DNA from: a virus
Length of the DNA stretch: 64,000 bases
IMG/VR virus record: IMGVR_UViG_3300010371_000028
Coordinates: 62,001-126,000 of that record
Direction: 5' to 3' (one strand)
Shown here: positions 1-64,000 of the stretch, in pieces
Layout: the number at the start of each line of letters is the position of its first letter
How positions within the stretch are numbered: the stretch's first letter is position 1
Made by a program: the position numbers and the translations under genes
The notes under the pieces: model-generated
Told to the model about the DNA's origin: nothing
Seen by the model: the letters and a program-made list of their open reading frames with translations, nothing else
Databases searched by the model: none

Positions 1-1
1 C

Positions 2-1111
2 CACGATCCGGTGCTTCGCCCCGATGTCCCCGGCCATCGCGTTCAGCGCATCCTGCAACTGCCGGATCTGCTGCGGGGTGGAGATGTCCGGGCCCGGCGT
101 AATGAACTGCCCGGGAATGGAGCCGTCGGTGAAGTAGTCGTTCTGGAACTGCTGACGCGCCAGACCGATCGAGATCGGGAGGAGCGCCTTCTCCACGAGC
201 GACTGCCCGTACGGGGTGAACGCGCGCGGCGTCTCCCTCATGTAGATCAGCTGGTCGGCGCGGAAGTCCGCGACGGGCTCGCTGAGTTCTTCGAGGTCGT
301 CCCCGTTGATGACCGACAGGAGGTCGACGCGGGGTACGCCCCACACGAACTGCTGGTAGCCCACGGCGGACGGCCTCGGCGTCTCGCCGAGCGTCGAGAT
401 CAGCGGCCTGACGGTGGACCCGTCGATGAGGTTGAGCGCGGCGAGGTCGGAGCCGAACGGGCCGGCGCCCTTCTTGCGCGGCGGCACCAGGTGGATCGCG
501 ACGGCGTCGAGGACGAACCGGTCTTCGAGCAGCGCGCTCAGCCACGCCCCGAGGGTCGGATACTTGGCGCGGTCGGAGTCGGGGTGGCTGAAGAAGTCGA
601 GGACGATCGCGCGCCGCTTCTCCCAGTCGGCCCGCAGACTCTCGTCCCCGGCCATGGCGTGCTCGGCCTCAGGCGTGGGAATCACGTCGGGTTCGAGACC
701 GATGATCTCCGCCTTGCGCTTGTCGACGCAGGAGCGGGCAACCGAGTACATGTCGGCGACGGCGCGCAGCGTCGCGAACGGCGCGAGCTTGAGTCCTTCG
801 CTGCCCGGCTGCCCGACGGGGAGGTTGTAGCCGGGCTCGTACTGGTATCGGCGGACGTCGGGCCGGTGGGTGTCCTCGCGCGGCGGGTCGATCGGCATGG
901 CCGTGACTGGCGCCATGGGGCCGAACGCGCCGTTGAGGAACACGGGGGCGGGCCGGGGCAGCGGCGAATACGGCACGGAGGCGCTGTAGCCCTGCCCGTA
1001 TGACGCGACCAGCGGCGAGAGTCCGCCCTGGCCGGTGCTGCCGCTACTGCCGGCGTTGTTCGCTGCGGCGAGTACGGCTGCCGCGATCGCGTTCCCTTTC
1101 GGCACGGCCAC
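2..1111 (-). CDS. Phage portal protein (3' end beyond window)
   Basis: About 370 residues are visible, read leftward and cut by the window edge. After a Gly/Ser-rich N-terminus and a Pro-rich segment comes SVARSCVDKRKAEIIGLEPD, typical of HK97-type portal proteins of actinophages, followed by the usual mixed core (QLIYMRETPRAFTPYGQS). Portals form the dodecameric vertex ring that terminase docks on and through which DNA enters the capsid. The GTG at 1111 has a GGCGGGG stretch just upstream; an in-frame GTG at 1105 is also possible. It lies downstream of both terminase genes in the same leftward run, as in many siphophages. Confidence 0.85.
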   Translation of the reverse strand, partial: MAVPKGNAIAAAVLAAANNAGSSGSTGQGGLSPLVASYGQGYSASVPYSPLPRPAPVFLNGAFGPMAPVTAMPIDPPREDTHRPDVRRYQYEPGYNLPVGQPGSEGLKLAPFATLRAVADMYSVARSCVDKRKAEIIGLEPDVIPTPEAEHAMAGDESLRADWEKRRAIVLDFFSHPDSDRAKYPTLGAWLSALLEDRFVLDAVAIHLVPPRKKGAGPFGSDLAALNLIDGSTVRPLISTLGETPRPSAVGYQQFVWGVPRVDLLSVINGDDLEELSEPVADFRADQLIYMRETPRAFTPYGQSLVEKALLPISIGLARQQFQNDYFTDGSIPGQFITPGPDISTPQQIRQLQDALNAMAGDIGAKHRIV

Positions 1112-1168
1112 CCCCGCCTGTGTGACGTGAACGGCACAAGGATCTGGCGATCGTCGGCTTGCTGCCGG

Positions 1169-1609
1169 TTACGCGGCGGCCGGTTCGTCCTGCCATGCCG
1201 CGGCTTCTTCGAGGTCTTCACGCCAGAGCACCTGGTCTTCGGGCCACTCGCCGTGCCGGAAGTAGGTGACCCGCTGCACTCGCCCGTCAGGGTGGTATTC
1301 GAGTTCGGAGACCGCCGGGCATTTGCGCGAATGAAGGCCGAGGCAGTGCGGGCAGCGCTGCTTGTCGAACACGGTGGTCTTCAACCCGGCGACGCCTGGG
1401 AAGGGCGGGGGCTCGTCGACCACCTGCAGGAGTTGGCGGGCAAGAGCAGGGTCGAGGCGCAGCGCGGCCCGGGCCGAGCCTCGCCGCCGTTCGTCGCGGC
1501 GCGCTATGTAGGCGTTCTTGGCGCGCCTGGCGTGGTGGCGGAGCCGGTGGCCGTGGCGGCCCAGCTTGTCGTAGAGGCTGCCCGGCCAGCCGAGCGGGGC
1601 GCGGATCAC
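1169..1609 (-). CDS. Zinc-ribbon-like phage protein
   Basis: 146 residues. The basic N-terminal half (many Arg/His) is followed by a compact domain with CPHC and a later HSRKCP, a possible zinc site, then an acidic C-terminus (WPEDQVLWREDLEEAAAW). It lies between the terminase block and the portal gene. The GTG start has a GAGGAGG box about 17 nt upstream, which is longer than ideal, so the start is uncertain. The gene neighbourhood suggests a packaging or head-assembly accessory protein, but no function can be assigned. Confidence 0.65.
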   Translation of the reverse strand: MIRAPLGWPGSLYDKLGRHGHRLRHHARRAKNAYIARRDERRRGSARAALRLDPALARQLLQVVDEPPPFPGVAGLKTTVFDKQRCPHCLGLHSRKCPAVSELEYHPDGRVQRVTYFRHGEWPEDQVLWREDLEEAAAWQDEPAAA

Positions 1610-1640
1610 GTCGGTGAACGTCTCGGCCTCCTCGCGCTGT

Positions 1641-1646
1641 CATGAT
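1641..1646 (+). promoter_or_regulatory. -10 box of a leaderless promoter
   Basis: CATGAT lies exactly 6 nt before the GTG at 1653. The same geometry occurs at 20271 (TATGAT) and 42990 (CAAAAT), so transcription probably begins at the start codon. No clear -35 was seen. Confidence 0.35.
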
Positions 1647-1652
1647 GGGCGG

Positions 1653-1877
1653 GTGAGTAGAACTTCGGCCCGCGGCGGCGAACCGGTGCCTGAAGAGTTC
1701 GGCGAACTCGCTACGTTCAACGGGCGCATTGCCGACGATTCCGCGGTTGCGCCGGAGTGCGCGGCGCGGATGGCCCTGGTGCAGGGGCGGTTCGACGTGT
1801 GGCTCGCCTCGAAGCTCGAGGGTATGGGCTTCCGGCCCGTGGAGGGCTCCGATGACGTGTGGGTGTTGGAAGCGTGA
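1653..1877 (+). CDS. Small hypothetical protein read against its neighbours
   Basis: 74 residues on the opposite strand to the packaging genes, filling a gap with no leftward reading frame. The protein is acidic and looks foldable (DVWLASKLEGMGFRPVEGSD near the C-terminus), and codon third positions are GC-rich as in the true genes. The GTG at 1653 fits a leaderless promoter. A longer in-frame start exists at 1614. Function unknown. Confidence 0.45.
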   Translation: MSRTSARGGEPVPEEFGELATFNGRIADDSAVAPECAARMALVQGRFDVWLASKLEGMGFRPVEGSDDVWVLEA

Positions 1878-2090
1878 CTACGGTTGTTGGCCGACGTTTG
1901 TCTGCTGCTTGAGCCTGATGCGCTTGTCCAGATCGTTGCGCATCCGCTTGGCGGCCCGCTTGTCCCGTAGGCCGAGGGTGGCCGCGATCGCGCTCCACGG
2001 GATGCCGCGCTGCCAGGCGATTTCGATCACAGCGAGTTTCTGTACGTCCGGGTCGTTCGTGTCGATCGGGCGCAGTTCGGTCTCGGTCAC
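1878..2090 (-). CDS. Small HTH protein in packaging block
   Basis: 70 residues. IPWSAIAATLGLRDKRAAKR reads as a helix-turn-helix, followed by a basic C-terminus. Its GTG overlaps the stop of the upstream gene by 4 nt (GTGA), showing translational coupling. It may be a DNA-binding accessory of packaging or a regulator; not recognised. Confidence 0.6.
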   Translation of the reverse strand: MTETELRPIDTNDPDVQKLAVIEIAWQRGIPWSAIAATLGLRDKRAAKRMRNDLDKRIRLKQQTNVGQQP

Positions 2091-2422
2091 TCCGGCTCTC
2101 CGTGCGGCCAGGGCGGCATCTCGCCGGTGAAGCGGCCCATGCGCATCGCTAGGCCGACCTGAACGAGGCACGCCAGATAGTAGAGGGCTTGCGGTTCGGT
2201 GAAGCCGCCCTCGATGAGCGAGGCGAGCATCTCCGCTTGGGCGATGGCGCCTGGAAGCGTGCCGGAGAACGGATCCGGGGGCATCTCGCCCGCGGGTGGC
2301 GTCTGTGTCCCGCTGCCTGCTTCGATGATCCGCTTGAGGTACGCCTTGCGCTGTTCCGGGTCGAGCGGGGCTTCTCCCCCGCCGCGCAGATTCCGATGCT
2401 CGGGGATGCCGTCCCAGGCCAT
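2087..2422 (-). CDS. Hypothetical protein between terminase and portal
   Basis: 111 residues. ATG 2422 is chosen because AAGGAGG sits six nt upstream; a GTG at 2461 is also in frame. The N-terminus is Gly-rich and acidic; the C-terminal half (LASLIEGGFTEPQALYYLAC) looks alpha-helical. Coupled to the next gene by a GTGA overlap. Function unknown. Confidence 0.65.
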   Translation of the reverse strand: MAWDGIPEHRNLRGGGEAPLDPEQRKAYLKRIIEAGSGTQTPPAGEMPPDPFSGTLPGAIAQAEMLASLIEGGFTEPQALYYLACLVQVGLAMRMGRFTGEMPPWPHGEPE

Positions 2423-2442
2423 GCCACCGCCTCCTTCGGCCG

Positions 2443-3921
2443 TCAGTAGGCCGCCGTCCACGGGTTCTCCGGTTCAGCTTCGTCGCCCTTTAGCTGTTCC
2501 TTCTTGGGCGAGTACACGTCCAGCCACGACATGCCGGCGCCTTCGACCTTGCAGGCGTGCAGTGCGTAGACCATCGCGTCGAGCCGGTCCGGGCTTTCGT
2601 CCGAGCCGGGCTCGAACTGGGCCATCTGCTCTTCGAGCTTCTCGAACCGGCCGACGAGGTGGCAACGCTGCTGTTCGTAGAGTGCCGCGATCGGTTCGGC
2701 CCTGAGGTACTTGCCGCGTGTCGCATGCACGGTCTTGTACCCGATGTCGGGCGTCACGCCTTTGATCAGGGTGCCGACGTAGTCGCCGCCGTTGTTGACC
2801 TCGGCGACGACGAAGTTCGCGCGGTAGTCCTCGTATGCGGCGCACACGCGCCTGGCCACTTCGGCGGGGTGCCCGCGGAAGGAGAGGTCGGCGAGGACGT
2901 ACCCGTGCCCGTCGGTGCCTTTGCCCGCGACGACGATGCCGGTCTCGTCGGATTCGTCGCTCGAGGTGACCGCCGGGTCGACGGCGACGACGACGTACAC
3001 GAGCGGGGGGTGCTCGCCGACACGGCAGGCGTCGAGGGTCTCCCACGACCACAGTGCGCCCTCGGGGTCGTCGAGCAGGTCGCCTTCGAGTTCTTGGCGG
3101 GCGAGGCGCGAGGTGAGTCCGCCGGTGACGTCCTGGAGGAACTCGCTGGAGAGGTTGCCGGCGTTCTCGGTGGTTTTGAGGAGCCGGTTGTCGACCTTGG
3201 GGTCGTCGAGGAGCCGGCGCACGAGGTGCTTGGACTTGCGGGCGCTCTTGGGGGTGCCGGTCGCGATGATGAACGCGCCCTCGATGCGGGTGGCCATGCG
3301 GATCGACTCGTCCCACGCGGTTTCCCACTGTTCCCATAGGCCGATCTCGTCGGCGAGGACGCCGCGGAGGTTTTTGCCCTGGAGTCGGATCGCGCCGTTC
3401 TCGGCGCCAGTCGCGTAGAGGCGTCCGCCTGTGTGGAGGGTGAGTTCGCCGAGGGACCGGTTCCAGCTGGCGACGAGTTTTGACTTGCCGGCCTCGACTT
3501 CGACTTTGCTGGTGCCGAGGGCGGCGAGGAGTCCGGATTCGGGGGATTCGATGGCCATGGAGCGGGCGTCGGCGAAGGTGGGTGAGACGAGGCCCCATTC
3601 GCCTTGCCCGGATTCGGCGAAGCGTTCGGCGAAGGCGTGGATCGCGGACCAGCTTTTGCCGGCGCCGCGTCCGCCTCGGTAGTAGGTGATGCGGGTGCCT
3701 GGTTTGGGGGCGCGTTGCGCGTATCTTGCGTGCCGGCCGCGTCCGTTGTGGGGGCTGCCGTCGCAGGCGGGGTCTCCGCACCAGCGCCACGCCTGCATGA
3801 TGGCGCGGGACGCTGCGAGCCGGGCCTCGGCGAGGCGGCGGCGGCTGTCAGAGAGCCACTGGAGGGTCTCCGGCGACGCCGTCACCTCGATGCGCCGCGG
3901 CTTCTTCGGCGAGGCGGGCAA
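2443..3921 (-). CDS. terL: Terminase large subunit
   Basis: 492 residues, normal for the family. The motor domain carries a Walker A motif GGRGAGKS (residues 83-90) and a Walker B LRGVLADE (185-192, catalytic Glu192). The C-terminal RNase H-like nuclease has the first acidic residue in VAVDPAV (Asp315), a second near Glu373 (VAEVNN), and a third in PDRLDAMVYALH. It cuts concatemeric DNA and pumps it through the portal. The TTG at 3921 gives the longest form and overlaps the small subunit by 74 nt; GTG 3885 is an alternative start. Neighbours are the small subunit upstream and the portal downstream. Confidence 0.93.
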   Translation of the reverse strand: MPASPKKPRRIEVTASPETLQWLSDSRRRLAEARLAASRAIMQAWRWCGDPACDGSPHNGRGRHARYAQRAPKPGTRITYYRGGRGAGKSWSAIHAFAERFAESGQGEWGLVSPTFADARSMAIESPESGLLAALGTSKVEVEAGKSKLVASWNRSLGELTLHTGGRLYATGAENGAIRLQGKNLRGVLADEIGLWEQWETAWDESIRMATRIEGAFIIATGTPKSARKSKHLVRRLLDDPKVDNRLLKTTENAGNLSSEFLQDVTGGLTSRLARQELEGDLLDDPEGALWSWETLDACRVGEHPPLVYVVVAVDPAVTSSDESDETGIVVAGKGTDGHGYVLADLSFRGHPAEVARRVCAAYEDYRANFVVAEVNNGGDYVGTLIKGVTPDIGYKTVHATRGKYLRAEPIAALYEQQRCHLVGRFEKLEEQMAQFEPGSDESPDRLDAMVYALHACKVEGAGMSWLDVYSPKKEQLKGDEAEPENPWTAAY

Positions 3922-4384
3922 TCTCCCTCTCGTTTTCTTCCGCGAGGGCGCGGGCTACGTCCTCGTCGACGATTTCGACGCGGGAGCGGGCGGCTGGGTA
4001 GTTGTCTCGGAGCCGGTTTTCCATGTCTTCGAGCTTCATCAGCCGGTCGAGGGCCCGCATGTTCGGGTCGCGGTCGATCAGCGGCAGTCCGTCTGGGCCT
4101 TCGGCGACTCGCCCTGCCTGCGTGATCTGGTAGTGCTGGGCTTCGAGGATTTCCTGGGCGATGCGCCGGTAGTCCTGGATGCGGTCGAGGACGACTTGGC
4201 GGGCGGCGGCGGCTTCGAAGGGGTCGACGGCGTTTTCTTTGGCGGCGCGTCGTACGGCTTCGAAGGCGGCTTGGTGGCTGACGCCGAGTTCTGCGCCGAT
4301 CTGCCGGTAGGACATACCGTGGCGGAACATCTCGTACGCGCGGTGGTCGCGTTCGATGGTTTCAGCGGACCTGCGCGGCGGCAT
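3848..4384 (-). CDS. terS: Terminase small subunit
   Basis: 178 residues, directly upstream of and overlapping the large subunit. The N-terminus has a helix-turn-helix (SYRQIGAELGVSHQAAFEAV, about residues 25-45), the expected DNA-recognition element. A long helical middle follows and an Ala/Glu-rich C-terminus probably serves oligomerisation or TerL contact. It recognises the packaging site. The call rests on size, HTH and gene order. AAGGAAG lies eight nt before the ATG. Confidence 0.8.
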   Translation of the reverse strand: MPPRRSAETIERDHRAYEMFRHGMSYRQIGAELGVSHQAAFEAVRRAAKENAVDPFEAAAARQVVLDRIQDYRRIAQEILEAQHYQITQAGRVAEGPDGLPLIDRDPNMRALDRLMKLEDMENRLRDNYPAARSRVEIVDEDVARALAEENEREIARLAEEAAAHRGDGVAGDPPVAL

Positions 4385-4441
4385 GGGTCACTTCCTTGTC
4401 AACCAATCCATGCGTCAACTTGACGCGTGCCCTCATGCCGG

Positions 4442-4786
4442 TCAGTGTCCGCGTTTGCCTGCGGCGCGTTCGTGGTGGGTGGGCCACGTGATGCGCGGGT
4501 GGGACCAGCCTTGGGGGTGCTGGCCGTACATGTCCTTGATCGCGTCGCGGAGCATGCCCATCCGTGCGTGCATGCTGGCCCCGGAGAGCGGGTCGCCGTC
4601 GATGCGGACGGGTTCCATGTGTCGGCCGGCTTCGGCCATGTCGATGTATGCCTGCCGGAGCGTCTCGTAGGCGTGGCGGATCTGGTCGTGGTCGAGTGTG
4701 TCCACGTCGATGCCGAGTGCTATGAGGCGGGCGCGTCCGCGGGCTTTGGCGCGGCGGCGTTCGGGGGTGTCGGCGTGCACGTTCAT
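4442..4786 (-). CDS. Hypothetical protein after tail fibre
   Basis: 114 residues; the ATG overlaps the tail-fibre stop (TGATG). Basic N-terminus (ERRRAKARGRARLIALG), then LDHDQIRHAYETLRQAYIDM, probably one long helix. The 57 nt between this gene and small terminase hold a perfect palindrome GCGTCAA-C-TTGACGC at 4410-4424. Function unknown; possibly a fibre-assembly or head-tail accessory. Confidence 0.7.
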   Translation of the reverse strand: MNVHADTPERRRAKARGRARLIALGIDVDTLDHDQIRHAYETLRQAYIDMAEAGRHMEPVRIDGDPLSGASMHARMGMLRDAIKDMYGQHPQGWSHPRITWPTHHERAAGKRGH

Positions 4787-7206
4787 CACAGCAGGCACAC
4801 CCATGGGGTTTGCGCGTTGAGGGACGCCATCGTGGTGCCGCTGATGGTGAAGGACGCCGGTAGCGCGGTCTGCGCGGTGCCGTAGAGGAACGTTTTGAGC
4901 CAGGGTGCCGCCGTGTTGCTGAGCCCGGCGTTGTACATGGGCGGGAACCCTGCGGTGGTGGACAGCCCCGCGAGGTGGACCGGGGTGGTGGCGTTCGACA
5001 TCAGCAGGATGATGTACGAGTTGCCTGCGACGAGGGTCTGTCCGGCGCCGAATGCGTAGGACTCGAAGCCCTGCGAATTCCAGGTGCCGAGGTCGCCGGT
5101 GACCGCGATCTGCGTCGCGGTCGTCCCGGAGATCGAGTAGAGGCCGATGAGGTTTTGGCCGCTGGTGGGGGTGGCTGCGGAGGACAGGACGCCGACGCCG
5201 ACTTTCGTCACGGCACTGTTGCCCTGCGCGATGATCGTCGTGCCGTAGATGGAGCCGGACACGAGGTTGTTGCTGACCGTCGCCATCTGCGGCGGGAAGT
5301 TGTATTCGAGCAGGCCGCGTGTGGCCGGGGTGTCCCATGCGTATTCGCCGAGGCTGGCGCGTGCGCCGATGGCTGTGGTGGCGCCGGTTCCGCCGGAGCC
5401 GATAGCGAGTGTGGCGCTGAGTCCCGCTGCGGTTCCGGTGGTGTTCTGGTTAAGGGTCGGGATGTCCGCGGCCTGGATCGTGGCGAGTGTCGCGTTGGTG
5501 CCGTCGGACCTCAGGTAGGCGCCGGCGGACTGCGCCCCCGTCAGCGCATTGATCGCGGCCTGGCGGCTGGCCTGGCCGGTGCCGCCGGAAGTGACCGCGA
5601 GAGTAGCCGAGAGCCCCGCCGCGGTACCGCTGGTGGACTGGTTCAGTGTCGGAACATCGCCCACTTGGATCGCGGTGAGCGCGACGTGCGTCCCGTTGCC
5701 GCGCAGGTAGCTCCCGGAGGTGACGCCGCCTGCGAGCGCGTCGAGGGCGGCCTGCGCGCTCGTCTGCCCGGTCCCACCTGAGGCGACGGCAAGGGTCGAG
5801 GACAGTCCTGCGGCGGTCCCGGTCGTCGACTGGTTGAGAGTGGGCACGTCAGCGGCCTGGATCGCGGCCAGGGTCGTGTTCGTGCCGTCCGAGCGCAGGT
5901 ACCGGCCCGCGGTCTGAGCGCCGGCCAGAACGGTCAGCGCGGCCTGCTGCGTGCCCTGTCCGGTGCCGCCCTGGCTGATCGGGAGCGGTGCGGCCAGGTG
6001 CGTCCCGGTGACGGTCGGACTCGGGTAGGTCGAGCCGAGGTCGCCGCCCGCAGTTCCGGACGGCGGGAGGCTGGCAGGCAGTTGACTAACGGTGGCGAAA
6101 TCGGTGCCCGCCGTGCCCGCGGCGCCGCCGGTGATTTTGCTGCCGCCCATGGCGATGGCGCCGGACATCGTGCCGCCGGCCAGCGGCAAGTAGGTCGCGG
6201 CGGCGTTCGCCTCTGCTGCGGTGATCGCGTTGGACTGGGCTGTCGCTGCCGCACCGGCCGGGTCGAACACGGAAGTGTTCTGTGTCGCCGCGGAGCCTAG
6301 GCCGAGGTGGCCGCGGGCCGCGGCGTTGTCGGTCAGGTCGCTGAGGTTGTCCGCGGCGGTGAGCTTCGTGGCCTCGGCAGCTTCGGCGCGGGCGGTTTCG
6401 GTGGCGACGGCGTTGGTGGCGAACGTCTCGGCGTTCGTTTGGGCGGTCGCCGCTGAGCCGGCGCCGTCGAAAGCTGATGTGGACGCGGTGGCGGCCGTGC
6501 CGAGGCCCAGGTTCGCGCGCGCGGTCGCCGCGTTCACCAGGTCGCTGAGGTTGTTCGCGGCGGCCAGGAGGTTCGCGGCTTGCGCGGCGGTCAGGTGCCC
6601 GGATGCGTCGAGGGTCGCGACACCGGATGCGGCGCCTTCGGCCGAGGCGGGGATCGCGGAGACGTCGGCGGCGTGGAGCACGACGATGCCGGTCTGCCCG
6701 TTGACGGAGTCGACTGCTCCGCCGCCTCCGCCGCCGGTGGCGTTGATGGTGACGTCGACTCGGCCGGCGGACGGGTTGTCGGCTGCGGTGACGGTGACGT
6801 TCGTCCCGGCGATGAGGTTGATTTCGGGGCGTACCCCGGCGACGGTGCCGTTGGCGGCGACTTGCACGCCGGTGATGCCGGGCGCGTCCGGGGTCGGCGG
6901 CGGAGTGACGAGGAGGCTGGAGAGTTCGTACGGACCGCCGGTGGCGGGCACGACGATGGTAGAGACCGCGCCGCGGCCTTCGGTGACCGTGTAGTACGTG
7001 TTCGTCGGGGTGATCGCCGAGTTCGGCGTCAGGGTCGCGCTCCACGCGCCGGTCTGGCTGGCGGAGGTCTGATACGTCTGGACGATCTCGCCGCTGCCCG
7101 TGTAGCCGGGGGTCGAGGCGCTGGAGGTGACGAGCGCGATGTGGATTGTGGCGGACGGGATCGGGTTCGAGCCGGCGTCGAGCGCGACTCCTTGGACCTC
7201 GGTCAT
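4786..7206 (-). CDS. Tail fibre / receptor-binding protein with repeats
   Basis: 806 residues, rich in Ala, Gly, Thr and Ser and almost free of Cys. The N-terminal 130 residues resemble a beta-sandwich anchor; a Gly-rich linker (GGGGGG) leads to Ala-rich helical stretches, then three tandem 64-residue repeats (SGGTGQ...TLNQ.T.GTAAGLS), a trimeric beta-helix-type fibre shaft. The last 200 residues form a non-repetitive head, likely the receptor-binding tip. It lies between the peptidase gene and terminase. Putting a fibre before terminase is unusual but fits a circularly permuted genome. Confidence 0.85.
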   Translation of the reverse strand: MTEVQGVALDAGSNPIPSATIHIALVTSSASTPGYTGSGEIVQTYQTSASQTGAWSATLTPNSAITPTNTYYTVTEGRGAVSTIVVPATGGPYELSSLLVTPPPTPDAPGITGVQVAANGTVAGVRPEINLIAGTNVTVTAADNPSAGRVDVTINATGGGGGGAVDSVNGQTGIVVLHAADVSAIPASAEGAASGVATLDASGHLTAAQAANLLAAANNLSDLVNAATARANLGLGTAATASTSAFDGAGSAATAQTNAETFATNAVATETARAEAAEATKLTAADNLSDLTDNAAARGHLGLGSAATQNTSVFDPAGAAATAQSNAITAAEANAAATYLPLAGGTMSGAIAMGGSKITGGAAGTAGTDFATVSQLPASLPPSGTAGGDLGSTYPSPTVTGTHLAAPLPISQGGTGQGTQQAALTVLAGAQTAGRYLRSDGTNTTLAAIQAADVPTLNQSTTGTAAGLSSTLAVASGGTGQTSAQAALDALAGGVTSGSYLRGNGTHVALTAIQVGDVPTLNQSTSGTAAGLSATLAVTSGGTGQASRQAAINALTGAQSAGAYLRSDGTNATLATIQAADIPTLNQNTTGTAAGLSATLAIGSGGTGATTAIGARASLGEYAWDTPATRGLLEYNFPPQMATVSNNLVSGSIYGTTIIAQGNSAVTKVGVGVLSSAATPTSGQNLIGLYSISGTTATQIAVTGDLGTWNSQGFESYAFGAGQTLVAGNSYIILLMSNATTPVHLAGLSTTAGFPPMYNAGLSNTAAPWLKTFLYGTAQTALPASFTISGTTMASLNAQTPWVCLL
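5400..5975 (-). repeat. Three tandem 192-bp repeats in tail fibre gene
   Basis: Three in-frame units of 64 codons each repeat the pattern GGTGQ, YLR.(D/N)GT, ADVPTLNQ and GTAAGLS. Divergence is mostly synonymous or conservative. Such units can expand or shrink by recombination and so tune fibre length. Confidence 0.8.
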
Positions 7207-7221
7207 GTTCGCCCCCTCGGC

Positions 7222-7725
7222 TTATGCGGGCGGTCCGGCTAGCGCGGCGATCTCGGCTGGCGTGACATATCCGGGCCAGTCGGGCTCGAGGACGTCCCAG
7301 CCGCCGCGGCGGGCCGCTTCCACGTCGAGTTGCGAGCACAGCATGTGCTTCGTCGAGGCGACGTAGCGGCGCAGCCCCGGGATCGGCAGGTGGATCCGGT
7401 GCGCGGCGATTGCCGCGTAGTCGAGGAAGGAGTAGCCGATCTTCTGGTCGGCGAACTCCCGTGCCGCATCTGCGACGCCCTGCCGGTACTGGTCAGGGCA
7501 GCGGACCCACACGATCGTGCGGGCGTCGTATTCGCTGAGGTCTGCGATGCGCGCGCCGCCCGGCTCGGCCTCGACGATCTGGCCGTCGCCGATGTAAACG
7601 AACGCGTGCTGGTACTGGGCGAATCGGTCGCCGTTCAGGCGTTCGCCGAGTTTGATGAGCCAGCCGACGTCACCGCGGATCTGCGTACATCCGAGGTCGC
7701 CGATTCCGGGCTCACTGCTCGTCAT
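7222..7725 (-). CDS. Permuted papain-like (NlpC/P60-type) peptidase
   Basis: 167 residues. QHAFVYIGDGQIVEAEPGGA supplies the conserved His and the surrounding YiiX-like motif, and MLCSQLDVEAA near residue 135 supplies a Cys in the helix-start position of permuted NlpC/P60 enzymes. Such proteins cleave peptidoglycan stem peptides or related amides. Beside the tail fibre, a tail-associated cell-wall hydrolase or an endolysin is likely. ATG 7725 has GGAGGGAAGCAG upstream; a longer frame starts at 7758. No signal peptide. Confidence 0.65.
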   Translation of the reverse strand: MTSSEPGIGDLGCTQIRGDVGWLIKLGERLNGDRFAQYQHAFVYIGDGQIVEAEPGGARIADLSEYDARTIVWVRCPDQYRQGVADAAREFADQKIGYSFLDYAAIAAHRIHLPIPGLRRYVASTKHMLCSQLDVEAARRGGWDVLEPDWPGYVTPAEIAALAGPPA

Positions 7726-7843
7726 CTGCTTCCCTCCAGTGCTGGGGGCAGCAGGCATGCCGTCGGATCCGGTACTGGCCGGTCTCGTCGCGGAACACGG
7801 TGCAGCAGCACGGCTCGGCCGGCTTGGGTGCCGACGCCTTCAC
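7712..7843 (-). CDS. Cys/His-rich microprotein
   Basis: 43 residues. The GTG overlaps the upstream stop (GTGA) and the end overlaps the peptidase start by 14 nt, so it is a coupled gene. CCC near residue 12 and HACCPQH near residue 29 form a possible zinc knuckle. Function unknown. Confidence 0.55.
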   Translation of the reverse strand: MKASAPKPAEPCCCTVFRDETGQYRIRRHACCPQHWREADDEQ

Positions 7844-8160
7844 CTGGTACGTGCTCGGACGCCGCCGGATGGGCCAAGCCGCCTGACGATCATCTGAACG
7901 AACCGGTCCATGTCCTCGTCGGACATGACGGCGCCGATCGCCGAGATCCGCTGGGTTTCCGGCGCTGCCGCCTCGACGGCGATCTCGTCGGCGACGATGA
8001 CGAGGACTTCGTTATCCGGGAAGTGCGCTTGCAGGTAGTCGCGGTACTCCAGCTGCTGCCGGGGTGTCAGGTTGGCGTGGCGCACGATGAGCCGGTCGCC
8101 GGGTTCGAGGCGGAGGCGGCGGACCTCGTCGGGGATGACCGGTGGTTCTACTTCCGCCAC
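7840..8160 (-). CDS. Hypothetical protein
   Basis: 106 residues. The GTG at 8160 lies inside the end of the upstream membrane-protein gene. Contains LEPGDRLIVRHANLTPRQQL and DNEVLVIVADE, an alternating strand/helix pattern, and a helical C-terminus (DEDMDRFVQMIVRRLG). Resembles small actinophage proteins of the tail/lysis region but no function is known. Confidence 0.65.
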   Translation of the reverse strand: MAEVEPPVIPDEVRRLRLEPGDRLIVRHANLTPRQQLEYRDYLQAHFPDNEVLVIVADEIAVEAAAPETQRISAIGAVMSDEDMDRFVQMIVRRLGPSGGVRARTR

Positions 8161-8309
8161 GGCCAGTTCCCGGTGGTCAGGTGGAGGGCCAGGAGGGCGA
8201 GGCATGCGAGGGTGAGCGCACCGGGTGAGAGCCACGCGCTGGTGTGGGCCTTCGAGCCATCGAGGATGTAGCCGACCAGCGCCAGAACGGCGGCGAGAAG
8301 AGCGAACAT
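8148..8309 (-). CDS. Small two-span membrane protein (holin-like)
   Basis: 53 residues with two hydrophobic segments (FALLAAVLALVGYIL and LTLACLALLALHL) separated by a short polar loop and ending WPWRK. Size, topology and closeness to the peptidase gene fit a class II-type holin. The ATG overlaps the upstream stop (TGATG). Holin function is inferred from topology and place only. Confidence 0.55.
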   Translation of the reverse strand: MFALLAAVLALVGYILDGSKAHTSAWLSPGALTLACLALLALHLTTGNWPWRK

Positions 8310-8632
8310 CAGTCCTCCGTGTTCTGTACCTCTGCGGCGGCTGTCTTGTTGCGCAGTGCCTTCGCTCGCCGTCGAGCTGACCCGGACGTCGGGATCCACG
8401 CGGTGCCTTGCTCGGCCGCGCGGGTCTTGGCGGCCTGGTCGCGTCCGCGCTTCTCGGTCGCGCGGCGCATGTTCGCCATCCGGCCGCGTGCCTGGAGCGT
8501 CTCGGCGTTCTCGATGGGCCGGGTCGTGGCGTACGCGTCGGCGCGGGCCTGCTCCGGGGTGACGAGCACGATCGGGCGCGTCGCGAGGTAGTTGATGTGC
8601 GGCCTGAGTTCGGCCGCTCGGCCGGTCAGCAT
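8309..8632 (-). CDS. Basic hypothetical protein
   Basis: 107 residues, strongly basic in the second half (ARRRAKALRNK), overlapping both neighbours. Contains RPIENAETLQARGRMANMRR, probably helical. May bind nucleic acid; not recognised. Confidence 0.6.
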   Translation of the reverse strand: MLTGRAAELRPHINYLATRPIVLVTPEQARADAYATTRPIENAETLQARGRMANMRRATEKRGRDQAAKTRAAEQGTAWIPTSGSARRRAKALRNKTAAAEVQNTED

Positions 8633-8859
8633 GCGGGCACCTCGGCGTCCTCGATGAGCAGGATCGTCTCGAGGAGGTCTTCGGCGACGGTGAACGTGAT
8701 GGTCCCGTCGACCTTCTTGAACACCCGCAGGTCGCCGTCGCGCTTGTGGTAGGCGGCGGTGATCTCGAGTTCTTCGAGGAACTCGGCCTGGTCGGGCGTG
8801 CCGGACGGCGGCAGGCTACGCCAGGTGACCTTGAAGAGCCGGTCTTCGGTCTCGATCAC
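8626..8859 (-). CDS. Hypothetical protein
   Basis: 77 residues, GTG start, 7-nt overlap with the next gene. Acidic, with a regular beta pattern (RVFKKVDGTITFTVAED) and a hydrophobic acidic end (LLETILLIEDAE). Function unknown. Confidence 0.65.
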   Translation of the reverse strand: MIETEDRLFKVTWRSLPPSGTPDQAEFLEELEITAAYHKRDGDLRVFKKVDGTITFTVAEDLLETILLIEDAEVPAC

Positions 8860-8889
8860 GGTGTCTCGTCTCGGTGCGTGGTGGGTGGG

Positions 8890-9177
8890 TCAGCCTTCGA
8901 CGCGCTCGGGCCAGTGCCAACTGCCGCCTTCGTGGCCGAGTTCGCTCTGCATGGCGCCCTGGTGGAAGAACATGCCGGTCGGGTTCAGGACCGCGAGGCC
9001 GACTGGTACGGCGATCTGGCTTCGGTCCGCGTTGCTGATGCCGTCCGGGTACTCGCCGACCTCGGTGATGATCGCGGCGCGGCATGCGGGCGGGAATGCC
9101 TGCGTACCGTCCTCGCGGATCGGGGTGCCGTGGGCGACGTAGTGAACGATCTGGCCGATGCTGGGCTGCTGGCCCAT
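8890..9177 (-). CDS. Actinophage-type beta-rich hypothetical protein
   Basis: 95 residues. The pattern IGQIVHYVAHGTP, CRAAIITEVGEYP, VGLAVLNPTGMFFHQG and GGSWHWPE is the one seen in a widespread family of small proteins from tail/lysis regions of actinophages. Probably a small beta-barrel; role unknown. The ATG overlaps the upstream stop by TGATG. Confidence 0.75.
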   Translation of the reverse strand: MGQQPSIGQIVHYVAHGTPIREDGTQAFPPACRAAIITEVGEYPDGISNADRSQIAVPVGLAVLNPTGMFFHQGAMQSELGHEGGSWHWPERVEG

Positions 9178-9590
9178 CAGGCGCCGGCCTCGGCGGTCGG
9201 CTCGGTCGCGGCGGGCTCCGTGGTCGGAGCCTCGCTGGCCGGCCCGGCGACCTGCTCGGTCTCGGCCGGGGTGCTCGGCGCGGCGGTCTCGACGGCCTGC
9301 CCGGCGTCGGTCTTGGCCTCGGTGGCGACAGCCTCGGCGTCGTGCTCCGCGTTCTCGGCGACCGGTTCGGCGGCGGTCTCGGCCTCGTGCACGACCGACT
9401 CCGCGTCCGCTGCGGCCTCGTGCTCGACCACGGGCAGGTCGGACTCGACGACCGACTTGACCTCGTCGAGCTTCTCGCTCGCGGCGTGCGCGACGGCCTG
9501 GACCTCGGCGTCACCGTGGCCGAGAAGCTTCGCAACCTCGGCCTTGGCCTCGGCGAGGAGGTGGTGCAGGTGCTCGAAGACGCCGGACAT
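9177..9590 (-). CDS. Acidic Ala/Glu-rich coiled protein
   Basis: 137 residues. N-terminal helix (FEHLHHLLAEAKAEVAKLLG), then a long low-complexity tail of Ala, Glu, Thr, Val and Pro with repeated AEAV/ETAA steps. GGGAG lies seven nt before ATG 9590; a longer form from 9626 lacks this. Probably extended and disordered. Function unknown. Confidence 0.65.
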   Translation of the reverse strand: MSGVFEHLHHLLAEAKAEVAKLLGHGDAEVQAVAHAASEKLDEVKSVVESDLPVVEHEAAADAESVVHEAETAAEPVAENAEHDAEAVATEAKTDAGQAVETAAPSTPAETEQVAGPASEAPTTEPAATEPTAEAGA

Positions 9591-9591
9591 G

Positions 9592-9795
9592 TCAGTTCTC
9601 CCATGGTTGAAGTTGGTGTTCGCCAACGCGGCGCAGCACGACCTCGAGGTCGTGCTTGCCCCAGCGGCCGGCGATCAGGATGTAGCCGCCGTTGTCCGCG
9701 ACGGTCTCGACGACCACGGTCGCCTCATCGAGGTACGGGTCGGAGGAGCGGACGGCGAGAATGTCGCCGGGGCGCGGGGGCCGATATTGAGGCAC
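9592..9795 (-). CDS. Small beta-rich hypothetical protein
   Basis: 67 residues. PGDILAVRSSDPYLDEATVVVETV and GGYILIAGRWGKHDLEVVL predict an SH3-like beta barrel. GTG start with a weak ribosome site. Function unknown. Confidence 0.6.
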   Translation of the reverse strand: MPQYRPPRPGDILAVRSSDPYLDEATVVVETVADNGGYILIAGRWGKHDLEVVLRRVGEHQLQPWEN

Positions 9796-9877
9796 AGTTC
9801 GGTCCCCGAGGTCTCGGGTGCAGGGCGGCGCTGGTCGTTCGAGTAGTGCGGTGCTGATGTGCTGGTCTCCGGTCGTG

Positions 9878-10038
9878 CTAGCGGTTCATGTGCGCGAGGA
9901 TCTCGCCGAGCATGCAGACGGTGCGGATCAGGACGATCGCGGCGAGGCCTTCGCAGAGCACGGCGAGGACACCGATTGCGATCAGGCCGTGCAGGAGCAG
10001 GCGCCGGAGCGCCCGGCTGATTCCGAGCGGTCGGTCAC
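9878..10038 (-). pseudogene. Frameshifted small membrane protein
   Basis: A GTG at 10038 overlaps the upstream stop (GTGA) but its frame ends after 18 codons. The +1 frame then reads a clear membrane protein (LRRLLLHGLIAIGVLAVLCE, AAIVLIRTVCMLGEIL) to a stop at 9878, with no usable start of its own. Adding one base near 10027 would give a 53-residue protein with one or two spans. Either a real frameshift mutation or a one-base sequence error. Confidence 0.45.
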
Positions 10039-10325
10039 GGCTTCGCCTTCCGGATCGTGGTCCAGTCGATGGCGATCCGGATGATCCGCTGGCGTTCGTC
10101 GATCCCGACGACCTCGGCCGTGGCCTCGCGCTGGTCGGCCAGGTCGCAGGCGTCTACGAGGTCGCCGATCGATGGGGGCCAGTCGCAGTCGTCGACGTCC
10201 ACGACGCGCCGGGCCGAGTTCTCGGTGTGCGACAGGTCGACGGCGACACGGCAGCGGGCCGGCTGGGCCGCGCCGAGGAGAGCGGCAATCGCAAGGTCAG
10301 GGCGGCCGGGAGTCAGGTCACTCAT
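10035..10325 (-). CDS. Hypothetical protein
   Basis: 96 residues; ATG 10325 overlaps the upstream gene by 8 nt. Beta-rich: CRVAVDLSHTENSARRVVDV, GDLVDACDLADQREATAEVV and IIRIAIDWTTIRKAKP. Looks like a small phage protein with an OB/SH3-type fold. Function unknown. Confidence 0.6.
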   Translation of the reverse strand: MSDLTPGRPDLAIAALLGAAQPARCRVAVDLSHTENSARRVVDVDDCDWPPSIGDLVDACDLADQREATAEVVGIDERQRIIRIAIDWTTIRKAKP

Positions 10326-10767
10326 CAGCGGTGGCCTCGTCCTCAGCACGGCGCTTGGCCGCAGCCTGGACGCTGGCGTGGTTGTAGAGCCACAGCGGGT
10401 TGCGGAACTGGCCGCCATACGCCTCATTCGCGCTGGTCGCGGCCTGGATTTGAAAGTCGATCGGCAGGCCCGTGACGCGCTGACCCAATGCGCTGATGGC
10501 CGCGTTCAGGAGCGCCCACTTCGCATCGCGCTGGTGCGCGGCCTTGTACCCGGGGAACAGGGCGTGGAACTCGTCGTCGTCGAGCATGAGCCGCACGTCG
10601 ACGTCGCGCCACTGCTTGCTGTGGGTGGATGAGCCGACATGGTAGGCGGTCTCGCCGAACGCGTCGTAGATCCACTGCCCGAAGGCTTCGAGGAGCGTCG
10701 TCTCGGGCATGCCGGTGCCGATGAGGATCGTCGGGCGTTCCGTCGGCGTCTCAGGTTCGTCGGTCAC
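10318..10767 (-). CDS. Nucleotidyltransferase-like protein
   Basis: 149 residues. RDVDVRLMLDDDEF supplies a D-x-D pair in the strand position of nucleotidyltransferase (pol-beta-like) folds, and LPIDFQIQ is a plausible third acidic strand. A GS pair (YHVGSSTHSKQWRDVDV) precedes it, as in the GS-x10-DxD pattern. Similar NTase-like proteins occur in actinophages, where the target is unknown. The GTG start is coupled by GTGA. Confidence 0.6.
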   Translation of the reverse strand: MTDEPETPTERPTILIGTGMPETTLLEAFGQWIYDAFGETAYHVGSSTHSKQWRDVDVRLMLDDDEFHALFPGYKAAHQRDAKWALLNAAISALGQRVTGLPIDFQIQAATSANEAYGGQFRNPLWLYNHASVQAAAKRRAEDEATADE

Positions 10768-11039
10768 TTCGCCCGCCTCAGGGTCGCGCCTTCGAGCCAG
10801 CTCTTCGCTTTGCAGGCCGGGCACCTTAGGGCCGGAGTCACCGTGAGCGGCTCGGTGAGCACGATCGTCCACTCGCCGCGTCCATTGCCGTGCCCGCGGA
10901 ACGGGAAGTTCGCCGCACACCAGGTGCCGTCGGTCCGCTGATGCGTCCACCTGACGCCAGTCGGGCGAGACGAACCGTCGCGGTAGAGGAGCTCGTACGC
11001 GTCGGTCGTCGGCGGGTGGGTGATGGCAGTCAAAGCCAC
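10764..11039 (-). CDS. Hypothetical zinc-motif protein
   Basis: 91 residues from GTG 11039. Has a WTHQRTDGTWCAANFPFRG segment and, near the end, CPACKAKSWLEG, half of a zinc ribbon. It begins 61 nt after the tRNA and is coupled to the NTase-like gene. Function unknown. Confidence 0.6.
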   Translation of the reverse strand: MALTAITHPPTTDAYELLYRDGSSRPTGVRWTHQRTDGTWCAANFPFRGHGNGRGEWTIVLTEPLTVTPALRCPACKAKSWLEGATLRRAK

Positions 11040-11100
11040 CTGCCTCGATGAGGGTTTCCCGCGCGAGATCGTTCCGTGGATGCCGCGCGGGAAAACTAAG

Positions 11101-11171
11101 TGGCCGTGGCAGGGGTCGCACCTGCGTCTCGGCCGGGGGGAGAGGCCGGATTCTCGCTGAACTACACGGCC
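11101..11171 (-). tRNA. tRNA, best read as Gly(CCC), odd anticodon loop
   Basis: 71 nt read leftward. Acceptor GGCCGTG pairs perfectly with CACGGCC, then discriminator A with no encoded CCA. D-stem GTTC/GAAT has a short loop. The anticodon arm is CGGCC/GGCCG around a 9-nt loop (TCTCCCCCC). The T-stem GCAGG/CCTGC is perfect with loop TGCGACC. With T33 at the third loop base the anticodon is CCC (Gly); CTC (Glu) is the alternative. It stands between a terminator and the next gene. Confidence 0.75.
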
Positions 11172-11224
11172 ACGCATCCCGACACCCGGACCCTCGGCCA
11201 GGTGCGGGAAGTCTTGGGAAGCCG

Positions 11225-11246
11225 AAAAGCCGCCCGTAGGCGGCTT
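11225..11246 (-). terminator. Rho-independent terminator
   Basis: Perfect 8-bp stem AAGCCGCC/GGCGGCTT with loop CGTA and a T4 run on the minus strand. It ends the run of the HTH gene before the tRNA. Confidence 0.75.
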
Positions 11247-11349
11247 CTCAAGGCGGGCGCTCAGTCCGGTCCGGCCGGAAGCCGGACGAGCACCACTTCC
11301 CGGCCAAACCGGCACGGGCAATTCTTCGGCTGGGCGCTATGCGCTCAAG

Positions 11350-11601
11350 CTACTGCCGAGAATAGGTCATCGAACCGACCTGCGCAAACATCTGGGTCCG
11401 CTTGGCATGTCTGACCGGATTCCGGTGGCGCTGCTCCCGTTCGACGCGCCCGAGCTCCGTGATGTCGAGGACGAGGATACCGTCGCCGCGCTTGTAGACC
11501 GTCACGAGGCGCGCGTTCATCCACCGCCTGACGGTCCGTTCGCCCTTACCCAGCCAGAGCGCCGCTTCGGCGACGGTGAGGTAGGTCGTGGATTCGGTCA
11601 C
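11350..11601 (-). CDS. HTH excisionase/MerR-like DNA-binding protein
   Basis: 83 residues. YLTVAEAALWLGKGERTVRR then WMNARLVTVYKRGDGILVLD is the standard winged HTH of Xis/helix_turn_helix_17 proteins. The basic C-terminus contacts DNA. GTG 11601 is coupled to the upstream stop by GTGA. With no integrase in the window, a transcriptional role is as likely as excision. Confidence 0.7.
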   Translation of the reverse strand: MTESTTYLTVAEAALWLGKGERTVRRWMNARLVTVYKRGDGILVLDITELGRVEREQRHRNPVRHAKRTQMFAQVGSMTYSRQ

Positions 11602-12413
11602 GAGGACGCCCCTGTGGTGACGTGTCCGCCGCTGAGGAGCTGAACCAGCCAACTATACTCAGACTCTTGATACAGCCTGCCGCAGCCGCCCGCGCGCTCG
11701 GCGCACTCCACGTACCAGGGGCGGCCCGCGAACCCCTCCTCCTGGACCAGGGTGAGCATGTCGCACGAAGGGCACGGCGCCGGCAGATGCCTGCGGACCG
11801 GCCTGTTCTTGACCATGCCGACTGCGTCGGAGTGCAGGCGCCAGATCTCCTGGGCGAAGTCCCCGGCGCACTCGGTGCGCTCGATCATCGCCTTGTAGTT
11901 GACGTTGAGGTATTCGACGGACGCGGTGAGGTCCGTGGAACGGTCACCGGTGTCGTGGGCCGCGACGTGGCGCAGGTGCTGGCGCAGGTCGTCCTCCCAC
12001 GCGGTGACGGTCCGGCAGATTTCGTCCTGGTGGTCCGCGCCGGGGCTGGGGGAGGGCGCGACGTCGGAGCGTCCGCGGCGTTCCTCGTCGGCCGACGCGG
12101 TGCGCGTGAGGTACTTCATGGAGTTGAGCGCCTTGTATGCGAGCGGCAGTTCCCGCAGCGCGCCGCGGGCGATCGATGCGCATTTGCGGCACAGGACGGG
12201 CTCGCCGGGCCACGGCTCGGTTTCGACGGGTGCGGGTTCGGTGCCGTGACAACCAACGCCGATCCAGCGGGCCATGGCTTTGTCGTGGTCTTCGATGGCG
12301 TGGCGCCAGCGGGAGTTGCAGCGGAAGGTGCACGGCCCTGCGCTGGGGACGTGGGTTTCTTCGGGGGCGGCGGTTTCCGAGTGCGGCCAGTACGGGCGCT
12401 GGTATTGAGGCAT
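11598..12413 (-). CDS. Cys-rich protein with several zinc motifs
   Basis: 271 residues. CTFRC plus a nearby His at the N-terminus, CRKC near residue 80, and CPSC paired with CAERAGGCG near the C-terminus suggest two zinc sites. The middle is helical. Coupled to the HTH gene that follows, so perhaps a shared regulatory role. ATG 12413 has GGGAG upstream; reading further upstream is Arg-rich and unconvincing. Resembles the multi-Cys hypothetical proteins common in actinophages. Confidence 0.65.
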   Translation of the reverse strand: MPQYQRPYWPHSETAAPEETHVPSAGPCTFRCNSRWRHAIEDHDKAMARWIGVGCHGTEPAPVETEPWPGEPVLCRKCASIARGALRELPLAYKALNSMKYLTRTASADEERRGRSDVAPSPSPGADHQDEICRTVTAWEDDLRQHLRHVAAHDTGDRSTDLTASVEYLNVNYKAMIERTECAGDFAQEIWRLHSDAVGMVKNRPVRRHLPAPCPSCDMLTLVQEEGFAGRPWYVECAERAGGCGRLYQESEYSWLVQLLSGGHVTTGASS

Positions 12414-12603
12414 GACGACTCCCAGGGGACGTACCATGAGGGAAGTCGCCTTCGATCCGTCAGGCCGTCCGGGTTGGTGCCCTGGGCGGCCGTGATCGTC
12501 TAGCCCGAGTGTGAGGTTTCCGGGGCGCCCGGTCAAGCCGGGTTCGCGCTGGCGGACGCGCCGGTTGCGCCTACGGGTTGAGTTGCAGGCTCCGAACACG
12601 CGA

Positions 12604-12634
12604 AGAGCCCCGGCCGTGGAGACCGGGGCCCTCG
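12604..12634. terminator. Terminator-like hairpin in gene-free gap
   Basis: GAGCCCCGG/CCGGGGCCCTC stem with a 9-nt loop. The gap 12414-12786 holds no convincing gene, only this hairpin, the stronger one at 12734, and presumably the promoter of the leftward gene starting at 12413. Confidence 0.5.
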
Positions 12635-12733
12635 TGCTTGCGCCTATCCACCATGCCCAGCGGTCGCGTCCGCCGACGTGTCATCACGGTACTGCGCGCC
12701 GGGCTCGCGTGAAGAGGTTCAGCGCAAGATCTA

Positions 12734-12769
12734 GCTGCCGTGGTCCGGGGACTCGCGGACCACGGCAGC
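12734..12769 (-). terminator. Strong terminator hairpin
   Basis: A perfect 14-bp stem (GCTGCCGTGGTCCG and its complement) with an 8-nt loop, 18 nt past the stop of the DUF6221 gene. It closes the long leftward run that begins at 20193. Confidence 0.75.
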
Positions 12770-12786
12770 AGGTCCATTGCCTGCCG

Positions 12787-13155
12787 TCAGCGGAGCGAGA
12801 GGAAGTAGATCTCCCAGAGGACGTCGTACTCAGGATGATCCTTCTCCGCTTTGGCGATCTGCAGAACGGCCATGCGCGCACCCTCGAGCCACGCCTCGAT
12901 TCGCGGGTCCGTAGCTCCGGTGGCATCATGCCGCATCCCGTAGAACAGTTTGTACTGTCGAACGATCTCTTCCTTGGCTGTGATATCGGCCAGGGCCCGC
13001 TCTGGGTTCCATCGCCGGATATGCCGGGCGGAGGGTTCGTCGTAGGTGTAAGCGTCCGGTTCCCAGTCTGCGGCGGCGGCTTCAGCGAGCGCTCTGGCTT
13101 CGCGTAGCCGCGCCTCGACGAACCTGATCAGTTGCGTGGACGTCGTCTCCTCCAT
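12787..13155 (-). CDS. DUF6221 family protein
   Basis: 122 residues. FVEARLREARALAEAA at the N-terminus, HIRRWNPERALADITAKEEI and KLFYGM in the middle are the DUF6221 pattern, found in actinomycetes and their mobile elements. Function is unknown. A second family member lies at 52938. It is followed by a strong terminator. Confidence 0.8.
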   Translation of the reverse strand: MEETTSTQLIRFVEARLREARALAEAAAADWEPDAYTYDEPSARHIRRWNPERALADITAKEEIVRQYKLFYGMRHDATGATDPRIEAWLEGARMAVLQIAKAEKDHPEYDVLWEIYFLSLR

Positions 13156-13243
13156 GCCTCAGTCTCGCACCGGGTTGACGTCCAAGTCGGATCGGGCGCG
13201 ACACTGCTGACCCTGTATCGCTACTGAGTGGCGCACAGCGCGG

Positions 13244-13891
13244 TCAGCGGGCGAAGACGAGCAGCGCGACCGTGCCGGCCATGCACAACGGCGCAAATAG
13301 CATCGTCTCCACCCGGTTCCCCGTCCGCTTCACGATCGGGAGCATGTAGTGCCCGCGGCGGGGCCACAGCAGCGGGCAACCTTCCTTGGTTAGGCAGTCG
13401 CCCACGAGATGCGCGGCTATCCCAACGCCGACGGAGAACGGAAGCCAGCCCAGGTCTTGCGGCATCGTGTACCCGACCACCGCGGCGAGGACAAACGCGA
13501 CGGTCGGGGCCAGCCCGCGGGCAAGATGCAGGGCTCGGAGCCCGAACGCGAAGAGCACGTAGATGGCCGATAGTGCGAACCAGCGGCCGAGTGTCACATC
13601 CCCAGCCCACGTGAGCAGCGGCATGAAGGCGGTGAACGCCAGCGAGTGCGTGGCATGGCGGTGACCGCCGGAGATCCGGTGCACGTACCGCGTCAGGACC
13701 CTGGTGATAGAGCCGAAAGTCCAGGCGATAGTGGCCTCCGGATGATCGGCGTCGCAAAGGAGTGCCGCGCCCGCCGTGGCGAGCAGTCCGGCCGTGATCG
13801 CGCCCCAATGCGGATGCACGCCGACCAGAGGCGCGGCGCACGCGAGCGAAGCGAACCCCATCGAACCGCTCAGGGCGTGCGTCCGGCCCAT
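13244..13891 (-). CDS. YdjM-like membrane protein (DUF457)
   Basis: 215 residues, five to six membrane spans. The family's polar residues are present: MGRTHALSGS, CDADHPEATIAW and HRHATHSLAF, usually read as a metal-dependent hydrolase signature within the membrane. Substrate is unknown. ATG 13891 overlaps the upstream stop (TGATG), so it belongs to the transfer-module run. It may modify the envelope during transfer or infection, an inference from place only. Confidence 0.75.
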   Translation of the reverse strand: MGRTHALSGSMGFASLACAAPLVGVHPHWGAITAGLLATAGAALLCDADHPEATIAWTFGSITRVLTRYVHRISGGHRHATHSLAFTAFMPLLTWAGDVTLGRWFALSAIYVLFAFGLRALHLARGLAPTVAFVLAAVVGYTMPQDLGWLPFSVGVGIAAHLVGDCLTKEGCPLLWPRRGHYMLPIVKRTGNRVETMLFAPLCMAGTVALLVFAR

Positions 13892-14310
13892 CAAGAGGTA
13901 CCGCCAGGAGCGATAGGGCCGGTGTAGTCCGTCAGGGCGCGTATGAGGGTTTCCAGCGCGAGGTCGCGGTCCGCAGCGGCCAGACGGTGCAGTTCGTCGA
14001 GGAACATCCCGGACCCGTCACGCTCGATCATCTGCGCGATGCGCCGAGCCGTGGGGTCGAGCAGTTGCGCCCCGGCCGCGCGGCGGATCAGATCCCAGTC
14101 CACGGTCCGGTCGCGCAGCGCGATCCTGCCTTCCTGTTCGCGCCCGGCCCGGTAGAGCGCGCTGGCTTCCTCAAGTCGCATGGCGATCTGCCGCTGCACG
14201 CCCGGCACGTCCCAGGACGCGCGGCGTTCGACCGGGACCCCTCGTCGGCGCAGCAGGTATGCGGCGCCGGCTACTGCGGCGCCCACAAGCATGAATTCGC
14301 CGTTGCTCAC
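13891..14310 (-). CDS. Membrane-anchored helical protein of transfer run
   Basis: 139 residues. One N-terminal span (MLVGAAVAGAAYLL) followed by an Arg-rich stretch, then a soluble helical domain (MRLEEASALYRAGREQEGRI, MIERDGSGMFLDELHRLAAA). Coupled at both ends to neighbours (GTGA, TGATG). Could be a small transfer (Spd-like) protein; not recognised. Confidence 0.6.
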   Translation of the reverse strand: MSNGEFMLVGAAVAGAAYLLRRRGVPVERRASWDVPGVQRQIAMRLEEASALYRAGREQEGRIALRDRTVDWDLIRRAAGAQLLDPTARRIAQMIERDGSGMFLDELHRLAAADRDLALETLIRALTDYTGPIAPGGTS

Positions 14311-14516
14311 GCCACGCTCCGGCTCATGGCGCCGAATGCCTGTCCGGGCACGGAAACCGGGAACATCGCTGTGATCAGCGGGCCGAACTCGTCGCGTTCT
14401 TCGCGGCTCATCCCGGCGAGGATCCCGGCGGCCATGGCGATGTCGCCTTTGCTGGCGGCGTTCATGGCGATCTCGACGCGGGCGCCGCGAGCCAGGTCGG
14501 CGTGTTCGATACTCAT
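14307..14516 (-). CDS. Small hypothetical protein after TraB
   Basis: 69 residues directly downstream of the translocase gene (14-nt gap). Contains ARGARVEIAMNAASKGDIAM and GMSREERDEFGPLI; looks helical. GGAG lies just before the ATG. Coupled to the next gene by GTGA. Function unknown. Confidence 0.6.
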   Translation of the reverse strand: MSIEHADLARGARVEIAMNAASKGDIAMAAGILAGMSREERDEFGPLITAMFPVSVPGQAFGAMSRSVA

Positions 14517-14530
14517 GGGTCTCCTTCAGG

Positions 14531-16549
14531 TCAGGCGGCGCGGCCGTTGTCGGGCGCCCAGAAGCCCGGGTCGACGCCGGGCGTGGCCCACACACCGTGG
14601 GTGATCTTCACTACGTGGCCGGAGGCGCGGTCGCGCTTGAGGGCCTGGGACACGGTGGAGTTCTTGAGTCCGAGTGCGGTGACGATTTGGCCGGAGGTCA
14701 CGGGTACGCCGCGGCGGGCGAGGTAGGCGCGGATCGCCTCGCGGGCGCGCTGGGTGTCGAGGGCGTCGTTGTGCCGTGCGGCAGCGGGCGAGCTGACCGG
14801 AGCCGGCACGGTGCCGGGCGCGGTGTCGCCGGCTTCCTCCGCGTCCTCCTGGGTCGCCGCAATCGCCTCCAGGTGCGCGGTGGTACCGGCGGAGGCCCAG
14901 TCGTAGACGACGTTCTCGTCTGCGCAGAACGTCCGGAACAGCGCCGGCTTGACCGCGCCGAGGATGTAGCCGAGACCGAAGGTCGGCGACTCGTCCGAGA
15001 ACATCTTCGGAAGCTTGCGCGGGTCGCCGGGCAGATCCGGGAACGCCCCGGCGGTAATCGCCTCGGTGGTACGCAGGCACACGATCGACATCGCGGCAAG
15101 CAGCGGGCGGATCGTGAAGGAGTTGCCGAGTTCGGCGATCGAGGGCACCTGGGTCACCAGGCGCAGCCGGATCCCGCACTTGCGGCCCATCTTCAAAATG
15201 AACTCGACCATCCGCTTGATCTGCTGGTCGGCCAGCAGCGCGGGCGCTTCCTCGAGCGTGATCGAGAGCAGGGGCATCGCGGCGGTCGGGGTGAAGTAGC
15301 TCACGCCCTTGCGCTGCCTGCCCTTCGAGTCGGTCCAGATCCGCGCGGACAGTTCCTTGTTGCGCGCGAGCATCTCCCGGTAGGCGTCTTGAATGAGGGC
15401 GCGTGACTCGCCCAGGTTGCGGGCGAAGCGGTCGACCTGGTCCTGCCAGTCCGGCAGCGACTGGCCTTCCTGCGGGTCGCAGATCTGCGAGACGATCAGG
15501 TGGTTGCCGTCGGCGTCGAGGGCGTGTCGCTCGTTGATCAGGGCGTAGTCGATGTACCGGGACTTGCCGGCGCCCGACGCGCCGCACACGATCTCATGCC
15601 AGGCGCCTGAGCCGGGCTGCCAGAACCGGATCTGGGCCGGGGACAGGTCCGCGCAGCGCCCGACGGTGGCGACGCCGGTCGTGATGTCGATGGTGGGGCC
15701 GGGGAACGGGACGAGTTCCTCGAGCGGGTTGCGGTGGAAGATCGTGAGGATGCCCTGGTCTTCGCGTTGGTTCGTGACGGGTTCGACCTGGATGTTGAAA
15801 ATGGAGGTGCCGCGGGTCGCGGCCATGCGCTTGCGGGCCGCCTCCAGGTTGTCGATGGTGTGCTTGTCGCCGTTGAGTTGGATGTGCAGGCGGGTACGGT
15901 GCGCGCTCGCGTCGACCTCCCCGAGCAGGCGCGCGCCGGTGAGGGGTCCGGATTCGGAGGCGAACTTGCCGAGGAACCAGGCGGTCACCTCGGCGCGCTG
16001 CGCGGCGAACTCGTCGACCGGTTCGGGCTCGACCTGCGGCGACGGTAGGCGCCTGGCTCGGCGGCGCCGCACGAGGTGCCGGGCGGACCAGGTGCCGGAG
16101 GTCGCGGCGGTCACGGCGGTAAGCGCATCGAGGGCGAAGACGCTCGCCGGCCCGGTCGCGCACGCGATCACCAGCCATGCGAGGGACAGCGCGTACGCGC
16201 CGGCGTAGTAGGCGCGGCGGGTTGCAGAGGCGGCGGCGATCCGGCTGGACTCGCTGTTCGCGCGGGCGTAGAGCACCACCCCCGCGAGGATCACTGCGGC
16301 CCAGAGCAGCGGCCAGCCGACCACAGTGCCGTCGACCAGCCCGGCCGTCGTCTCAAGCCCGGCCGCGCCGAGCGCGGGCGCGAACTCGGCCGGGTGGTGC
16401 ACTGCGGCAATCACGCCGCGCTTGGCGAGGCGGACGGCGGCGATGGCCGCGTCGTCGAGCATTTCCCCGGCCTTGTCGGTGGCGCGCTCGCTGAGCGTGG
16501 CACGCCGGGCCTTGCTGCCGGGGGGCAGGTAGCCGTCGCGGTCGGTCAT
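14531..16549 (-). CDS. traB: TraB-type FtsK/SpoIIIE DNA translocase
   Basis: 672 residues. Two N-terminal spans (about 80-95 and 115-145), a linker, then the motor with Walker A GASGAGKS (323-330) and Walker B LLSITLEE (427-434). The C-terminus (600-660; VTSGQIVTALGLKNSTVSQA) is a winged helix like the gamma/TRS-binding domain of Streptomyces TraB. TraB hexamers move double-stranded plasmid DNA between hyphae and recognise 8-bp cis sites (clt). ATG 16549 has a perfect AAGGAGG. It lies with multispan Spd-like proteins; a phage-encoded FtsK-like protein is the alternative reading. Confidence 0.8.
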   Translation of the reverse strand: MTDRDGYLPPGSKARRATLSERATDKAGEMLDDAAIAAVRLAKRGVIAAVHHPAEFAPALGAAGLETTAGLVDGTVVGWPLLWAAVILAGVVLYARANSESSRIAAASATRRAYYAGAYALSLAWLVIACATGPASVFALDALTAVTAATSGTWSARHLVRRRRARRLPSPQVEPEPVDEFAAQRAEVTAWFLGKFASESGPLTGARLLGEVDASAHRTRLHIQLNGDKHTIDNLEAARKRMAATRGTSIFNIQVEPVTNQREDQGILTIFHRNPLEELVPFPGPTIDITTGVATVGRCADLSPAQIRFWQPGSGAWHEIVCGASGAGKSRYIDYALINERHALDADGNHLIVSQICDPQEGQSLPDWQDQVDRFARNLGESRALIQDAYREMLARNKELSARIWTDSKGRQRKGVSYFTPTAAMPLLSITLEEAPALLADQQIKRMVEFILKMGRKCGIRLRLVTQVPSIAELGNSFTIRPLLAAMSIVCLRTTEAITAGAFPDLPGDPRKLPKMFSDESPTFGLGYILGAVKPALFRTFCADENVVYDWASAGTTAHLEAIAATQEDAEEAGDTAPGTVPAPVSSPAAARHNDALDTQRAREAIRAYLARRGVPVTSGQIVTALGLKNSTVSQALKRDRASGHVVKITHGVWATPGVDPGFWAPDNGRAA

Positions 16550-16581
16550 CGCCGCCTCCTTCTCTTCTCGTCGTGAACGGG

Positions 16582-17730
16582 TCAGTCGCCGGCGGGAAGC
16601 GCGCCGACGGTGACGGTGGGCAGTGCCATGTTCTGGGTGCTGGCGACGCCGTAGAACTGGCCGTCGGCACCGCCGTGGCCGGTGGCCATCGCGGCCTCGG
16701 CATGCGGCATCTGGTGGGTGTTGACGGTGTCGAGCGCGGCGACGGCGGCCTCGTGGTAGCCGGACGCTGCGGTGGACATGTTCGCGGCGATCGCGGCGAG
16801 GTCCTGGCATCCGGCGGCGAACGCGTTCGCGAGTTCCTGGTACGCGCCGCCGGCTTCGTGGAGCCGGTGGTATGCAGCGGAGGTTTCCGCGTCCACGTTC
16901 AGGACCGCCATGGTGGCGATCGCCATCTCGACGGCGCCGGTCTCGTCCTCGATGCGCCGGGCGGTCTCGCCGGCGAATTCGGCGGCGGCGATCGTGGAGG
17001 CGGAGGCGGCGAGGGCGTCCTCGGATTCCATTCCGGCGAATGCGGCGGCCTGGCCGGTGAACCCGACGAGGGATTCGAGGTCGGTGATGTCGGCGGACGG
17101 CATCGGGGGGTACTCCTTCAGCGGGGGAACGAGGGTGAGGTGGCGCGGGCCCGGCGTGGGCGCGCCGTCGAGGTCGTGGTCGAGAGGTTCGGCGACGGCG
17201 TAGGTGTCGTCACCCGGGTCATCGGTGTCGTCGACGAGTTCGGCGTCGGTCCAGTCGATGACCCCGGACTCGGGTCCGGAGCTGGGCGGGGCCGTGGCGG
17301 TCGGCCGGTCCGGACTCGGGCCCGGTTCCGGGGCTGTGGCGCGCGGAGTCGGCTCGACGGCGTCCGGGCCGGTCATGTCCGGGCGGCTGCGAGCGGTACG
17401 GCGCGTATACGCCAGGCCGGCGCTGCGCCCTCCGGCGCGCCCGGCCCGGTAGACGCGCACGCCGCTGACCCAGCCGGCGACTGACGCGGCGGTGCCGTCA
17501 CGACGCGCAGCCCTGGCGCGGCGTACGGCCCGGCGCCCCAACCTGTGGCCGCGGGCGAACGGGGCGCTGCCGTCGGCCCCGGTCAAGTCCGTGTCCGGCG
17601 ATCCCGGGCCGGGTGTTGCCGTGGCGGGCGCGGGGTGGGCGGGGCGCAGGCTGGCGCGGACGCCGGAGAACGCACCCGCGCCCAGCGTGACCATGTAGTA
17701 GCCGAAGATGGCGTCGAAAAGATCCGGCAT
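16582..17730 (-). CDS. Hypothetical transfer-module protein
   Basis: 382 residues in three parts: a hydrophobic N-terminus (LFDAIFGYYMVTLGAGAF); an Arg-rich then Pro/Asp-rich, probably disordered middle (about 20-215); and a C-terminal Ala-rich helical domain (about 225-370, many AAAEFAGETARR-type heptads) that could form a helical hairpin or coiled coil. Located directly upstream of traB, 10 nt after the membrane protein gene. A pore or scaffold partner of TraB is a reasonable inference but no family is recognised. Confidence 0.6.
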   Translation of the reverse strand: MPDLFDAIFGYYMVTLGAGAFSGVRASLRPAHPAPATATPGPGSPDTDLTGADGSAPFARGHRLGRRAVRRARAARRDGTAASVAGWVSGVRVYRAGRAGGRSAGLAYTRRTARSRPDMTGPDAVEPTPRATAPEPGPSPDRPTATAPPSSGPESGVIDWTDAELVDDTDDPGDDTYAVAEPLDHDLDGAPTPGPRHLTLVPPLKEYPPMPSADITDLESLVGFTGQAAAFAGMESEDALAASASTIAAAEFAGETARRIEDETGAVEMAIATMAVLNVDAETSAAYHRLHEAGGAYQELANAFAAGCQDLAAIAANMSTAASGYHEAAVAALDTVNTHQMPHAEAAMATGHGGADGQFYGVASTQNMALPTVTVGALPAGD

Positions 17731-17739
17731 CGTCTCCCC

Positions 17740-18321
17740 CTACACCAGGTGTTGGACGAGCGGGACGATGTGGCTGGCCATGCCCGCGTACACCCAGGAG
17801 GCGCCCTCGCCGAAGTAGCCCGGCACGAGGGTGAAAACCATCGGGCCGAGGAACATCAGCACGTCCGCGCCGCCCTGGTGGGCCTTGCCCTCGAGGACGT
17901 CGCCGAGCAGGTGCAGGCCCTTGTGCAGCGCGATCAGCGCGATGAGCGCGACGCCGACGTTCGTGACGTCCTGGCCGATCACGGGCAGGTGCCGGGTGCC
18001 GGCCTCGATCAGGCGCGAGACCCACAGCACGAACGAGCCGATGAACGTGCCGGACGCGGCGACCCCGGCAACGCCGAACAGCAGGAACGAGCACCAGGCC
18101 AGGGCGGTGCGGACGTGCCGGAGGGTCTTGACGGCGCCGCCGGAGCGCTGCACGAGGCTGCGGCGCTCGATCGACGCGGTGATGCTGGGGGTGCGGCGGC
18201 GCAGGAACAGGGCGAAGATCAGGCACAGGACGGTCACCCCGAGCAGGGACATGCTCGCCTGCGTGCGGGTGAGCGCGGACTGGGCGAGGGGGGCCGCCGC
18301 GGTGACGGCGATGTGGTTCAT
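17740..18321 (-). CDS. Multispan membrane protein of transfer module
   Basis: 193 residues, about four spans: SMSLLGVTVLCLIFALFL, AWCSFLLFGVAGVAAS, VGVALIALIALHKGLHLLG and a last one ending near the C-terminus. A basic segment (RRRTPSITASIERRSL) follows span 1. Size and context fit Spd (plasmid spread) membrane proteins of Streptomyces plasmids, but the family is inferred from topology. GGAG precedes the ATG. Confidence 0.6.
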   Translation of the reverse strand: MNHIAVTAAAPLAQSALTRTQASMSLLGVTVLCLIFALFLRRRTPSITASIERRSLVQRSGGAVKTLRHVRTALAWCSFLLFGVAGVAASGTFIGSFVLWVSRLIEAGTRHLPVIGQDVTNVGVALIALIALHKGLHLLGDVLEGKAHQGGADVLMFLGPMVFTLVPGYFGEGASWVYAGMASHIVPLVQHLV

Positions 18322-18346
18322 GGGGGCTCCTTCGGGGGTTTGAATT

Positions 18347-18841
18347 TCACTGGTTGGTCGGGCTGGTTTTCTGCTGTTCTTGCAGGTCGCAGGCGTGACT
18401 GTCCTGCAGGGTGCCGTGAATTTCACGCGTGAAATCGGGCGCGCCGGCCTTGCGTCCGGGGCACTGGCGGCGGTCTAGGAGGGCCACGAGCGCGCCGGCC
18501 GCGGCGATGGTGGCCGGCGCGCCCTCGATGGCTCGGATCCGGTCGAGGTGCGCCATGAACAGGGCGTGCAGGCGCCTCTCGGACCGAGCCGCGGCAACCG
18601 CTTTGCCACGGAGGTCAGGGGAACTGATCGTGGCCGTCACGGTCGGCGTCCCTTCCAGCCGTGTCGTGTCGGCGTGGCGGGTGACTGGCGCGACGGCGAC
18701 GGGGTGACGCCACGGGTCCGGCGACACGTGCCACCGGCCGACGACACGACTCGCGGTTCTGACACGCCTCGGCATTGCGCCGGGGGTGTCGCGTGCCACG
18801 TGCCGCAGGTGGCGTGTCCGGGTGCCCGTGTCGTTCGTCAT
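18347..18841 (-). CDS. Hypothetical transfer-module protein
   Basis: 164 residues from ATG 18841, which overlaps the DUF2637 stop (ATGA). The first 60 residues are Arg/His-rich and lie in the CGTGTCG repeat array; the rest (LRGKAVAAARSERRLHALFM) is a helical domain ending in CDLQEQQ. A GTG at 18637 with GGAAGGG upstream would give a 96-residue protein without the repeat-encoded part and may be the true start. Confidence 0.5.
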   Translation of the reverse strand: MTNDTGTRTRHLRHVARDTPGAMPRRVRTASRVVGRWHVSPDPWRHPVAVAPVTRHADTTRLEGTPTVTATISSPDLRGKAVAAARSERRLHALFMAHLDRIRAIEGAPATIAAAGALVALLDRRQCPGRKAGAPDFTREIHGTLQDSHACDLQEQQKTSPTNQ

Positions 18842-19398
18842 GCGACACGCTCCTTGTCGGTCGTGTCGTCGCCACCCGTGGCGCTCGCGGCGTTCTGCCG
18901 GTCGCGGCTGCGGGTCTTGCGTACGAGAACGTCGTCGACCTTCACGCCGACGACCCCGAGCGCTTTGACGATCTGGGAGGCGGCGCGGCCGGGCAGGAGC
19001 TGGTCTGCGTTGCGGATCGCGTCGGCCTTCGACATCTCCGGCCATGCGCTCACTGTCTCGGTCAGCTGTGCCACATCGGCGTCGAGGTTCTGCATGGGCA
19101 GGTTCGACACGACACGTGCCGGACGGGGACGTGTCGCCACGGTGGGCTTGGGTGTGGCGGCCGGCGGGACCGTGGCACGGGCAGGCGTGTCCGTGTCGTC
19201 GGTTGTGTCGTTGCCGCGTGTCGTGTCGGCGGGAGCCACCGTGTCGGGTGTCGTGTCGCCGGCCGTGGCAGTGGCGCAGGGCGCCGTGGCGTGGCGCGTG
19301 TCGGTCGGCGTGCCGCCGTGTCGGGGTGTCGCCGTGTCGGCCACGCGTGCCATCCAGGGCGATGGGGTGTCGAGGGTCGCGAGATCCGATGCGTGTCG
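18661..19398. repeat. Dense CGTGTCG heptamer array, candidate clt
   Basis: GTGTCG or its complement CGACAC occurs 23 times in 738 bp (18 and 5 copies), 19 of them as CGTGTCG. Two clusters lie at 18661-18868 and 19105-19398. The array crosses the border of two genes read in different frames, so it is not just a protein repeat. TraB proteins bind clustered short repeats at clt, and this sits 2 kb upstream of the traB-like gene. Confidence 0.6.
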
Positions 19399-20193
19399 GA
19401 CGGCTGCGATCTCTTGGATCAGCCGGTCGGTGCGAACCCTGTCGTGCGCTGCGCCCGAGACGCGCACGGCGGCGCGCAGCTTCCGGTTGACGCGCCGGCG
19501 CCGCTTGCCGGCGAGGAGCCAGCCGTTGATCGACGCGAGCCGGTCGGCCAGTTCTACGGCGTCGTCGAAGGCGTTGTTCTGCTGGATCTCCAGCGCGGTC
19601 TGGTCGGCCGCGGTGACGCCGAGCGCGGCGAGGAACCGCTGCTGCGCACTCTGCTTGATCTTGGCAAAAACACCGTCGGCGTCCTTGCCTTCGGCGGCGC
19701 GGCGGGCGCGCCGCTCGGGGACCATGCTGCGTTCCCACAGCCACGCGGCCACGAGCGGCGCGCCGAGGCGCACGAGGGCTTCCTGCGGAGAGGTGGCCTC
19801 GGTCGCCGACATGAACCCTGAGGCGCATGTGAGGACCCAGACGGCGAGCCCGTCGGCGCCGGCGTGGCCTTCGCGGGCGACGGCTGCGCGGGCACGGAGC
19901 GCGGATGCGAGCACCGCGATCTCCATGAACGCGAACAGGACGGCTTGGATCCAGACCGGCAGGTGCATGGTGCGGGTGAAGAAGTGCCACATGCCGGTCG
20001 CGGCGACGGAGGAGGCCATGGCGGCGGCCACGACGGTGAGGGTGTCGGCGGCCTTCTTCCCGCGCAGGGAGCGGGTGGCACGCCAGGCGAGGATCGCGGC
20101 TGCGATCACAGCGGCGCCCGACGCGGTAGCGAGCACCGGTACGGGGACCGAGTGGACGAGGTCGCCGAGCCGTTCGGTGGGTGTTGCGGTCAT
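18838..20193 (-). CDS. DUF2637-type membrane protein of transfer module
   Basis: 451 residues. Four N-terminal spans (about 18-160) include WIQAVLFAFMEIAVLASALR and GLAVWVLTCASGFMSATEAT, the DUF2637 pattern of actinomycete plasmids. A charged helical region follows (QQRFLAALGVTAADQ), then a Thr/Asp-rich stretch (about 300-360) encoded by the heptamer array, and a C-terminal HTH-like domain (MSKADAIRNADQLLPGR). First gene of the leftward transfer run; GGAGG lies before the ATG. Probably an Spd/membrane partner of TraB. Confidence 0.7.
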   Translation of the reverse strand: MTATPTERLGDLVHSVPVPVLATASGAAVIAAAILAWRATRSLRGKKAADTLTVVAAAMASSVAATGMWHFFTRTMHLPVWIQAVLFAFMEIAVLASALRARAAVAREGHAGADGLAVWVLTCASGFMSATEATSPQEALVRLGAPLVAAWLWERSMVPERRARRAAEGKDADGVFAKIKQSAQQRFLAALGVTAADQTALEIQQNNAFDDAVELADRLASINGWLLAGKRRRRVNRKLRAAVRVSGAAHDRVRTDRLIQEIAAVRHASDLATLDTPSPWMARVADTATPRHGGTPTDTRHATAPCATATAGDTTPDTVAPADTTRGNDTTDDTDTPARATVPPAATPKPTVATRPRPARVVSNLPMQNLDADVAQLTETVSAWPEMSKADAIRNADQLLPGRAASQIVKALGVVGVKVDDVLVRKTRSRDRQNAASATGGDDTTDKERVA

Positions 20194-20238
20194 GGGTCTC
20201 GCCTCCTTCAGTTGGCGTCGGGCGTATCAGGGCTCAGT

Positions 20239-20276
20239 GTATAACCCGTCATACGTCTTTCGGGGGTGGATATGAT
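20239..20276. promoter_or_regulatory. Divergent promoter region, leaderless rightward gene
   Basis: TATGAT (20271-20276) lies exactly 6 nt before the GTG at 20283, giving a leaderless transcript. An imperfect inverted repeat GTAT...ATAC (about 20239-20254) lies between the two divergent genes and may be an operator; TTATAC on the minus strand could be the -10 for the transfer run. Confidence 0.45.
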
Positions 20277-20282
20277 CCGGGC

Positions 20283-20633
20283 GTGGAGCGTGAGGAGATT
20301 GAGCGCGCCGCGGAGGCGCTACTCGCCGTCTCCCGCGCCGATGAGCGGGAGCGCGCGGAGTTCGTACGGGCTTTGAAGCAACGCGCCGAGGCGATCGCAG
20401 ATGACCGTGAGCGTCTCGATAAGACTCATTCGCTGGTTCGGTTGATGTTGGACGCGATCCCGGCGCTCTCGATGGTGCGTCATCTCGCGCTGGATCGTCT
20501 GCGTGCGCAGGCGGAGGCCGAGGGGGATCCGGAGCGCTGGTCGCACGGAGTGGTGGCGAAGCGATTTGGGATCACGCGGGCGAGCGCGCAGACGATCGCG
20601 AAAGGGCCGCGCGGAAAGGCTCCCAAGGGTTAG
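20283..20633 (+). CDS. HTH regulator divergent from transfer operon
   Basis: 116 residues. A charged coiled-coil N-terminus (REEIERAAEALLAVSRADER) is followed by a C-terminal HTH, HGVVAKRFGITRASAQTIAK, and a basic tail. Similar small HTH proteins sit next to transfer genes on actinomycete plasmids. Its position opposite the transfer run and its leaderless start suggest a regulator of that run. Confidence 0.65.
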   Translation: MEREEIERAAEALLAVSRADERERAEFVRALKQRAEAIADDRERLDKTHSLVRLMLDAIPALSMVRHLALDRLRAQAEAEGDPERWSHGVVAKRFGITRASAQTIAKGPRGKAPKG

Positions 20634-20749
20634 AGCATCACGCGGGACTGTGATTGCGAGCATCGTGTTCGCCTCCTCGGCGTGGTCGTGGTCGGTCGTT
20701 TGGTCGGTGGCGTCGTGGCTTGCCTTGCGGTGCGCTTCGGCGGGTCGGG

Positions 20750-20920
20750 TCAGAGGCGGAAGCTGGCGCCGTTGCGGCTCTTACGTCGCCGCCCGGTCTT
20801 GGTGCGTCCGGTGAGCGGGATCGCTTTCCAGGCGCGGAATCGGCCGGCGCGTTCGGCGATGTCGAGGTCGACGCCGCGGCCGGGGCGCCAGTTGAGGCTG
20901 ATTCTGGGGAGCGGGCTCAT
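20750..20920 (-). CDS. Small basic hypothetical protein
   Basis: 56 residues, coupled to the preceding gene. Very basic C-terminus (GRTKTGRRRKSRNG). The short form (RISLNWRPGRGVDLDIAERA) recalls small phage proteins of unknown role. Confidence 0.5.
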   Translation of the reverse strand: MSPLPRISLNWRPGRGVDLDIAERAGRFRAWKAIPLTGRTKTGRRRKSRNGASFRL

Positions 20921-20921
20921 G

Positions 20922-21065
20922 TCAGCGCCGCCGGCCGTTGTCGCGGGCGGTGGGCATGTCGCTGTCGTTCTCGGCGGGTGCCGGGGCGGCCTCGACCTCG
21001 ATCCAGCCTTCGATGTTGTCGCTGTCGGTGGGTGTCTCGGCCGGGGCGGTGGTGTCGGTGGTCAT
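20922..21065 (-). CDS. Small acidic hypothetical protein
   Basis: 47 residues, acidic and Thr/Pro-rich (TAPAETPTDSDNIEGWIEVE) with a basic tail. GGAG precedes ATG 21065, and the stop is 2 nt before the next start. Function unknown. Confidence 0.5.
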   Translation of the reverse strand: MTTDTTAPAETPTDSDNIEGWIEVEAAPAPAENDSDMPTARDNGRRR

Positions 21066-21090
21066 GCGGGTCTCCTGTCGGCGTGGGTGG

Positions 21091-21339
21091 TTAGGCGTGC
21101 GGTCGCAGGTTGGTCGGCGCCCGGTTCTCGCGGATTTCGGCGATCCGGTCGGCGACGGCTTCGAGGAGGTCGGCGTAGTCGCTGCTGTCGAGCGTGATGG
21201 ACTCGGGCCAGACCTCGATGTGGGTGCCGACGCGGTCGACGTCGGCGATGGTGGCGTGGGTGCCTTCCTGCGCGATGACGCGGCGGGCGAGGTCGGTGAC
21301 GAGCGCCGGGTCGGGCCGGTGCGGGCTGCGAGTCGGCAT
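21091..21339 (-). CDS. Hypothetical protein
   Basis: 82 residues. DLARRVIAQEGTHATIADVD then SSDYADLLEAVADRIAEIRE, an alpha/beta small protein. Two nt after the stop of the upstream gene. Not recognised. Confidence 0.65.
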   Translation of the reverse strand: MPTRSPHRPDPALVTDLARRVIAQEGTHATIADVDRVGTHIEVWPESITLDSSDYADLLEAVADRIAEIRENRAPTNLRPHA

Positions 21340-21341
21340 GG

Positions 21342-21542
21342 CTACTCGGTCCACTGGCGCACGTTGAAGTGGGCGCCCTCGTCGAGCAGCCCGGCGATGT
21401 GCTTGACGGCGAGCATCTCCTCGCCGTCGCGGAAGTGCTTGGGCTCGCCCTTCGGGGTGCCGATGTTCTCGGCGGTGTCGGGCTGTTCCCAGTCGTACTC
21501 GCTGGCGTCGCCGTCGAACTCGGTGATGATGATGCGTGCCAC
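21342..21542 (-). CDS. Hypothetical protein
   Basis: 66 residues: MARIIITEFDGDASEYDWEQ then DGEEMLAVKHIAGLLDEGAH. Acidic; GGAG upstream of the ATG. Part of the six-to-eight-gene leftward run that starts near 23328. Function unknown. Confidence 0.6.
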   Translation of the reverse strand: MARIIITEFDGDASEYDWEQPDTAENIGTPKGEPKHFRDGEEMLAVKHIAGLLDEGAHFNVRQWTE

Positions 21543-21551
21543 GGGGGTCTC

Positions 21552-21752
21552 CTAGAGGCTCGGGAAGGACGGGATGTCGCCGTTTGTGGCGCGGGCGGAC
21601 GCCTCGTATTGGGCGCCGATCGTGCAACGGGAGTCGCTGTTGTCGCCTCCGCACTCTCTGCAGGACGCGTCGTGCTTGGCGAGGGCGAGGCTGGCGTACT
21701 CGCCGGCGGTCAGGTCGAACGAGACGCGCGGCGGCGGGATCACGTCGCGCAT
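21552..21752 (-). CDS. Small Cys-containing hypothetical protein
   Basis: 66 residues. FDLTAGEYASLALAKHDASC, then CRECGGDNSDSRC, a possible zinc site made of four cysteines. The ATG shares a base with the stop of the HATPase gene. Function unknown. Confidence 0.6.
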   Translation of the reverse strand: MRDVIPPPRVSFDLTAGEYASLALAKHDASCRECGGDNSDSRCTIGAQYEASARATNGDIPSFPSL

Positions 21753-22189
21753 CAGCGGTCTCCGATCGGGAAGCGGGCGGTGACGCGCTTGTGCCCGGAG
21801 TCGCGGCGTACCGCGAGGACGGCGCCCATCGCGGCGATGATGGCCAGGCCCCGGCCGGACTCGGTCTCGAGGTCGAACGCGAGCGCCGGGTCGGGGCGCG
21901 GGATCAGCTGCTCGGGGTGGGAGTCGGTGACGGAGACGATGAGCGCGGTCGCGGTCAACGTGAGGGTGAACCGGTCTGCGCCGCCGGCGTGCCGCAGGGC
22001 GTTGGTGGCGAGTTCGGACGCGGCGAGGATCGCGGCTTCGGCGATGGACGCGGGGGCGTGTTGCCGGACGAGGTCGCGGGCTTCGCCGGGTGCGGCGGGC
22101 GCGGCGATGGAGTAGCGGTGGCTGGCGGGCTGTACGGAGCCGCCTGCAATTGCCGATGGCGTTTGCACGAAGGGCACGAACATCAGCAT
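21752..22189 (-). CDS. HATPase anti-sigma-like regulatory protein
   Basis: 145 residues. AAILAASELATNALRHAGGA is the N-box, IVSVTDSHPEQ the following strand, and SGRGLAIIAAMGAVLAV the G-box of the HATPase_c_2 (RsbW/SpoIIAB-like) family, abundant in Streptomyces. These are serine kinases/anti-sigma factors. No sigma or anti-anti-sigma partner lies nearby, so the target is unknown, possibly host-encoded. A second such protein lies at 47553. Confidence 0.8.
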   Translation of the reverse strand: MLMFVPFVQTPSAIAGGSVQPASHRYSIAAPAAPGEARDLVRQHAPASIAEAAILAASELATNALRHAGGADRFTLTLTATALIVSVTDSHPEQLIPRPDPALAFDLETESGRGLAIIAAMGAVLAVRRDSGHKRVTARFPIGDR

Positions 22190-22494
22190 GAACCGCCTTC
22201 GCGCATCGCGGTACCGGTCTTGGGCGCGGCGCCCCTGCGGCCCTCGATGACCTCGACTTTGTCGGCGGGAACGAGTCCGACGGTGGCGGGCTGCTGGGTG
22301 GCGGCGTCGAACCGGACGGGGATCGCGCCCGAGTATTCGACGGTGCCGTGCCCGTACGGGGTGCGGACGCGGGTGCCGGCGGGGATGGGCTGGGCTTCGA
22401 GGCGGGCGTATTCGAGGACGAGGGCGCGGCGGGTGGTCCGGTCGGTGTTCTCGGACAGGATCTTCGTGAGGATCGTGGACTGGCGCGCGTTCAC
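22183..22494 (-). CDS. Hypothetical protein
   Basis: 103 residues, GTG 22494. An N-terminal helix (TDRTTRRALVLEYARLEAQP) and a beta-rich half (GTRVRTPYGHGTVEYSGAIP) like a small SH3/Tudor-type barrel. Overlaps both neighbours. Function unknown. Confidence 0.65.
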   Translation of the reverse strand: MNARQSTILTKILSENTDRTTRRALVLEYARLEAQPIPAGTRVRTPYGHGTVEYSGAIPVRFDAATQQPATVGLVPADKVEVIEGRRGAAPKTGTAMREGGSC

Positions 22495-22763
22495 GGCCGG
22501 TGCCCGTCGGTCTCGGGACGCAGGATCGCGATGCGGGCGTCGGCGACGATCGACCAGGGGCGGGTGTCGCCGGGGTCGTCGATCGGCGCGACGATCAGGT
22601 TGGCGATGGAGGCGTGGTGCTCGTTCTCGACCAGGACGGGCGCCGCGACCGCGCACCAGGTGCCGGAGAGCGCGACGATGTCGCCGATGCGGAGGCGGGC
22701 GGCCTTCGCCTGGGTCATGTGCAGGCCGGCGAGGGTCGGCGCGGGCACGGTCAGGGTGGTCAT
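22491..22763 (-). CDS. Hypothetical protein
   Basis: 90 residues. AARLRIGDIVALSGTWCAVA and a later strand WSIVADARIAIL suggest a small beta barrel. Coupled by overlaps on both sides. Not recognised. Confidence 0.65.
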   Translation of the reverse strand: MTTLTVPAPTLAGLHMTQAKAARLRIGDIVALSGTWCAVAAPVLVENEHHASIANLIVAPIDDPGDTRPWSIVADARIAILRPETDGHRP

Positions 22764-23104
22764 CGTGCCGCTCCCGTCTCGTTCGGGACGAGCCACAGGC
22801 CGGCGCCGCCGTGCAGGATCACCTGGTCGTACTCGGGCAGCGGCACCGACTGGTACACCTCGACGCGCAGGCCGTCGATCACGGCCTCGGTCGACCAGGT
22901 GCCCATCCACACGCCCGCCTGGATCTCGTGCGGGGCGTGCTCCTCGACCTCGGCGTGCAGGGCGTTCGCCCAGGCGCGGATGTCGGCCGGGTTGTTCCCG
23001 GCGAGCGTGAACGCGACGGTCGCGGGGGCTGTCGGTCCGTAGGCCGGGGTGAGCGTTACGGACAGGACCGGCGGGAGGCCCGCGATGTCCAGGTCGCGGA
23101 TCAT
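22760..23104 (-). CDS. Hypothetical protein
   Basis: 114 residues. Mixed alpha/beta with NNPADIRAWANALHAEVEEH and a Trp-containing middle (GVWMGTWSTEAVIDGLRVEV). Starts with ATGA overlap. Not recognised. Confidence 0.65.
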   Translation of the reverse strand: MIRDLDIAGLPPVLSVTLTPAYGPTAPATVAFTLAGNNPADIRAWANALHAEVEEHAPHEIQAGVWMGTWSTEAVIDGLRVEVYQSVPLPEYDQVILHGGAGLWLVPNETGAAR

Positions 23105-23328
23105 GCGGTCACCGGCTCTCCGGCGTTCGCCCGGGTCGCGGTGACGGCGCGCACGATGTTCGGCAGTGCCGCCGTGAGCCCGAGCTCGATGTGCGCAAGG
23201 AGCAGCGCCAGGTAGTAGCCGGGGTCGGCGGCGGCGTTCTGGATCCGCCGGATCACGCGCTCGGCGTGCTCGTACTCGGCGTCGGACGGGACGCGCGCGG
23301 CGGCCTCGGCCTGGTCTACGCTGGACAT
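23101..23328 (-). CDS. Hypothetical helical protein
   Basis: 75 residues, mostly helical (EYEHAERVIRRIQNAAADPG, LLLAHIELGLTAALPNIVRA). First gene after the tRNA-like element. GGAG about eight nt before the ATG. Function unknown. Confidence 0.65.
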   Translation of the reverse strand: MSSVDQAEAAARVPSDAEYEHAERVIRRIQNAAADPGYYLALLLAHIELGLTAALPNIVRAVTATRANAGEPVTA

Positions 23329-23402
23329 GTTCGCTCCTTCTGCTGCTCGCTAGAGGTTCGGACCCCGCCCGGTCGCTGTTGCTGCAGCGTCCGGGCTTTT
23401 AC

Positions 23403-23517
23403 GTGCCCTGCCGGGAATCGAACCCGGGCCCCGACGCCTCCGGAGCGACTGGGTGCGGGCCAGACTGATCCCGCAGCCGCATGGAGTGCGTTCGCGACGT
23501 TCGCCAGAACGAGGGCT
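23403..23517 (-). ncRNA. tRNA-like element with canonical T-arm
   Basis: Reading leftward, a perfect T-arm (CCGGG, loop TTCGATT, CCCGG) is followed by AGGGC, which pairs with GCCCT about 105 nt upstream. Between them are a TGCGGG/CCCGCA hairpin with a 10-nt loop and a possible GTTC/GAAC D-stem, but no normal 7-nt anticodon loop. It lies in the gene-free gap 23329-23586. It may be a diverged tRNA, a pseudogene, or an attachment-site remnant. Confidence 0.5.
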
Positions 23518-23537
23518 TGCTGGTGGTGCTGGTTGGT

Positions 23538-23577
23538 GCCGGGCCCCGTCCGTGGACGGTCGCGCACGGGGCCCGGC
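23538..23577 (-). terminator. Terminator hairpin
   Basis: Perfect 12-bp stem GCCGGGCCCCGT/ACGGGGCCCGGC with a 16-nt loop, ten nt after the stop of the HTH gene at 23587. It separates that gene from the tRNA-like element. Confidence 0.7.
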
Positions 23578-23586
23578 GGTCTGTGG

Positions 23587-23835
23587 TTACGCGGCGGCCG
23601 GGACGACCAGGCGACTGCGGATGTACGGGGCGTAGGAGGAGTGGGGAATGCGGTAGCCGCGCCGCGTGCCGATGCGAATGACGCCCTGGATCTCGCCATT
23701 CGCGATGGCGGCGTAGATGGTTGCCGGCTCGACGCGGACCTTCGCCGCGAACTCGCCGACCGTGTAGAAGCCGTCCGTGTCGGACGGCCCTAGTGCCGTG
23801 TTCTCTGCGAGGTCCATGACTTCAGTCTGGGCCAC
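23587..23835 (-). CDS. Xis/MerR-like HTH protein
   Basis: 82 residues. FYTVGEFAAKVRVEPATIYA then AIANGEIQGVIRIGTRRGYR is the excisionase/helix_turn_helix_17 fold with a basic wing. GTG 23835 may be leaderless. Its promoter carries copies of the sequence found in front of the GntR gene, so it is probably under the same repressor, as pra/xis genes are under KorSA in pSAM2-type elements (established for that family; inferred here). Confidence 0.7.
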   Translation of the reverse strand: MAQTEVMDLAENTALGPSDTDGFYTVGEFAAKVRVEPATIYAAIANGEIQGVIRIGTRRGYRIPHSSYAPYIRSRLVVPAAA

Positions 23836-23870
23836 ATCTTTTACTATGTCAAGCTACCTCTTATAGTAGG
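23835..23870 (-). promoter_or_regulatory. Operator pair in front of the Xis-like gene
   Basis: CCTCTTATAGTAGG (23857-23870) matches 11 of 14 bases of the GntR palindrome at 24714; a weaker copy starts 22 bp away at 23835. The pair overlaps ATAGTA, a possible -10 sitting 6 nt before the GTG. Confidence 0.5.
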
Positions 23871-23890
23871 CTGTAGCTCATGGAAACAGA

Positions 23891-23916
23891 AGAGCCCCGG
23901 CCGTAGCCGGGGCTCT
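23891..23916. terminator. Terminator after the GntR gene
   Basis: Perfect 10-bp stem AGAGCCCCGG/CCGGGGCTCT with a 6-nt loop, 18 nt beyond the GntR stop codon. Confidence 0.75.
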
Positions 23917-23933
23917 GGGATCAACCGCGCAGG

Positions 23934-24686
23934 TTAGGAGGTGAATGACCATTGCATGACGTACGCCTCCCCGAGCAACACCATGTCGTTGACCTCGACG
24001 ACACGCCCTTCGGCGGTCGCAGCCGTACGCCGGATCGCCGCAACGGGCTGACCCACGTCGAGATGCAGCAGTTTGCGCTCGCCAGGCCGCGGCATCCGCA
24101 CGCGCACCTGCTCAACGAACTTCACCGGCTCATGGCCGAGGTCACGAAGCCGTGCGTACGTCCCACCCGGTCCGGAGTCTGGCCGCTCAATCGGGCTTCC
24201 CGCAACCAAATCGGCCGGAAGGTAGGAGATCGCACTCTGGACGCGACGCCCTTCCACCGCGTAGACACGCTCGCGGGTCAGGACACGCCTCACGCCGAGG
24301 AGAGCCTCGATCTCGGGTGGCGCGTCAATGGTCGAGACCTCAATCGACTCCACCGACATGGGGCGCAAACCCAGGTCGGCCGACCAGATGGCATGGCCGG
24401 CACCCCACTGCTCCGCAGACAGGCGTGTCGTTGCGTCCCGCAGTATCGGCTTGAAGTCGCGCACGAATGCTCCCTTGCCTCGCTCGATCCGAATGAGGCC
24501 CTCGCCGCGCAGGAGGTTCAACGCGGCGCGTGCCGTCGGTTGCGAGTACCCGAACTCACTCACCAGGGCGTTCTCGCCCGGGACCTGGGCGCCGGGTGCG
24601 AGTTCGCCGCTCTCGATCTTCGCGCGCAGGGCTGCCGCAATCTCATCGCGCTTCGACATGCCCGAGTCGCTGGTGTCCTTCGCCAC
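23934..24686 (-). CDS. GntR/HutC-family repressor, KorSA-like
   Basis: 250 residues. Winged HTH at 11-76 (LVSEFGYSQPTARAALNLLR is the recognition region) and a UTRA effector domain from about 95 to the end (LTRERVYAVEGRRVQSAISY, ending VVEVNDMVLLGEAYVMQW). Family members such as KorSA silence replication/transfer genes of actinomycete elements and are relieved by ligands. GTG 24686 follows GAGGAGAG; ATG 24659 is an alternative. A perfect palindrome in its own promoter suggests autoregulation. Confidence 0.85.
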   Translation of the reverse strand: MAKDTSDSGMSKRDEIAAALRAKIESGELAPGAQVPGENALVSEFGYSQPTARAALNLLRGEGLIRIERGKGAFVRDFKPILRDATTRLSAEQWGAGHAIWSADLGLRPMSVESIEVSTIDAPPEIEALLGVRRVLTRERVYAVEGRRVQSAISYLPADLVAGSPIERPDSGPGGTYARLRDLGHEPVKFVEQVRVRMPRPGERKLLHLDVGQPVAAIRRTAATAEGRVVEVNDMVLLGEAYVMQWSFTS

Positions 24687-24713
24687 GGCTCTCCTCTTGC
24701 TGTTTCGCGCCTT

Positions 24714-24748
24714 CCTCTTGTAAGAGGTGGCGAACTTCTTGCTAGAGG
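24714..24748 (-). promoter_or_regulatory. GntR operator pair
   Basis: CCTCTTGTAAGAGG (24714-24727) is a perfect 6-bp-arm palindrome; CTTCTTGCTAGAGG (24735-24748) is a second, imperfect copy 21 bp away, two helical turns. Both lie just upstream of the GntR start. Related pairs occur at 23835-23870. Confidence 0.6.
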
Positions 24749-24836
24749 TTATCCCCGAACGGCGCCGTACGGCATCTTCGGGCGTCCCTTGCTGCGGCAA
24801 TCGGACGTCTGGAGGACGTTGCTGGGCTCGCGAGAT

Positions 24837-25133
24837 CTATGCCGCGCGCGGGTGTCCGTGATCGTCCGCAACGTGCGCCGCCAAGTCGGCCTTGACGTTC
24901 TGCACGACCTGCTGCACGTCGCCGATCCTCGACGTCAAGCGCGCCTCGGCCTGTACGAGGTCCGACCGGACGCCAGCGACATCGGCCTTCACGCCGGAGA
25001 TCTCGGTAGCCAGGTGCGCGAACGACGTGGTCATGGCCTCAGCGAGCGCCTGCTGACCTTCGGCAAGCCGCTGGATCGCAGCCATGATCTGGTAGTTCGA
25101 GGGCTCGGGCTCGAAGCCGGGCACGTCCGTCAT
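24837..25133 (-). CDS. Coiled-coil protein divergent from rep
   Basis: 98 residues. After a short N-terminus, heptads of hydrophobic residues run through most of the protein (AAIQRLAEGQQALAEAMTTS, SRIGDVQQVVQNVKADLAAH), predicting a long coiled coil. Such proteins beside replication genes may act in segregation or as structural partners. No family recognised. A 71-bp spacer separates it from the rep gene. Confidence 0.6.
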   Translation of the reverse strand: MTDVPGFEPEPSNYQIMAAIQRLAEGQQALAEAMTTSFAHLATEISGVKADVAGVRSDLVQAEARLTSRIGDVQQVVQNVKADLAAHVADDHGHPRAA

Positions 25134-25204
25134 GTCACCAAGGTACCCGCTGACGCTGATCGACAGCAGGAGTACGCCACCATGCGCCTGCACCGGGAGT
25201 GCCC

Positions 25205-26206
25205 GTGATCGAGGTGCGGCGTATGCCGCGCAACACCACGGCCGGGTTCGAGCGGATCCCCAACCGGGCGATTCGCAGCGTGGAGTTGTCGCTCTCCGCC
25301 GTCGGACTGCTCGCGCGGCTGCTGGCCGACGGGGAGCAGTACGACTCCATCGACGACATTGCCGCGGCCTACAACCCTGCCGCGCCCGGTCAGAAAACTC
25401 CGTACGGCTTTGGCCGAGACGTCTACCGGAAGGCCGCCCTCGAGCTCGAGGCCGCCGGCTACCTGGTTCGCACCGAGGAAAAGGGCGCTGGTAACCGCAC
25501 GCGGTCGCTGGCCAGGGCGATTCCTGAAAAGACGCAGATCGGAGCCGCGACGGACAGTCCGTCGCGGGAACGACGTGGGCAAACGGGTATCGGCGCAGAT
25601 CAGGCCCGGGACGGACAGTCCGTCGCGGGGATGACCTGGGAAAACGAGGCATACGAGCACGTCGAGCCCAGGACGGACAGTCCGTCCCGGCGCTCACCTG
25701 CGGAAACGACCCTTCCTGCACGTCAGTCCCGCGACGGACAGTCCGTCGCGGACTATATACAGACCTCTTTTCAGACCTCAGACCTCCTCCTCCACAGCGG
25801 CGACCAGGACAGCAACGTTCAGATCGGCAAGGAACAGGAGGAGGTGGACGGCGGTGCGTTCCAACCTCACCCCGACGCGCTCGCCGTCATCGCCGCCGTC
25901 GACCTCGGCGGCAAGCCGCTCGTCCCGAAGTCCCGCGATGAAGCCGAACTCACCCTGACGGCAAAGCTCGCCGAGGGCTGGACCGTGGCCGCCCTGACGC
26001 ACGCCTTCGAGGGCTGCACCGAAGGCGCCAGAAACCCGCCCGGCGCGTTCATGAGCCGCGTACGCGGACTTGGACCGCCCCCGCGCCCCGCAACCACCCG
26101 CGCTTCGCCGCGATGCCCCGAATGCAACGGCAGCGGCCTAATCGAAAACGACCTCGGCGACCCCGCCCCCTGCCCCACCTGCAAAACACCAAGGAGCAAC
26201 CCGTGA
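25205..26206 (+). CDS. Replication initiator with internal origin (O-like)
   Basis: 333 residues. The N-terminal domain (FERIPNRAIRSVELSLSAVG, YLVRTEEKGAG) is a winged HTH like those of plasmid/phage initiators. The middle (about 110-190) is encoded by four origin palindromes and so reads as alternating TDSPS and DGQSV motifs, probably a flexible linker. The C-terminal half has a helical domain (LTAKLAEGWTVAALTHAFEG) and a zinc ribbon CPECNGSG...CPTCK. The stop overlaps the dnaB start (GTGA), so the two are coupled. GTG 25205 follows GGGAG; GTG 25199 is an alternative. Confidence 0.75.
   Translation: MIEVRRMPRNTTAGFERIPNRAIRSVELSLSAVGLLARLLADGEQYDSIDDIAAAYNPAAPGQKTPYGFGRDVYRKAALELEAAGYLVRTEEKGAGNRTRSLARAIPEKTQIGAATDSPSRERRGQTGIGADQARDGQSVAGMTWENEAYEHVEPRTDSPSRRSPAETTLPARQSRDGQSVADYIQTSFQTSDLLLHSGDQDSNVQIGKEQEEVDGGAFQPHPDALAVIAAVDLGGKPLVPKSRDEAELTLTAKLAEGWTVAALTHAFEGCTEGARNPPGAFMSRVRGLGPPPRPATTRASPRCPECNGSGLIENDLGDPAPCPTCKTPRSNP
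25545..25790. other. Candidate replication origin inside the initiator gene
   Basis: Four palindromes centred at 25556, 25617, 25679 and 25740 (spacing 61, 62, 61 bp). The first is 23 bp, arms CCGCGACGGAC around a central A; all share GACGGACAGTCCGTC and differ only in the outer bases. Just after the last lies the AT-rich GACTATATACAGACCTCTTT region with three CAGACCTC repeats (25760, 25772, 25779). Spacing is not a multiple of three, so the DNA is conserved in two reading frames. Iterons plus AT-rich element inside the initiator gene matches oriLambda in gene O. Confidence 0.75.
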
Positions 26207-27522
26207 ACGACCGCACTCCCCCGCACGACGAACACGCCGAGATGGCCGTTCTCGGCGGCATGCTCATGTCCCGCACCGCGATCGAGGAAGTCACCGGGAT
26301 GCTCGCCGCATCCTCGTTCTACCTGCCCAAGCACGAACACGTCTACGACGCGATCACCGCCGTCGAGTCCCGGGACGAACCCGTGGACGCCGTCACCGTC
26401 GCCGCGGAACTCACCCGCCGCGGCGAACTCGCCAAGATCGGCGGGCCCGTCTACCTGCACGACCTCATGGGGTCCGTCCCCACCGCGGCCAATGCCGGCT
26501 ACTACGCCGAGATCGTCCGCGAGCACGCCGTACGCCGACGCCTCATCGAGATCGGCACCCGGTACGTCCAGATGGGCTACGACACCACCGACCACGCCGA
26601 CATCCCCGAAATGATCGACCGGGCGCAGGCCATGGCCATGACACTCGAGCACATCGACTACGAAGAAGAAGACCTCCTCCTCGCTGACGCCTACGTCGAA
26701 GTCCTCGAATCCGTCGAACACGGCACCTCGCAAGGACTGCCCACCGGGCTGCGCGACTTCGACGCGTTGACCGGCGGACTGCACCCGGGACAACTCATCG
26801 TCGTCGCAGCCCGCCCCGCCCTCGGCAAATCGGTCCTCGCCGAGAACTGGGTGCGCCACACCGCGATCGCCACCGGCCGCCCGGCCGCGATGTTCTCCCT
26901 CGAGATGTCCCGCTTCGAAGTCGCCAAGCGCGCCATCGCCGCCGAAGCCGCCGTCCCCCTCCACCACCTCGCCCACGGGCGCATGGAGGAATCCGACTGG
27001 GACCGGGTCAAGCAGCGCACCCACACCATCCCCGCCGCGCCCCTGTACGTGGACGAGAACCCCACCCTCACGATCACCTCGATCCGCTCCAAGGCGCGCC
27101 GGCTGCGCCGCAAGCACGGCATCGAACTCCTCGCCGTCGACTACCTCCAACTCATGGAGGGCGAGGCCAAGCGGCGCGGTGGCGAGAACCGGCAGCAGGA
27201 CGTCTCCGCGATCTCCCGCGGCCTGAAGCTGCTCGCCAAGGAACTGCAGATCCCCGTCATTGCCGTCGCGCAGCTCAACCGGGGGCCCGAGTCCCGAGCG
27301 GACAAGAAGCCCGCCATGAGCGACCTGCGCGAATCCGGCTCCATCGAGCAGGACGCGGACACCGTCGTCCTGATCCACCGGGAAGACGCCTACGAGAAGG
27401 AAGGACCGCGAGCAGGCGAAGCAGACCTCATCGTTGCCAAACACCGAGGCGGCCCGACCGCAACGCTGACCGTCGCGTTCCAGGGGCACTACGCCAGATT
27501 CAAGGACATGGGGCGCGGCTGA
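26203..27522 (+). CDS. dnaB: Replicative DNA helicase DnaB
   Basis: 439 residues, full length. N-terminal DnaB domain (HAEMAVLGGMLMSRTAIEEV), linker, then the RecA-like motor: Walker A ARPALGKS (203-210), SLEMSRFEV, Walker B LLAVDYLQLM (about 312), and the arginine-finger region SDLRESGSIEQDADTVVLIH. It unwinds the replication fork. The GTG overlaps the initiator stop, so initiator and helicase are made together; no separate loader gene is seen. Confidence 0.95.
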   Translation: MNDRTPPHDEHAEMAVLGGMLMSRTAIEEVTGMLAASSFYLPKHEHVYDAITAVESRDEPVDAVTVAAELTRRGELAKIGGPVYLHDLMGSVPTAANAGYYAEIVREHAVRRRLIEIGTRYVQMGYDTTDHADIPEMIDRAQAMAMTLEHIDYEEEDLLLADAYVEVLESVEHGTSQGLPTGLRDFDALTGGLHPGQLIVVAARPALGKSVLAENWVRHTAIATGRPAAMFSLEMSRFEVAKRAIAAEAAVPLHHLAHGRMEESDWDRVKQRTHTIPAAPLYVDENPTLTITSIRSKARRLRRKHGIELLAVDYLQLMEGEAKRRGGENRQQDVSAISRGLKLLAKELQIPVIAVAQLNRGPESRADKKPAMSDLRESGSIEQDADTVVLIHREDAYEKEGPRAGEADLIVAKHRGGPTATLTVAFQGHYARFKDMGRG

Positions 27523-27572
27523 TTCCCGCCGAACCACCACGTCAGAACCCCGATCCGAAGGAGTATCCGAAC

Positions 27573-27623
27573 ATGACCGACACGATCCCGTACATGCACT
27601 GGGCAGAGGACGGCCCGCAGTGA
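27573..27623 (+). CDS. 16-codon upstream peptide
   Basis: A short reading frame with AAGGAG ten nt upstream encodes MTDTIPYMHWAEDGPQ; its stop overlaps the GTG of the lipoprotein gene (GTGA). It probably serves translational coupling or leader control rather than making a functional peptide. Confidence 0.4.
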   Translation: MTDTIPYMHWAEDGPQ

Positions 27624-28042
27624 TCGCCCGACGAATCCCGGCCGCGCTCCTCGCCGCCGCGCTCACCTGCCCCCTGCTCGCGGCCTGCGGGCCCACCGGC
27701 TACGGCACGGACTGCGGAATGGCCAGCGAGAGCCTCACGATCGACACGCACGTCATGGTTGGGCGCGCCACCGCGACCTGTTCCCCGCCACCCGAGACGC
27801 ACCTGTTCACCCTGCAACTCGTCTACGTTCTGGGCGCCGAATCCGAGATCGAAGCCACCCGGCAGAGTGACGCACTACCGGGCCCTACCGGCGTTACGCT
27901 GACGGTGCGGCACCTATGCCTGCCGGGCACCTGGATCCTGCGGATATCCGCAGCCGGGCGGTCTTCGGACGGCACGCCCTACAGCTTCTCCGAATCGAAG
28001 ACGTACGCGGGAGTGAGCGTCGATGAGTGTAAGAACCGCTAG
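27620..28042 (+). CDS. Lipoprotein
   Basis: 140 residues. Positive N-terminus (MIARR), hydrophobic core and lipobox LLAAC (Cys23) give a signal peptidase II lipoprotein, anchored outside the membrane. The mature part has four to five Cys (TDCGM, TCSPP, HLCLPG, ECKNR), likely disulphides, and a beta-sandwich-like pattern. Position right after the helicase resembles phage superinfection-exclusion lipoproteins, but this is inference only. Confidence 0.7.
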   Translation: MIARRIPAALLAAALTCPLLAACGPTGYGTDCGMASESLTIDTHVMVGRATATCSPPPETHLFTLQLVYVLGAESEIEATRQSDALPGPTGVTLTVRHLCLPGTWILRISAAGRSSDGTPYSFSESKTYAGVSVDECKNR

Positions 28043-28418
28043 GTATGTCGCCATCATCGCGCCCGATGCCGGCGACCCGGGGACGCTGCGCTACGACATC
28101 CGCCGCCTCGTGCCCGCACGGGAAGCCGAGGTCCTGCTGGGTCCGCTCGCGCGCCGTGGCGCGGCACAGTTCCCGGACGGCCGCGACCTGCCGATGCCGT
28201 TCGCGGATCTCACCACTCCCCCATGCGACCGCGCCATCGCCAGGCGGATCGCCATGGAGTGGATCGGCGCGCACGACCCGGGCGCGTTCCACCTCGAGGT
28301 CGACTGGCACGACGAACCGATCGTCCCGACCCGTGAGTCCGCGGGCGTGGGCGGGCGCTACGCCGAGCGCGGACGCGGGAGCCTGTGGCGCCGCTGGCTC
28401 GCCGGCCTCACGAGCTAG
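28023..28418 (+). CDS. Hypothetical protein
   Basis: 131 residues, overlapping the lipoprotein end by 20 nt. RYVAIIAPDAGDPGTLRYDI, then FADLTTPPCDRAIARRIAME and FHLEVDWHDEPI; an alpha/beta protein. No recognised family. Confidence 0.6.
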   Translation: MSVRTARYVAIIAPDAGDPGTLRYDIRRLVPAREAEVLLGPLARRGAAQFPDGRDLPMPFADLTTPPCDRAIARRIAMEWIGAHDPGAFHLEVDWHDEPIVPTRESAGVGGRYAERGRGSLWRRWLAGLTS

Positions 28419-28445
28419 GCACGAAGGGAAACCCGCGGCGGCGCG

Positions 28446-28814
28446 CTACAGGTCCAGCAGCCTGCGCCCGATCTCCACGGCGGCCGTGAGCGCACCGGAC
28501 TCCACATCGGCACGCAACCGTTCGGAACGCTCCTGGCTGATCCTGCCCGCCGGATGCCCGTTCGCCAGCAGCACGACCCGCGCCGCCTCGAGTGCGTACG
28601 CCCACGAGTCCGCGCCGTACGGGCGCGTCATGAGTACCAGCTTGTACAGGAGCCCGGCCGCGTACACGGTCGTCGGCTCTTCTGTATCGGCGACCGCGCC
28701 AGCGAGGTGCGCGAGGATCCCCTCTGGTTCGGGCCCGGCCTTCACCCCGAGGTTGCGGGCGATTGCCTCGAGTTCCCTTGCGGAGGGCAGCCAGCGTGCG
28801 GGTCGGTCAGGCAC
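28446..28814 (-). CDS. Hypothetical helical protein
   Basis: 122 residues. ELEAIARNLGVKAGPEPEGI and DSWAYALEAARVVLLANGHP then ERSERLRADVESGALTAAVE: mostly helical. Convergent with the previous gene (27 nt apart). Coupled to the gene upstream of it. Function unknown. Confidence 0.65.
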   Translation of the reverse strand: MPDRPARWLPSARELEAIARNLGVKAGPEPEGILAHLAGAVADTEEPTTVYAAGLLYKLVLMTRPYGADSWAYALEAARVVLLANGHPAGRISQERSERLRADVESGALTAAVEIGRRLLDL

Positions 28815-29016
28815 CGTGGAAGCCGGAGGCTTCGAGGACGGGCCGGTCGATCTCGACGACGATCCGGGAGACGACGTCGGCGAGCTGGTCCGGGTGGTTG
28901 CGGCGGACGTGGTCGATCGCGGCCTCGGTCAGCGCAGCCTGGAGGGCGGAGCGCCCGTCCTGGTCCTGGGCGACCTCGGCGACGAGCGCGGGGACGTCGA
29001 AAGTCACGGCGGTCAT
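28807..29016 (-). CDS. Small hypothetical protein
   Basis: 69 residues from ATG 29016. DQDGRSALQAALTEAAIDHV then PDQLADVVSRIVVEI; helical and acidic. Divergent from the long rightward run, with 133 bp between. Function unknown. Confidence 0.6.
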   Translation of the reverse strand: MTAVTFDVPALVAEVAQDQDGRSALQAALTEAAIDHVRRNHPDQLADVVSRIVVEIDRPVLEASGFHGA

Positions 29017-29149
29017 GTCCACAACGTACCCGCCATACGCCGCCGCGGACACGCAGGCGGACCCGACTGTTACCGAAACGGACGCTGGCGCAGGTCCGGC
29101 GAATGAGAAGAAACCGCACGTCAAAGCCTATTTTCTGGGAGGATTAGCT

Positions 29150-29425
29150 ATGCCTGAGTTTGCCGTTGCGCCACCCGAACCGGCCGTGGTCGACCGCATC
29201 GCGCGTGCGGCGATCGAGAACGCGATCTGGCTGCTGAAGGAACTCCCGCTCGACCTCACCGGCCCGCTCAAGGCCGAGATCGCCGAGCATGGACGTCCCG
29301 CCTGTGATCCGCACGCGCTGATGGGCGCCGTCTGGCAGCGCATCAAGAACTCCGAGATCACTTACCGGCTTCCGGCGCAGACCGGCGAGGCCGAGCCGTG
29401 CGCTGGGACGGGGGCCAAGCCGTGA
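29150..29425 (+). CDS. Hypothetical protein, first of long rightward run
   Basis: 91 residues. GGGAGGATTAGCT before the ATG is a strong ribosome site. Helical N-terminal half (DRIARAAIENAIWLLKELPL), then DPHALMGAVWQRIKNSEI. Upstream TATTTT (about 29131) may be its -10. Starts the block of small coupled genes extending to 31.7 kb. Function unknown. Confidence 0.65.
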   Translation: MPEFAVAPPEPAVVDRIARAAIENAIWLLKELPLDLTGPLKAEIAEHGRPACDPHALMGAVWQRIKNSEITYRLPAQTGEAEPCAGTGAKP

Positions 29426-29706
29426 CCGAGCAGATCCCTCTGACGCTGGTCGTCAGCCCCGACCAGCCCGCCGTGGAAACCACGGTCTCGCCCGCGTGGC
29501 TCTACGAGCACTACCGGCTCACGATCCTCGCGGCGGAAGGCTCGTATCCCGACAAGATCCGTCGCGTGCAGGCCGGCGTGGCGCTTGCCCGGGAGCGTGG
29601 CGAGTTCACCCCGGCCCAGTGTGATGACCTTGACCGGCTCGCGGCCAGGGCGCTCCACGCGACGCTGCACCCGGAGGAGGTGCGGAACGATGACGGCGAC
29701 TGGTGA
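29422..29706 (+). CDS. Hypothetical protein
   Basis: 94 residues, GTG start with GTGA overlap. PAWLYEHYRLTILAAEGSYP and QAGVALARERGEFTPAQCDD, helical. No family recognised. Confidence 0.6.
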   Translation: MTEQIPLTLVVSPDQPAVETTVSPAWLYEHYRLTILAAEGSYPDKIRRVQAGVALARERGEFTPAQCDDLDRLAARALHATLHPEEVRNDDGDW

Positions 29707-30022
29707 GGTTGTCGGCACCCGCTACCGCCTCCGTCAGTCCGAGGTTGAGGCCGTGCGCCTGTCCGATGCGACGTTCGGCCGGCTCATCCGCGCGATCCCG
29801 CTCGAGTGGTTCTACGGGGCGCACAACGGCGACGGCAGCGAGCCGATGCAGATCCTGATCCGGATCTACCCGGGCGCGTCCGACTGCGTGAAGGCCGTCG
29901 AGGGCGACTGGGTCACCCGCGACGCCCACCGGGAGTGGTGGAGCGCCTATTCGCCCGAGGAGTTCGCCGAACGGTACGCGGTCGTCCTGCTCGACGCCGA
30001 CGGGGTCGAGGTGGAGTCGTGA
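29690..30022 (+). CDS. Phage-type hypothetical protein
   Basis: 110 residues. DCVKAVEGDWVTRD followed by EWWSAYSPEEFAERYAVV recalls the short GDWV.R...F...Y proteins widespread in phages. Compact alpha/beta fold; role unknown. Overlaps both neighbours. Confidence 0.6.
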   Translation: MTATGEVVGTRYRLRQSEVEAVRLSDATFGRLIRAIPLEWFYGAHNGDGSEPMQILIRIYPGASDCVKAVEGDWVTRDAHREWWSAYSPEEFAERYAVVLLDADGVEVES

Positions 30023-30264
30023 CCGCGCTCCGCTTCGAGGACGCCGACGTCGACGAACTGCGCCGCCGTATCGACGGCGCGCTCATGGACCTGCACTTCC
30101 TGCGTGGCCTGGTCTGTGACCGGCCGTATGACGTTGCCCGGGTCACGGCCGCAATCGAGACGCTGAAGAACGGTGCGCCGGGGATCGAAGCTGGCGACGC
30201 CGCGGCGGCCGTTGTCGCATGGAAGGCCGCGCACCCCGACGACGAGGAAGGCGGCACGCGATGA
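30019..30264 (+). CDS. Small hypothetical protein
   Basis: 81 residues, GTGA-coupled. Helical: DELRRRIDGALMDLHFLRGL, VARVTAAIETLKNGAPGI. Acidic. Function unknown. Confidence 0.6.
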   Translation: MTALRFEDADVDELRRRIDGALMDLHFLRGLVCDRPYDVARVTAAIETLKNGAPGIEAGDAAAAVVAWKAAHPDDEEGGTR

Positions 30265-30812
30265 CCGACATCGCGCAGTTCCCGACCGGCAGGACCGCCT
30301 CAGGCCGCCGCTGGGGCAAAGCAGGGGTCCGGCCGAGTCCCGACGAGATCGAGGCCGCCGAGCGGGACCGGCGCGCGCGCAACACGGCCCACTGGCGGGC
30401 CCTGACCGACGCGCACGCGGCCTGGGAAGCCGGCCGGGTCGTCCCCTGGCTCATCACGATCGCGCTCGACGCCAAGCGCCTGTACGGGCCCGAAGTCGAC
30501 GAGGCCTGCGGCGTCGCGGAACCAGGTGTGGACATGTGGGAGGAAGGAACCCTCTACCCGACCTTCGAGCAGCTCTGCGCGCTGGCCAAGCTGACCGGGA
30601 AGACGCCCGGGTACTTCATGAACCGCAAGGGTGTCGTCGGCTTCAAGCCGTCCGACACGACGATGCGGTTCCACGTCCGCGTGGACGACGAGAAGGAACC
30701 GGTGATGGCGTTCAAGCCCGAAGCGATTGCCGCAGCGGTCGCGGGCGACGGGGCATGCCCGACGTGCTGGGTGACCGGGCGGACCCGCGAGGCGGAAGGC
30801 GGCACGTCATGA
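30261..30812 (+). CDS. HTH-like protein with C-terminal Cys pair
   Basis: 183 residues. Basic helical N-terminus, then TFEQLCALAKLTGKTPGYFM, which fits an HTH, and a C-terminal CPTC (half zinc ribbon). Resembles DNA-binding proteins of actinophage early regions. Coupled at both ends (ATGA). Could be a regulator; not proven. Confidence 0.55.
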   Translation: MTDIAQFPTGRTASGRRWGKAGVRPSPDEIEAAERDRRARNTAHWRALTDAHAAWEAGRVVPWLITIALDAKRLYGPEVDEACGVAEPGVDMWEEGTLYPTFEQLCALAKLTGKTPGYFMNRKGVVGFKPSDTTMRFHVRVDDEKEPVMAFKPEAIAAAVAGDGACPTCWVTGRTREAEGGTS

Positions 30813-31651
30813 CCACCTATCAGGTCGCGGGCTGGACGCCGCTCGAAGCCCACCTGCCGGCCGAGCTCGGCCGGATCCCGATGGGGTCGCTCATCGCGTT
30901 CGACTACAAGCCCTACCGGCTCATCGAGGTCCGTGAGCGGCCGTTCGACTTGTGGCCCGAGAACATCCAGGCCGAGTACGCCCGGATGGGCGGCAGGGAC
31001 CCGGAGACGTGGTGGGCGCGCGTCCAGTCCATCCGGCTCCAGCCCGACGGGCAGGCATCGGGCGCGAAGGACCGCAGCCGGCTCGTACGGGCCTGCTACA
31101 GCTTCCACGTCCTGCCGGAGCACTACGCGGTCTGCCACCGCTGCGGGGACCTCCCGCCGTGCCGCGAGAGGGTCATGGACCGGCAGGTCGCCGAAGCGAC
31201 CGCCGTGATGGAGCAGGCGATGGCGATCCGGCCCGGGGACTGTCACGCCTGCGGGAAGCCCGTCAATGCCCGCCACAAGGCCATCGTCTTTCCCGGACCG
31301 AACCTGATCCGCCCGGACCTGCCTGACGGCACCGTGGTCTTCCACGGCCGCCACGGCGAGTGCGTCAACCGCGCCTACCGCTACGACGAGCAGTGGGCTG
31401 CGGCGAAGGCCGGCCGACGCCGCCGGTTCGAGTGCGCCGGACGGCAGGTGCAGCACGCCGACGGGACGCTCGAATGCACCGAGGGCGCCGGATGCCCGGA
31501 AGCGAACGGGCCTACCGGCTGGACTGTGCACCACCAGGCGTATACCTGGCACCGGCCCGGCATAGCGACCGGCGACGGCGCATGCTGGTGCACGACGGGC
31601 GACCTGACTGCGCGGATCGAGCAGCAGATGCGGGACGGGAAGACGATATGA
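30809..31651 (+). CDS. Zinc-ribbon-rich hypothetical protein
   Basis: 280 residues. CHRCGDLPPC, CHACGKPV with HKAIVF, and CAGRQVQH...C...C motifs suggest three zinc sites. The N-terminal part (MGSLIAFDYKPYRLIEVRER, ENIQAEYARMG) is alpha/beta. Typical of the multi-Cys proteins in actinomycete mobile elements. Function unknown; nucleic-acid or protein binding is likely. Confidence 0.6.
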   Translation: MTTYQVAGWTPLEAHLPAELGRIPMGSLIAFDYKPYRLIEVRERPFDLWPENIQAEYARMGGRDPETWWARVQSIRLQPDGQASGAKDRSRLVRACYSFHVLPEHYAVCHRCGDLPPCRERVMDRQVAEATAVMEQAMAIRPGDCHACGKPVNARHKAIVFPGPNLIRPDLPDGTVVFHGRHGECVNRAYRYDEQWAAAKAGRRRRFECAGRQVQHADGTLECTEGAGCPEANGPTGWTVHHQAYTWHRPGIATGDGACWCTTGDLTARIEQQMRDGKTI

Positions 31652-31722
31652 GCGGCGCGGGATCGGCCGGGACGCCCCACGCGCCCCGGCCACCGTCCCC
31701 ACTACGTCTATGTCGAGACTGA
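31648..31722 (+). CDS. Possible short peptide gene
   Basis: 24 codons, coupled to the previous stop (ATGA). Pro/Ala-rich with no recognisable features. May be only a coupling artefact. Confidence 0.25.
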   Translation: MSGAGSAGTPHAPRPPSPLRLCRD

Positions 31723-31758
31723 CCAACGGCGTGCCCGCGCTCACCGCCCGTTACTGGC

Positions 31759-31944
31759 CTATTCCTCTGGGATCTCGTCGAGCGCCCGCATCTGGGCCTC
31801 GAACTCAGCCCGGAGCGCAAGCGCCCGCTTCCTGAGCCGCCGGCTACGCCCGTCGACCCGCAACTCGACACGCATGCCGTCCATCATCGCCCTCGCCCGG
31901 ACCATCCACGCCTCGATCGCGTCGAGCTTCGCCTCGTCGTCCAT
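31759..31944 (-). CDS. Small charged helical protein
   Basis: 61 residues, almost all helix (DAIEAWMVRARAMMDGMRVE, RKRALALRAEFEAQMRALDE). Read against its neighbours. GGGAGGGG lies just before the ATG. Function unknown. Confidence 0.55.
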   Translation of the reverse strand: MDDEAKLDAIEAWMVRARAMMDGMRVELRVDGRSRRLRKRALALRAEFEAQMRALDEIPEE

Positions 31945-32020
31945 ACAGCCCCTCCCGTTCCCCTGGGAAGGGTGAGGCTAGTCCGGCATGGCGAGGCTGG
32001 CTAGGCCTGTGCTGTTCGCG

Positions 32021-32524
32021 CTACCAGGCCCGTCCGGTCGGCGGCTGATCCTGCGGCAGGGCCGCCTGGCCGAGCAGCCGGGCTTTCGCGGCGGCAAACT
32101 CTGCGTCGGACAGGGCTCCGGAGTCGCGGAGCGCGGCCAACTGGGCGAGTTGGCCGGCGAGGTCCGGGGCAGCTGGCGCGGCCACCGCCTGCGGCTGGGC
32201 CGGTGCGCCCGCGAGCGCCCGCGTGATCGCGTCGGCGAGCGCCTGGAACTGCGGCAACCGCGACTTACTGAAGATCACTGTCAGGGGGTCGTCGCCCGCC
32301 GACGACAGCCGCGCCGACCCCCTCGACCCGCGCTGCACCCCGCCAGCCATGACCAGCGTGAACCGGCCGCCCGCCTGCGTCAGGCGCGGTGGCGAGAGCT
32401 GAACGCCGGAGAGCTGCGCAAGCGCGTACGTGTCCCGGCTGTGGCGGCCGGGTGCATTCCGGTCGATCGTGATCGTGGCACCGTCGAACGTGACAGCCGT
32501 GTACTTCGACTCCGCAGTGATCAA
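32021..32524 (-). CDS. DUF4429/SHOCT-domain protein
   Basis: 167 residues from TTG 32524 (AGGGGG upstream). N-terminal beta domain (YTAVTFDGATITIDR, RLTQAGGRFTLVMAGG, FSKSRLPQFQALADAI) is the PH-like DUF4429 pattern; the C-terminus LAQLAALRDSGALSDAEFAA is a SHOCT oligomerisation helix pair. Common in Streptomyces; molecular role unknown. Confidence 0.75.
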   Translation of the reverse strand: MITAESKYTAVTFDGATITIDRNAPGRHSRDTYALAQLSGVQLSPPRLTQAGGRFTLVMAGGVQRGSRGSARLSSAGDDPLTVIFSKSRLPQFQALADAITRALAGAPAQPQAVAAPAAPDLAGQLAQLAALRDSGALSDAEFAAAKARLLGQAALPQDQPPTGRAW

Positions 32525-32642
32525 CGGTTCCCCCTGGGTCGGCGGTGCGGACACGCGCAGGGTACTGACGTGGCAGTGGCGTCCGTCGGGGCGTGGCCGA
32601 GGCGACGCACGATCGTGACCGTGGGGGAGCGGGTCACGAGGG

Positions 32643-32891
32643 CTACTTCGGCTTGTGCGCGGGCCGTCCGCCGCCGACGCCCTTCCCGGGCCGCTTGTCA
32701 GCCCAGTCGCGGAGCTCCTGCTCGCGGGCCTGCTCCCAGTAGACAAGCGAGCCGACCTTGCCGTCCGGTTCGGGGAACGGGTGCGTCTCATATCGGCCGC
32801 CGGGCAGCGAGTCGGCGCGGTAGTGGCGGATCGTGGCCGCTTTGACGCCGAGGAGTTCGGCGACGTCGGCGGTGTAGAGCACGGCGTGCAT
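32643..32891 (-). CDS. HTH protein, copy 1 of a duplicated cassette
   Basis: 82 residues. VLYTADVAELLGVKAATIRH then YRADSLPGGRYETHPFPEPD is a MerR/Xis-type HTH. It is about half identical to the protein at 58478, including the GKGVGGG(R/K)PAHK tail. GGAGG lies six nt before the ATG. It shares its promoter region with a divergent gene at 33044; the same layout occurs at the other copy. Confidence 0.75.
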   Translation of the reverse strand: MHAVLYTADVAELLGVKAATIRHYRADSLPGGRYETHPFPEPDGKVGSLVYWEQAREQELRDWADKRPGKGVGGGRPAHKPK

Positions 32892-32918
32892 GTGGCCTCC
32901 TTCGGCGTTCGTTGAGTC

Positions 32919-32971
32919 GAGTATTCCTCATCGCCATGGCTGTTGACAAGGTTGAACCTCGTCGCTATCGT
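32919..32971. promoter_or_regulatory. Divergent promoters with overlapping -35 boxes
   Basis: Rightward: TTGACA (32943-32948), 17-nt spacer, TATCGT (32966-32971), in front of the gene at 33044. Leftward: TTGTCA (32944-32949), 17 nt, GAATAC (32921-32926), in front of the HTH gene. The two -35 boxes overlap. The leftward half matches the promoter at 58448-58476 at most positions. Confidence 0.7.
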
Positions 32972-33043
32972 TAGTGATGTAGTTAGGAACGAAGCGAAGA
33001 AGGCAGGCCGGACCGACCGGCTGCTACCCAGCGGGAGGCCGCC

Positions 33044-33379
33044 ATGCAGACCATCACCCCGACCCACGGAAAGCCCTACGCCCTCATCGGCGCGTCGGAC
33101 GGCCTGCCCTACGGCTTCCCCGCCGACACCGTCGCCCTCGAAGAGTGGGCCGTCTCCTCCTGGTCCGGCATGGGCCCGGACGGGCGCAGCCACCAGAGCA
33201 TGGCCCGCCGCATCGTTCCCGGCTCGGAGAAGACCAAGCCCCACCCCGACCTGTACGGAAAGCTCTTCCCGACGAGCGCGGACGCCGACCGGGCGCACTA
33301 CGAGGCAGGCGTGACCGCGTACTTCATCCGCCTGGACTCGCCCGAGTACCAGAAGGCCATGGACATCATCGGGGCCTGA
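33044..33379 (+). CDS. Hypothetical protein divergent from HTH cassette
   Basis: 111 residues. GGGAGG precedes the ATG. LIGASDGLPYGFPADTVALE, then SADADRAHYEAGVTAYFIRL; compact alpha/beta. Strong promoter at 32943. Function unknown. Confidence 0.65.
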   Translation: MQTITPTHGKPYALIGASDGLPYGFPADTVALEEWAVSSWSGMGPDGRSHQSMARRIVPGSEKTKPHPDLYGKLFPTSADADRAHYEAGVTAYFIRLDSPEYQKAMDIIGA

Positions 33380-33394
33380 CCTACCAAGCTTCGG

Positions 33395-33570
33395 GGGCCA
33401 CCTCCCACCCAGGGGAGTGGTCCACCACCGGGGGTCGCACCCCACGGTGGTCCTCCTCGGGGAGACCCGAGCTCCCACCCAGGGAGCCGGCACGGACCCC
33501 GAGGAGGCCATGGAAACCGCCCGGCGAGGAGAAGCCGACCGGTTCGAATCCGGTACCGGGCACGCACGAT
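33395..33570 (+). ncRNA. Structured RNA ending in a tRNA-like T-arm
   Basis: A gene-free gap with stacked helices: ACCACCG/CGGTGGT enclosing GGGGT/ACCCC (33424-33452); an 11-bp helix CCTCCTCGGGG/CCCCGAGGAGG (33452-33507) with inner GCTCCC/GGGAGC; then GCCCGG (33519-33524) pairing with CCGGGC around a perfect T-arm (ACCGG, TTCGAAT, CCGGT; 33538-33554). D and anticodon arms are absent. Could be a tRNA-like RNA, an attachment-site remnant or a processed leader. Confidence 0.5.
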
Positions 33571-33598
33571 TCATCCAGCTACAAGGAGGGCAGGGCCG

Positions 33599-33799
33599 AT
33601 GACCCCGGAGCGGCTGCAAGAGTTCAAGGACCGGGCAACCGGCGGGTCCACCGTCCGCAAGTGGACCGACGCGCAGGTGCGCGAGCTGATCAACGAGATC
33701 GAGGCTCTCGGTCAGTTCCGGAAGCTGGCCAACGCCATATGCGAGTGCGAGGCCGCGAACGCCGCGGAAACGCTGAGCAAGAGGTTCTTCAAGGACTGA
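33599..33799 (+). CDS. Small hypothetical protein
   Basis: 66 residues, mostly helical (RELINEIEALGQFRKLANAI, two Cys in CECEAANA). Strong AAGGAGG about ten nt before the ATG, inside the end of the structured region. Function unknown. Confidence 0.65.
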   Translation: MTPERLQEFKDRATGGSTVRKWTDAQVRELINEIEALGQFRKLANAICECEAANAAETLSKRFFKD

Positions 33800-33881
33800 C
33801 CACCCCGCGCGGCCCGGCGCCCACCCGGGACCGGGCCGCGCACCGACCAGACCATGCCCGCACCGACCGAAGGAGCCGACG

Positions 33882-34310
33882 GTGGCCGCGACGATCGAGT
33901 TCATGTACGCGCACGGGCCGCTCATCGACTCGTTCGGCGAGTTCGTACACCACGCCCCGGCCACCGTCTCGGCCCCGACCGAGGGTCCCGCGCCGCTCAC
34001 CGCCCCGATCGTCGTGCGCTGCGTCGACCGTGACGGACGTGACCTCGCCACGCCGATCACCGTGCGCCCCGACCAGCCGTTCGCCACCGCGGCGCTGCGC
34101 CTCGTCGTCCGCGACCGCGACCAGGGCAGCTGCAGCGCGGACCGGTTCGGACACGTCGTGTTCAACGCCCTGCAAGACCTCGACGAGCGGCAGTTGACCG
34201 CCCGTAACCGCGCGATCCAGAAGCGGCTGCGCGCACTCGACCACCTCGCCATCGTCGGATTCGACCACGACGGCACCATCACCTGGGATGCTGACGATGG
34301 CCGCACGTAG
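33882..34310 (+). CDS. Hypothetical protein
   Basis: 142 residues. Beta-rich core (PIVVRCVDRDGRDLATPITV, AALRLVVRDRDQGSC), then a helix QLTARNRAIQKRLRALDHLA. Uses GTG or the ATG downstream. Not recognised. Confidence 0.6.
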   Translation: MAATIEFMYAHGPLIDSFGEFVHHAPATVSAPTEGPAPLTAPIVVRCVDRDGRDLATPITVRPDQPFATAALRLVVRDRDQGSCSADRFGHVVFNALQDLDERQLTARNRAIQKRLRALDHLAIVGFDHDGTITWDADDGRT

Positions 34311-34503
34311 GCCGGAATCCGCCCCGCTGGACTGGCGCTCAGCCCGCGTCGGCGAGCCGCTGCCGTGCCAGGCGTGCGGACGGCCGGCGCTGCTGAGACA
34401 CCCGGTCACGAGGCAGCCGCATCACAAAGTCTGCGCTGATGCGACTGGCGAATCGACGATAAGCGCAGTCCAGAAGTCGTATGCGAGGGATAATCAGGCA
34501 TGA
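34297..34503 (+). CDS. Small zinc-finger-like protein
   Basis: 68 residues from ATG 34297 (71 from 34288). LPCQACGRPALLRHP and HHKVCAD form a possible C2HC zinc site. Overlaps both neighbours; the last codons overlap the Thg1-like start (ATGA). Function unknown. Confidence 0.55.
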   Translation: MAARRPESAPLDWRSARVGEPLPCQACGRPALLRHPVTRQPHHKVCADATGESTISAVQKSYARDNQA

Positions 34504-35300
34504 CCGACTCGACGAGCATGGGCGACCGCTTCAAGGCGTACGAGCACGCATACCGGCTCTCGTTCCCGCGCCGCCTCCCGATCGTGATTCGCGCGGACGG
34601 GCGCGCCTTCCATTCCTATCTGCGCGGCGCCACGAAGCCCTTCGACCTGGGCTTCATCGAGGACATGGGCCACGTCGCGGTCGCGCTCTGTACGGAGATC
34701 TCCGGCGCGGTGTTCGCCTACCACCAGTCGGACGAGATCAGCGTGCTCGTGCAGGACTGGGTGGGCGAGCACGCGGAACCGTGGTTCGCTGGCGAGTTGC
34801 AGAAGATCGTGTCGCTGTCCGCTGCGATAGCCACCTCGGCGCTCGGCGCGCGCCGCCCTGGCCGGCCGCTGTTCGACGCCCGCGCGTTCGTCCTGCCGAA
34901 CACGATCGAGGTAGCGAATTACCTCCTTTGGCGCCAGCGCGATGCCGTCCGCAACTCGATCTCCATGGCGGCGCAGGCGCACTTCAGCCACAAGCGGCTC
35001 CAGGGCGTCAACGGCAACCAGATGCAGGAGATGCTGTTCGCCGAGCACGGGATCAACTGGAACGACTACCCGGCCGAATGCAGGCGCGGGCAGGTCGTCA
35101 TCAAGGCCGGTGGCGAGCGCGAAGTCACCTACATCGACAAGCGCACCGGGCAGGAATGCACGACCAAGGCGTACCGCACCTGGTGGGAAGTCCAGGCCGC
35201 GCCCAGGTTCACGGCCGAACCGGGCGGCTGGCTCGCCGAGCAGATCCCACCGATGCCGAGCCTGCACGACGTTCCAGGCAACGACGGAGCCAAGCCGTGA
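34500..35300 (+). CDS. tRNA(His) guanylyltransferase-like 3'-5' polymerase
   Basis: 266 residues, full length. IRADGRAFHSY (metal-binding Asp33, Gly34) and YHQSDEISVL (Ser77-Asp78-Glu79) are the catalytic palm motifs; NYLLWRQRDAVRNSISMAAQ and HKRLQGVNGNQMQEML are further Thg1 signatures. Thg1 adds a G to the 5' end of tRNA-His; bacterial Thg1-like proteins repair 5'-truncated tRNAs by templated 3'-5' addition. Rare in bacteria, sometimes phage-borne. Two 5'-deficient tRNA-like sequences occur in this window, one 0.9 kb upstream. No other tRNA enzyme is nearby. Confidence 0.9.
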   Translation: MTDSTSMGDRFKAYEHAYRLSFPRRLPIVIRADGRAFHSYLRGATKPFDLGFIEDMGHVAVALCTEISGAVFAYHQSDEISVLVQDWVGEHAEPWFAGELQKIVSLSAAIATSALGARRPGRPLFDARAFVLPNTIEVANYLLWRQRDAVRNSISMAAQAHFSHKRLQGVNGNQMQEMLFAEHGINWNDYPAECRRGQVVIKAGGEREVTYIDKRTGQECTTKAYRTWWEVQAAPRFTAEPGGWLAEQIPPMPSLHDVPGNDGAKP

Positions 35301-35794
35301 CCAACACTCCTGTGGCCGAGGCCGCCGAGCGCCTACGTGCCGCACTGGCGGCCCTCGACGCGGGCGAGAAGGTCAAGCTTTACCCGGCCGACGTACGAGC
35401 CCTGCTGGACTACTATGACCAGCACGCCGAGCCTCAACCACAGCCCGAGCTATTTTCAAAGCCCGCGCCACGGCGTGAACCAGCCGACCCCGCCGGGGCA
35501 TCCCTGCCGCAACTCAAGGACGCCGCGCGCGACCTCGGCACCGCCACCGAGCGTCTTGAAGCCCTCATGGCAGACCGCAAGTTCGACCAGCGCATCACCG
35601 GCGTCCTGCTTCCGCTCGTCCGGGCCATGTTCGGGCTCCTCGGCGCCGAACTCGACGGGATCGAACGCGACCGCGTCCAGATCGCAAACGACGCGTACGA
35701 GTCTCTTGTCGCTGCCCAGGACGACGATGATGACGAGTACCACGCCGCGATGCGCGGACGACGAAGCAGCGACAGGGAAGGTGGCACGCAGTGA
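35297..35794 (+). CDS. Hypothetical protein
   Basis: 165 residues, GTGA-coupled to the Thg1-like gene. AERLRAALAALDAGEKVKLY, a Pro-rich middle, then helices (LKDAARDLGTATERLEALMA) and a strongly acidic stretch (DDDDDE). Function unknown; coupling hints at a role with Thg1, not shown. Confidence 0.6.
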   Translation: MTNTPVAEAAERLRAALAALDAGEKVKLYPADVRALLDYYDQHAEPQPQPELFSKPAPRREPADPAGASLPQLKDAARDLGTATERLEALMADRKFDQRITGVLLPLVRAMFGLLGAELDGIERDRVQIANDAYESLVAAQDDDDDEYHAAMRGRRSSDREGGTQ

Positions 35795-36054
35795 CCTCGA
35801 TCGATCTCGCCGAGCCATACCGCAGTAGCGGCGTCACCCTGGAACAGGCTGCAGTCGGCCTACGCGTCCTCGCCACCCTCGACATCCGCGACCTGCCGCC
35901 GCTTCCACTGCCCGAGCCGTTCCGCTGCCACCGATGCCACGACCGCGGGTGGGTCTCGGACTGGGCGAACTGGCCCGTCGGCTGGGCGTGGCAGCGAGTG
36001 GAGCCAGTGCCGCGCAAGCCGTGCCCCGACTGCGTGAGAAAGGACCCGCGATGA
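35791..36054 (+). CDS. Small zinc-ribbon protein
   Basis: 87 residues, GTG start. CHRCHDRGW and CPDCVRK form a zinc ribbon in the second half; the N-terminus (VTLEQAAVGLRVLATLDIRD) is helical. Typical actinophage-type small protein. Confidence 0.65.
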   Translation: MTSIDLAEPYRSSGVTLEQAAVGLRVLATLDIRDLPPLPLPEPFRCHRCHDRGWVSDWANWPVGWAWQRVEPVPRKPCPDCVRKDPR

Positions 36055-36491
36055 CCGACTGGGATGAAGGCCCGACCGCCAGCCTCGACGACGAACAGCG
36101 CGTGCAGGTCGTCGCCTGCGCCAACCTTGTCGGCCGGGCCGGTGCCCGCCAGTTCGAGATCGGATACCTCGACGACGAACCGCCGCACCGCTGGTACGCG
36201 CACGCCATGTACCGCGGCGCACGCATCCAGGTCGAGAACCACGACGACCCGGCGAAAGCGGCGATGGCGCTCGCCGAGAAGCTGCTGACCGGGGCGCAGT
36301 GCCGCTGTGGCCGGCTGGTGGCGTTGAAGGACGGCGGGGCGGTGGCGTTCCAGAAGACGCGGCTCGCCGACGGTACGGACTGGACCGCGAAGCGGGCGGC
36401 GAAGGCGGGGCAGTGCCGGTGGCGGCTGGTCGGCGACCGGTGGGAACCGTCGTGCCCGGTCCCGGCGAACCGACGGGTAGGGCCGGTATGA
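36051..36491 (+). CDS. Hypothetical protein with CRC motif
   Basis: 146 residues. ARQFEIGYLDDEPPHRWYAH, HDDPAKAAMALAEKLLTGAQ, then CRCGRLVAL and a later CRWRL/CPVP; a possible zinc ribbon near the C-terminus. Coupled by ATGA. Function unknown. Confidence 0.6.
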   Translation: MTDWDEGPTASLDDEQRVQVVACANLVGRAGARQFEIGYLDDEPPHRWYAHAMYRGARIQVENHDDPAKAAMALAEKLLTGAQCRCGRLVALKDGGAVAFQKTRLADGTDWTAKRAAKAGQCRWRLVGDRWEPSCPVPANRRVGPV

Positions 36492-37000
36492 CCGACGCCG
36501 AACCCGATGATGCCCAACTGGCCGAGTGGGAAGCCGCGGCGAACGAGCGCTACAAGTCGCTGCGGACCCACATCTTCGTCGAACTCGGCCACGTGTGCAG
36601 CTTCCCGCACATCAGCAAGGCGGCTGATACTGCGGCGGAAGCGGTGCGGCGCGAACTGACGCAGGTGTTCGTCGCCTATCTCGCGGCGTGCGACCAGCGA
36701 GACCGGCTCGTTGCCCGCGTTGATGAGCTCGAAGCCGTCCAGGCCAGGACCGTTGCTGGTCCCGTTGCTGACACACTGCCCGAGGATGAGGCCCGGATCG
36801 CGGCTTGGTACGCCGCGACGTACTTCAAGTGCGCGTCCTGCGACACCCCCGAGTCGATCAAGCCGCTCACGTTCCGGCTGCCCAACGGCGGCGGCGACCT
36901 CTGCGCCGACTGCGCCAAGCCCGTCATCAAGAGCACGCGCGCCATTGAGGCAGCGATCGCCCGCAAGAAGGCGCGCGAAGAGGGATCCTTGAGGCCATGA
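36488..37000 (+). CDS. Hypothetical zinc-ribbon protein
   Basis: 170 residues. Helical N-terminal half (AEWEAAANERYKSLRTHIFV), coiled middle, then CASCDTPESIK and CADCAKPV, a C4 zinc ribbon. Basic end (ARKKAREEG). Function unknown. Confidence 0.6.
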   Translation: MTDAEPDDAQLAEWEAAANERYKSLRTHIFVELGHVCSFPHISKAADTAAEAVRRELTQVFVAYLAACDQRDRLVARVDELEAVQARTVAGPVADTLPEDEARIAAWYAATYFKCASCDTPESIKPLTFRLPNGGGDLCADCAKPVIKSTRAIEAAIARKKAREEGSLRP

Positions 37001-37233
37001 CCGGCGAGAAGCGGATCCCGCTGTGCGACGACCGTGGCGAGCGGATCGGCTGGATCTACACGAACGACCTGCCCGTGTGCGGCGCAGACTTCTGCGACAG
37101 GTGCGGCGACTGCCTGGGCTGCTACGACTGCCCGTGCTCGAACTGGGTCGTGTATGCGGACGGCCTGGCCGGGTTCCTCGAAGAGCACGAAGACGCCCGG
37201 GTCGAGTACGACGAGGAGCGCGTCCATGCCTGA
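36997..37233 (+). CDS. Cys-rich small protein
   Basis: 78 residues. CDRCGDCLGCYDCPC puts seven Cys in a 15-residue stretch, enough for a zinc or Fe-S cluster. Acidic C-terminus. Coupled on both sides. Function unknown. Confidence 0.6.
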   Translation: MTGEKRIPLCDDRGERIGWIYTNDLPVCGADFCDRCGDCLGCYDCPCSNWVVYADGLAGFLEEHEDARVEYDEERVHA

Positions 37234-37591
37234 GCCCGACGAACTGGCCCGCGCCGCCTCCGACGCGATCGACGCGTACTGCGCCGCGAACCCAGCGCCA
37301 GCATGGCCCACCCTGCCCGAAGGCGTCACCGCGGCGGACTTCACCACGGTCTGGTCCGGCACGCTCAAGCACGACCCGGCCAGCGGCGAGACGCGGGCGT
37401 GGTTCACGGCGCGGACGGAGCCGATCGAGGTCACGTACACGACGGTCCTAGACCAGGCCCGCGCGATGATCGACGCATCCCCGGGGCTCCAGCAGTCCAT
37501 CACCGACCTCGTGCAGGCCGGCGCGACCGAGGACGAAGCACGCGCGGTCATCGAGGCGATGACCATGGCCCGGCTCAGGAAGGGCGACTGA
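37226..37591 (+). CDS. Hypothetical protein
   Basis: 121 residues, acidic. Helix-strand mix: DELARAASDAIDAYCAANPA, then DQARAMIDASPGLQQSITDL and EDEARAVIEAMTMARLRKGD. Overlaps the previous gene by 8 nt. Function unknown. Confidence 0.6.
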   Translation: MPEPDELARAASDAIDAYCAANPAPAWPTLPEGVTAADFTTVWSGTLKHDPASGETRAWFTARTEPIEVTYTTVLDQARAMIDASPGLQQSITDLVQAGATEDEARAVIEAMTMARLRKGD

Positions 37592-37848
37592 TGGCGACCG
37601 TTGACCCAGACTTGGTGGGCACGCCGAAGGTGGTAGCTGCACGCAGCACTGGCCCCGAAGACGACCTGACGCCCTCTCGACTGCTCGCGGTCCTCGCTGC
37701 CCTCGCGGGCGAGTATGCGAACGTGGCCGGCGCCCTGTGTGGCGACATCCGGGTGCCAAAGGACCTGCGCGACGAACTCGCGGCGCACGTTGCCGAGGTG
37801 CTGGCAGAGCTGCCCGAGCAAGTCCGGCTGGCAATCGAACTCGCCTGA
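37591..37848 (+). CDS. Small hypothetical protein
   Basis: 85 residues, last of a coupled run. LTPSRLLAVLAALAGEYANV and LRDELAAHVAEVLAELPEQV are amphipathic helices. The following 236-nt gap (37849-38084) holds GC-rich hairpins, and TACATA at 38047 may be a -10 for the next gene; nothing else was recognised. Confidence 0.6.
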   Translation: MATVDPDLVGTPKVVAARSTGPEDDLTPSRLLAVLAALAGEYANVAGALCGDIRVPKDLRDELAAHVAEVLAELPEQVRLAIELA

Positions 37849-38084
37849 CGTGGCGCGGCCCGGCCCCGTCCCACCGGCGGCCGGACCGCAAGGCCGGTTT
37901 CCACGCGGCCAGTACCAGCATCGCGCACCTACCCGACCGGAGTGCGGCCGGACGGGCCGGAGCGCGACGTGCTGATCGTATGGCCGGAATCGCGCCGCCG
38001 GTGCCCAGATTCGCAGAATCTGTCAGCGGGCGATGCCATCATTGGCTACATAAGCGAACGAACATGATCGAACCGGGAGGAACC

Positions 38085-39350
38085 GTGACTGCCACGCTCA
38101 CCGCCGTGCCGGTCGGCCAGATATCCGGGATCCCGCTCTACAAGGCCGGTACCGCACCCGCGCACCTACGCACCAAGGACGGCCTAGCCGCGCGCCGGCT
38201 CAAGCCCGCGCCCGGCCAGGCGCCCGCCGCGTACGTCCGGGTCCGCTACTACAAGACGCTGGCCGCGCTCTACGACCCCGACGCCGCGCAGCCCATGCCC
38301 GCGCGCACCATCGGCGAGGACTGGGCATACCGGCTCCGGCGCACCTGCCCCAAGTGCGGGCAGCGCCGCCCCTACGTGCTCGACGGCGAGACGTGCGGAG
38401 ACTGCCGCACCGTCGAACGCCAGAAAGCCGCACGGCTGTACACGCGGACCTGCCGCAAGTGCGGGACAGTCGGCGAGCACCCGTACGCGAAGGACAAGCA
38501 GTACCCCGGCTGGCACCGCTGCCCGCCGTGCCGGAAGGACCGCCGCGCGGAACTCGCCGCCGAGTATGCCGCGGGGCTCGATCGCGCCCAGCACTGCCCC
38601 GACTGCGGTGACCGCGTCATGTCGAAGGCTGCGGCGATCAAGCGGCACAAGGCGAACCGCAGCTACTGGGGTCGGATCATCTGTCCGCCGTGCGAAGCCA
38701 GTCGCGTGGAGCAGCGCGAGCGTGCGGCCCAGGAAGCACGCGAAGCCGAGCATCGGCGATACCAGGCGCGCCGCGAACAGCTGGCCGCGCTCAGGCAGTG
38801 GGCTATCGACGCGCTCGCCGACCCCGACGTCGTCATTCTCGACACCGAGACCACCGGCCTGCACGACACGGCGCGGATCGTGGACATCGCCGTCATCACC
38901 GCGGCCGGCGAGACGCTGCTGAACACGCTCGTGAACCCTGGCGAGCCGATCCCCGCCGAAGCCACCGGCATCCATGGGATCACCGACGCCATGGTGGCCG
39001 GCGCGCCGACGTTCGCCGAGACCGCGGCAGAACTCTTCGAAGCGATCCGCGGCAAGCGCGTCCTCGTCTACAACCTCGGCTACGACCTCGCACGGCTGGA
39101 CCACGAGTTCTCTCTGCTCGGCGCGGCGGCCGGATCGTGGACCGCGGTCCGGAAGACGTGGACGAAGTGGGAGGACGCGATGGTCCCGTACTCCGACTGG
39201 TACGGCGAGGAAGACGACTGGCACGGCGGGTACCGCTGGCAGCGGCTCGGCGGCGGACACCGGGCGCACGGCGACTGCCTTGCTGTGATCGAGTGCCTGA
39301 AAGCGATGGCGCGGCCGAGCGTCTACAAGGAAGAGGACGACGATGAGTGA
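38085..39350 (+). CDS. DnaQ-type exonuclease with N-terminal zinc ribbons
   Basis: 421 residues. The N-terminal 235 residues hold three zinc-ribbon units (CPKCGQRRP...CGDC, CRKCGTVGEHP...CPPC, CPDCGDRVM...CPPC). The C-terminal 185 are a DEDDh exonuclease: Exo I VILDTETTGLH, Exo II YNLGYDLARLDHE, Exo III HRAHGDCLAVIECL. This fold degrades DNA/RNA 3'-5', as in DnaQ or RNase T. The zinc array may bind nucleic acid. GGGAGG lies four nt before GTG 38085. No polymerase is nearby, so RNA processing or DNA repair is as likely as proofreading. Confidence 0.8.
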   Translation: MTATLTAVPVGQISGIPLYKAGTAPAHLRTKDGLAARRLKPAPGQAPAAYVRVRYYKTLAALYDPDAAQPMPARTIGEDWAYRLRRTCPKCGQRRPYVLDGETCGDCRTVERQKAARLYTRTCRKCGTVGEHPYAKDKQYPGWHRCPPCRKDRRAELAAEYAAGLDRAQHCPDCGDRVMSKAAAIKRHKANRSYWGRIICPPCEASRVEQRERAAQEAREAEHRRYQARREQLAALRQWAIDALADPDVVILDTETTGLHDTARIVDIAVITAAGETLLNTLVNPGEPIPAEATGIHGITDAMVAGAPTFAETAAELFEAIRGKRVLVYNLGYDLARLDHEFSLLGAAAGSWTAVRKTWTKWEDAMVPYSDWYGEEDDWHGGYRWQRLGGGHRAHGDCLAVIECLKAMARPSVYKEEDDDE

Positions 39351-39924
39351 GATTCCCGCCCGTGTCTGGTACGACCCGCATGACGGTCGCCTTCAGGTCA
39401 CGATCGAGGGCGCGCACGTTCAACGCCGCCCCGACCTGCGACACGCGAATCTGCGCGTCGAGTGGTCGCATGGTTCGTGGGCCGAGTCGTCGATCAGCGT
39501 TCCGAAGAAGGAGACGACGCCCGCGAGGACTCGGCAGGCCGACAACCTCGACGAGCGCATCGAGCCGTATGCCACGACGCCGACGATAGAGCAGGTGCAT
39601 GCGTACCTCCTCGCCCACGAGTGGGAACGTCGACCCGACGACCCAGCAGGAAAAGAGAACTGGGTCCACCCGACTTACGGCGATGGGTACCCGCACAGCG
39701 GAATCACCTTTAGGACTGCGCAGGTAGAACGCGACGGTTGGGATCGGCTTGACCTCGAGGTATTCACGATCCACGAAGGCCGGTGCGAGCACGAGATCCT
39801 CGCCGAGATGCTTGGTCGACCCGACACGGCAACGCTGCTTGCGCGGATCGCCGCGTTGGAGTCCCAGCTTGAGGACGCGAACGACGAACTTGAGTTCCTC
39901 CGGCTGCGGGCGACGGAGCACTAA
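39343..39924 (+). CDS. Hypothetical protein
   Basis: 193 residues, overlapping the exonuclease end. Beta-rich middle; the segment TPTIEQVHAYLLAHEWERRP and a coiled C-terminus (LLARIAALESQLEDANDELE). Function unknown. Confidence 0.6.
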   Translation: MSEIPARVWYDPHDGRLQVTIEGAHVQRRPDLRHANLRVEWSHGSWAESSISVPKKETTPARTRQADNLDERIEPYATTPTIEQVHAYLLAHEWERRPDDPAGKENWVHPTYGDGYPHSGITFRTAQVERDGWDRLDLEVFTIHEGRCEHEILAEMLGRPDTATLLARIAALESQLEDANDELEFLRLRATEH

Positions 39925-39928
39925 GGCG

Positions 39929-40318
39929 CTAGTGGCCGAGTAGGTGTCCGCCCTGTTCGAGCCGCTGGATCACGCCCTCGGCGACCTTGCGGGCCTGACG
40001 TACGGTCACATGCGGCGCGGCTTCGGTGATCGCGTCGAGAACGGCGCGTTCCACCGCGTCGGCCGGTACACGGCCGGAGTGCTCCAGGAACTCCCGGTAC
40101 ATGGCGGTCAGCCTACCCGCGGGCCAGCCGAGCGCCGCCTCGATGGCCGACCACTTCTTGCCGCGCCGCCGCAACTGGCCGAGTTCCAGCCGGGAGATGG
40201 TGTTCTTGTGCGTGCCCGAGCGTTCCGCGAGGTCCTGCTGGGTCGGCATATCGAGGCTGAGGCGGCGAGTGGCGACGGCGTGTCCGACTTCGCGCCAGGC
40301 GGCAGCCTCCGACGACAT
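39929..40318 (-). CDS. XRE-family regulator
   Basis: 129 residues. DMPTQQDLAERSGTHKNTIS then RLELGQLRRRGKKWSAIEAA is a Cro/cI-type HTH; a helical C-terminal part follows (DAVERAVLDAITEAAPHVTV). XRE proteins of this size are often paired with DUF397 proteins; one lies at 41224. Inverted repeats upstream may be its operator. Convergent with the previous gene (4 nt). Confidence 0.75.
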   Translation of the reverse strand: MSSEAAAWREVGHAVATRRLSLDMPTQQDLAERSGTHKNTISRLELGQLRRRGKKWSAIEAALGWPAGRLTAMYREFLEHSGRVPADAVERAVLDAITEAAPHVTVRQARKVAEGVIQRLEQGGHLLGH

Positions 40319-40397
40319 CGCATGATCCGTTCTACCTCGAGTTGCCCCGAGGCTAGAGCACACGTGTCACGGCCCTGCGTTACTTCACCGTGCGCGA

Positions 40398-40433
40398 CGG
40401 GAATCGGCAGAGCTATTCCCGAGTGCTCCCGAG
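40398..40433. promoter_or_regulatory. Inverted/direct repeats between divergent genes
   Basis: CGGGAAT (40398) and ATTCCCG (40415) form a 7-bp inverted repeat with a 10-nt spacer; TCCCGAG recurs at 40417 and 40427. Located between the XRE gene and the gene at 40523; a likely operator. Confidence 0.4.
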
Positions 40434-40522
40434 AAACTCTTGTCTGAGCGCGCCACGACTGGTTAGGGTGAGGGCTTCTCAAGACCGGCATGTTCCGCCG
40501 GTCCGCCGGTTATCCGTGGGGG

Positions 40523-40987
40523 ATGCTGATGCCTGTCCGAGGGCCGTTCGAGACCGCTCACCAACTCGCCACCGCCGCCATGTCCCTGGAAGACGCCCTG
40601 CGTGCGGCCGACCCAGCCGGCGGACTGTCCGCAGAGTCCCGGCGGGCACGTGCGGGAATCCGCTTCAGGTTCCTGCTCGACGCGCTCAACGACGCTCGCG
40701 TGGCCCTCGGTAACGGGGACATGGCGGTCGCGCGGTCGCTGGCCGGCTCGAGCGTGGAGACGCTCGTGGTGCTCGCGGACTGGCTGGCTCGGGCGAGCGC
40801 GGGCGGGAACGTCGAACTGCTCGCGGAAGCCGCGGAGTACGTCATGCCGTGCGAGCCGGGACCCGGCGGGCAGTGCGAGCACGGCGTGTGGGCGCGGTGC
40901 GAGCGGACGGACGCGGCGTGGCGGCTGCGCGGACTGGACCCGGGCGAAGCGAGACGGCACGCGCTCGAGGCACTGCGGGAGGACTGA
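40523..40987 (+). CDS. Hypothetical helical protein
   Basis: 154 residues from ATG 40523 (GGGGG just upstream; 40529 also possible). Helical: TAHQLATAAMSLEDALRAAD, FLLDALNDARVALGNGDMAV, VETLVVLADWLARASAGG; C-terminal CEPGPGGQCEHGVWARC has several Cys/His. Divergent from the XRE regulator. Function unknown. Confidence 0.65.
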   Translation: MLMPVRGPFETAHQLATAAMSLEDALRAADPAGGLSAESRRARAGIRFRFLLDALNDARVALGNGDMAVARSLAGSSVETLVVLADWLARASAGGNVELLAEAAEYVMPCEPGPGGQCEHGVWARCERTDAAWRLRGLDPGEARRHALEALRED

Positions 40988-41013
40988 CGGCCGGACTCGT
41001 GCTTCATCTTCCG

Positions 41014-41058
41014 GGCGGAAGGCTACGGGACCGACGCCCGATCCGAGAAGCCTTCGCC
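41014..41058 (+). terminator. Terminator hairpin
   Basis: GGCGGAAGGCT and AGCCTTCGCC pair (one bulge) and are followed by GTTTCGT. It follows the 40523 gene and precedes the DUF397 gene. Confidence 0.5.
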
Positions 41059-41223
41059 GTTTCGTAACCGACCGTGGCCGTCGAGCACCCCAATGCGCCG
41101 TTTCGCGCCCCGAGTGCACCCCGCGCCCCCCGTGCGTGCGAATGCATGTGCACGTTGCAGCGGCTAGGTTCCCCCGTGCAGGGACAGGCTCGCTCTCAGA
41201 GCCCCGACACGGAAGGGAAAGCC

Positions 41224-41427
41224 ATGGAGATCACCACCGCCTGGCGCAAGTCCAGCTACAGCGGCGCGAACGGCAACTGCCTGGAGATCGCGGCCACGGT
41301 CGACGGCCTCGTCGCGATCCGCAACTCGAACCGACCCAACGACGGCGCGATCCTCTACACCAAGGACGAACTGCGCGCGTTCCTCGCCGGCGCCCGGGAC
41401 GGCGAGTTCGACGACCTCGCCGCCTGA
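41224..41427 (+). CDS. DUF397 family protein
   Basis: 67 residues, the family's usual length. TAWRKSSYSGANGNCLEIAA and ILYTKDELRAFLAGARDGEF are diagnostic. DUF397 proteins are small partners of XRE regulators in Streptomyces and often act as antidote-like regulators. The nearest XRE gene is at 39929. GGAAGGG precedes the ATG. Confidence 0.9.
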   Translation: MEITTAWRKSSYSGANGNCLEIAATVDGLVAIRNSNRPNDGAILYTKDELRAFLAGARDGEFDDLAA

Positions 41428-41441
41428 CCGAGGCACAGCAA

Positions 41442-41486
41442 CGGCCGCCGCCTCAGCGCACCCCTACTGCGCTGGGACGGCGGCCG
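41442..41486. terminator. Bidirectional terminator
   Basis: A two-layer hairpin, CGGCCGCCG/CGGCGGCCG enclosing CAGCGCA/TGCGCTG, separates the DUF397 gene from the convergent gene ending at 41495. Confidence 0.75.
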
Positions 41487-41494
41487 GCCGCGTC

Positions 41495-41959
41495 CTAACC
41501 CCGCCGCCGCGCCGGCTCCCACGGAAGCCCGAACCGGATCGCGTTCGCCTCGTGCGCGAGCCGCTGCGTACCCGGCTCCATCCCCTCGAACAGATCCGAC
41601 AGGCAAATCACGAAGCCACGGTCGCCCAGGCACCGCGCGTACACGAACAGGGCGAACGCCGTCTTCCCGACCTCGAACGGGATCGCGTTGTGCAACGACG
41701 CCCAGTCCAGCACCCTCGCCACCGGGTACGGGTGCGGCTCCGGGTCCGTCGGATCGGTGTACAGCTGGATCGAGAGGTAGTGCCCGAACTGCCGCCAGGA
41801 CTTGGCCAGGCCCGAGGCGGTCAACAGGTGTACGACGGCGCGCACGGTCCGTCCGCCGTCCGCCCGGGCCCACGCGTCGATCGCGTCGGCGAGTTCGTCG
41901 GGGGCGAGGTCCGGGCCGGCGACCAGAGTCTCGAATTCGTGTCGGTTTCGATCGCCCAC
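41495..41959 (-). CDS. Hypothetical protein
   Basis: 154 residues from GTG 41959, with GGAGGACCACC upstream. DELADAIDAWARADGGRTVR, then FGHYLSIQLYTDPTDPEPHP and FEVGKTAFALFVYARCLGDR. A mixed alpha/beta protein with a conserved look; no family recognised. Confidence 0.6.
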   Translation of the reverse strand: MGDRNRHEFETLVAGPDLAPDELADAIDAWARADGGRTVRAVVHLLTASGLAKSWRQFGHYLSIQLYTDPTDPEPHPYPVARVLDWASLHNAIPFEVGKTAFALFVYARCLGDRGFVICLSDLFEGMEPGTQRLAHEANAIRFGLPWEPARRRG

Positions 41960-42098
41960 GGTGGTCCTCCGGTTGGTGGTAGTCGCGCACAGGTTAGCGC
42001 CGGGCTGACGGCGTGTCAGTCCCCGAGGCGGGTGAGCCGTGCGAATCTTGTCGGAGGTCGGCGGCAGACTGGATGCACCCACCCTCGAGGAGACCCGC

Positions 42099-42470
42099 AT
42101 GCCCACCGCCACGATCACGCCGCCCGCCGACCTCGTCGAACTCAAGGCCGACTGGTTCGCCGCCGAGGCCCTCAGCGCCCGGATCGCGGCCGAGGAGAAC
42201 GCCGGCGAGAAGGTGTACCTCAACCTCGTGCAGAAGCCGCATCAGGTGCACGAGGCGAGCGCCGCGGAGAACTGGCTGAAGCTGCAGTCCGAGGACCAGC
42301 GGGCCCGGCGCGCCGCGGCCCAGGACGAACTGATGCGGCTCACGCTGGCAATTGCCGACCACGAGTGGTGGCCCACGCTCCCGTTCGGCACCCGCCTCGA
42401 CGCCGAGATCGCTGTGCGCCGGGCCGCGCAGGCACTGCACGACGCCGACCGTGCAGTCGCAGCCGGATAG
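42099..42470 (+). CDS. Hypothetical protein
   Basis: 123 residues. GAGGAG eight nt before the ATG. Coiled/helical: LVELKADWFAAEALSARIAA, DELMRLTLAIADHEWWPTLP, AVRRAAQALHDADRAVAAG. Convergent with the next gene (3 nt apart). Function unknown. Confidence 0.65.
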   Translation: MPTATITPPADLVELKADWFAAEALSARIAAEENAGEKVYLNLVQKPHQVHEASAAENWLKLQSEDQRARRAAAQDELMRLTLAIADHEWWPTLPFGTRLDAEIAVRRAAQALHDADRAVAAG

Positions 42471-42473
42471 CGC

Positions 42474-42941
42474 CTACTCGGCCGTCGGCCCCTGCTCCGG
42501 GTCCGGCGCGGGCTTTAGTGCGACGGCCTGCATATACCCAGGCAGCGTTCCCGCGGCCTCGCGCATCGCGACGTTGATTTCCGAGTCCTCGTGCCAGCCG
42601 TTCCAGAGCGCGCCCTCGTAGAGCACCTGCGGCGGCGTACGCGGCTTGACCCGTGTCGGATCGAGCACGTACCAGCCGAAGCGCGCTCGCTCGCTCTGAT
42701 GCGGACCTTTCTCGCTCATCCAATGCCCGGCCCACGCGAGGAGCACGGCCCAGCGTCCGTCGGGCATGCGGGCCCACGCCACGATTACGGCCTCGCGTCC
42801 GCCGTCGGGTTTCTTCCCACCCGGCTCGCCGTACACGCGGACCAGCTTGGCGCCATAGATGACGATGCGGTCCAGCGGGGGAGCGGGGACGGCGTCGGGC
42901 AGGAGCGGGGGCTCAGTCCACTTCCCTTGATCGCCGCCCAT
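42474..42941 (-). CDS. Phage-type hypothetical protein
   Basis: 155 residues. IVIYGAKLVRVYGEPGGKKP, then RMPDGRWAVLLAWAGHWMSE and SERARFGWYVLDPTRVKPRT form a beta-rich domain seen in actinomycete mobile elements. Function unknown. Confidence 0.6.
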   Translation of the reverse strand: MGGDQGKWTEPPLLPDAVPAPPLDRIVIYGAKLVRVYGEPGGKKPDGGREAVIVAWARMPDGRWAVLLAWAGHWMSEKGPHQSERARFGWYVLDPTRVKPRTPPQVLYEGALWNGWHEDSEINVAMREAAGTLPGYMQAVALKPAPDPEQGPTAE

Positions 42942-42965
42942 GGGGCGAGCCTACCCGCCGCACAT

Positions 42966-42995
42966 CTGACACCAGCTCGCGCAAGGTGACAAAAT
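42966..42995 (+). promoter_or_regulatory. Promoter for a leaderless gene
   Basis: CTGACA (42966-42971), 18-nt spacer, CAAAAT (42990-42995), then exactly 6 nt to GTG 43002. Third example of the same geometry in this window. Confidence 0.5.
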
Positions 42996-43001
42996 CAGTT
43001 T

Positions 43002-43511
43002 GTGACCTCATCCACTGACCACCATGCAGCCGCAGCCGACCTGCTCCACGCTGCCGCCGCGAAGCTCCGCGGCAACGCCGACGGCGCAACCCCCGGGCAG
43101 CGCGACATCGAGATCCGCGGCATCGCCGTCCACGTCGCCACATTCGACGGCCGGGATACCGCATACACCGGCACGACGGACGAGACCCCCGCCGTCCCCA
43201 ACGCCGCGCACTACGCGTCGTGGCCGCCGGAAGCCGCGGTCGCGCTCGCCGACTGGATCGACGCCGCGGCGGAACGCGGAAACCCGGAGGAGACCGCGAG
43301 CGCCGTCGCGCTCGCCCGGATCCTGCTCGACGGCACGCCCATGCTCGACGACTACGACGCCGCCTGCCTCCGCTTGGAGCGTGAGCAGATCGTTCACGAC
43401 GACCCGGCGCTGGCCGCGCAGATCCGCAAGGGCATCGCCGAGGCCGAACGCGGCGAGACCGTGCATCTCGGGTCGTTCGCGCAGTACGCCGAGGACGGCG
43501 ACGATGGCTGA
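43002..43511 (+). CDS. Hypothetical protein
   Basis: 169 residues, GTG start. Helical N-terminus (AAADLLHAAAAKLRG), a beta-rich middle, and helical second half (EAAVALADWIDAAAERGNPE, AAQIRKGIAEAERGETVHLG). The AEAERGE...LGSF end recalls Phd/antitoxin-like tails, but that alone is weak. First gene of a coupled run. Confidence 0.6.
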   Translation: MTSSTDHHAAAADLLHAAAAKLRGNADGATPGQRDIEIRGIAVHVATFDGRDTAYTGTTDETPAVPNAAHYASWPPEAAVALADWIDAAAERGNPEETASAVALARILLDGTPMLDDYDAACLRLEREQIVHDDPALAAQIRKGIAEAERGETVHLGSFAQYAEDGDDG

Positions 43512-43746
43512 CGACGACCACGAGGACCTCGATGTCCGCACCCGCGCCGACCTTGCCGAACTCGACGGACCCGCGTACACGGTCGCGTGCGTCCTCGACG
43601 ACTGGAACCGGCGGCTGCACGGCATCACGTCGAGCCACCACGGCGCCGGCCTGTTCCTGGATCTCCTCGCGGCCGAGGGGTGGCGGGTCGAGCCGATCGG
43701 ACCGCTGCCGCCTCTTAGCCAACTGCTACCGCCGCCATCGGAGTGA
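43504..43746 (+). CDS. Small hypothetical protein
   Basis: 80 residues. ARTRADLAELDG-like acidic start, then YTVACVLDDWNRRLHGITSS and LFLDLLAAEGWRVEPIGPLP. Overlaps both neighbours. Function unknown. Confidence 0.6.
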   Translation: MADDDHEDLDVRTRADLAELDGPAYTVACVLDDWNRRLHGITSSHHGAGLFLDLLAAEGWRVEPIGPLPPLSQLLPPPSE

Positions 43747-44457
43747 CGATGCCTGAGCGCGGACTGGTGCCCGCAGTCCTGATCGACGGGCCGTCGGTCG
43801 GTCAGGTCATCCATACGGCCCCCGAAGTGACGGCCTGGTACGTGAGGAAACCGCCGGAACCGCTCGAACTCTCGCCGACGCTGAACCTCTCACACTGGGT
43901 GCTGCCCGAGCCCACCGTGTACCGGTTCGAGTGGCGTACCGCCTGCCTCGAGGTCCCCGGCTCGCCGCACCCGGCGTTGCTCCGGCTGCGGTTCGGATGG
44001 TCCGAGCCCGGCGAAGCCAACGATGACGCGATCCGCCGGTACGGCCGCGCCGCGCTGCTCGAGCATCCCGAACTGATACCCGCGGGCGCGGTCCTGTGGC
44101 CCGCCGACCCCGCCGACGACGAACCGATCCGGGTCCTCGACCACGGACACGGGCCGTTCCCCGGCTGCCGGGACATCTTCGAGATGCACCCGCGTACCCG
44201 GCTGATACGCGGCACGTGCCCGTGCGGGTGGCGCACTGAAGACGTCGAATCGCGCCGGTTCGAGGAACTGGGGGCACTCACCGCCGAGCACGGGCGCGCC
44301 GGAGCGGAGGCGTTGGAGGCACTCGCCCGACGAGGGCCGACTGTTCGACGCCATGAATGCGGGCGCGCTCGCCGTCAACGACGTGCGGTGGGTGCAGCTC
44401 GCCAGCGAAGCGATCAAGGCGCTCACGGCGGCGATGGAGGTGGTGGAGCATGCCTGA
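43743..44457 (+). pseudogene. Hypothetical gene with apparent +1 frameshift
   Basis: The first about 195 codons encode a domain (VLIDGPSVGQVIHTAPEVTA, FEWRT) also seen at 51234, then CPCGWRTED. From about 44326 the coding signal moves to the +1 frame (DEGRLFDAMNAGALAVNDVR, ending EVVEHA and a stop that overlaps the next ATG). One base fewer in a run of C near 44325 would join both parts to about 237 residues. Mutation, sequencing error or a separate 33-residue gene starting at the ATG near 44353 are the options. Confidence 0.55.
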
Positions 44458-44956
44458 CACACCGACGGTCGAGGAACGCGGCCCGTTCCGGATCCTGCAC
44501 CACGGCGGCAGCCGCTGGCTCGTCTGTGCCCGCTGCGTTCCTGACGGGCTCACCGCCCTGCTCGACATCCGCGTCGAGAACGAGAACGAGGACGAGGACG
44601 AGGAGGCTGAGCGATACCTGGCCGAGGCGATGGCCAGCCACCTCGCCGAGGCGCACCCGCCGACGATCCTCGGTCACCTCGCGGACGTGCGTCCCGGCTG
44701 GCGCGACCTACTCTTGGACCTGCACGGCCGCCTGGTCGAAGTCGATCCGGATTACCGGATTAGCGGGCTGGAGGAGAAGCTCGGGGAACTGCGCGTCACC
44801 ATGAGCAGCAACGAGTCCCGCGAGGTCGAGGCGCTGCTCGACGCATCCAAGGCTGAGTCCAGGAAGATCTGCGTGTTCTGCGGCGCGAAGCCGGCGCGGC
44901 CAACGCCCGGGTTCGTCAGTGGCGTCCTCGCCTGCTGCAAGGCGCACGGTGCCTGA
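44450..44956 (+). CDS. Hypothetical protein with two Cys motifs
   Basis: 168 residues. FRILHHGGSRWLVCARC, an acidic run (NENEDEDEEAE), a helical middle (LEEKLGELRVTMSSNESREV) and CVFCGAKPARPTPG near the end, with a last CC. Two possible zinc sites. Function unknown. Confidence 0.6.
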   Translation: MPDTPTVEERGPFRILHHGGSRWLVCARCVPDGLTALLDIRVENENEDEDEEAERYLAEAMASHLAEAHPPTILGHLADVRPGWRDLLLDLHGRLVEVDPDYRISGLEEKLGELRVTMSSNESREVEALLDASKAESRKICVFCGAKPARPTPGFVSGVLACCKAHGA

Positions 44957-45167
44957 CGAGGAGTCCCCGTTCCGCCCGTTCGCGTTCGGCCCGATCCCCG
45001 CTGACCATCCGATACTGGACGCGGGCGGGTTCGTCGACCTCGTCGCGGCGTACGGACCTGATGCCGGGCGGCCTGTGGCCGAAGCCGGGCTGTACGCGGG
45101 GCTCATGTCCGACGACTGGCTGCTGCGGCTCGCATACCCCAACCGATCAGGAGAAGACGATGGCTGA
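44949..45167 (+). CDS. Small hypothetical protein
   Basis: 72 residues, GTG start inside the previous gene's end. HPILDAGGFVDLVAAYGPDA, then GLYAGLMSDDWLLRLAYPNR. Function unknown. Confidence 0.6.
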   Translation: MPDEESPFRPFAFGPIPADHPILDAGGFVDLVAAYGPDAGRPVAEAGLYAGLMSDDWLLRLAYPNRSGEDDG

Positions 45168-45579
45168 GCACAAGACAAAGGGCGGACACCCGTCCGGCGA
45201 CACGCCCGTGAGCGCGATGTCGTTCCCGGAAGCGTTCACGCGCCCCGCGATGCGGTCGAGTTCGGTCGACCTGCTCGACGCCGCAACAAGGTTCAGCTTC
45301 GGAGCGGTCGGATCCCAGAACCCGCATGCGCAGATCGATGTCGAGGTCCGCCGCAACGCGTTCGAACCCGGCAGCGTCCGCTGGATCATCACATGCGCGG
45401 GCTGGACCTACACGCACGACGGCCGTTGGCTGTACGAGAACATCCCGGGCGAGCGCACCGAAGAGTACATCGAGGCGACACGATGGCGGAGCCGCGACGA
45501 GGCGATCAGCGTCGCCCGCGGGCTCCTCGTGGACGGACACCCGAACAACGACGCGTGGACGAGAGGGCGGCGGTTGTAG
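45160..45579 (+). CDS. Hypothetical protein
   Basis: 139 residues. SSSVDLLDAATRFSFGAVGS, CAGWTYTHDGRWLYENI and RSRDEAISVARGLLVDGHPN; beta-rich with a helix at the end. Overlaps the previous gene. Function unknown. Confidence 0.6.
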   Translation: MAEHKTKGGHPSGDTPVSAMSFPEAFTRPAMRSSSVDLLDAATRFSFGAVGSQNPHAQIDVEVRRNAFEPGSVRWIITCAGWTYTHDGRWLYENIPGERTEEYIEATRWRSRDEAISVARGLLVDGHPNNDAWTRGRRL

Positions 45580-45624
45580 CCGGCGGCCCGTACGCTGATC
45601 CCAGCCGACCGAATGGAGCCCGCC

Positions 45625-45774
45625 GTGGACACCGCCCCCGCCGAGACCGTCGCCGCCATCGATGACACCCGTGAGGCGCCCCTCGGTACGCTGTCGGCCG
45701 CTCCGGTCCTGCGCCGGCTCAAGCCCGCCGACACCAAGCGCGTCCCGGTCGCCGCGTTCAACGCATCGCTCTGA
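45625..45774 (+). CDS. Short Ala/Pro-rich peptide
   Basis: 49 residues, GTG start with GGAG upstream. LGTLSAAPVLRRLKPADTKR then VPVAAFNASL at the very end. Short length and an aromatic C-terminus resemble RiPP-type precursors, but no modification enzyme is nearby, so this stays open. Followed by a terminator. Confidence 0.45.
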   Translation: MDTAPAETVAAIDDTREAPLGTLSAAPVLRRLKPADTKRVPVAAFNASL

Positions 45775-45792
45775 CGTCCCCACGCACGAAAC

Positions 45793-45823
45793 CGCCCCGC
45801 TCACCTGGATGGTGGGCGGGGCG
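45793..45823. terminator. Terminator hairpin
   Basis: CGCC CCGC pairs with GCGGGGCG, and CACC with GGTG inside it, around TGGAT. Ends the run of genes before the XRE/TPR regulator. Confidence 0.75.
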
Positions 45824-45960
45824 AAACGTTCCCAGGACCAGTGCGACGGACGTACCCTGGGCGGTGAGACAGCCAACAGCAGTCTAGGCGCCCCAACCGA
45901 CACGCGGCAGCCAGTCGCGCGGCGCACGGGCACAGACCGCACGCCCAAAGGACGGCACGC

Positions 45961-47187
45961 ATGGAGCAGCCGCACGCCGACATGCCCATCGGCGAACGCA
46001 TCGCGCACTACCGGGCCCGCAAAGGCCTGACGCAACTCGGTCTCGGCGGGATGGTGAACCGCAGCGAGGACTGGGTCTCCAAGGTCGAACGCGGGGTGAT
46101 CCCCGTATCCTCGTTCTCGATGCTCGTCGACCTCGCCCACGCCCTCGGAGTCAAAGACCTCGTGAAGTTGACCGGGCACCCCCTCGCCCTCGCGCCGAAC
46201 GGCTCAGCGGAACACCAGTCGGTCGCGGGCATCCGCGCGGCGATGTCCGGGCTCCCCGCGACCCGCGGCGACGAGGTCCAGGCTCTCGCCGTGGGTGATC
46301 TCGCCCGCCAGGTGGCGGACGCCTGGAAGATCTACGACACCGACAAAGCGCGCTATTCTCGCCTCGGCCCGGTGCTGCCCGGCCTACTCGGGCAGGCGCA
46401 CCGCGCCGTGCGCGACGCGAGCGCCGAGGACGCCCCGCTTGCCACCCGGGGCTTGGTCGAGACATACCACCTGCTACAGGTGTTCTTGAAGCGTCTGGGC
46501 GAGCCTGAACTCGCGCGCCTAGCTGCGGACCGAGCACTAACGTTGGCGTCCGATTCCGGCGACCTGGTGCTGATGGGTGCGAGCGCCTGGAATCTCGGCG
46601 CCATCATGTTGAACCGGGGCGAAGGCGACCTCGCGCTCGACCTGGCACGGCAGATGATCGGGCTGATGAACCCGATCCCGGACGACGCGCCGGCCGAATA
46701 CGTGTCCGTGTACGGCGCGCTGCATCTGGTCGCCACGATCGCCTGTGCCCGCTCGGGCCAGTCGCCGCGCGGATGGGACTTCCTGGAGCAGGCTCGGCAG
46801 ATCGGCGCCCGACTCGGGCAGGACCGCAACGACTGGCGCACCTCCTTCGGCCCGACGAACGTGGCGATGCACGGCGTCCACCTGGCCGGCGAAGAGGGCG
46901 ACCCGACCGAGGCGCTGCGCCTGGCCGACGACGTCGAGGTCATCGACGGGGTCCTGCCGCTGGAGCGCACGACCCGGTACTTCGTCGAGGTGATGCAGGC
47001 GAACCGGCTAAGGAAGGACGATGTCGGGACGTTGTACATGCTGCAGAAGATCGAGCGCCAGTCCCCGGACGAGATCAGGTACTTTCCGGTGGCGCGGGAG
47101 GCGATCAGGGATCTGCTGAAGCGGGAGCGGTCGTTCTACCGGCAGGACCTGCGAGCGCTGGCGACCCGCGTGGGCGTGATCGGGTAG
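45961..47187 (+). CDS. XRE-family regulator with TPR-like domain
   Basis: 408 residues. N-terminal HTH (KGLTQLGLGGMVNRSEDWVS then KVERGVIPVSSFSMLVDLAH), followed by a long alpha-solenoid of TPR-like helix pairs (about 85-400; LARLAADRALTLASDSGDLV, SPRGWDFLEQARQIGARLGQ). This architecture is very common in Streptomyces and often works with DUF397 or small proteins. It probably senses a peptide or protein partner. Own transcription unit, bracketed by terminators. Confidence 0.85.
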   Translation: MEQPHADMPIGERIAHYRARKGLTQLGLGGMVNRSEDWVSKVERGVIPVSSFSMLVDLAHALGVKDLVKLTGHPLALAPNGSAEHQSVAGIRAAMSGLPATRGDEVQALAVGDLARQVADAWKIYDTDKARYSRLGPVLPGLLGQAHRAVRDASAEDAPLATRGLVETYHLLQVFLKRLGEPELARLAADRALTLASDSGDLVLMGASAWNLGAIMLNRGEGDLALDLARQMIGLMNPIPDDAPAEYVSVYGALHLVATIACARSGQSPRGWDFLEQARQIGARLGQDRNDWRTSFGPTNVAMHGVHLAGEEGDPTEALRLADDVEVIDGVLPLERTTRYFVEVMQANRLRKDDVGTLYMLQKIERQSPDEIRYFPVAREAIRDLLKRERSFYRQDLRALATRVGVIG

Positions 47188-47201
47188 CCCGGAAGGGCGA
47201 A

Positions 47202-47224
47202 GACCCGGAACCGGGTTCCGGGTC
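47202..47224 (+). terminator. Terminator hairpin
   Basis: Stem GACCCGGAAC/GTTCCGGGTC just after the regulator's stop codon. Confidence 0.6.
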
Positions 47225-47286
47225 AGTGGCCTGACGTGCCGTTACTTTCACGGAGAGTGGAGACGGCGATACGTCAGGAGACCGCG

Positions 47287-47556
47287 GTGATCACCAGACC
47301 TGATCCGGAGTGGCAGCTGCAGTTGGAGCGCGAGCCCCGCACCACCCATGCTGGGCGCATCGCGCTGCCGATAACGCTCCGGGCGCACGGCGAGATGCTC
47401 GCGGTCGTCGATCTCGTACTCGATGGCGCCACGGCGACCCGGCTGCACGCGGCGCTTACCGCGCACCTGAGCGGCCATGGCGCCGGTCCGAGCGCGTCGG
47501 TGCGGAGCAGGGCGGATCTGCTCGAAGCGTGCACGGCGATCGGCGCGGCCCGGTGA
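47287..47556 (+). CDS. Hypothetical protein upstream of HATPase
   Basis: 89 residues from GTG 47287 (CAGGAGA upstream). Beta-rich (HAGRIALPITLRAHGEMLAV, VDLVLDGATATRLHAALTAH). The stop overlaps the HATPase start (GTGA), so the two are made together. Could be a regulatory partner of the anti-sigma-like protein. Confidence 0.6.
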   Translation: MITRPDPEWQLQLEREPRTTHAGRIALPITLRAHGEMLAVVDLVLDGATATRLHAALTAHLSGHGAGPSASVRSRADLLEACTAIGAAR

Positions 47557-48026
47557 GCCTCGCGGAGGCGGTGCGCGCGGATCTCCCGGCAACCACCGAG
47601 GCGCCCGGGCTGGCCCGCGGCGAGGTCCGCGGCGCACTGTCCAAACTGGGTCTCGACCATCTCACGGACGAGGCGGAACTGATCGCCTCGGAGATCACGA
47701 CGAACGCGGTCATTCACGGCCGCGGCCCGATCCGGCTGTGCGTGTACGAAGACGCCGGCCTCCTGTTCGTCGAGGTCGAAGACGGCGGCGGAGAGCAGGA
47801 ACCGGCCCTGCGTGAGCCGGACGCTGGCGCGGAGTCGGGCCGCGGCCTGGAGATCGTGGAGGCGCTCGCCGCGGACTGGGGTGTCGAGGCGCTCCCGGGC
47901 GGCGTGCGCGTGTGGGCGTCGCTCGAGACCGCGCTGCGGCTGAACGACGAGCCTGCCGACCCGGGGCCCTCGCGTGCGCATACGGAGGAGCTCGTGGCCG
48001 CTGTGACGGCAGGGGCGGTGCGGTGA
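47553..48026 (+). CDS. HATPase anti-sigma-like protein, second copy
   Basis: 157 residues, GTG start. ELIASEITTNAVIHGRGPIR (N-box), LLFVEVEDGGG (strand plus Asp) and SGRGLEIVEALAADWGVEAL (G-box) define HATPase_c_2. Similar to, but not closely matching, the protein at 21752. Sits between two coupled small genes. Target unknown. Confidence 0.8.
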   Translation: MSLAEAVRADLPATTEAPGLARGEVRGALSKLGLDHLTDEAELIASEITTNAVIHGRGPIRLCVYEDAGLLFVEVEDGGGEQEPALREPDAGAESGRGLEIVEALAADWGVEALPGGVRVWASLETALRLNDEPADPGPSRAHTEELVAAVTAGAVR

Positions 48027-48244
48027 TGTTCCACGCCAGCAACGGGATCATCGCGGTGATTCTCACTGCCGACGAGGCACTCAAGATCTTCCACGCCCAC
48101 GAGAAGTCCCGGGTCGGCAGCCCCACCCAGGGCTTTACCGTCTGGCCCGTCGGCGAGATGGGCCGCATCATCACGTGTGCCTGGACGCGCGTCGAACCGA
48201 TCGAGGGTATCCCGGCGGAACTGCTCGAGCGGTTCGAGTTCTGA
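48026..48244 (+). CDS. Hypothetical protein downstream of HATPase
   Basis: 72 residues, TGATG-coupled. IAVILTADEALKIFHAHEKS, then FTVWPVGEMGRIITCAWTRV. Its tight coupling to the HATPase suggests a common unit. A terminator follows at 48269. Confidence 0.6.
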   Translation: MFHASNGIIAVILTADEALKIFHAHEKSRVGSPTQGFTVWPVGEMGRIITCAWTRVEPIEGIPAELLERFEF

Positions 48245-48268
48245 GCCCTGGCGGAACACCCGGAACTA

Positions 48269-48295
48269 GCGGCCCCCGGTAGGAGCGGGGGCCGC
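48269..48295 (+). terminator. Terminator hairpin
   Basis: Perfect 10-bp stem GCGGCCCCCG/CGGGGGCCGC with a 7-nt loop, 24 nt after the previous stop. The downstream gap to 48402 otherwise shows nothing clear. Confidence 0.75.
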
Positions 48296-48402
48296 GTGCC
48301 GAAACCGTTGGCCGGCAGCCGCAATCCAACGGCCGTCAAAGGTCATACGTCCGACCGATCGAGGGCGCATACTGGTGCGGTGCCTGACACCACGCCCCCT
48401 CT

Positions 48403-48603
48403 GTGCATTCGCATCCTGAAGCGCCCGCGCCGCCTGTGCGCTGGCAGTCCGCCAGCCGCCGCTGGGCTCCCGCCGGTTCGCTCCTGTTCCTGGCGAAGGA
48501 GCTCGAGGAGGCCGAGGCCGAGTCCCCGGGCGAACTCCGTGCTGTTGCCAGGCGGGCCGCGTACGCGCTCCGGGCCCTCGCGGCAGGGGTCGACGATGAC
48601 TGA
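48403..48603 (+). CDS. Small hypothetical protein
   Basis: 66 residues, GTG start. Helical C-terminal half (GSLLFLAKELEEAEAESPGE). The N-terminus is Pro/Ala-rich and a competing GTG at 48380 lies in another frame, so the exact start is uncertain. Confidence 0.45.
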   Translation: MHSHPEAPAPPVRWQSASRRWAPAGSLLFLAKELEEAEAESPGELRAVARRAAYALRALAAGVDDD

Positions 48604-48805
48604 GCCGCTGTTTCCCGAGTCTGCCGCCGCGTTCCTGGGCGAGATCCTCGGCCGCCCGAAGCCGCCCGTCGAGCAGGACGGTCCGCCGTGGGTCCACACG
48701 TTCACGCAGCCCGGGCCCGACGGGGCCGACGAGGACGGCCGGCCGTACTGGCTGCCGCCGAAAATGTTCACGATCGAGCCGATCGGAGGCCACGATGCCG
48801 CGTAA
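48596..48805 (+). CDS. Small hypothetical protein
   Basis: 69 residues, acidic and Pro-rich (GEILGRPKPPVEQDGPPWVH, DEDGRPYWLPPKMF). Overlaps the previous gene by 8 nt. Function unknown. Confidence 0.6.
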   Translation: MTEPLFPESAAAFLGEILGRPKPPVEQDGPPWVHTFTQPGPDGADEDGRPYWLPPKMFTIEPIGGHDAA

Positions 48806-48986
48806 GCGTCCGGGCTCCTGGGCCCGGCACCGGCGCTCCTACGTGCTCGCGCCTTATCGGCGGGTCACCGACGTCCGTACCGGCGTGGCGTCGGCCGACC
48901 CGCAGGCCGTCCTTGACGGTCAGATAGACGAGTTCATCGACGCCGGAATCCGGCAGCGGGCAACGGAAAGACGGGACTCGAAGTGA
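48795..48986 (+). CDS. Small basic protein
   Basis: 63 residues. Basic start (PRKRPGSWARHRRSYVLAPY), helical end (AVLDGQIDEFIDAGIRQRAT). GGAGGC precedes the ATG. Function unknown. Confidence 0.6.
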   Translation: MPRKRPGSWARHRRSYVLAPYRRVTDVRTGVASADPQAVLDGQIDEFIDAGIRQRATERRDSK

Positions 48987-49510
48987 TCCACGTCCTGATC
49001 GCGTGCGCGAAGTCGACCGGCCGGACCGTCTCGGCGCCCGAGAGTGGCTGCCCCGAGTTCCAGGCGACGCTCGCACCCCACAACATCGAAGCCTGGGTCG
49101 AGAAGACGCTCGCGGAGAACGGCTGGTACACCCACCCCGACCGCGACGACTACTACTGCCCCGCGCACAATCCCACCGACCAGGGCGTCGTCATGCCGGT
49201 CGACCACGCCTACCGGCCTCTCGGCGACTCCGGGTGGGAAGCGCGCCTCCCGCAGGGTTTCCTCGCCGGCGTAGAAATCGAGATCCGCCCGCGCCGCTGG
49301 CTGACCTCCGCCGACCCCGAGCCGGGCCGGGACGTCGTCGTCGAGGAGACGGACGGCACCCGCTGGCACCGCACCGACGACGATGACCGCGACGGCTCAG
49401 CGAACTGGGAGAAGGTCGGCGTCGACTACTTCGAGCCCGAAACCTGGACGCACGTCGCCGGGAACTGCGGGCCCGTCAGGGTGGCGGGCGATGGGACGGA
49501 CGAGTCATGA
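48983..49510 (+). CDS. Hypothetical protein
   Basis: 175 residues. HNIEAWVEKTLAENGWYTHP with later PEPGRDVVVEETDGTRWHRT and an acidic Asp run. Coupled at both ends (ATGA). The GRDVVVEETDG.RWHR... segment recurs in small actinophage proteins. Function unknown. Confidence 0.6.
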   Translation: MIHVLIACAKSTGRTVSAPESGCPEFQATLAPHNIEAWVEKTLAENGWYTHPDRDDYYCPAHNPTDQGVVMPVDHAYRPLGDSGWEARLPQGFLAGVEIEIRPRRWLTSADPEPGRDVVVEETDGTRWHRTDDDDRDGSANWEKVGVDYFEPETWTHVAGNCGPVRVAGDGTDES

Positions 49511-50088
49511 CACGCACCTTCTACGACTGCGAGTTCCTCGAGGACGGTTCCACCATCGACCTCATTTCCATCGGCATCGTTACCGAGGACGGCCGGGAGT
49601 ACTACGCCGTCAACGCAGACGCCGACTGGGACCGGATCCGCAAGAGCGACTGGCTCGTCCGCAACGTCGTGCCGACGCTCCCGGTCCTCAACCGGGCCGC
49701 GTTGGAGACGTACATCGCGCACTCTCCGAACAGCTACCCGAGACCCCCGATCGACCTGGTGGATGTCGACAAGCGAAGCACCTGCGTCAAGCCGCACTGG
49801 GTGATAGCGAACGAGGTCCGCGAGTTCATCACGGCAGACCCGGACCCGCAACTGTGGGCCTGGTACAGCGCCTACGACCATGTGACCCTCGCGCAACTGT
49901 GGGGACGCATGATCGATCTCCCGGCCGGAATACCCATGTGGACGAACGACCTCAAGCAGGAGTGCGTGCGCCTTGGCAATCCCCGCGTACCCGAACAAGG
50001 AGAGGGCGAACACAACGCGCTCGCCGACGCCAGGCACAACCTGACGATTGCCCGGTTCCTCGATCAGATTGGACAAGACGATGGCTAA
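49507..50088 (+). CDS. RNase AS-like 3'-5' exoribonuclease
   Basis: 193 residues, family length. RTFYDCEFLEDGSTIDLISI carries the first DxE pair (YDCEF); LWAWYSAYDHVTLAQLW gives the second Asp; EGEHNALADARHNLTIA gives the His-Asp of the DEDDh site. Mycobacterial RNase AS (Rv2179c) trims poly(A) and other RNA 3' ends. An RNA-turnover role during infection or transfer is inferred. Coupled to neighbours at both ends. Confidence 0.85.
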   Translation: MTRTFYDCEFLEDGSTIDLISIGIVTEDGREYYAVNADADWDRIRKSDWLVRNVVPTLPVLNRAALETYIAHSPNSYPRPPIDLVDVDKRSTCVKPHWVIANEVREFITADPDPQLWAWYSAYDHVTLAQLWGRMIDLPAGIPMWTNDLKQECVRLGNPRVPEQGEGEHNALADARHNLTIARFLDQIGQDDG

Positions 50089-50311
50089 CCGCTGGCCCGG
50101 CCGTCCGATGCGCGAAACGGTCCGCACGGTCGCCGCGAAGTACGCGCCCCGCGACCGTATCCGGCTGCGCGACTGCCCCGACCCGGGCACGGTCGTCGAG
50201 GTGCGCTGCGAGGCCGGGCAGATCCAGTACCGGGCCGACTGGGACCGGACGCCGTCGGATGACCGCTGGTACGACGAGGTACGGCTGCTCGACGGAGGCG
50301 ACGATGACTGA
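50081..50311 (+). CDS. Small hypothetical protein
   Basis: 76 residues, overlapping RNase AS and the next gene. ETVRTVAAKYAPRDRIRLRD, then DPGTVVEVRCEAGQIQYRAD: beta-barrel-like with charged helices. Function unknown. Confidence 0.6.
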   Translation: MANRWPGRPMRETVRTVAAKYAPRDRIRLRDCPDPGTVVEVRCEAGQIQYRADWDRTPSDDRWYDEVRLLDGGDDD

Positions 50312-50879
50312 CCGCGGACCCTGGTGGGATACCGGCCGACTTGCGGAAAACGGCCACCCCGCCTACTACGCCACGACCGAACTGCGCACCCTGCTGATCC
50401 TCGAAGTGTGGATCGACGGCGAACCGGTCACGTTCCGGGACGCGGTCGAGACGTTCATCTGGATCGAGCAGTTCGCCGATCCGGAGCGGCGCGAGTCCTA
50501 CCTGACGTACTGGATCCGCAAGCAGGTCGGGATGCTCGCGGCCGACCCGGACCGGCTTGCCCGGCTGCGGCAGAAGCTGATGGTGGTCGAGCCGAAGGAC
50601 CAGCACGACTACCCGCGGTGCAAGACGTCCAGCGAGAACGCGATCATGTTCGTCAGGTGTAGCCGCGAAACGATCGTCCGCGTCCCGCTCATGCCGTTCT
50701 TCGACGGCAGCGAGAGCCTGCTTCCGCCTGAGCCGACACCGCTCGGCGCCTGCCCGTGCCGGTGCCACAACATGCAGCGCCGAGCCATGGGCGGGCCGCC
50801 GCGGATGCTGCCCGCGGATCAGTACTTCCGCGAGTCGATGCTGTCCGAGGAGGAGGCGTTGCAGTATGGCTGCTACTGA
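50304..50879 (+). CDS. Hypothetical protein with C-terminal Cys cluster
   Basis: 191 residues. ATTELRTLLILEVWIDGEPV, FRDAVETFIWIEQFADPERR, and CPCRCHNMQRRAMG near the end, a possible zinc site. Overlaps neighbours. Function unknown. Confidence 0.6.
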   Translation: MTDRGPWWDTGRLAENGHPAYYATTELRTLLILEVWIDGEPVTFRDAVETFIWIEQFADPERRESYLTYWIRKQVGMLAADPDRLARLRQKLMVVEPKDQHDYPRCKTSSENAIMFVRCSRETIVRVPLMPFFDGSESLLPPEPTPLGACPCRCHNMQRRAMGGPPRMLPADQYFRESMLSEEEALQYGCY

Positions 50880-51237
50880 CTTGGCGCAGCAGATCCGCGA
50901 CCGTCTCGACGAGTGGACGCACTCGAACGGCGAGGCCCCGCCAGCGTTCACCGAACCGGCCGACATCAACCCGGAGCAGGCGGCCGTGATCCAAGCCGCG
51001 TGGGACATGCTCTTCAAGGCCGACCCGGGTCCGCACCGGATCGTCGTCCTGCCGCCGTCGCCATTCGACCTGATGCGCCGGGCGATCCGCGCTGTCGTCG
51101 ACTACGCGGCCCCGGGCGAGCCGTTCCCTCAGGACAGCCGCGACCACGCCGAGAAGGCGATCGACGCGGAAGTCGACGCCGTGCTCGCCCGCGTGCTCGA
51201 GCTCATCGGCGAAGGCATCGGGATCGAGGCGCCGTGA
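50866..51237 (+). CDS. Hypothetical protein
   Basis: 123 residues. LAQQIRDRLDEWTHSNGEAP, AAVIQAAWDMLFKADPGPHR, and a helical end (VDAVLARVLELIGEGIGIEA). Overlaps the previous gene by 14 nt. Function unknown. Confidence 0.6.
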   Translation: MAATDLAQQIRDRLDEWTHSNGEAPPAFTEPADINPEQAAVIQAAWDMLFKADPGPHRIVVLPPSPFDLMRRAIRAVVDYAAPGEPFPQDSRDHAEKAIDAEVDAVLARVLELIGEGIGIEAP

Positions 51238-51806
51238 CTCAGCCCCACGTCATTCTGCTCGATGGCCCGCTCGCCGGCCAGCGCATCAAGGCGCCACTGA
51301 AAGCCGACACATACAAGCACCGCGAGACCGGCACCGAATACCAGCTCGGCTTCACCGTCGTGTTCCGCTGCCACTTCCGCGTCGGCTGGTCCACGCCAGG
51401 CCGTGAGCCCGACGCACTGGACTGCGCACGCTGGCTCACCTCCGAGGTCGTCAAGCAGCAACTCGACGACCTGTGGCGCGGCTCCGGCGTAGGCGCGCTC
51501 ACGGCAGACGCGCGGGTCGCGCGCGCCGAGTATGAGGCAAACGCCGCGATCCCGCCGCTCGAGCGACCGGTCGACCACAAGAGCCTCGCCGAAGTCATCC
51601 GCCGGGCCGAGCGGTTCGTGCAGGCGCGTCGCAGGGCCAGGGAAAGCGCTCCCGGGTCGTACCGGGACGGGAAGGTCGCCGAGATATTCGTGCTCGACGA
51701 CGGCCCCGAGGACGGAAGTGGCTTCACGCCGCTCTTGGAAGCCGACGTGGTCGGCCTGATCGCCGCAGCCCGGCTGGCGCTTGGGATCGAGGTGGCGGAT
51801 GCCTGA
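51234..51806 (+). CDS. Hypothetical protein, paralogue of 43743 domain
   Basis: 190 residues, GTG start. VILLDGPLAGQRIKAPLKAD and YQLGFTVVFRCHFRVGW match the N-terminal part of the gene at 43743. The rest is helical (SLAEVIRRAERFVQARRRAR). The shared beta domain suggests duplication inside the element. Confidence 0.65.
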   Translation: MTQPHVILLDGPLAGQRIKAPLKADTYKHRETGTEYQLGFTVVFRCHFRVGWSTPGREPDALDCARWLTSEVVKQQLDDLWRGSGVGALTADARVARAEYEANAAIPPLERPVDHKSLAEVIRRAERFVQARRRARESAPGSYRDGKVAEIFVLDDGPEDGSGFTPLLEADVVGLIAAARLALGIEVADA

Positions 51807-52176
51807 CGAGATGCCAACCGGCATACGCGCCTACGACCTGACCGTACCAACCCAGCCGCTCGCGCTGGCGTGGACGCCGCTGCGGTTCGACCCGGCGCAG
51901 ATGGAAGCCAACGCGCGCCGTGCCGCCGCAGAGCGCCGCGAGACCGAGAAACGCATCTCCCGCGACGCCAGCCGCGCGATAGCCGGATGGCAGGCGCTGA
52001 GCGACCGGCTCGCCAACAACCCGGTCGCCACCGCCGCGCTCAGACTGCACCAGCCCCAGGCCGGACGCCAGCACGTCGTGTGTATCGAATGCCTCGAAGA
52101 GGACTACGACAGCGGTACGCCCGCACCATGGCCGTGCCGCACGTTCGAAGCGATGGAGGACGCCGCAGGTGCCTGA
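51799..52176 (+). CDS. Hypothetical protein
   Basis: 125 residues. Coiled middle (RRAAAERRETEKRISRDASR), then VVCIECLEEDYDSGTPAPWP with CIEC...C, a possible zinc half-site. Overlaps neighbours. Function unknown. Confidence 0.6.
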   Translation: MPDEMPTGIRAYDLTVPTQPLALAWTPLRFDPAQMEANARRAAAERRETEKRISRDASRAIAGWQALSDRLANNPVATAALRLHQPQAGRQHVVCIECLEEDYDSGTPAPWPCRTFEAMEDAAGA

Positions 52177-52480
52177 TTCCATCGCACCCGAGCCCGGCTG
52201 GGGCCGCGGGTTCCTCATGCAGTGCGACATCGACCCCGACGACCCGGCTGACGTCCGCGCCGCCTACGAGTCCTGCCGCACCTCCTATGCCCTGTGGCTG
52301 TGGCTGTGGCGGGGTAAGGGCGAGATCGACGACGAGGCGTACTGGATGCTCGTGGACGCGATCAAGGACCTGTACGGCTGGACGGAACTGCCGCTCGACT
52401 GGCCCGCGCCGATCCTGTTCCTCCAGGACAAGCCGTTCCGCAACCTGCTCCCGCGCATCAAGCCGACGGAGGCGACGTGA
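52169..52480 (+). CDS. Hypothetical protein
   Basis: 103 residues. DVRAAYESCRTSYALWLWLW and AYWMLVDAIKDLYGWTELPL: helical, Trp-rich. Coupled at both ends. Function unknown. Confidence 0.6.
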   Translation: MPDSIAPEPGWGRGFLMQCDIDPDDPADVRAAYESCRTSYALWLWLWRGKGEIDDEAYWMLVDAIKDLYGWTELPLDWPAPILFLQDKPFRNLLPRIKPTEAT

Positions 52481-52941
52481 CCGGTCTGCCCGACGACATC
52501 CTCGCCGCGCTGGCGGCTGAGGAGACGATGCTCGCCGAGCCGTGGGCCGGGCTGCTCGACGCGTACAACCGGCCGGCTGAGCCAGTGACCCCGGCCGAGT
52601 TCGCCGCGATGGTCGAGAAGGCGATGCGGGACATGTGGAACTACCCGCCGCGTCCCAGCGAGCCGTCGCCGTGGCGCTGCGTCGTTCATCCCGGCGAGTG
52701 GGTCGATGCAGCAGGGTGCCCGGCGTGCTGCCGTATCGGACGCCAGCGTGCCGACCGCCGCGACTGGATCGAGTCTGTGCGCGAACGTCTCCAGTCCGCC
52801 GTCTACGCCGCGTCCAACGGCTACGTGTGGTCGTGGACCGCGCCGGGGGTGTTCGGCGTCCCAGGACTGCCCGAGACGCTCCAGGTGCGGCACGAGGGCC
52901 AGCCGTGGCGGCCGACCGACGGCAAGGAGGTAGCCCGGTGA
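52477..52941 (+). CDS. Hypothetical protein with Cys motif
   Basis: 154 residues. EFAAMVEKAMRDMWNYPPRP, then CVVHPGEWVDAAGCPACCRI (a zinc-binding-like loop) and helices after it. Upstream partner of a DUF6221 gene. Function unknown. Confidence 0.6.
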   Translation: MTGLPDDILAALAAEETMLAEPWAGLLDAYNRPAEPVTPAEFAAMVEKAMRDMWNYPPRPSEPSPWRCVVHPGEWVDAAGCPACCRIGRQRADRRDWIESVRERLQSAVYAASNGYVWSWTAPGVFGVPGLPETLQVRHEGQPWRPTDGKEVAR

Positions 52942-53363
52942 CTGACTGCGAGGAATTCGACGTCCAGCTCCGGGCGTGGCTGGCCGAGGACCGCAGCCTC
53001 GCGCAGGACGCCGAGTACGCGTTCATGTACTTCGACACGGACGACGACAGCGCCGTTGCCTACTATCGGCGCCAGGACCCGATCCGGGTTCTCGCGGACA
53101 TCGCCGGGAAGGTCGCGCTCCTCGACCATGTTGCGTCGTGGCCGCACGAGTATGTGGACGGCGACACCTGGTTCTCGTGCTCGCAGGCCACCGGTTCTCA
53201 CGACGCAGACGAGGTGCCCGGGTCCGGGTGTGCGGACGAGAAGCGCGCGGGTAAGCCATGCGACTGCGGGCTCGACGGGCGCCGGATCGCGGTCCTGAAG
53301 TGCGTCGCCGCCGGGTACGTCGAACGGCCCGAATTCAAGCCTGCCTGGAGGATCGATGCCTGA
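52938..53363 (+). CDS. DUF6221 family protein, second copy
   Basis: 141 residues, GTG start. FDVQLRAWLAEDRSLAQDAE, YRRQDPIRVLADIAGKVALL and the C-terminal VLKCVAAGYVERPEFKPAWR carry the DUF6221 pattern, with an added Cys-rich insert (CADEKRAGKPCDCG). Related to the copy at 12787. Function unknown. Confidence 0.75.
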   Translation: MTDCEEFDVQLRAWLAEDRSLAQDAEYAFMYFDTDDDSAVAYYRRQDPIRVLADIAGKVALLDHVASWPHEYVDGDTWFSCSQATGSHDADEVPGSGCADEKRAGKPCDCGLDGRRIAVLKCVAAGYVERPEFKPAWRIDA

Positions 53364-54210
53364 CCAGTTCCCCGAGCGCGACGGCTACCCGCCCATGCCG
53401 GTAGACGGTGGCTTCGAGGCGCTGCAGGAGTACGCGTGCGTCAGCTTCTACGCGGAGATGCTGCGCGCCGAGGAGGACGCCGACGAGAAAGCGTTCGGCA
53501 TTCCGGTACCGCGGAAGTCGCCGGCTGAGCATTGGGCGCTGGCGCAGCGGATCCACCGCGAGTCGATGGACGCGAAGGCGCTGCGGGAGCGGCGCGACAC
53601 GAACGCCGCTGAGCGGGCCGCCGCGGATCCGCGACTGGCCCTCGCCGAGGAACGCTTCAACGCGGCGAAGGAGGCGTGCCGCACGGGCCACGATGCGGGC
53701 TGTACGTACGGCGGGATGTCCTATCAGAACGGCTACTGGCTCGCCCTCGAGGAATGCGACCTCAACCACGGCAGCCTGTGCGATCTGCGGGTGGCGTGTG
53801 ACGGCGCGGAGGCTGCGACGGGGTTCGCGGGCCGGGCGGAGGACGGTTCGCTGTGGGGCTGGATCTGGTCGGTCGCGGTCTGCCAGCCGTGCGCCGACCT
53901 GTATGTGACGTTGCGGCCCGAGTGGACGCGCCCCACGCCCGAAGAGAAAGCCGAGCGGGACCGGGAAGCGGAAGCGCTGCTCGCCGAGATGCACGCCAGC
54001 GCGGGCACGGCTGAACACGGCGAGACACGGCTGAACGAGGCTGAACACAGCAGGCTCTCACCGGACATCGCCGAGCAAGTCGGCGCCGCGGCCGAAGCCA
54101 CCGGGCACATGCAGCCGATGCTGGGATTCGCCGCGCTGTTCGGCGAGCCGGTTCGGCTCATCCCCACGGTCACGCCGTTCCGGGACGCGCCGAGAAGGAG
54201 GCGGCGGTGA
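53356..54210 (+). CDS. Hypothetical protein
   Basis: 284 residues. Helical, highly charged first half (LAQRIHRESMDAKALRERRD), then CRTGHDAGC and CDLNHGSLCDL Cys/His clusters, and an acidic repetitive stretch. Basic end (RRRR). Function unknown. Confidence 0.6.
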   Translation: MPDQFPERDGYPPMPVDGGFEALQEYACVSFYAEMLRAEEDADEKAFGIPVPRKSPAEHWALAQRIHRESMDAKALRERRDTNAAERAAADPRLALAEERFNAAKEACRTGHDAGCTYGGMSYQNGYWLALEECDLNHGSLCDLRVACDGAEAATGFAGRAEDGSLWGWIWSVAVCQPCADLYVTLRPEWTRPTPEEKAERDREAEALLAEMHASAGTAEHGETRLNEAEHSRLSPDIAEQVGAAAEATGHMQPMLGFAALFGEPVRLIPTVTPFRDAPRRRRR

Positions 54211-54932
54211 GCGACGGCGAGTTCGAGCAATGCGTCCGCTGCCTTCACGTACGGCCGATCGCAGAACTGTACCGGCCCAAGGGCAGTCTCGTCCGGGACA
54301 TGAACCCGCCGATCTACGAATGGCAGTGCGTGGACTACGAGCGCTGCTCGGCGGCCGTGATCTGCGGCCACTGCGACCGCCCGATCACGCAGGCATCCCG
54401 CGGTATCGCTGCGGACGGCACGGTTCTCTGCCACACCGGAACGCTCCCGCCCGGCAACGAACCGCAGGACTGCTACAGGCTCGTGACTCAGTACTCCCAC
54501 GCCGCTGATGGCTCCTGCTGCCGCGACCAGCCCAAGCCGCCCTGGAAGTCGTTCGCGGACACACCGGACGACTTCGCCGGCTGTTCCCGCAGTGGCTGCC
54601 GACGGACTGGCGTGCACTCCCTGAAGTATGGCGAGTGCGAGTACGGGCAACGGCCGTCGCCCGAGTTCGGGTTCTGGCGCACGTTCACCGCGGAGGACGG
54701 CTACCCGTCGATCGGCATGGCGTCGATCCCGCTGCTCGCTGTGTTGCCGTGGGCCAAGAATCTGACCGTGGGCGAGCAGGACCGGATGCTTGAGGCGACC
54801 GCAGACAGCCACGACCCGGCTGAGATGGTCGAACGCTGGCGTCAGTACGCCGAAGCGAAGGACGGCGGCGAAGAGTGGGCGCGCGTCGTGGGCCTGGAAC
54901 TCGGGATACCCGGCATTGAGGCGGCACCATGA
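54207..54932 (+). CDS. Zinc-ribbon hypothetical protein
   Basis: 241 residues. CVRCLHVRPIAELYRP, CGHCDRPIT with later C, and CSRSGCRRTGV suggest several zinc sites; the last 70 residues are helical (MLEATADSHDPAEMVERWRQ). Coupled at both ends. Function unknown. Confidence 0.6.
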   Translation: MSDGEFEQCVRCLHVRPIAELYRPKGSLVRDMNPPIYEWQCVDYERCSAAVICGHCDRPITQASRGIAADGTVLCHTGTLPPGNEPQDCYRLVTQYSHAADGSCCRDQPKPPWKSFADTPDDFAGCSRSGCRRTGVHSLKYGECEYGQRPSPEFGFWRTFTAEDGYPSIGMASIPLLAVLPWAKNLTVGEQDRMLEATADSHDPAEMVERWRQYAEAKDGGEEWARVVGLELGIPGIEAAP

Positions 54933-55198
54933 AGACCCTGAAACGCAGCCGCGGCCGCGACGAACCGTGGCCGCGCCCGGGCGACCGTCGCCGTATCGAC
55001 GGCACCCGGTACCTGCTGACGCACATATCGTTCTCGGACGACGACTGGGGGAGCAGGCTCGGCCTGGAGTACGTGGAAGAGAAGCCGTACCTGGCCGCGC
55101 AGATGGTGCCGCGGGCGCCGTGGTGGAGGCGGGCGCTCGACTGGCCGCGCCGGGCCTTGAGGACGGGCCGGAACAGCGAAGCGGCCCCGGATCGGTGA
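54929..55198 (+). CDS. Hypothetical protein, end of rightward run
   Basis: 89 residues. Basic start, GTRYLLTHISFSDDDWGSRL (beta), basic C-terminus (WWRRALDWPRRALRTGRNSE). Last gene before convergent terminators. Function unknown. Confidence 0.6.
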   Translation: MKTLKRSRGRDEPWPRPGDRRRIDGTRYLLTHISFSDDDWGSRLGLEYVEEKPYLAAQMVPRAPWWRRALDWPRRALRTGRNSEAAPDR

Positions 55199-55215
55199 TC
55201 GACGGGGCCGCTCGC

Positions 55216-55230
55216 GGAGCCCGAGGCTCC
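55216..55230. terminator. Terminator-like hairpin between convergent genes
   Basis: GGAGCC-CGA-GGCTCC; a second small one, TGGCG/CGCCA, follows. Both lie between convergent genes ending at 55198 and 55251. Confidence 0.5.
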
Positions 55231-55250
55231 CCTTACTGGCGTGCGCCAGC

Positions 55251-55454
55251 CTAGCCGATCACGCGCACGTCGGCCGCCTGCGGGCCCTTGGCTCCCTGTG
55301 TGGTCGAAAACTCCACGCGCTGCCCCTCTTCGAGGCTGCGGTAGCCGTCGCCGACCACTGCCGAGTAATGGACGAAGACGTCCGGGCCGCCGCCGTCGAC
55401 CGTGATGAAGCCGAAGCCCTTCTCGCCGAACCACTTCACTGAACCTGTTGCCAC
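55251..55454 (-). CDS. Cold-shock protein
   Basis: 67 residues, exact family length. [19 protein letters not shown] and DVFVHYSAV are the RNP1 and RNP2 single-strand nucleic-acid-binding motifs of CspA proteins. It acts as an RNA chaperone. Probably a host-derived or element-encoded general helper of replication/translation. Confidence 0.95.
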
Positions 55455-55524
55455 TGCTTTGCCCGTTCTCTACGAAAAGTCTGACGTAGATCAGTGTGAC
55501 ACCGCGTGAGCGTTTCGCACCAGC

Positions 55525-55989
55525 CTAGATCCCGGTCGACCCCGTGAACGGTGACCGTGGCCACGGGTGCAGCGCCAGCCACATCTTCCGCTCGTGTTCC
55601 TGGCGCGCCTCTTCCTCCATCTCGACGCGCAGCCGCTCCATGTCGACGGCGGCTTGTTCGCGCATCGCCGTCAGCATCTCGGCCCGGCCGGCTTCGAGCA
55701 TCCGCTCCGTGTCGGCTTCCACGGCCGCCTCGGACGCCATCAGGTACGCCTGATCCGGTTCCAGCCACGCGTGCCCGACCACGGTCACCGCATGCCCCAG
55801 CCCGGCCGCCCGGACCGCCGCCTCGAACTCTGCGACCCGCTCGGTCGGCACGACCAGCCGTTTCTTGTGCCGTTCGAACGAGGCGAGGAGCGCGCTGAGA
55901 TCCTCGGGCGTCGCGGGCGGCTGCTGCGTGTACCCGGCGCCCTCGGCCAAGTCCTCGAAGACCAACCGGTCGAAGCCGTCGTCAGCCAC
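55525..55989 (-). CDS. Hypothetical protein
   Basis: 154 residues. LSALLASFERHKKRLVVPTE, then a long charged helix (MEEEARQEHERKMWLALHPW). Coupled to the upstream gene. Function unknown. Confidence 0.6.
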   Translation of the reverse strand: MADDGFDRLVFEDLAEGAGYTQQPPATPEDLSALLASFERHKKRLVVPTERVAEFEAAVRAAGLGHAVTVVGHAWLEPDQAYLMASEAAVEADTERMLEAGRAEMLTAMREQAAVDMERLRVEMEEEARQEHERKMWLALHPWPRSPFTGSTGI

Positions 55990-56323
55990 CGTCGATCTCC
56001 TTGCCGTCCCGCCCGAACCTGTGCCCGCACGGCTCGCACCGGTACGCGGCCGGGCCTACGCCAACCACCTGGAACGTGACCGTATCGCCGTCGCCGATGC
56101 CCTTGAACGGGACCAACGTCGCGCCCTCCACCACGACCGCTGTCGCCGGCTCAAGGCACGCCGGGCACGTCCTGCCCGCATCCTCGGCGAAGTCAACGCG
56201 CATGTCGTGGCGTGGCGGCTCAGCGAGGCCCATCAGCCCGGCGAACGCCTCCGGGTCGTCGAGCGTGAAGTCGAACGTGCCGGACACCTCAAGGGAACCG
56301 GCGCCGAAGAAGGACTCACTCAT
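55982..56323 (-). CDS. Zinc-ribbon-like hypothetical protein
   Basis: 113 residues from ATG 56323. CPACLEPATAVVVEGATLVP and YRCEPCGHRFGRDGK provide four Cys and a His, a zinc ribbon around a beta sheet. Coupled on both sides. Function unknown. Confidence 0.65.
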   Translation of the reverse strand: MSESFFGAGSLEVSGTFDFTLDDPEAFAGLMGLAEPPRHDMRVDFAEDAGRTCPACLEPATAVVVEGATLVPFKGIGDGDTVTFQVVGVGPAAYRCEPCGHRFGRDGKEIDGG

Positions 56324-56817
56324 CGGCGGTACAGCCCCACGTTCACGTAACTGTCGGGGTCCGAGCACCACTGGTCGTACGCGTAGTCCTGGTCCGATGG
56401 GCGCTGCCACCGGTCGTCCATGAACTCGTAGATCCCTGCCGGGGCGCCTGACTTCACCTGCGCCGCGAGCACCCACGCGGCGTCGAAGTCGCCGTGCCAT
56501 GAGAAACAGTCGTCGGCGCGGTCGCCCCAATAAGCCAGGTCCCTGCCCTTGCCGCCGAACTCCGTATAGCCGAAGCCCGGATTGTCGCGGTGCGATTCGA
56601 CGAGCAGGATCTCTCCGAGTTCGAACGGCCAGTCGCGGCCCGGGTCGAACGCGGGCTCGCAGCCGTCGTTCGGGTCGGGCCGGTAGTCGGCCACGATGAC
56701 CCAGATGGAGAGCGAGTCGAGGTTCACGGTCCGGCAGCCGGCCGCGATGAACAGGGCTTCAGCGGCGGTGAGGGTTCTGCTTGCGACGAGCGCGGGGCGC
56801 GTGTCGATGGTCGTCAT
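56320..56817 (-). CDS. Hypothetical protein
   Basis: 165 residues from ATG 56817. LTAAEALFIAAGCRTVNLDS, then VIVADYRPDPNDGCEPAFDP and many Trp/Tyr/Asp. First gene of a leftward run of three, divergent from the GIY-YIG gene. Function unknown. Confidence 0.6.
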   Translation of the reverse strand: MTTIDTRPALVASRTLTAAEALFIAAGCRTVNLDSLSIWVIVADYRPDPNDGCEPAFDPGRDWPFELGEILLVESHRDNPGFGYTEFGGKGRDLAYWGDRADDCFSWHGDFDAAWVLAAQVKSGAPAGIYEFMDDRWQRPSDQDYAYDQWCSDPDSYVNVGLYRR

Positions 56818-56914
56818 GCCCACCAGTGTCCACCAAAAGAGGCATCGGCTGACGTAGCACCAGTTGCGGTGAACAGCCTGATTTGCCGGGCGCGGGGTGA
56901 GATCATAGAACGAA

Positions 56915-56950
56915 CGAGCGGGCCCGATCCGTGAGGACCAGGCCCGCTCG
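56915..56950 (+). other. Leader hairpin upstream of GIY-YIG gene
   Basis: A perfect 10-bp stem CGAGCGGGCC/GGCCCGCTCG with a 16-nt loop lies 57 nt before the GIY-YIG start. It may be an attenuator or terminator of read-through. Confidence 0.5.
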
Positions 56951-57007
56951 AAGACCAGCGAGTTCTCAGCTCGCCGATCAATCTCCCGCTGAAGGAGCAC
57001 TTCAAAC

Positions 57008-57832
57008 ATGACCGTAGCAGCAGCAGCCGTCGATGGTGCACCAGAAGCCAAGAACAGCTTCGTCTACGTCATCGGCCACGACGGCAGCAACGTCGTGAAG
57101 ATCGGAAAGGCAGATGACCCCGTCTTCCGTCTCGGCACCATCCAGCGCATGTCGCCGGTCAAACTCGAGGAGCGCGCCCGATTCGACGGTGGTTACAGGC
57201 TTGAGACGGCACTCCACCGCAAGTTCAAACACCTCCGCATCCACGGTGAATGGTTCGATTTCGGAGGCCTTGACCCGCTAGCCGAAGTCAAGCGCGCTGT
57301 CGACGACATCCAGGCCGAGTGGGACGTAGAAAGCTACGAGACCTTCGAGGCCGAGTTTGAAGCCAGATCCCGCGCGGACGTCTTCCTCATCGAGGGACGC
57401 CTTCGCGTCATGCCGGACCGGAACGACGGCGGGTGGCGGTGCGTTGGCCGCAGCAACACGACCGGCGAGAGGCGACACTTCAGCAAGGGCAGATGCCTCA
57501 ACGACTTCGACGTCCGCCATGGCGACGACGTGGCAGCAGCGTTGTGGGTAATCCCTGGTCTCGGCATCGTTGACGGCTGGGATCTCGACGCCGGGGACGA
57601 GAAGATCCGCGAACGAGCACTGGGCCAGCTATGTCTTCGCCACTTTGAGACGCCCGTTGAATGCGCCGAACCTTGGGCGATCCGCCTCCCGTCCTGGGAG
57701 ATCTTCGATCCGAGACGGCATGCCCATCTGATCAGGCGATTTGGTCGGGGGGCTGGTCCAGCAGTGGCGCCGGGCTTCAAGAGTCTCGAGGGCGAGGTCT
57801 ACCAGTACGTGCTGGGCAACCTCCGGCGGTGA
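57008..57832 (+). CDS. GIY-YIG / T5orf172-type nuclease
   Basis: 274 residues. FVYVIGHDGSNVVKIGKADD holds the Y..I / VKIG core of the T5orf172 (Mug113) branch of GIY-YIG proteins; IQRMSPVKLEERARF and ETALHRKFKHLRIHGEWFD complete it, including the Arg and Glu positions. The rest (130-274) has no recognised domain. Such proteins are homing-like or antiviral nucleases. GAAGGAG lies 11 nt before the ATG. An upstream hairpin may limit expression. Confidence 0.75.
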   Translation: MTVAAAAVDGAPEAKNSFVYVIGHDGSNVVKIGKADDPVFRLGTIQRMSPVKLEERARFDGGYRLETALHRKFKHLRIHGEWFDFGGLDPLAEVKRAVDDIQAEWDVESYETFEAEFEARSRADVFLIEGRLRVMPDRNDGGWRCVGRSNTTGERRHFSKGRCLNDFDVRHGDDVAAALWVIPGLGIVDGWDLDAGDEKIRERALGQLCLRHFETPVECAEPWAIRLPSWEIFDPRRHAHLIRRFGRGAGPAVAPGFKSLEGEVYQYVLGNLRR

Positions 57833-57926
57833 AGGCGTTCCTGTGCACCTCGGCGAGCGGAGTATGGCACGAGTGCCTGACGGACCCGCTCGACGCCGTA
57901 GACGACGCGTAGGAGGCCAAAGCGAA

Positions 57927-57952
57927 CGGCCCCGAGCCGAAGCCCGGGGCCG
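57927..57952. terminator. Bidirectional terminator
   Basis: CGGCCCCG/CGGGGCCG with a 10-nt loop, between convergent genes ending at 57832 and 57991. Confidence 0.65.
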
Positions 57953-57990
57953 CCGCTGGCCGGTCGGTGGTTGGTGCCATAGCGATGCTC

Positions 57991-58374
57991 TCAGGCGTGG
58001 TCGTAGGGCGCGCATTCCACGCGGCCGAGCGCGTGCGCCCAGTAGGTGCCGCCCTTGGGGGCACCGTAGACATTGATCGTTGAACCACAGGTGCAGCGCG
58101 CGGCCGACGAGGTGTACTGGTGCTCGACGGTGGCGTGGATCAAGTCGGCGCACGCGGGGGCGTCCTGGAACATGCGCGGGCCGGCGACCGACTCGATGGC
58201 GTAGGGGTTGACGTCGTCGTAGCGGATGATGTTGCGACCGGTGCGCGGGTTGACGTGCCAGCTGTAGCCGCTGGCCTCGTAGTAGCGGGCGCGGCCGGGG
58301 AGGTAGTGCAGGTCCTCGTCGGCAACGATCTCGAAGGCGGTGAACGTCTGGCCTGCGGCCTTCATGGTGGTCAT
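57991..58374 (-). CDS. Hypothetical protein divergent from HTH copy 2
   Basis: 127 residues. ADEDLHYLPGRARYYEASGY, FQDAPACADLIHATVEHQYT and CTCGSTINVYGAPKGG. It has its own strong promoter at 58426-58454. Function unknown. Confidence 0.65.
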   Translation of the reverse strand: MTTMKAAGQTFTAFEIVADEDLHYLPGRARYYEASGYSWHVNPRTGRNIIRYDDVNPYAIESVAGPRMFQDAPACADLIHATVEHQYTSSAARCTCGSTINVYGAPKGGTYWAHALGRVECAPYDHA

Positions 58375-58425
58375 AGTCGGCTCCCTCGGCTTGATACTTA
58401 GTAGTCACTCCGTGCTCTAGGTACG

Positions 58426-58476
58426 AGATTACGGCCCGCGCTATACCTTGTCAACACTCCATGCGTAAGGAATACT
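58426..58476. promoter_or_regulatory. Divergent promoters, copy 2 of the cassette
   Basis: Leftward: TTGACA (58449-58454), 17-nt spacer, TAATCT (58426-58431) for the gene at 57991. Rightward: TTGTCA (58448-58453), 16 nt, GAATAC (58470-58475) for the HTH gene. The layout and the CCTTGTCAACA...GGAATACTC core match 32919-32953. Confidence 0.7.
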
Positions 58477-58483
58477 CGTGAGC

Positions 58484-58738
58484 ATGGACAAACTGCTCAC
58501 CACCGCCGACGTGGCGAACCTCCTCGGCGTGAAGCCCGCGACGATCCGCCTCTACCGCACGTCGTCACGCCCCGGAGGCCGATACGAGCAGCACCCCTTC
58601 CCCGAGCCCGATAGCCATGTGGGCATCAACCCGGTATGGCTCGCAGGGCGGGAGGAAGAGATCCTCAAGTGGGCAATGACGCGGATCGGCAAGGGCGTGG
58701 GCGGCGGCAAGCCGGCGCACAAGACGGCCACCGAGTAG
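58484..58738 (+). CDS. HTH protein, copy 2 of a duplicated cassette
   Basis: 84 residues from ATG 58484 (GTG at 58478 also in frame). LLTTADVANLLGVKPATIRL then YRTSSRPGGRYEQHPFPEPD, about half identical to the protein at 32643. The promoter's -10 lies 7-8 nt before the ATG, so the transcript may be leaderless. Probably a repressor or activator acting on its own divergent promoter. Confidence 0.75.
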   Translation: MDKLLTTADVANLLGVKPATIRLYRTSSRPGGRYEQHPFPEPDSHVGINPVWLAGREEEILKWAMTRIGKGVGGGKPAHKTATE

Positions 58739-59043
58739 CCCAGTCGTTGCGATGCTTCCGCCGCGCCCGTTACCACGCCCTGCTACCGTGGAACCGCTCC
58801 CCAAGAAAGACCGAGTGGCGAGAAGAGACCTGTCTACCTCGCCCGCAAGCCTTGTCGATAGCAGCGCAGAAACTGCCGTAGACGTCGAGGCCCGTAGTAC
58901 CTGGAACAGGGTGCGGGGAGCGCTCAAAGCTCGACGCGCCTCGTACGCTGCATTCGTGCCTTCGGCCAGGCGCGCGAGAAGGCCCCGCCCGCGGTCCAAC
59001 CGGGAGGGGCCGTCTCGTTGCACGGATCGGCGGCGGCCGGAGA
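58739..59043. other. Gap with a terminator hairpin only
   Basis: No convincing gene on either strand. GGCCCC (58982) and GGGGCC (59007) close an imperfect hairpin with a leftward TT-rich exit, a terminator for the gene ending at 59044. CTACCGTGG recurs at about 58787 and 59356 but its meaning is unknown. Confidence 0.45.
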
Positions 59044-59292
59044 CTACCTGCCGACAGCCGCAGCGGTCGCCTGGAACAGCCCCGGGTGGTCGGCTGGCCA
59101 GAACGGCTTGCCATCGAGCCCGTGGCGTTCCGCGTAGTCCGCGAAGCCGGGAAGGAGCGCTGCGGTCAGCTCCGCCAGCAACGACGGGATGCCGCACGAG
59201 CAGCCGTTCGCACAGAGATCCCCGTGAATCTGCCGGCGGTCCAAGAACGCCGCTGCGAGAGACTCGGCGAGGCCCTTCGACAACTGATCCAC
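59044..59292 (-). CDS. Hypothetical protein
   Basis: 82 residues. LSKGLAESLAAAFLDRRQIH, CANGCSCG (possible zinc half-site), then a helical domain (SLLAELTAALLPGFADYAER). Short transcription unit bracketed by terminators. Function unknown. Confidence 0.6.
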   Translation of the reverse strand: MDQLSKGLAESLAAAFLDRRQIHGDLCANGCSCGIPSLLAELTAALLPGFADYAERHGLDGKPFWPADHPGLFQATAAAVGR

Positions 59293-59430
59293 GGGTAGGT
59301 TCTATCGCAGATCGCTCCGATTCGGCGGAAACGCAACGCAATCGCAGCCACCGCGCTACCGTGGATACAGCGGCCCTGACTCTCCCCCCGGTCGGGCCCG
59401 CCACCGCACAACCCCGCTGACCACTCGCGG

Positions 59431-59469
59431 GACCGCCGCCCCGGCCGTCGTGCTCGGCCCGGGGCGGTC
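59431..59469 (-). terminator. Terminator hairpin
   Basis: Near-perfect CGCCCCGGCC/GGCCCGGGGCG stem directly after the stop of the gene at 59476. Confidence 0.65.
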
Positions 59470-59475
59470 GTGCGT

Positions 59476-60237
59476 TCAGCGCGCCGCCACCTCGTCAGGC
59501 GCGGGACGCTTCTTCCCGGTCAGCAGCATGCTTAACGCGCCACGCGTATAGCCCACCTCGGCAGCGAGCGCGGTCACGGACTCGCCGGAATGCCGCCGCG
59601 CACTCAACTCGGCGACCTGCGACACGGTCAGGCACTTACGCCCGAAGTTGTCCGTCCCGGCCCGGGAGAACAAGCGCCGGTCCGGTGGCATCTGGCGTGG
59701 GGTCTCGTGCTCGTGCCACAGCTCGCGCACGGACGCGCGGGCCTTGCTCAGCCGGGACGCGTAACCGCTCTGCGTCAGCCCGAGTGCTGCAGCGGCCGTG
59801 TCATGGTCGTCCGTGGCGGCCAGGACCCGCAGCACCTGCTGGTGATGCTCGGCGACGGACGGCCAGATCTGTGCGAGGGCGACCCGGGCGGTGACGCGCT
59901 CGTCGAACGGCTCCCGGTCCACGCCGCGCCAGAACACCTGGAAGCGACCCATCCCGCCCGCGCCGGCACCGTAGTCGTTGCTGTCCCAGCCGGCGTGGTG
60001 CATCTCGGCGCGTACGTAGAGGTCCACGGCGGTGGTCGCTGCCCGCAGCAGGTCCGGGCGGGTTGGCTGTTCCTCGGCGGTGAGGACGTGTTCGACGATC
60101 GCGTGCCACATCACCGCGTACCTCTCGTCCGCGTCTGCCGCGGTGTGCCAGCGGGATGTGGCGAACGCGGTCCGGGTGAGGCGTTCGATGTCTGCGAGGG
60201 TGTAGCCGTGGCGGATCTCGTCTCGGTCCGCGTTCAC
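59476..60237 (-). CDS. Sigma-factor-like regulator with C-terminal HTH
   Basis: 253 residues from GTG 60237. The middle (AEHHQQVLRVLAATDDHDTA then AAALGLTQSGYASRLSKARA) resembles sigma-70 region 4, and the C-terminus (LTVSQVAELSARRHSGESVT then ALAAEVGYTRGALSMLLTGK) is a second HTH. Region 2 is not evident, so it may act as a DNA-binding regulator rather than a sigma factor. Coupled to the next upstream gene by a GTGA overlap. Confidence 0.6.
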   Translation of the reverse strand: MNADRDEIRHGYTLADIERLTRTAFATSRWHTAADADERYAVMWHAIVEHVLTAEEQPTRPDLLRAATTAVDLYVRAEMHHAGWDSNDYGAGAGGMGRFQVFWRGVDREPFDERVTARVALAQIWPSVAEHHQQVLRVLAATDDHDTAAAALGLTQSGYASRLSKARASVRELWHEHETPRQMPPDRRLFSRAGTDNFGRKCLTVSQVAELSARRHSGESVTALAAEVGYTRGALSMLLTGKKRPAPDEVAAR

Positions 60238-60635
60238 GGGTCGCGCCCTTCGAGCGCGTCGTGCAGTGCCTGCATCGGCAGGGTCTTGCGCTTGCGGTCG
60301 TAGAGTGCCCACAGCCGCTTGACCATGGCCCGGGTGGGCGCCTCCTGGGCCGCGTGGTGCTCGGTAATCCGGCGCTTCTCGTCCTGCGCTGCAAACCGCT
60401 CGTACTCGAGGCCCGCGAGGCACATGGCGACCGCGGCTGCGGTGTCCGCCGGCGTCCGGCTGCCGTCGAGCACGAGCGCAACGATGTCCCGGGACCGGTC
60501 GGTCAAGTCCCATTTGACCTGGGCAAGGATGTCGTCGATGGCTACCGTGGTCTTGCGGGTGTCGTCGCGTGGCGCGTCGGGATCCTCGCCGTGCTCCAGC
60601 GTGGCGAGTTGCTGACGGCTGTATCCGTAGGTCAC
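60234..60635 (-). CDS. Hypothetical protein
   Basis: 133 residues, GTG start. Helical (DDILAQVKWDLTDRSRDIVA, AAVAMCLAGLEYERFAAQDE) with a basic end. Coupled to both neighbours in a five-gene leftward run. Function unknown. Confidence 0.6.
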   Translation of the reverse strand: MTYGYSRQQLATLEHGEDPDAPRDDTRKTTVAIDDILAQVKWDLTDRSRDIVALVLDGSRTPADTAAAVAMCLAGLEYERFAAQDEKRRITEHHAAQEAPTRAMVKRLWALYDRKRKTLPMQALHDALEGRDP

Positions 60636-60982
60636 GGTCGTTCCTTTCGTTCGATCAGCCACGCCTCGATCGTGGCCAGGTCCGTCGCGTCCGGCATGTA
60701 ACCATTCCGCAAGCGAGACAGGACGCTGAACGCCACGCCGGCCTGGGACGCCATGCGGAAGGAAGACATCCGCTCCCGTCGCAGCATCGCGTATAGCCGC
60801 CCCCACAGCGCCACGGCAGCCGGATCCGGCGGGTGCTCGGCCGCCCTCCTCGCCCGGGCCGCAGCAACCACCTCGCCGAGCGCCGCGACCGCCTCCGGGC
60901 CCATCGGGTCAGCGCCACGCACACGGATCGGCTCGCCCGACGGCAGCAGCACCGGGCGGCAGGAGTCGCCGGGCTCAGGCAT
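60632..60982 (-). CDS. XRE-like HTH protein
   Basis: 116 residues. LYAMLRRERMSSFRMASQAG then VAFSVLSRLRNGYMPDATDL is a Cro/cI-type HTH, C-terminal. The N-terminus is Ala/Arg-rich. Probably a regulator of the same run. Overlaps neighbours. Confidence 0.65.
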   Translation of the reverse strand: MPEPGDSCRPVLLPSGEPIRVRGADPMGPEAVAALGEVVAAARARRAAEHPPDPAAVALWGRLYAMLRRERMSSFRMASQAGVAFSVLSRLRNGYMPDATDLATIEAWLIERKERP

Positions 60983-61346
60983 CGTCCACCTCGCTGTAGA
61001 CCTTCTCCATCGCCAGCCGGTAGACCTCCGGGCCGTAGTGCAGCAGGCCCTTGCCCAACCGGTCCTCGACGATCGGCCCCAGGATGCGCTCAGCCGCCGC
61101 CTTGTCGACGCCGAGCGTGTGGGCGCGGGCGAAGAACTCCTCGCGCTCCACGATGGCTTTGAGCGCGTCCGGATATAGGTGCGCGGCCATCAGGTTTGCG
61201 CCTGCCGCCCGAAGTGCGCCGAGCGACGGGCCAGGCATCGACTCGATCGACTCGTCCGCCCCGCAGTTGCAGGAACCCGAGCAGCCGCCGTCCTGCGCGC
61301 ATGGGGAGAGCAGCGAACGGCAGCACCAGGACTCGTGGTCAGCCAC
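60975..61346 (-). CDS. Hypothetical protein with Cys-rich N-terminus
   Basis: 123 residues. CCRSLLSPCAQDGGCSGSCNC holds seven or more Cys within 25 residues, a likely metal site. The rest is helical (LKAIVEREEFFARAHTLGVD). Function unknown. Confidence 0.6.
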   Translation of the reverse strand: MADHESWCCRSLLSPCAQDGGCSGSCNCGADESIESMPGPSLGALRAAGANLMAAHLYPDALKAIVEREEFFARAHTLGVDKAAAERILGPIVEDRLGKGLLHYGPEVYRLAMEKVYSEVDDA

Positions 61347-61548
61347 GACGACCGCCGAAGCTGAGCCGCGCCGCCAGCGCGATGACCCCGACCGCCGCGA
61401 AGCAGTAGACAATGCCCGCGACCGAACGGACCGTGCCATGAGTCCCGAGCGCGACACCGAACGCGGCTAGCGCCACCGGCAGCAGCGCCAGCAGTACGAC
61501 ACCGCGCCAGCCAGAGCGGGTAGCGGAACGCGCGAGGCGGCTACTCAT
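61339..61548 (-). CDS. Small two-span membrane protein
   Basis: 69 residues. Spans near 15-35 (VVLLALLPVALAAFGVAL) and 45-62 (IVYCFAAVGVIALAARL), basic ends. Could be a small envelope or immunity protein; not recognised. Overlaps neighbours. Confidence 0.6.
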   Translation of the reverse strand: MSSRLARSATRSGWRGVVLLALLPVALAAFGVALGTHGTVRSVAGIVYCFAAVGVIALAARLSFGGRRG

Positions 61549-61891
61549 CGTCTTCCTCCTCGAGTCCGCGCGCGTCGAACGCGCGCCACGCCGGGTACAG
61601 GTCGGAGAACTCGCGCAGGTCGTGCAGCGCGTCCCGGAACACGCGGCCATCCGGCAGCATGTCGGCCTTGCCGCCGCCGGCCTGCCATACGCCATGTGCG
61701 AACGCCGCAACCGCGGTCTCCCGGATCATCCGGGCGAGGTACGCGGCCAGGTGCTCGTCGTCGGCAAACGCCTCGATAAACCCGGCCATCTGCCGCTCGA
61801 GGGCCGGGTAGGCCTCGGCGATCTCCTGCTGGCGCTGTTTGTCCCGCGTGTCGAAGTATGCGTTGAGCATGGCCGGGGTCACGTCAGGCAT
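61541..61891 (-). CDS. Hypothetical protein
   Basis: 116 residues from ATG 61891. Helical (QQEIAEAYPALERQMAGFIE, AAYLARMIRETAVAAFAHGV) with a very acidic end (EEEDDE). Function unknown. Confidence 0.6.
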   Translation of the reverse strand: MPDVTPAMLNAYFDTRDKQRQQEIAEAYPALERQMAGFIEAFADDEHLAAYLARMIRETAVAAFAHGVWQAGGGKADMLPDGRVFRDALHDLREFSDLYPAWRAFDARGLEEEDDE

Positions 61892-61893
61892 CG

Positions 61894-62097
61894 TCAGCTC
61901 CGGCGTTCGTTCGTTGCGGCGAGGTAGAGCGCCCCGAGCCAGCCGAAGACCTTCTCGGCCGGGGCGCCGTGATCGAGCATCTGTGCGGCGGCCAGTTCGT
62001 ACGTCCGCTGGTTGCTGTCGAACGACCAGCCCCACCGGCCGGGGATCCGCTCGATGTACTCACGGACGTCGTCGGGCAGCTTGGGTGCGGTATCCAT
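61894..62097 (-). CDS. Hypothetical protein
   Basis: 67 residues. LPDDVREYIERIPGRWGWSF, then QMLDHGAPAEKVFGWLGALY. GAAGGAG precedes ATG 62097. Function unknown. Confidence 0.6.
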   Translation of the reverse strand: MDTAPKLPDDVREYIERIPGRWGWSFDSNQRTYELAAAQMLDHGAPAEKVFGWLGALYLAATNERRS

Positions 62098-62154
62098 GCG
62101 TCTCCTTCGGGGATGGCCGGGGCCCGTAGACCCCGGCCGGGCAAGTGCGGTCGG

Positions 62155-62700
62155 TCAGAAAGGCGGTGCCTCGTCGTATCCTGCGCGCCCGCCACCGGTC
62201 GCCCACGGGTCGTCCTGCGGAGCCGGGCCGGACTGCTGCCCACCGGAGCGCTGCACGCCACCGGACTGGCCCCAGTTACCGCCGCCGTTGCCGCCCGAGT
62301 TGCCCTGGCCGCTGTTGCCGCCACCGGAGCCACCGCCGCGCTGCGCCTTGGTGACCTTCGCCGTCGCGAACCGCAGCGTCGGGCCCACGTCCTCCACGTC
62401 GAGCTCGATCACGGTCCGCTGCTGGCCGTCCTTCTCGTACGACCGCTGCTTGAGCCGGCCCGACACGATGACCTGCATGCCTTTGGTGAGCGATTCCGCA
62501 ACGTTCTCAGCGTATTGACGCCAGACCGAGCACGACATGAAGAGGCTCTCACCGTCGGTCCAAGCGTTCGTGGTCTTGTCGAACGTGCGGGGCGTCGAGG
62601 CGATGCGGAAGCTGGCGACCGCCGCGCCGGACTGGGTGAATCGGAGTTCGGGATCCGCCACCAGCGTCCCGATCATCGTCGTGACTGTCTCTCCGGCCAA
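62155..62700 (-). CDS. ssb: Single-stranded DNA-binding protein
   Basis: 181 residues. OB fold at 1-110 ([56 protein letters not shown]), a Gly/Asn/Gln-rich linker and the acidic tail ending DEAPPF that binds partner proteins. It coats single-stranded DNA at the fork. Together with DnaB and the initiator it forms the replication set. Confidence 0.95.
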
Positions 62701-62728
62701 TGTGATCTCTCCTTAGGTAGTTCGATGG

Positions 62729-62941
62729 TCAGTTCGCGCCATTGATGGCGCGGATCCGCCGCCGGATCTCGGCGCGCGAGTTCTTCAAAGACCGCGGACA
62801 CGACGGCGTACCCGCGATCACAGCCACGGTCCGGCCCTGATACGTGACCCGCCAATGGTGCTTGCGGGTGCGTGTTACCTCGCAGCCGAGCGACCGCGCC
62901 CACCTGATCAGCGGGCGCGCCGCAGCGTTGCGGGACGTCAC
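62729..62941 (-). CDS. HicA-like small protein
   Basis: 70 residues, GTG start. GCEVTRTRKHHWRVTYQGRT then SLKNSRAEIRRRIR recalls the dsRBD-like HicA fold with its basic helix and active-site His. HicA is an mRNA interferase, but no HicB partner is seen next to it, so toxin action is only a possibility. Confidence 0.55.
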   Translation of the reverse strand: MTSRNAAARPLIRWARSLGCEVTRTRKHHWRVTYQGRTVAVIAGTPSCPRSLKNSRAEIRRRIRAINGAN

Positions 62942-63240
62942 GGCTTGTCCCGCTCGGCGAGCAGCCGATCCCGGTCCTGTTCGATCTCGGTAGCGACCCG
63001 CTTCCAGTGGTCGCCGCGCTCGGACTCCAGCGCGCGGATCAGCGGCGCGAGGACGCCGACCGCGATCGTCAGGCTCACGCCCAGATCCCACTGGTCGGCC
63101 TTATATCCACTCGCGCAGGCGTCCGGCCAGCCGTCGCACAGGCACAGGTCCTCGTGGTACGCGTCGTTGATCGCCTTGTTGACCGCCTCAGTCCACTCCT
63201 CGGGGACAGCCGGGACGTCGCGGCCGGGAACGATGCTCAT
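62938..63240 (-). CDS. Hypothetical protein
   Basis: 100 residues from ATG 63240. EWTEAVNKAINDAYHEDLCL, then LGVSLTIAVGVLAPLIRALE, hydrophobic stretch, and a charged C-terminal helix. Cys in CLCDGW...CASG. Function unknown. Confidence 0.6.
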   Translation of the reverse strand: MSIVPGRDVPAVPEEWTEAVNKAINDAYHEDLCLCDGWPDACASGYKADQWDLGVSLTIAVGVLAPLIRALESERGDHWKRVATEIEQDRDRLLAERDKP

Positions 63241-63244
63241 CGGC

Positions 63245-63700
63245 TCATCCCCACCACGACGCGACCCACCAGCCGGGCTGATTCTCACCCGGCGGCGCCT
63301 CGATGCCCTGCGACTCCAGGAACGCGTCCAGCCGCGGCTTCCACGCCGGGTCCACGTCGATCGAGGTCACCGGACGCGGGCTGCCACGCCACGCAGTGGT
63401 CTTCGTGCCGGGGATGAACAGGAGCGGCATCGGGCAGCCGTCGGAACAATGCGAGTCCCAGTCGACCCCCAACTCCTCCTCGACCTGCTTCTCCAACTCG
63501 CGGTACGCGGCGAATTCGGACTCGTGGGCCGCCGCGTAGGTGCGGTAGTTGCTGCCATCCGGGCAGCCGTCCCACGGGTCGGCGTGGCCGCGTTCGGCGA
63601 GGATCGCCTTGACGGTCTCGCTCATGTCGGTGCCGAACTCGGTGTCTTCGTCGTCCCAGCAGTAGCCGTAGAAGACGTATGCATCGGTGGACTGGCCCAT
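63245..63700 (-). CDS. Hypothetical protein
   Basis: 151 residues. AYVFYGYCWDDEDTEF, then ELEKQVEEELGVDWDSHCSD and LLFIPGTKTTAWRGSPRPVT. The YVFYG(Y/F)C.DE opening recurs in short actinophage proteins. Function unknown. Confidence 0.6.
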   Translation of the reverse strand: MGQSTDAYVFYGYCWDDEDTEFGTDMSETVKAILAERGHADPWDGCPDGSNYRTYAAAHESEFAAYRELEKQVEEELGVDWDSHCSDGCPMPLLFIPGTKTTAWRGSPRPVTSIDVDPAWKPRLDAFLESQGIEAPPGENQPGWWVASWWG

Positions 63701-63701
63701 C

Positions 63702-63935
63702 TCAGGCCTCCTTGATCTCGTAGCTGATGATGATTTCGTCGTCGCCGACGTGGAACCGGATCAGATCGTCGGACGGCTCGGAGCCCTCAGGGATTCGGCC
63801 CGCGTCGCGCAACTCCCGCTCGGCCTGGCCGTAGGCCTGGAACACCTGCGCCCAGTCCGCGCCGAACGGTGCCGGTGCCGGGACGGTCCACTCGACGGTC
63901 CGGGTGACGCGCTCACGGCGCGACCAGGTGGCCAT
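63702..63935 (-). CDS. Small hypothetical protein
   Basis: 77 residues. TWSRRERVTRTVEWTVPAPA, then LIRFHVGDDEIIISYEIKEA, beta-rich; the ATG overlaps the stop of the gene further right (TGATG). Function unknown. Confidence 0.6.
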   Translation of the reverse strand: MATWSRRERVTRTVEWTVPAPAPFGADWAQVFQAYGQAERELRDAGRIPEGSEPSDDLIRFHVGDDEIIISYEIKEA

Positions 63936-64000
63936 CAGGCGTTGTCCTCTCTGGCAGGACCCCAGGCGAGCCGCGCCTCCTCGTGCGCCACGGTCCGGCC
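63935..64000 (-). CDS. Partial gene, cut by right edge
   Basis: The last 21 codons of a leftward gene (GRTVAHEEARLAWGPAREDN ending in Ala) run in from the right edge. Nothing more can be said. It shows that the leftward run continues beyond the window. Confidence 0.5.
   Translation of the reverse strand, partial: GRTVAHEEARLAWGPAREDNA

Follow-up and report, generated by a model that had tools for sequence, protein, structure and literature searches.

In an element that looks, from its gene content, like a phage-plasmid, we find that a dense array of the non-palindromic word CGTGTCG is maintained at the level of the DNA, and that across related elements the equivalent word depends on the C-terminal domain of an SpdB-like membrane protein and is independent of the transfer motor TraB. 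From these sequence comparisons we think it probable that this domain has as its DNA target the array in its own gene, and that the array would provide a ‘tether’ specific to each plasmid, for use in transfer, spread or inheritance.

The element and its transfer module

The window (the whole stretch of DNA analysed, 64,000 nucleotides) spans positions 62001-126000 of an IMG/VR virus record of 132,777 bp, which is possibly incomplete and whose relatives are actinobacterial. The record encodes a terminase, a tape measure protein, an integrase, a DnaB helicase and a GntR regulator, along with a second gene judged DnaB-like by its sequence; its transfer genes form a module on the minus strand. By description it resembles the Streptomyces plasmid-phages such as pZL12, in carrying phage structural genes and an FtsK-like transfer gene on one replicon, but is larger than pZL12 (132.8 kb, even if possibly incomplete). 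The SpdB-like gene comes first in the module, followed by a small ORF, two membrane proteins and TraB; in window coordinates, the features are:

18661-19398, unstranded: array of 24 GTGTCG/CGACAC words, consensus CGTGTCG (word counts, shuffles, codon permutation)
18838-20193, minus strand: SpdB/DUF2637-like gene, 451 amino acids, with an N-terminal membrane domain, an Asp/Thr-rich linker and a C-terminal domain, bearing most of the array (same position as the annotated DUF2637 genes of relatives)
18898-19089, minus strand: the C-terminal domain, residues about 369-432, putative reader of the array and nearly without copies (shared with loci L036 and L048)
19090-19398, minus strand: linker-coding DNA, where the array is densest, 16 copies (word count)
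18640-18837, unstranded: probably non-coding stretch behind the SpdB-like gene, six copies (coding score)
18347-18639, minus strand: predicted small ORF, about 97 amino acids, with a likely GTG start at 18639 and GGAAGG ahead of it
17740-18321, minus strand: small membrane protein belonging to the module, with counterparts in L035 and L036 (sequence comparison)
16582-17730, minus strand: second membrane-associated module protein, likewise with counterparts in L035 and L036 (sequence comparison)
14531-16549, minus strand: FtsK-like TraB, 672 amino acids, with a C-terminal helix-turn-helix (HTH) region (NCBIfam and alignment)

TraB matches the NCBIfam plasmid_TraB model weakly (2.8e-13, below the family cut-off) and can be aligned to plasmid-borne TraB proteins that carry a (winged) HTH annotation. 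In the SpdB-like protein, residues 12-30 and 76-94 are hydrophobic, in keeping with membrane helices ahead of a cytoplasmic C-terminus; the protein matches no Pfam family at 1e-3, including PF10935 (DUF2637), and no NCBIfam model, and for want of the PF10935 match we refer to it as SpdB-like only, though many of its relatives are annotated DUF2637. Single-protein scans returned no close relatives of TraB from genome and viral contigs, and none of the SpdB-like protein from viral contigs; finding relatives took alignments.

The preliminary description of this DNA had spread the array over two genes. Copies do lie both in the larger gene and behind it, but the second gene is probably shorter than was thought, since its likely GTG start at 18639 is preceded by a Shine-Dalgarno-like sequence and the coding score ahead of that codon is negative; what had been taken as its 5′ half is probably intergenic.

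Elsewhere in the window, the palindrome GACGGACAGTCCGTC occurs four times at 25549-25750 (starts at about 25549, 25610, 25672 and 25733, with a spacing of 61-62 bp), inside the gene at 25199-26206 that sits immediately ahead of DnaB; these copies look like the iterons of a replication initiator, placed within its own gene.

The array word is constrained at the level of the DNA

Exact counting gives 19 GTGTCG and five CGACAC words, a slight correction to the 23 copies (18 to 5) first reported for an array that is real and far above what shuffling yields: dinucleotide shuffles of the same 738 bp contain 3.5 words on average and at most 10 (n=2000). Judged against the background of the full record, CGACAC/GTGTCG is the top 6-mer by local clustering (24 per 800 bp, against 1.05 expected), and CGACACG/CGTGTCG is likewise the most clustered 7-mer. 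The array is absent elsewhere in the element and relatives carry other words, in keeping with the initial impression of a cis-acting, DNA-level feature of a TraB transfer module. When synonymous codons were shuffled within the larger gene, which leaves both protein and codon usage unchanged, its 19 words compared with 8.4 expected, and the observed count was reached in none of 2000 permutations (none of 1000 in an earlier run). Copies occupy all three frames and both strands, and the six in the 198 bp behind the gene are themselves improbable (Poisson 1.5e-7); a 242-bp gap in the array, at 18863-19105, coincides with the part of the gene that encodes the conserved C-terminal domain.

Ten of the 16 forward copies within the gene encode Asp-Thr in a single frame, and the in-gene GGTACC copies of a related Thermobispora plasmid (L022) also all share one frame, as would be expected were the arrays a by-product of low-complexity, Asp/Thr-rich linkers and codon bias. 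We give this reading hardly any credence, given the excess over codon permutation, the use of every frame and both strands, the non-coding copies, and the other linkers and other words of relatives; a codon artefact as such was rejected, being contradicted by the permutation tests. Nor do relatives show the same low-complexity protein written in other codons, the outcome that the preliminary description had named as telling against it: they too have an array, but both its word and the linker are different.

The strand bias of the window (16 to 3 within the SpdB-like gene) arises mainly from the coding linker, largely from its Asp-Thr codons. The suggestion that this orientation sets a direction is not supported by comparison with relatives, in several of which the bias is absent or reversed (10:11 in L109, 19:19 in L034, 4:9 in L115 and 9:17 in L040). 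A KOPS-like polarity that guides an FtsK-type motor was considered and rejected on the same two observations.

Related elements carry other words at the equivalent position

TraB relatives were gathered from plasmids, genomes and IMG/VR, and about 40 related elements were compared, with genes of unannotated loci called by a simple script. Arrays were scored gene by gene with a codon-permutation, maximum-z word test; de novo EM motif finding was dropped in its favour, as weak loci drifted to codon periodicity. At p<=0.01, 22 of 38 TraB-linked SpdB-like genes had a word in excess, compared with 10 among 164 other genes (Fisher p 4e-12); of the TraB genes at these loci, one of 37 did so. Ten of the 38, and likewise L116, have no array even at p 0.05. 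Most relatives have, in the gene at the SpdB position, a dense array of up to 30 copies that is equivalent in placement but built from a different word, among them CCGAAAC (that of class A, defined below), CGGACA, CCTCGCG, TGACACC and GGCTCA; the array word of L036 is GTGACACC. The strongest case is GGCTCA in L109 and L112 (21 copies against 1.9 expected, ten on one strand and eleven on the other). These loci (L109:5972-10733 and L112:5472-10234) lie on Streptomyces plasmids of 88-91 kb in which the TraB-like gene adjoins terminase genes, and to judge by that gene content they are phage-plasmids, with the strongest arrays of all.

Non-coding copies are also present in relatives. Two GTGACACCCC lie in non-coding DNA behind the SpdB-like gene of L036, and class A has a run of words in 21-bp phase that crosses from the non-coding DNA ahead of the gene into its coding sequence; in this run motif columns are 70-91% identical against 50-75% for other columns; at L016:3275-3632, and in the same stretch of its class-A relatives, the phased units are CCGTTTCG and continue past the start codon. 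Copies that span the upstream region and the gene start might be read as an autoregulatory operator, through which the protein would bind the words and repress its own operon. In the window and most other classes, by contrast, copies sit deep in or behind the coding region, and the 500 bp upstream of the SpdB-like gene of the window contain none; we regard an operator as very unlikely.

Several other repeats and arrangements came to light in this survey. At L022:9711-10673, about 50 CGGTACC words lie in and behind the SpdB-position gene of the Thermobispora plasmid, and a tandem Gly-Thr repeat may explain part of this array. The CGAGCG array of L035 (L035:8767-9966) extends into the membrane-protein gene just ahead of TraB, which with 12 words against 2.8 expected is the top control gene. 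Nine GCATGCC words fall within the TraB gene itself at L042:10292-11053, possibly a TraB-read clt of that element. Compact GTCAGCA/TGCTGAC clusters behind the gene that follows TraB (L025:13549-13714, L026:13560-13734, L027:13552-13717 and L023:4021-4441) are possibly replication or integration repeats. Finally, one Kitasatospora contig has two tandem TraB genes (G001:C2:29672-34002).

The word follows the C-terminal domain of the SpdB-like protein

At 31 loci, the array word was compared with the SpdB C-terminus, the SpdB N-terminus, TraB and the TraB HTH. Motif similarity tracks the C-terminus with a Mantel r of 0.82, and of 0.68 once TraB, its HTH and the SpdB N-terminus are accounted for (p 1/2001, the permutation limit), bearing in mind that locus pairs are non-independent and that Mantel permutations correct for this only in part. 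Given the C-terminus, the partial r is -0.02 (p 0.65) for the TraB HTH and 0.005 for TraB as a whole. With the DNA of the C-terminal domain excluded and five loci added, the C-terminus retains an r of 0.75 and a partial r of 0.57, the TraB values being -0.03 and -0.02. Pairs that have similar TraB proteins but different C-termini (34 in all) show a mean motif similarity of 0.020, identical to that of unrelated pairs (0.020), whilst those with similar C-termini but unrelated TraB and N-terminus reach 0.21 against 0.016.

Individual loci behave in the same way. TraB is shared, but C-terminus and word differ, in L016/L017, L018/L085, L093/L094 and L031/L033; in L018/L085 the TraB proteins are nearly the same (0.97) and the arrays are CCTCGCG and CCGAAAC. 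Conversely, the seven class-A C-termini (ADIQxExxVxSxxTASxYRxEA) accompany several TraB lineages and all have CCGAAA/CGAAAC among their top words, although in one, L096, the word excess alone is not significant. In L085 a class-A C-terminus goes together with the TraB of L018; we had predicted the word CGAAAC for this locus in advance, and then found it. In both L016/L017 and L018/L085 the transfer modules are nearly identical, homology stops before the SpdB gene, and a roughly 90% identical backbone returns within 20 bp of its stop codon. What is exchanged as a cassette amounts to little more than the SpdB gene, the flank upstream of it and the array, which makes the product of that gene the obvious reader.

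The array had initially been taken for a classical clt, a site that the winged helix of TraB binds and at which the motor is loaded. Clustered short repeats within a transfer module are in keeping with this, and among ten control DUF2637 neighbourhoods the only one with TraB nearby, L063, is also the only one with an array (the single case, too, among 30 DUF2637 genes sampled from genomes at large). TraB of pSVH1 reads 8-bp repeats via helix α3, and TraA of pWTY27 footprints on TGACACC (PMC3583192); that protected 7-mer is identical to the array 7-mer of L036, a match that we counted against SpdB as the reader. Set against this, the TraB HTH shows no partial correlation with the word, similar TraB proteins with different C-termini sit at the unrelated baseline, and near-identical TraB proteins in L018 and L085 accompany different arrays. 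We consider TraB an improbable reader of the word, and favour the SpdB C-terminal domain.

The class to which the window belongs fits this general rule, for three loci only. The window protein has its C-terminal domain in common with L036 and L048 (39 and 44% identity across the C-terminal region); the N-termini of those two are unrelated to that of the window, as is the TraB of L048. The three arrays have in common a GACAC core, as CGACAC in the window and TGACAC in L036 and L048. L035 has the TraB closest to that of the window (58%), yet a different C-terminus, the word CGAGCG and not one GACAC. Searches of plasmids, 395 actinobacterial genomes and IMG/VR found no homologue of the domain beyond L036 and L048. 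As to its fold, the window domain has no Pfam HTH match, the best such match among the C-terminal domains being a weak one to Sigma70_r4 in L095 (6.8e-5, below the cut-off), and the AlphaFold models are of low confidence (with a pLDDT of 58.9 for that of the window and 71.6 for that of L031).

A model for self-addressed tethering

Synthesising these observations, we suggest that the N-terminal helices would hold the SpdB/DUF2637-like protein in the membrane, with the flexible linker extending down to a C-terminal DNA-binding domain; this domain would bind the CGTGTCG words clustered within the gene that encodes it and in the DNA directly behind. The array may thereby gather many copies of the protein on one stretch of DNA, such that the phage-plasmid is tethered to the membrane beside the TraB motor; the tethered molecule could then be kept in place, passed on and distributed along the hyphae, or retained at division. 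Binding and tethering are both inferred here, as is the main use, be it transfer, spread or segregation.

As array and C-terminal domain share one gene, linkage or common descent alone could carry both. Plain linkage does not seem to be the whole story, given the non-coding copies in the window, L036 and class A, the 21-bp phase that runs from non-coding into coding DNA, the excess over codon permutation in several frames and on both strands, and the slower decay of motif columns.

The array might instead be a parS- or parC-like partition centromere, with the membrane protein as a segregation anchor, and so act on inheritance and not on mating. At L021:11602-13164 lies a gene whose product is related to the SpdB-like protein of the window; it has a CCCGACA/CGACAG array, a ParA gene nearby and no TraB within 12 kb, which suggests a partition-linked version. 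In addition, spdA2/sps of pIJ101 affects stability, not transfer, and specificity classes that swap as alleles recall the incompatibility groups of ParR/parC (PMC9426499). But a regex search of the predicted genes of the record found no KGGxGK-type ParA, no partition NTPase was found beside the array, and in nearly all other relatives the arrays stand at the head of a TraB module; a centromere dedicated to partition is, in our judgement, unlikely.

Comparison with known systems

Our model, of a membrane-anchored reader that binds its own array, has partial counterparts. The clt loci of the Streptomyces plasmids pSVH1, pIJ101, pJV1 and pWTY27 are clusters of short direct repeats in or beside transfer genes, with plasmid-specific words in 3-9 copies (PMC3583192). 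The window array is likewise a plasmid-specific short-repeat cluster at a transfer region with an FtsK-like TraB, but comprises about 24 copies over 740 bp, lies inside a membrane-protein gene, and has a word that tracks the C-terminus encoded by that gene, not TraB. SpdB2, the spread protein of pSVH1, is integral to the membrane and oligomeric; it interacts with TraB and binds dsDNA, reportedly without sequence specificity (PMC4170104). By description, the window protein is similarly a membrane protein of a transfer module with putative DNA binding; it differs in that each protein class pairs with one word.

SpdA2 of pIJ101 (135 amino acids) recognises a single conserved 12-bp palindrome that occurs 1-3 times inside the spdA2 coding sequence, and removal lowers segregational stability (PMC4170104). 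Here too the candidate sites lie within the gene of their candidate binder, but there are up to tens of copies and many words, the binder would be a membrane protein, and the non-palindromic word of the window does not match the SpdA/sps palindrome CGTCACGTGACG. ParR/parC and ParB/parS resemble these arrays in having clustered sites next to the gene of the binder, here a candidate one, and ParR/parC also in that each family of binders is paired with its own family of sites (PMC9426499). They differ from the window array, beside which no partition NTPase was found and whose candidate binder is a membrane protein.

We also speculate, at about an even chance, that such ‘self-addressing’ is widespread in actinobacterial conjugative plasmids and phage-plasmids: a single gene would supply both a membrane-anchored reader and its own array, in many reader and word classes, and cassette swaps between near-identical transfer modules would give each element a TraB-independent address, possibly one that sets compatibility and transfer specificity. 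We found no earlier description of self-addressed arrays in open-access papers, where DUF2637 appears only in an unrelated context.

For dsDNA conjugation in mycelial bacteria, the choice of molecule is currently explained by TraB reading clt. Our data suggest that large plasmids and phage-plasmids have a second determinant of specificity, namely a membrane protein with its own address in its gene. It follows from the model that the word should be readable from the C-terminal domain, that a swap of the gene should swap the address, and that elements with a common address may interfere with one another; the spd genes, whose products are mostly uncharacterised, would thereby gain a concrete candidate biochemical role.
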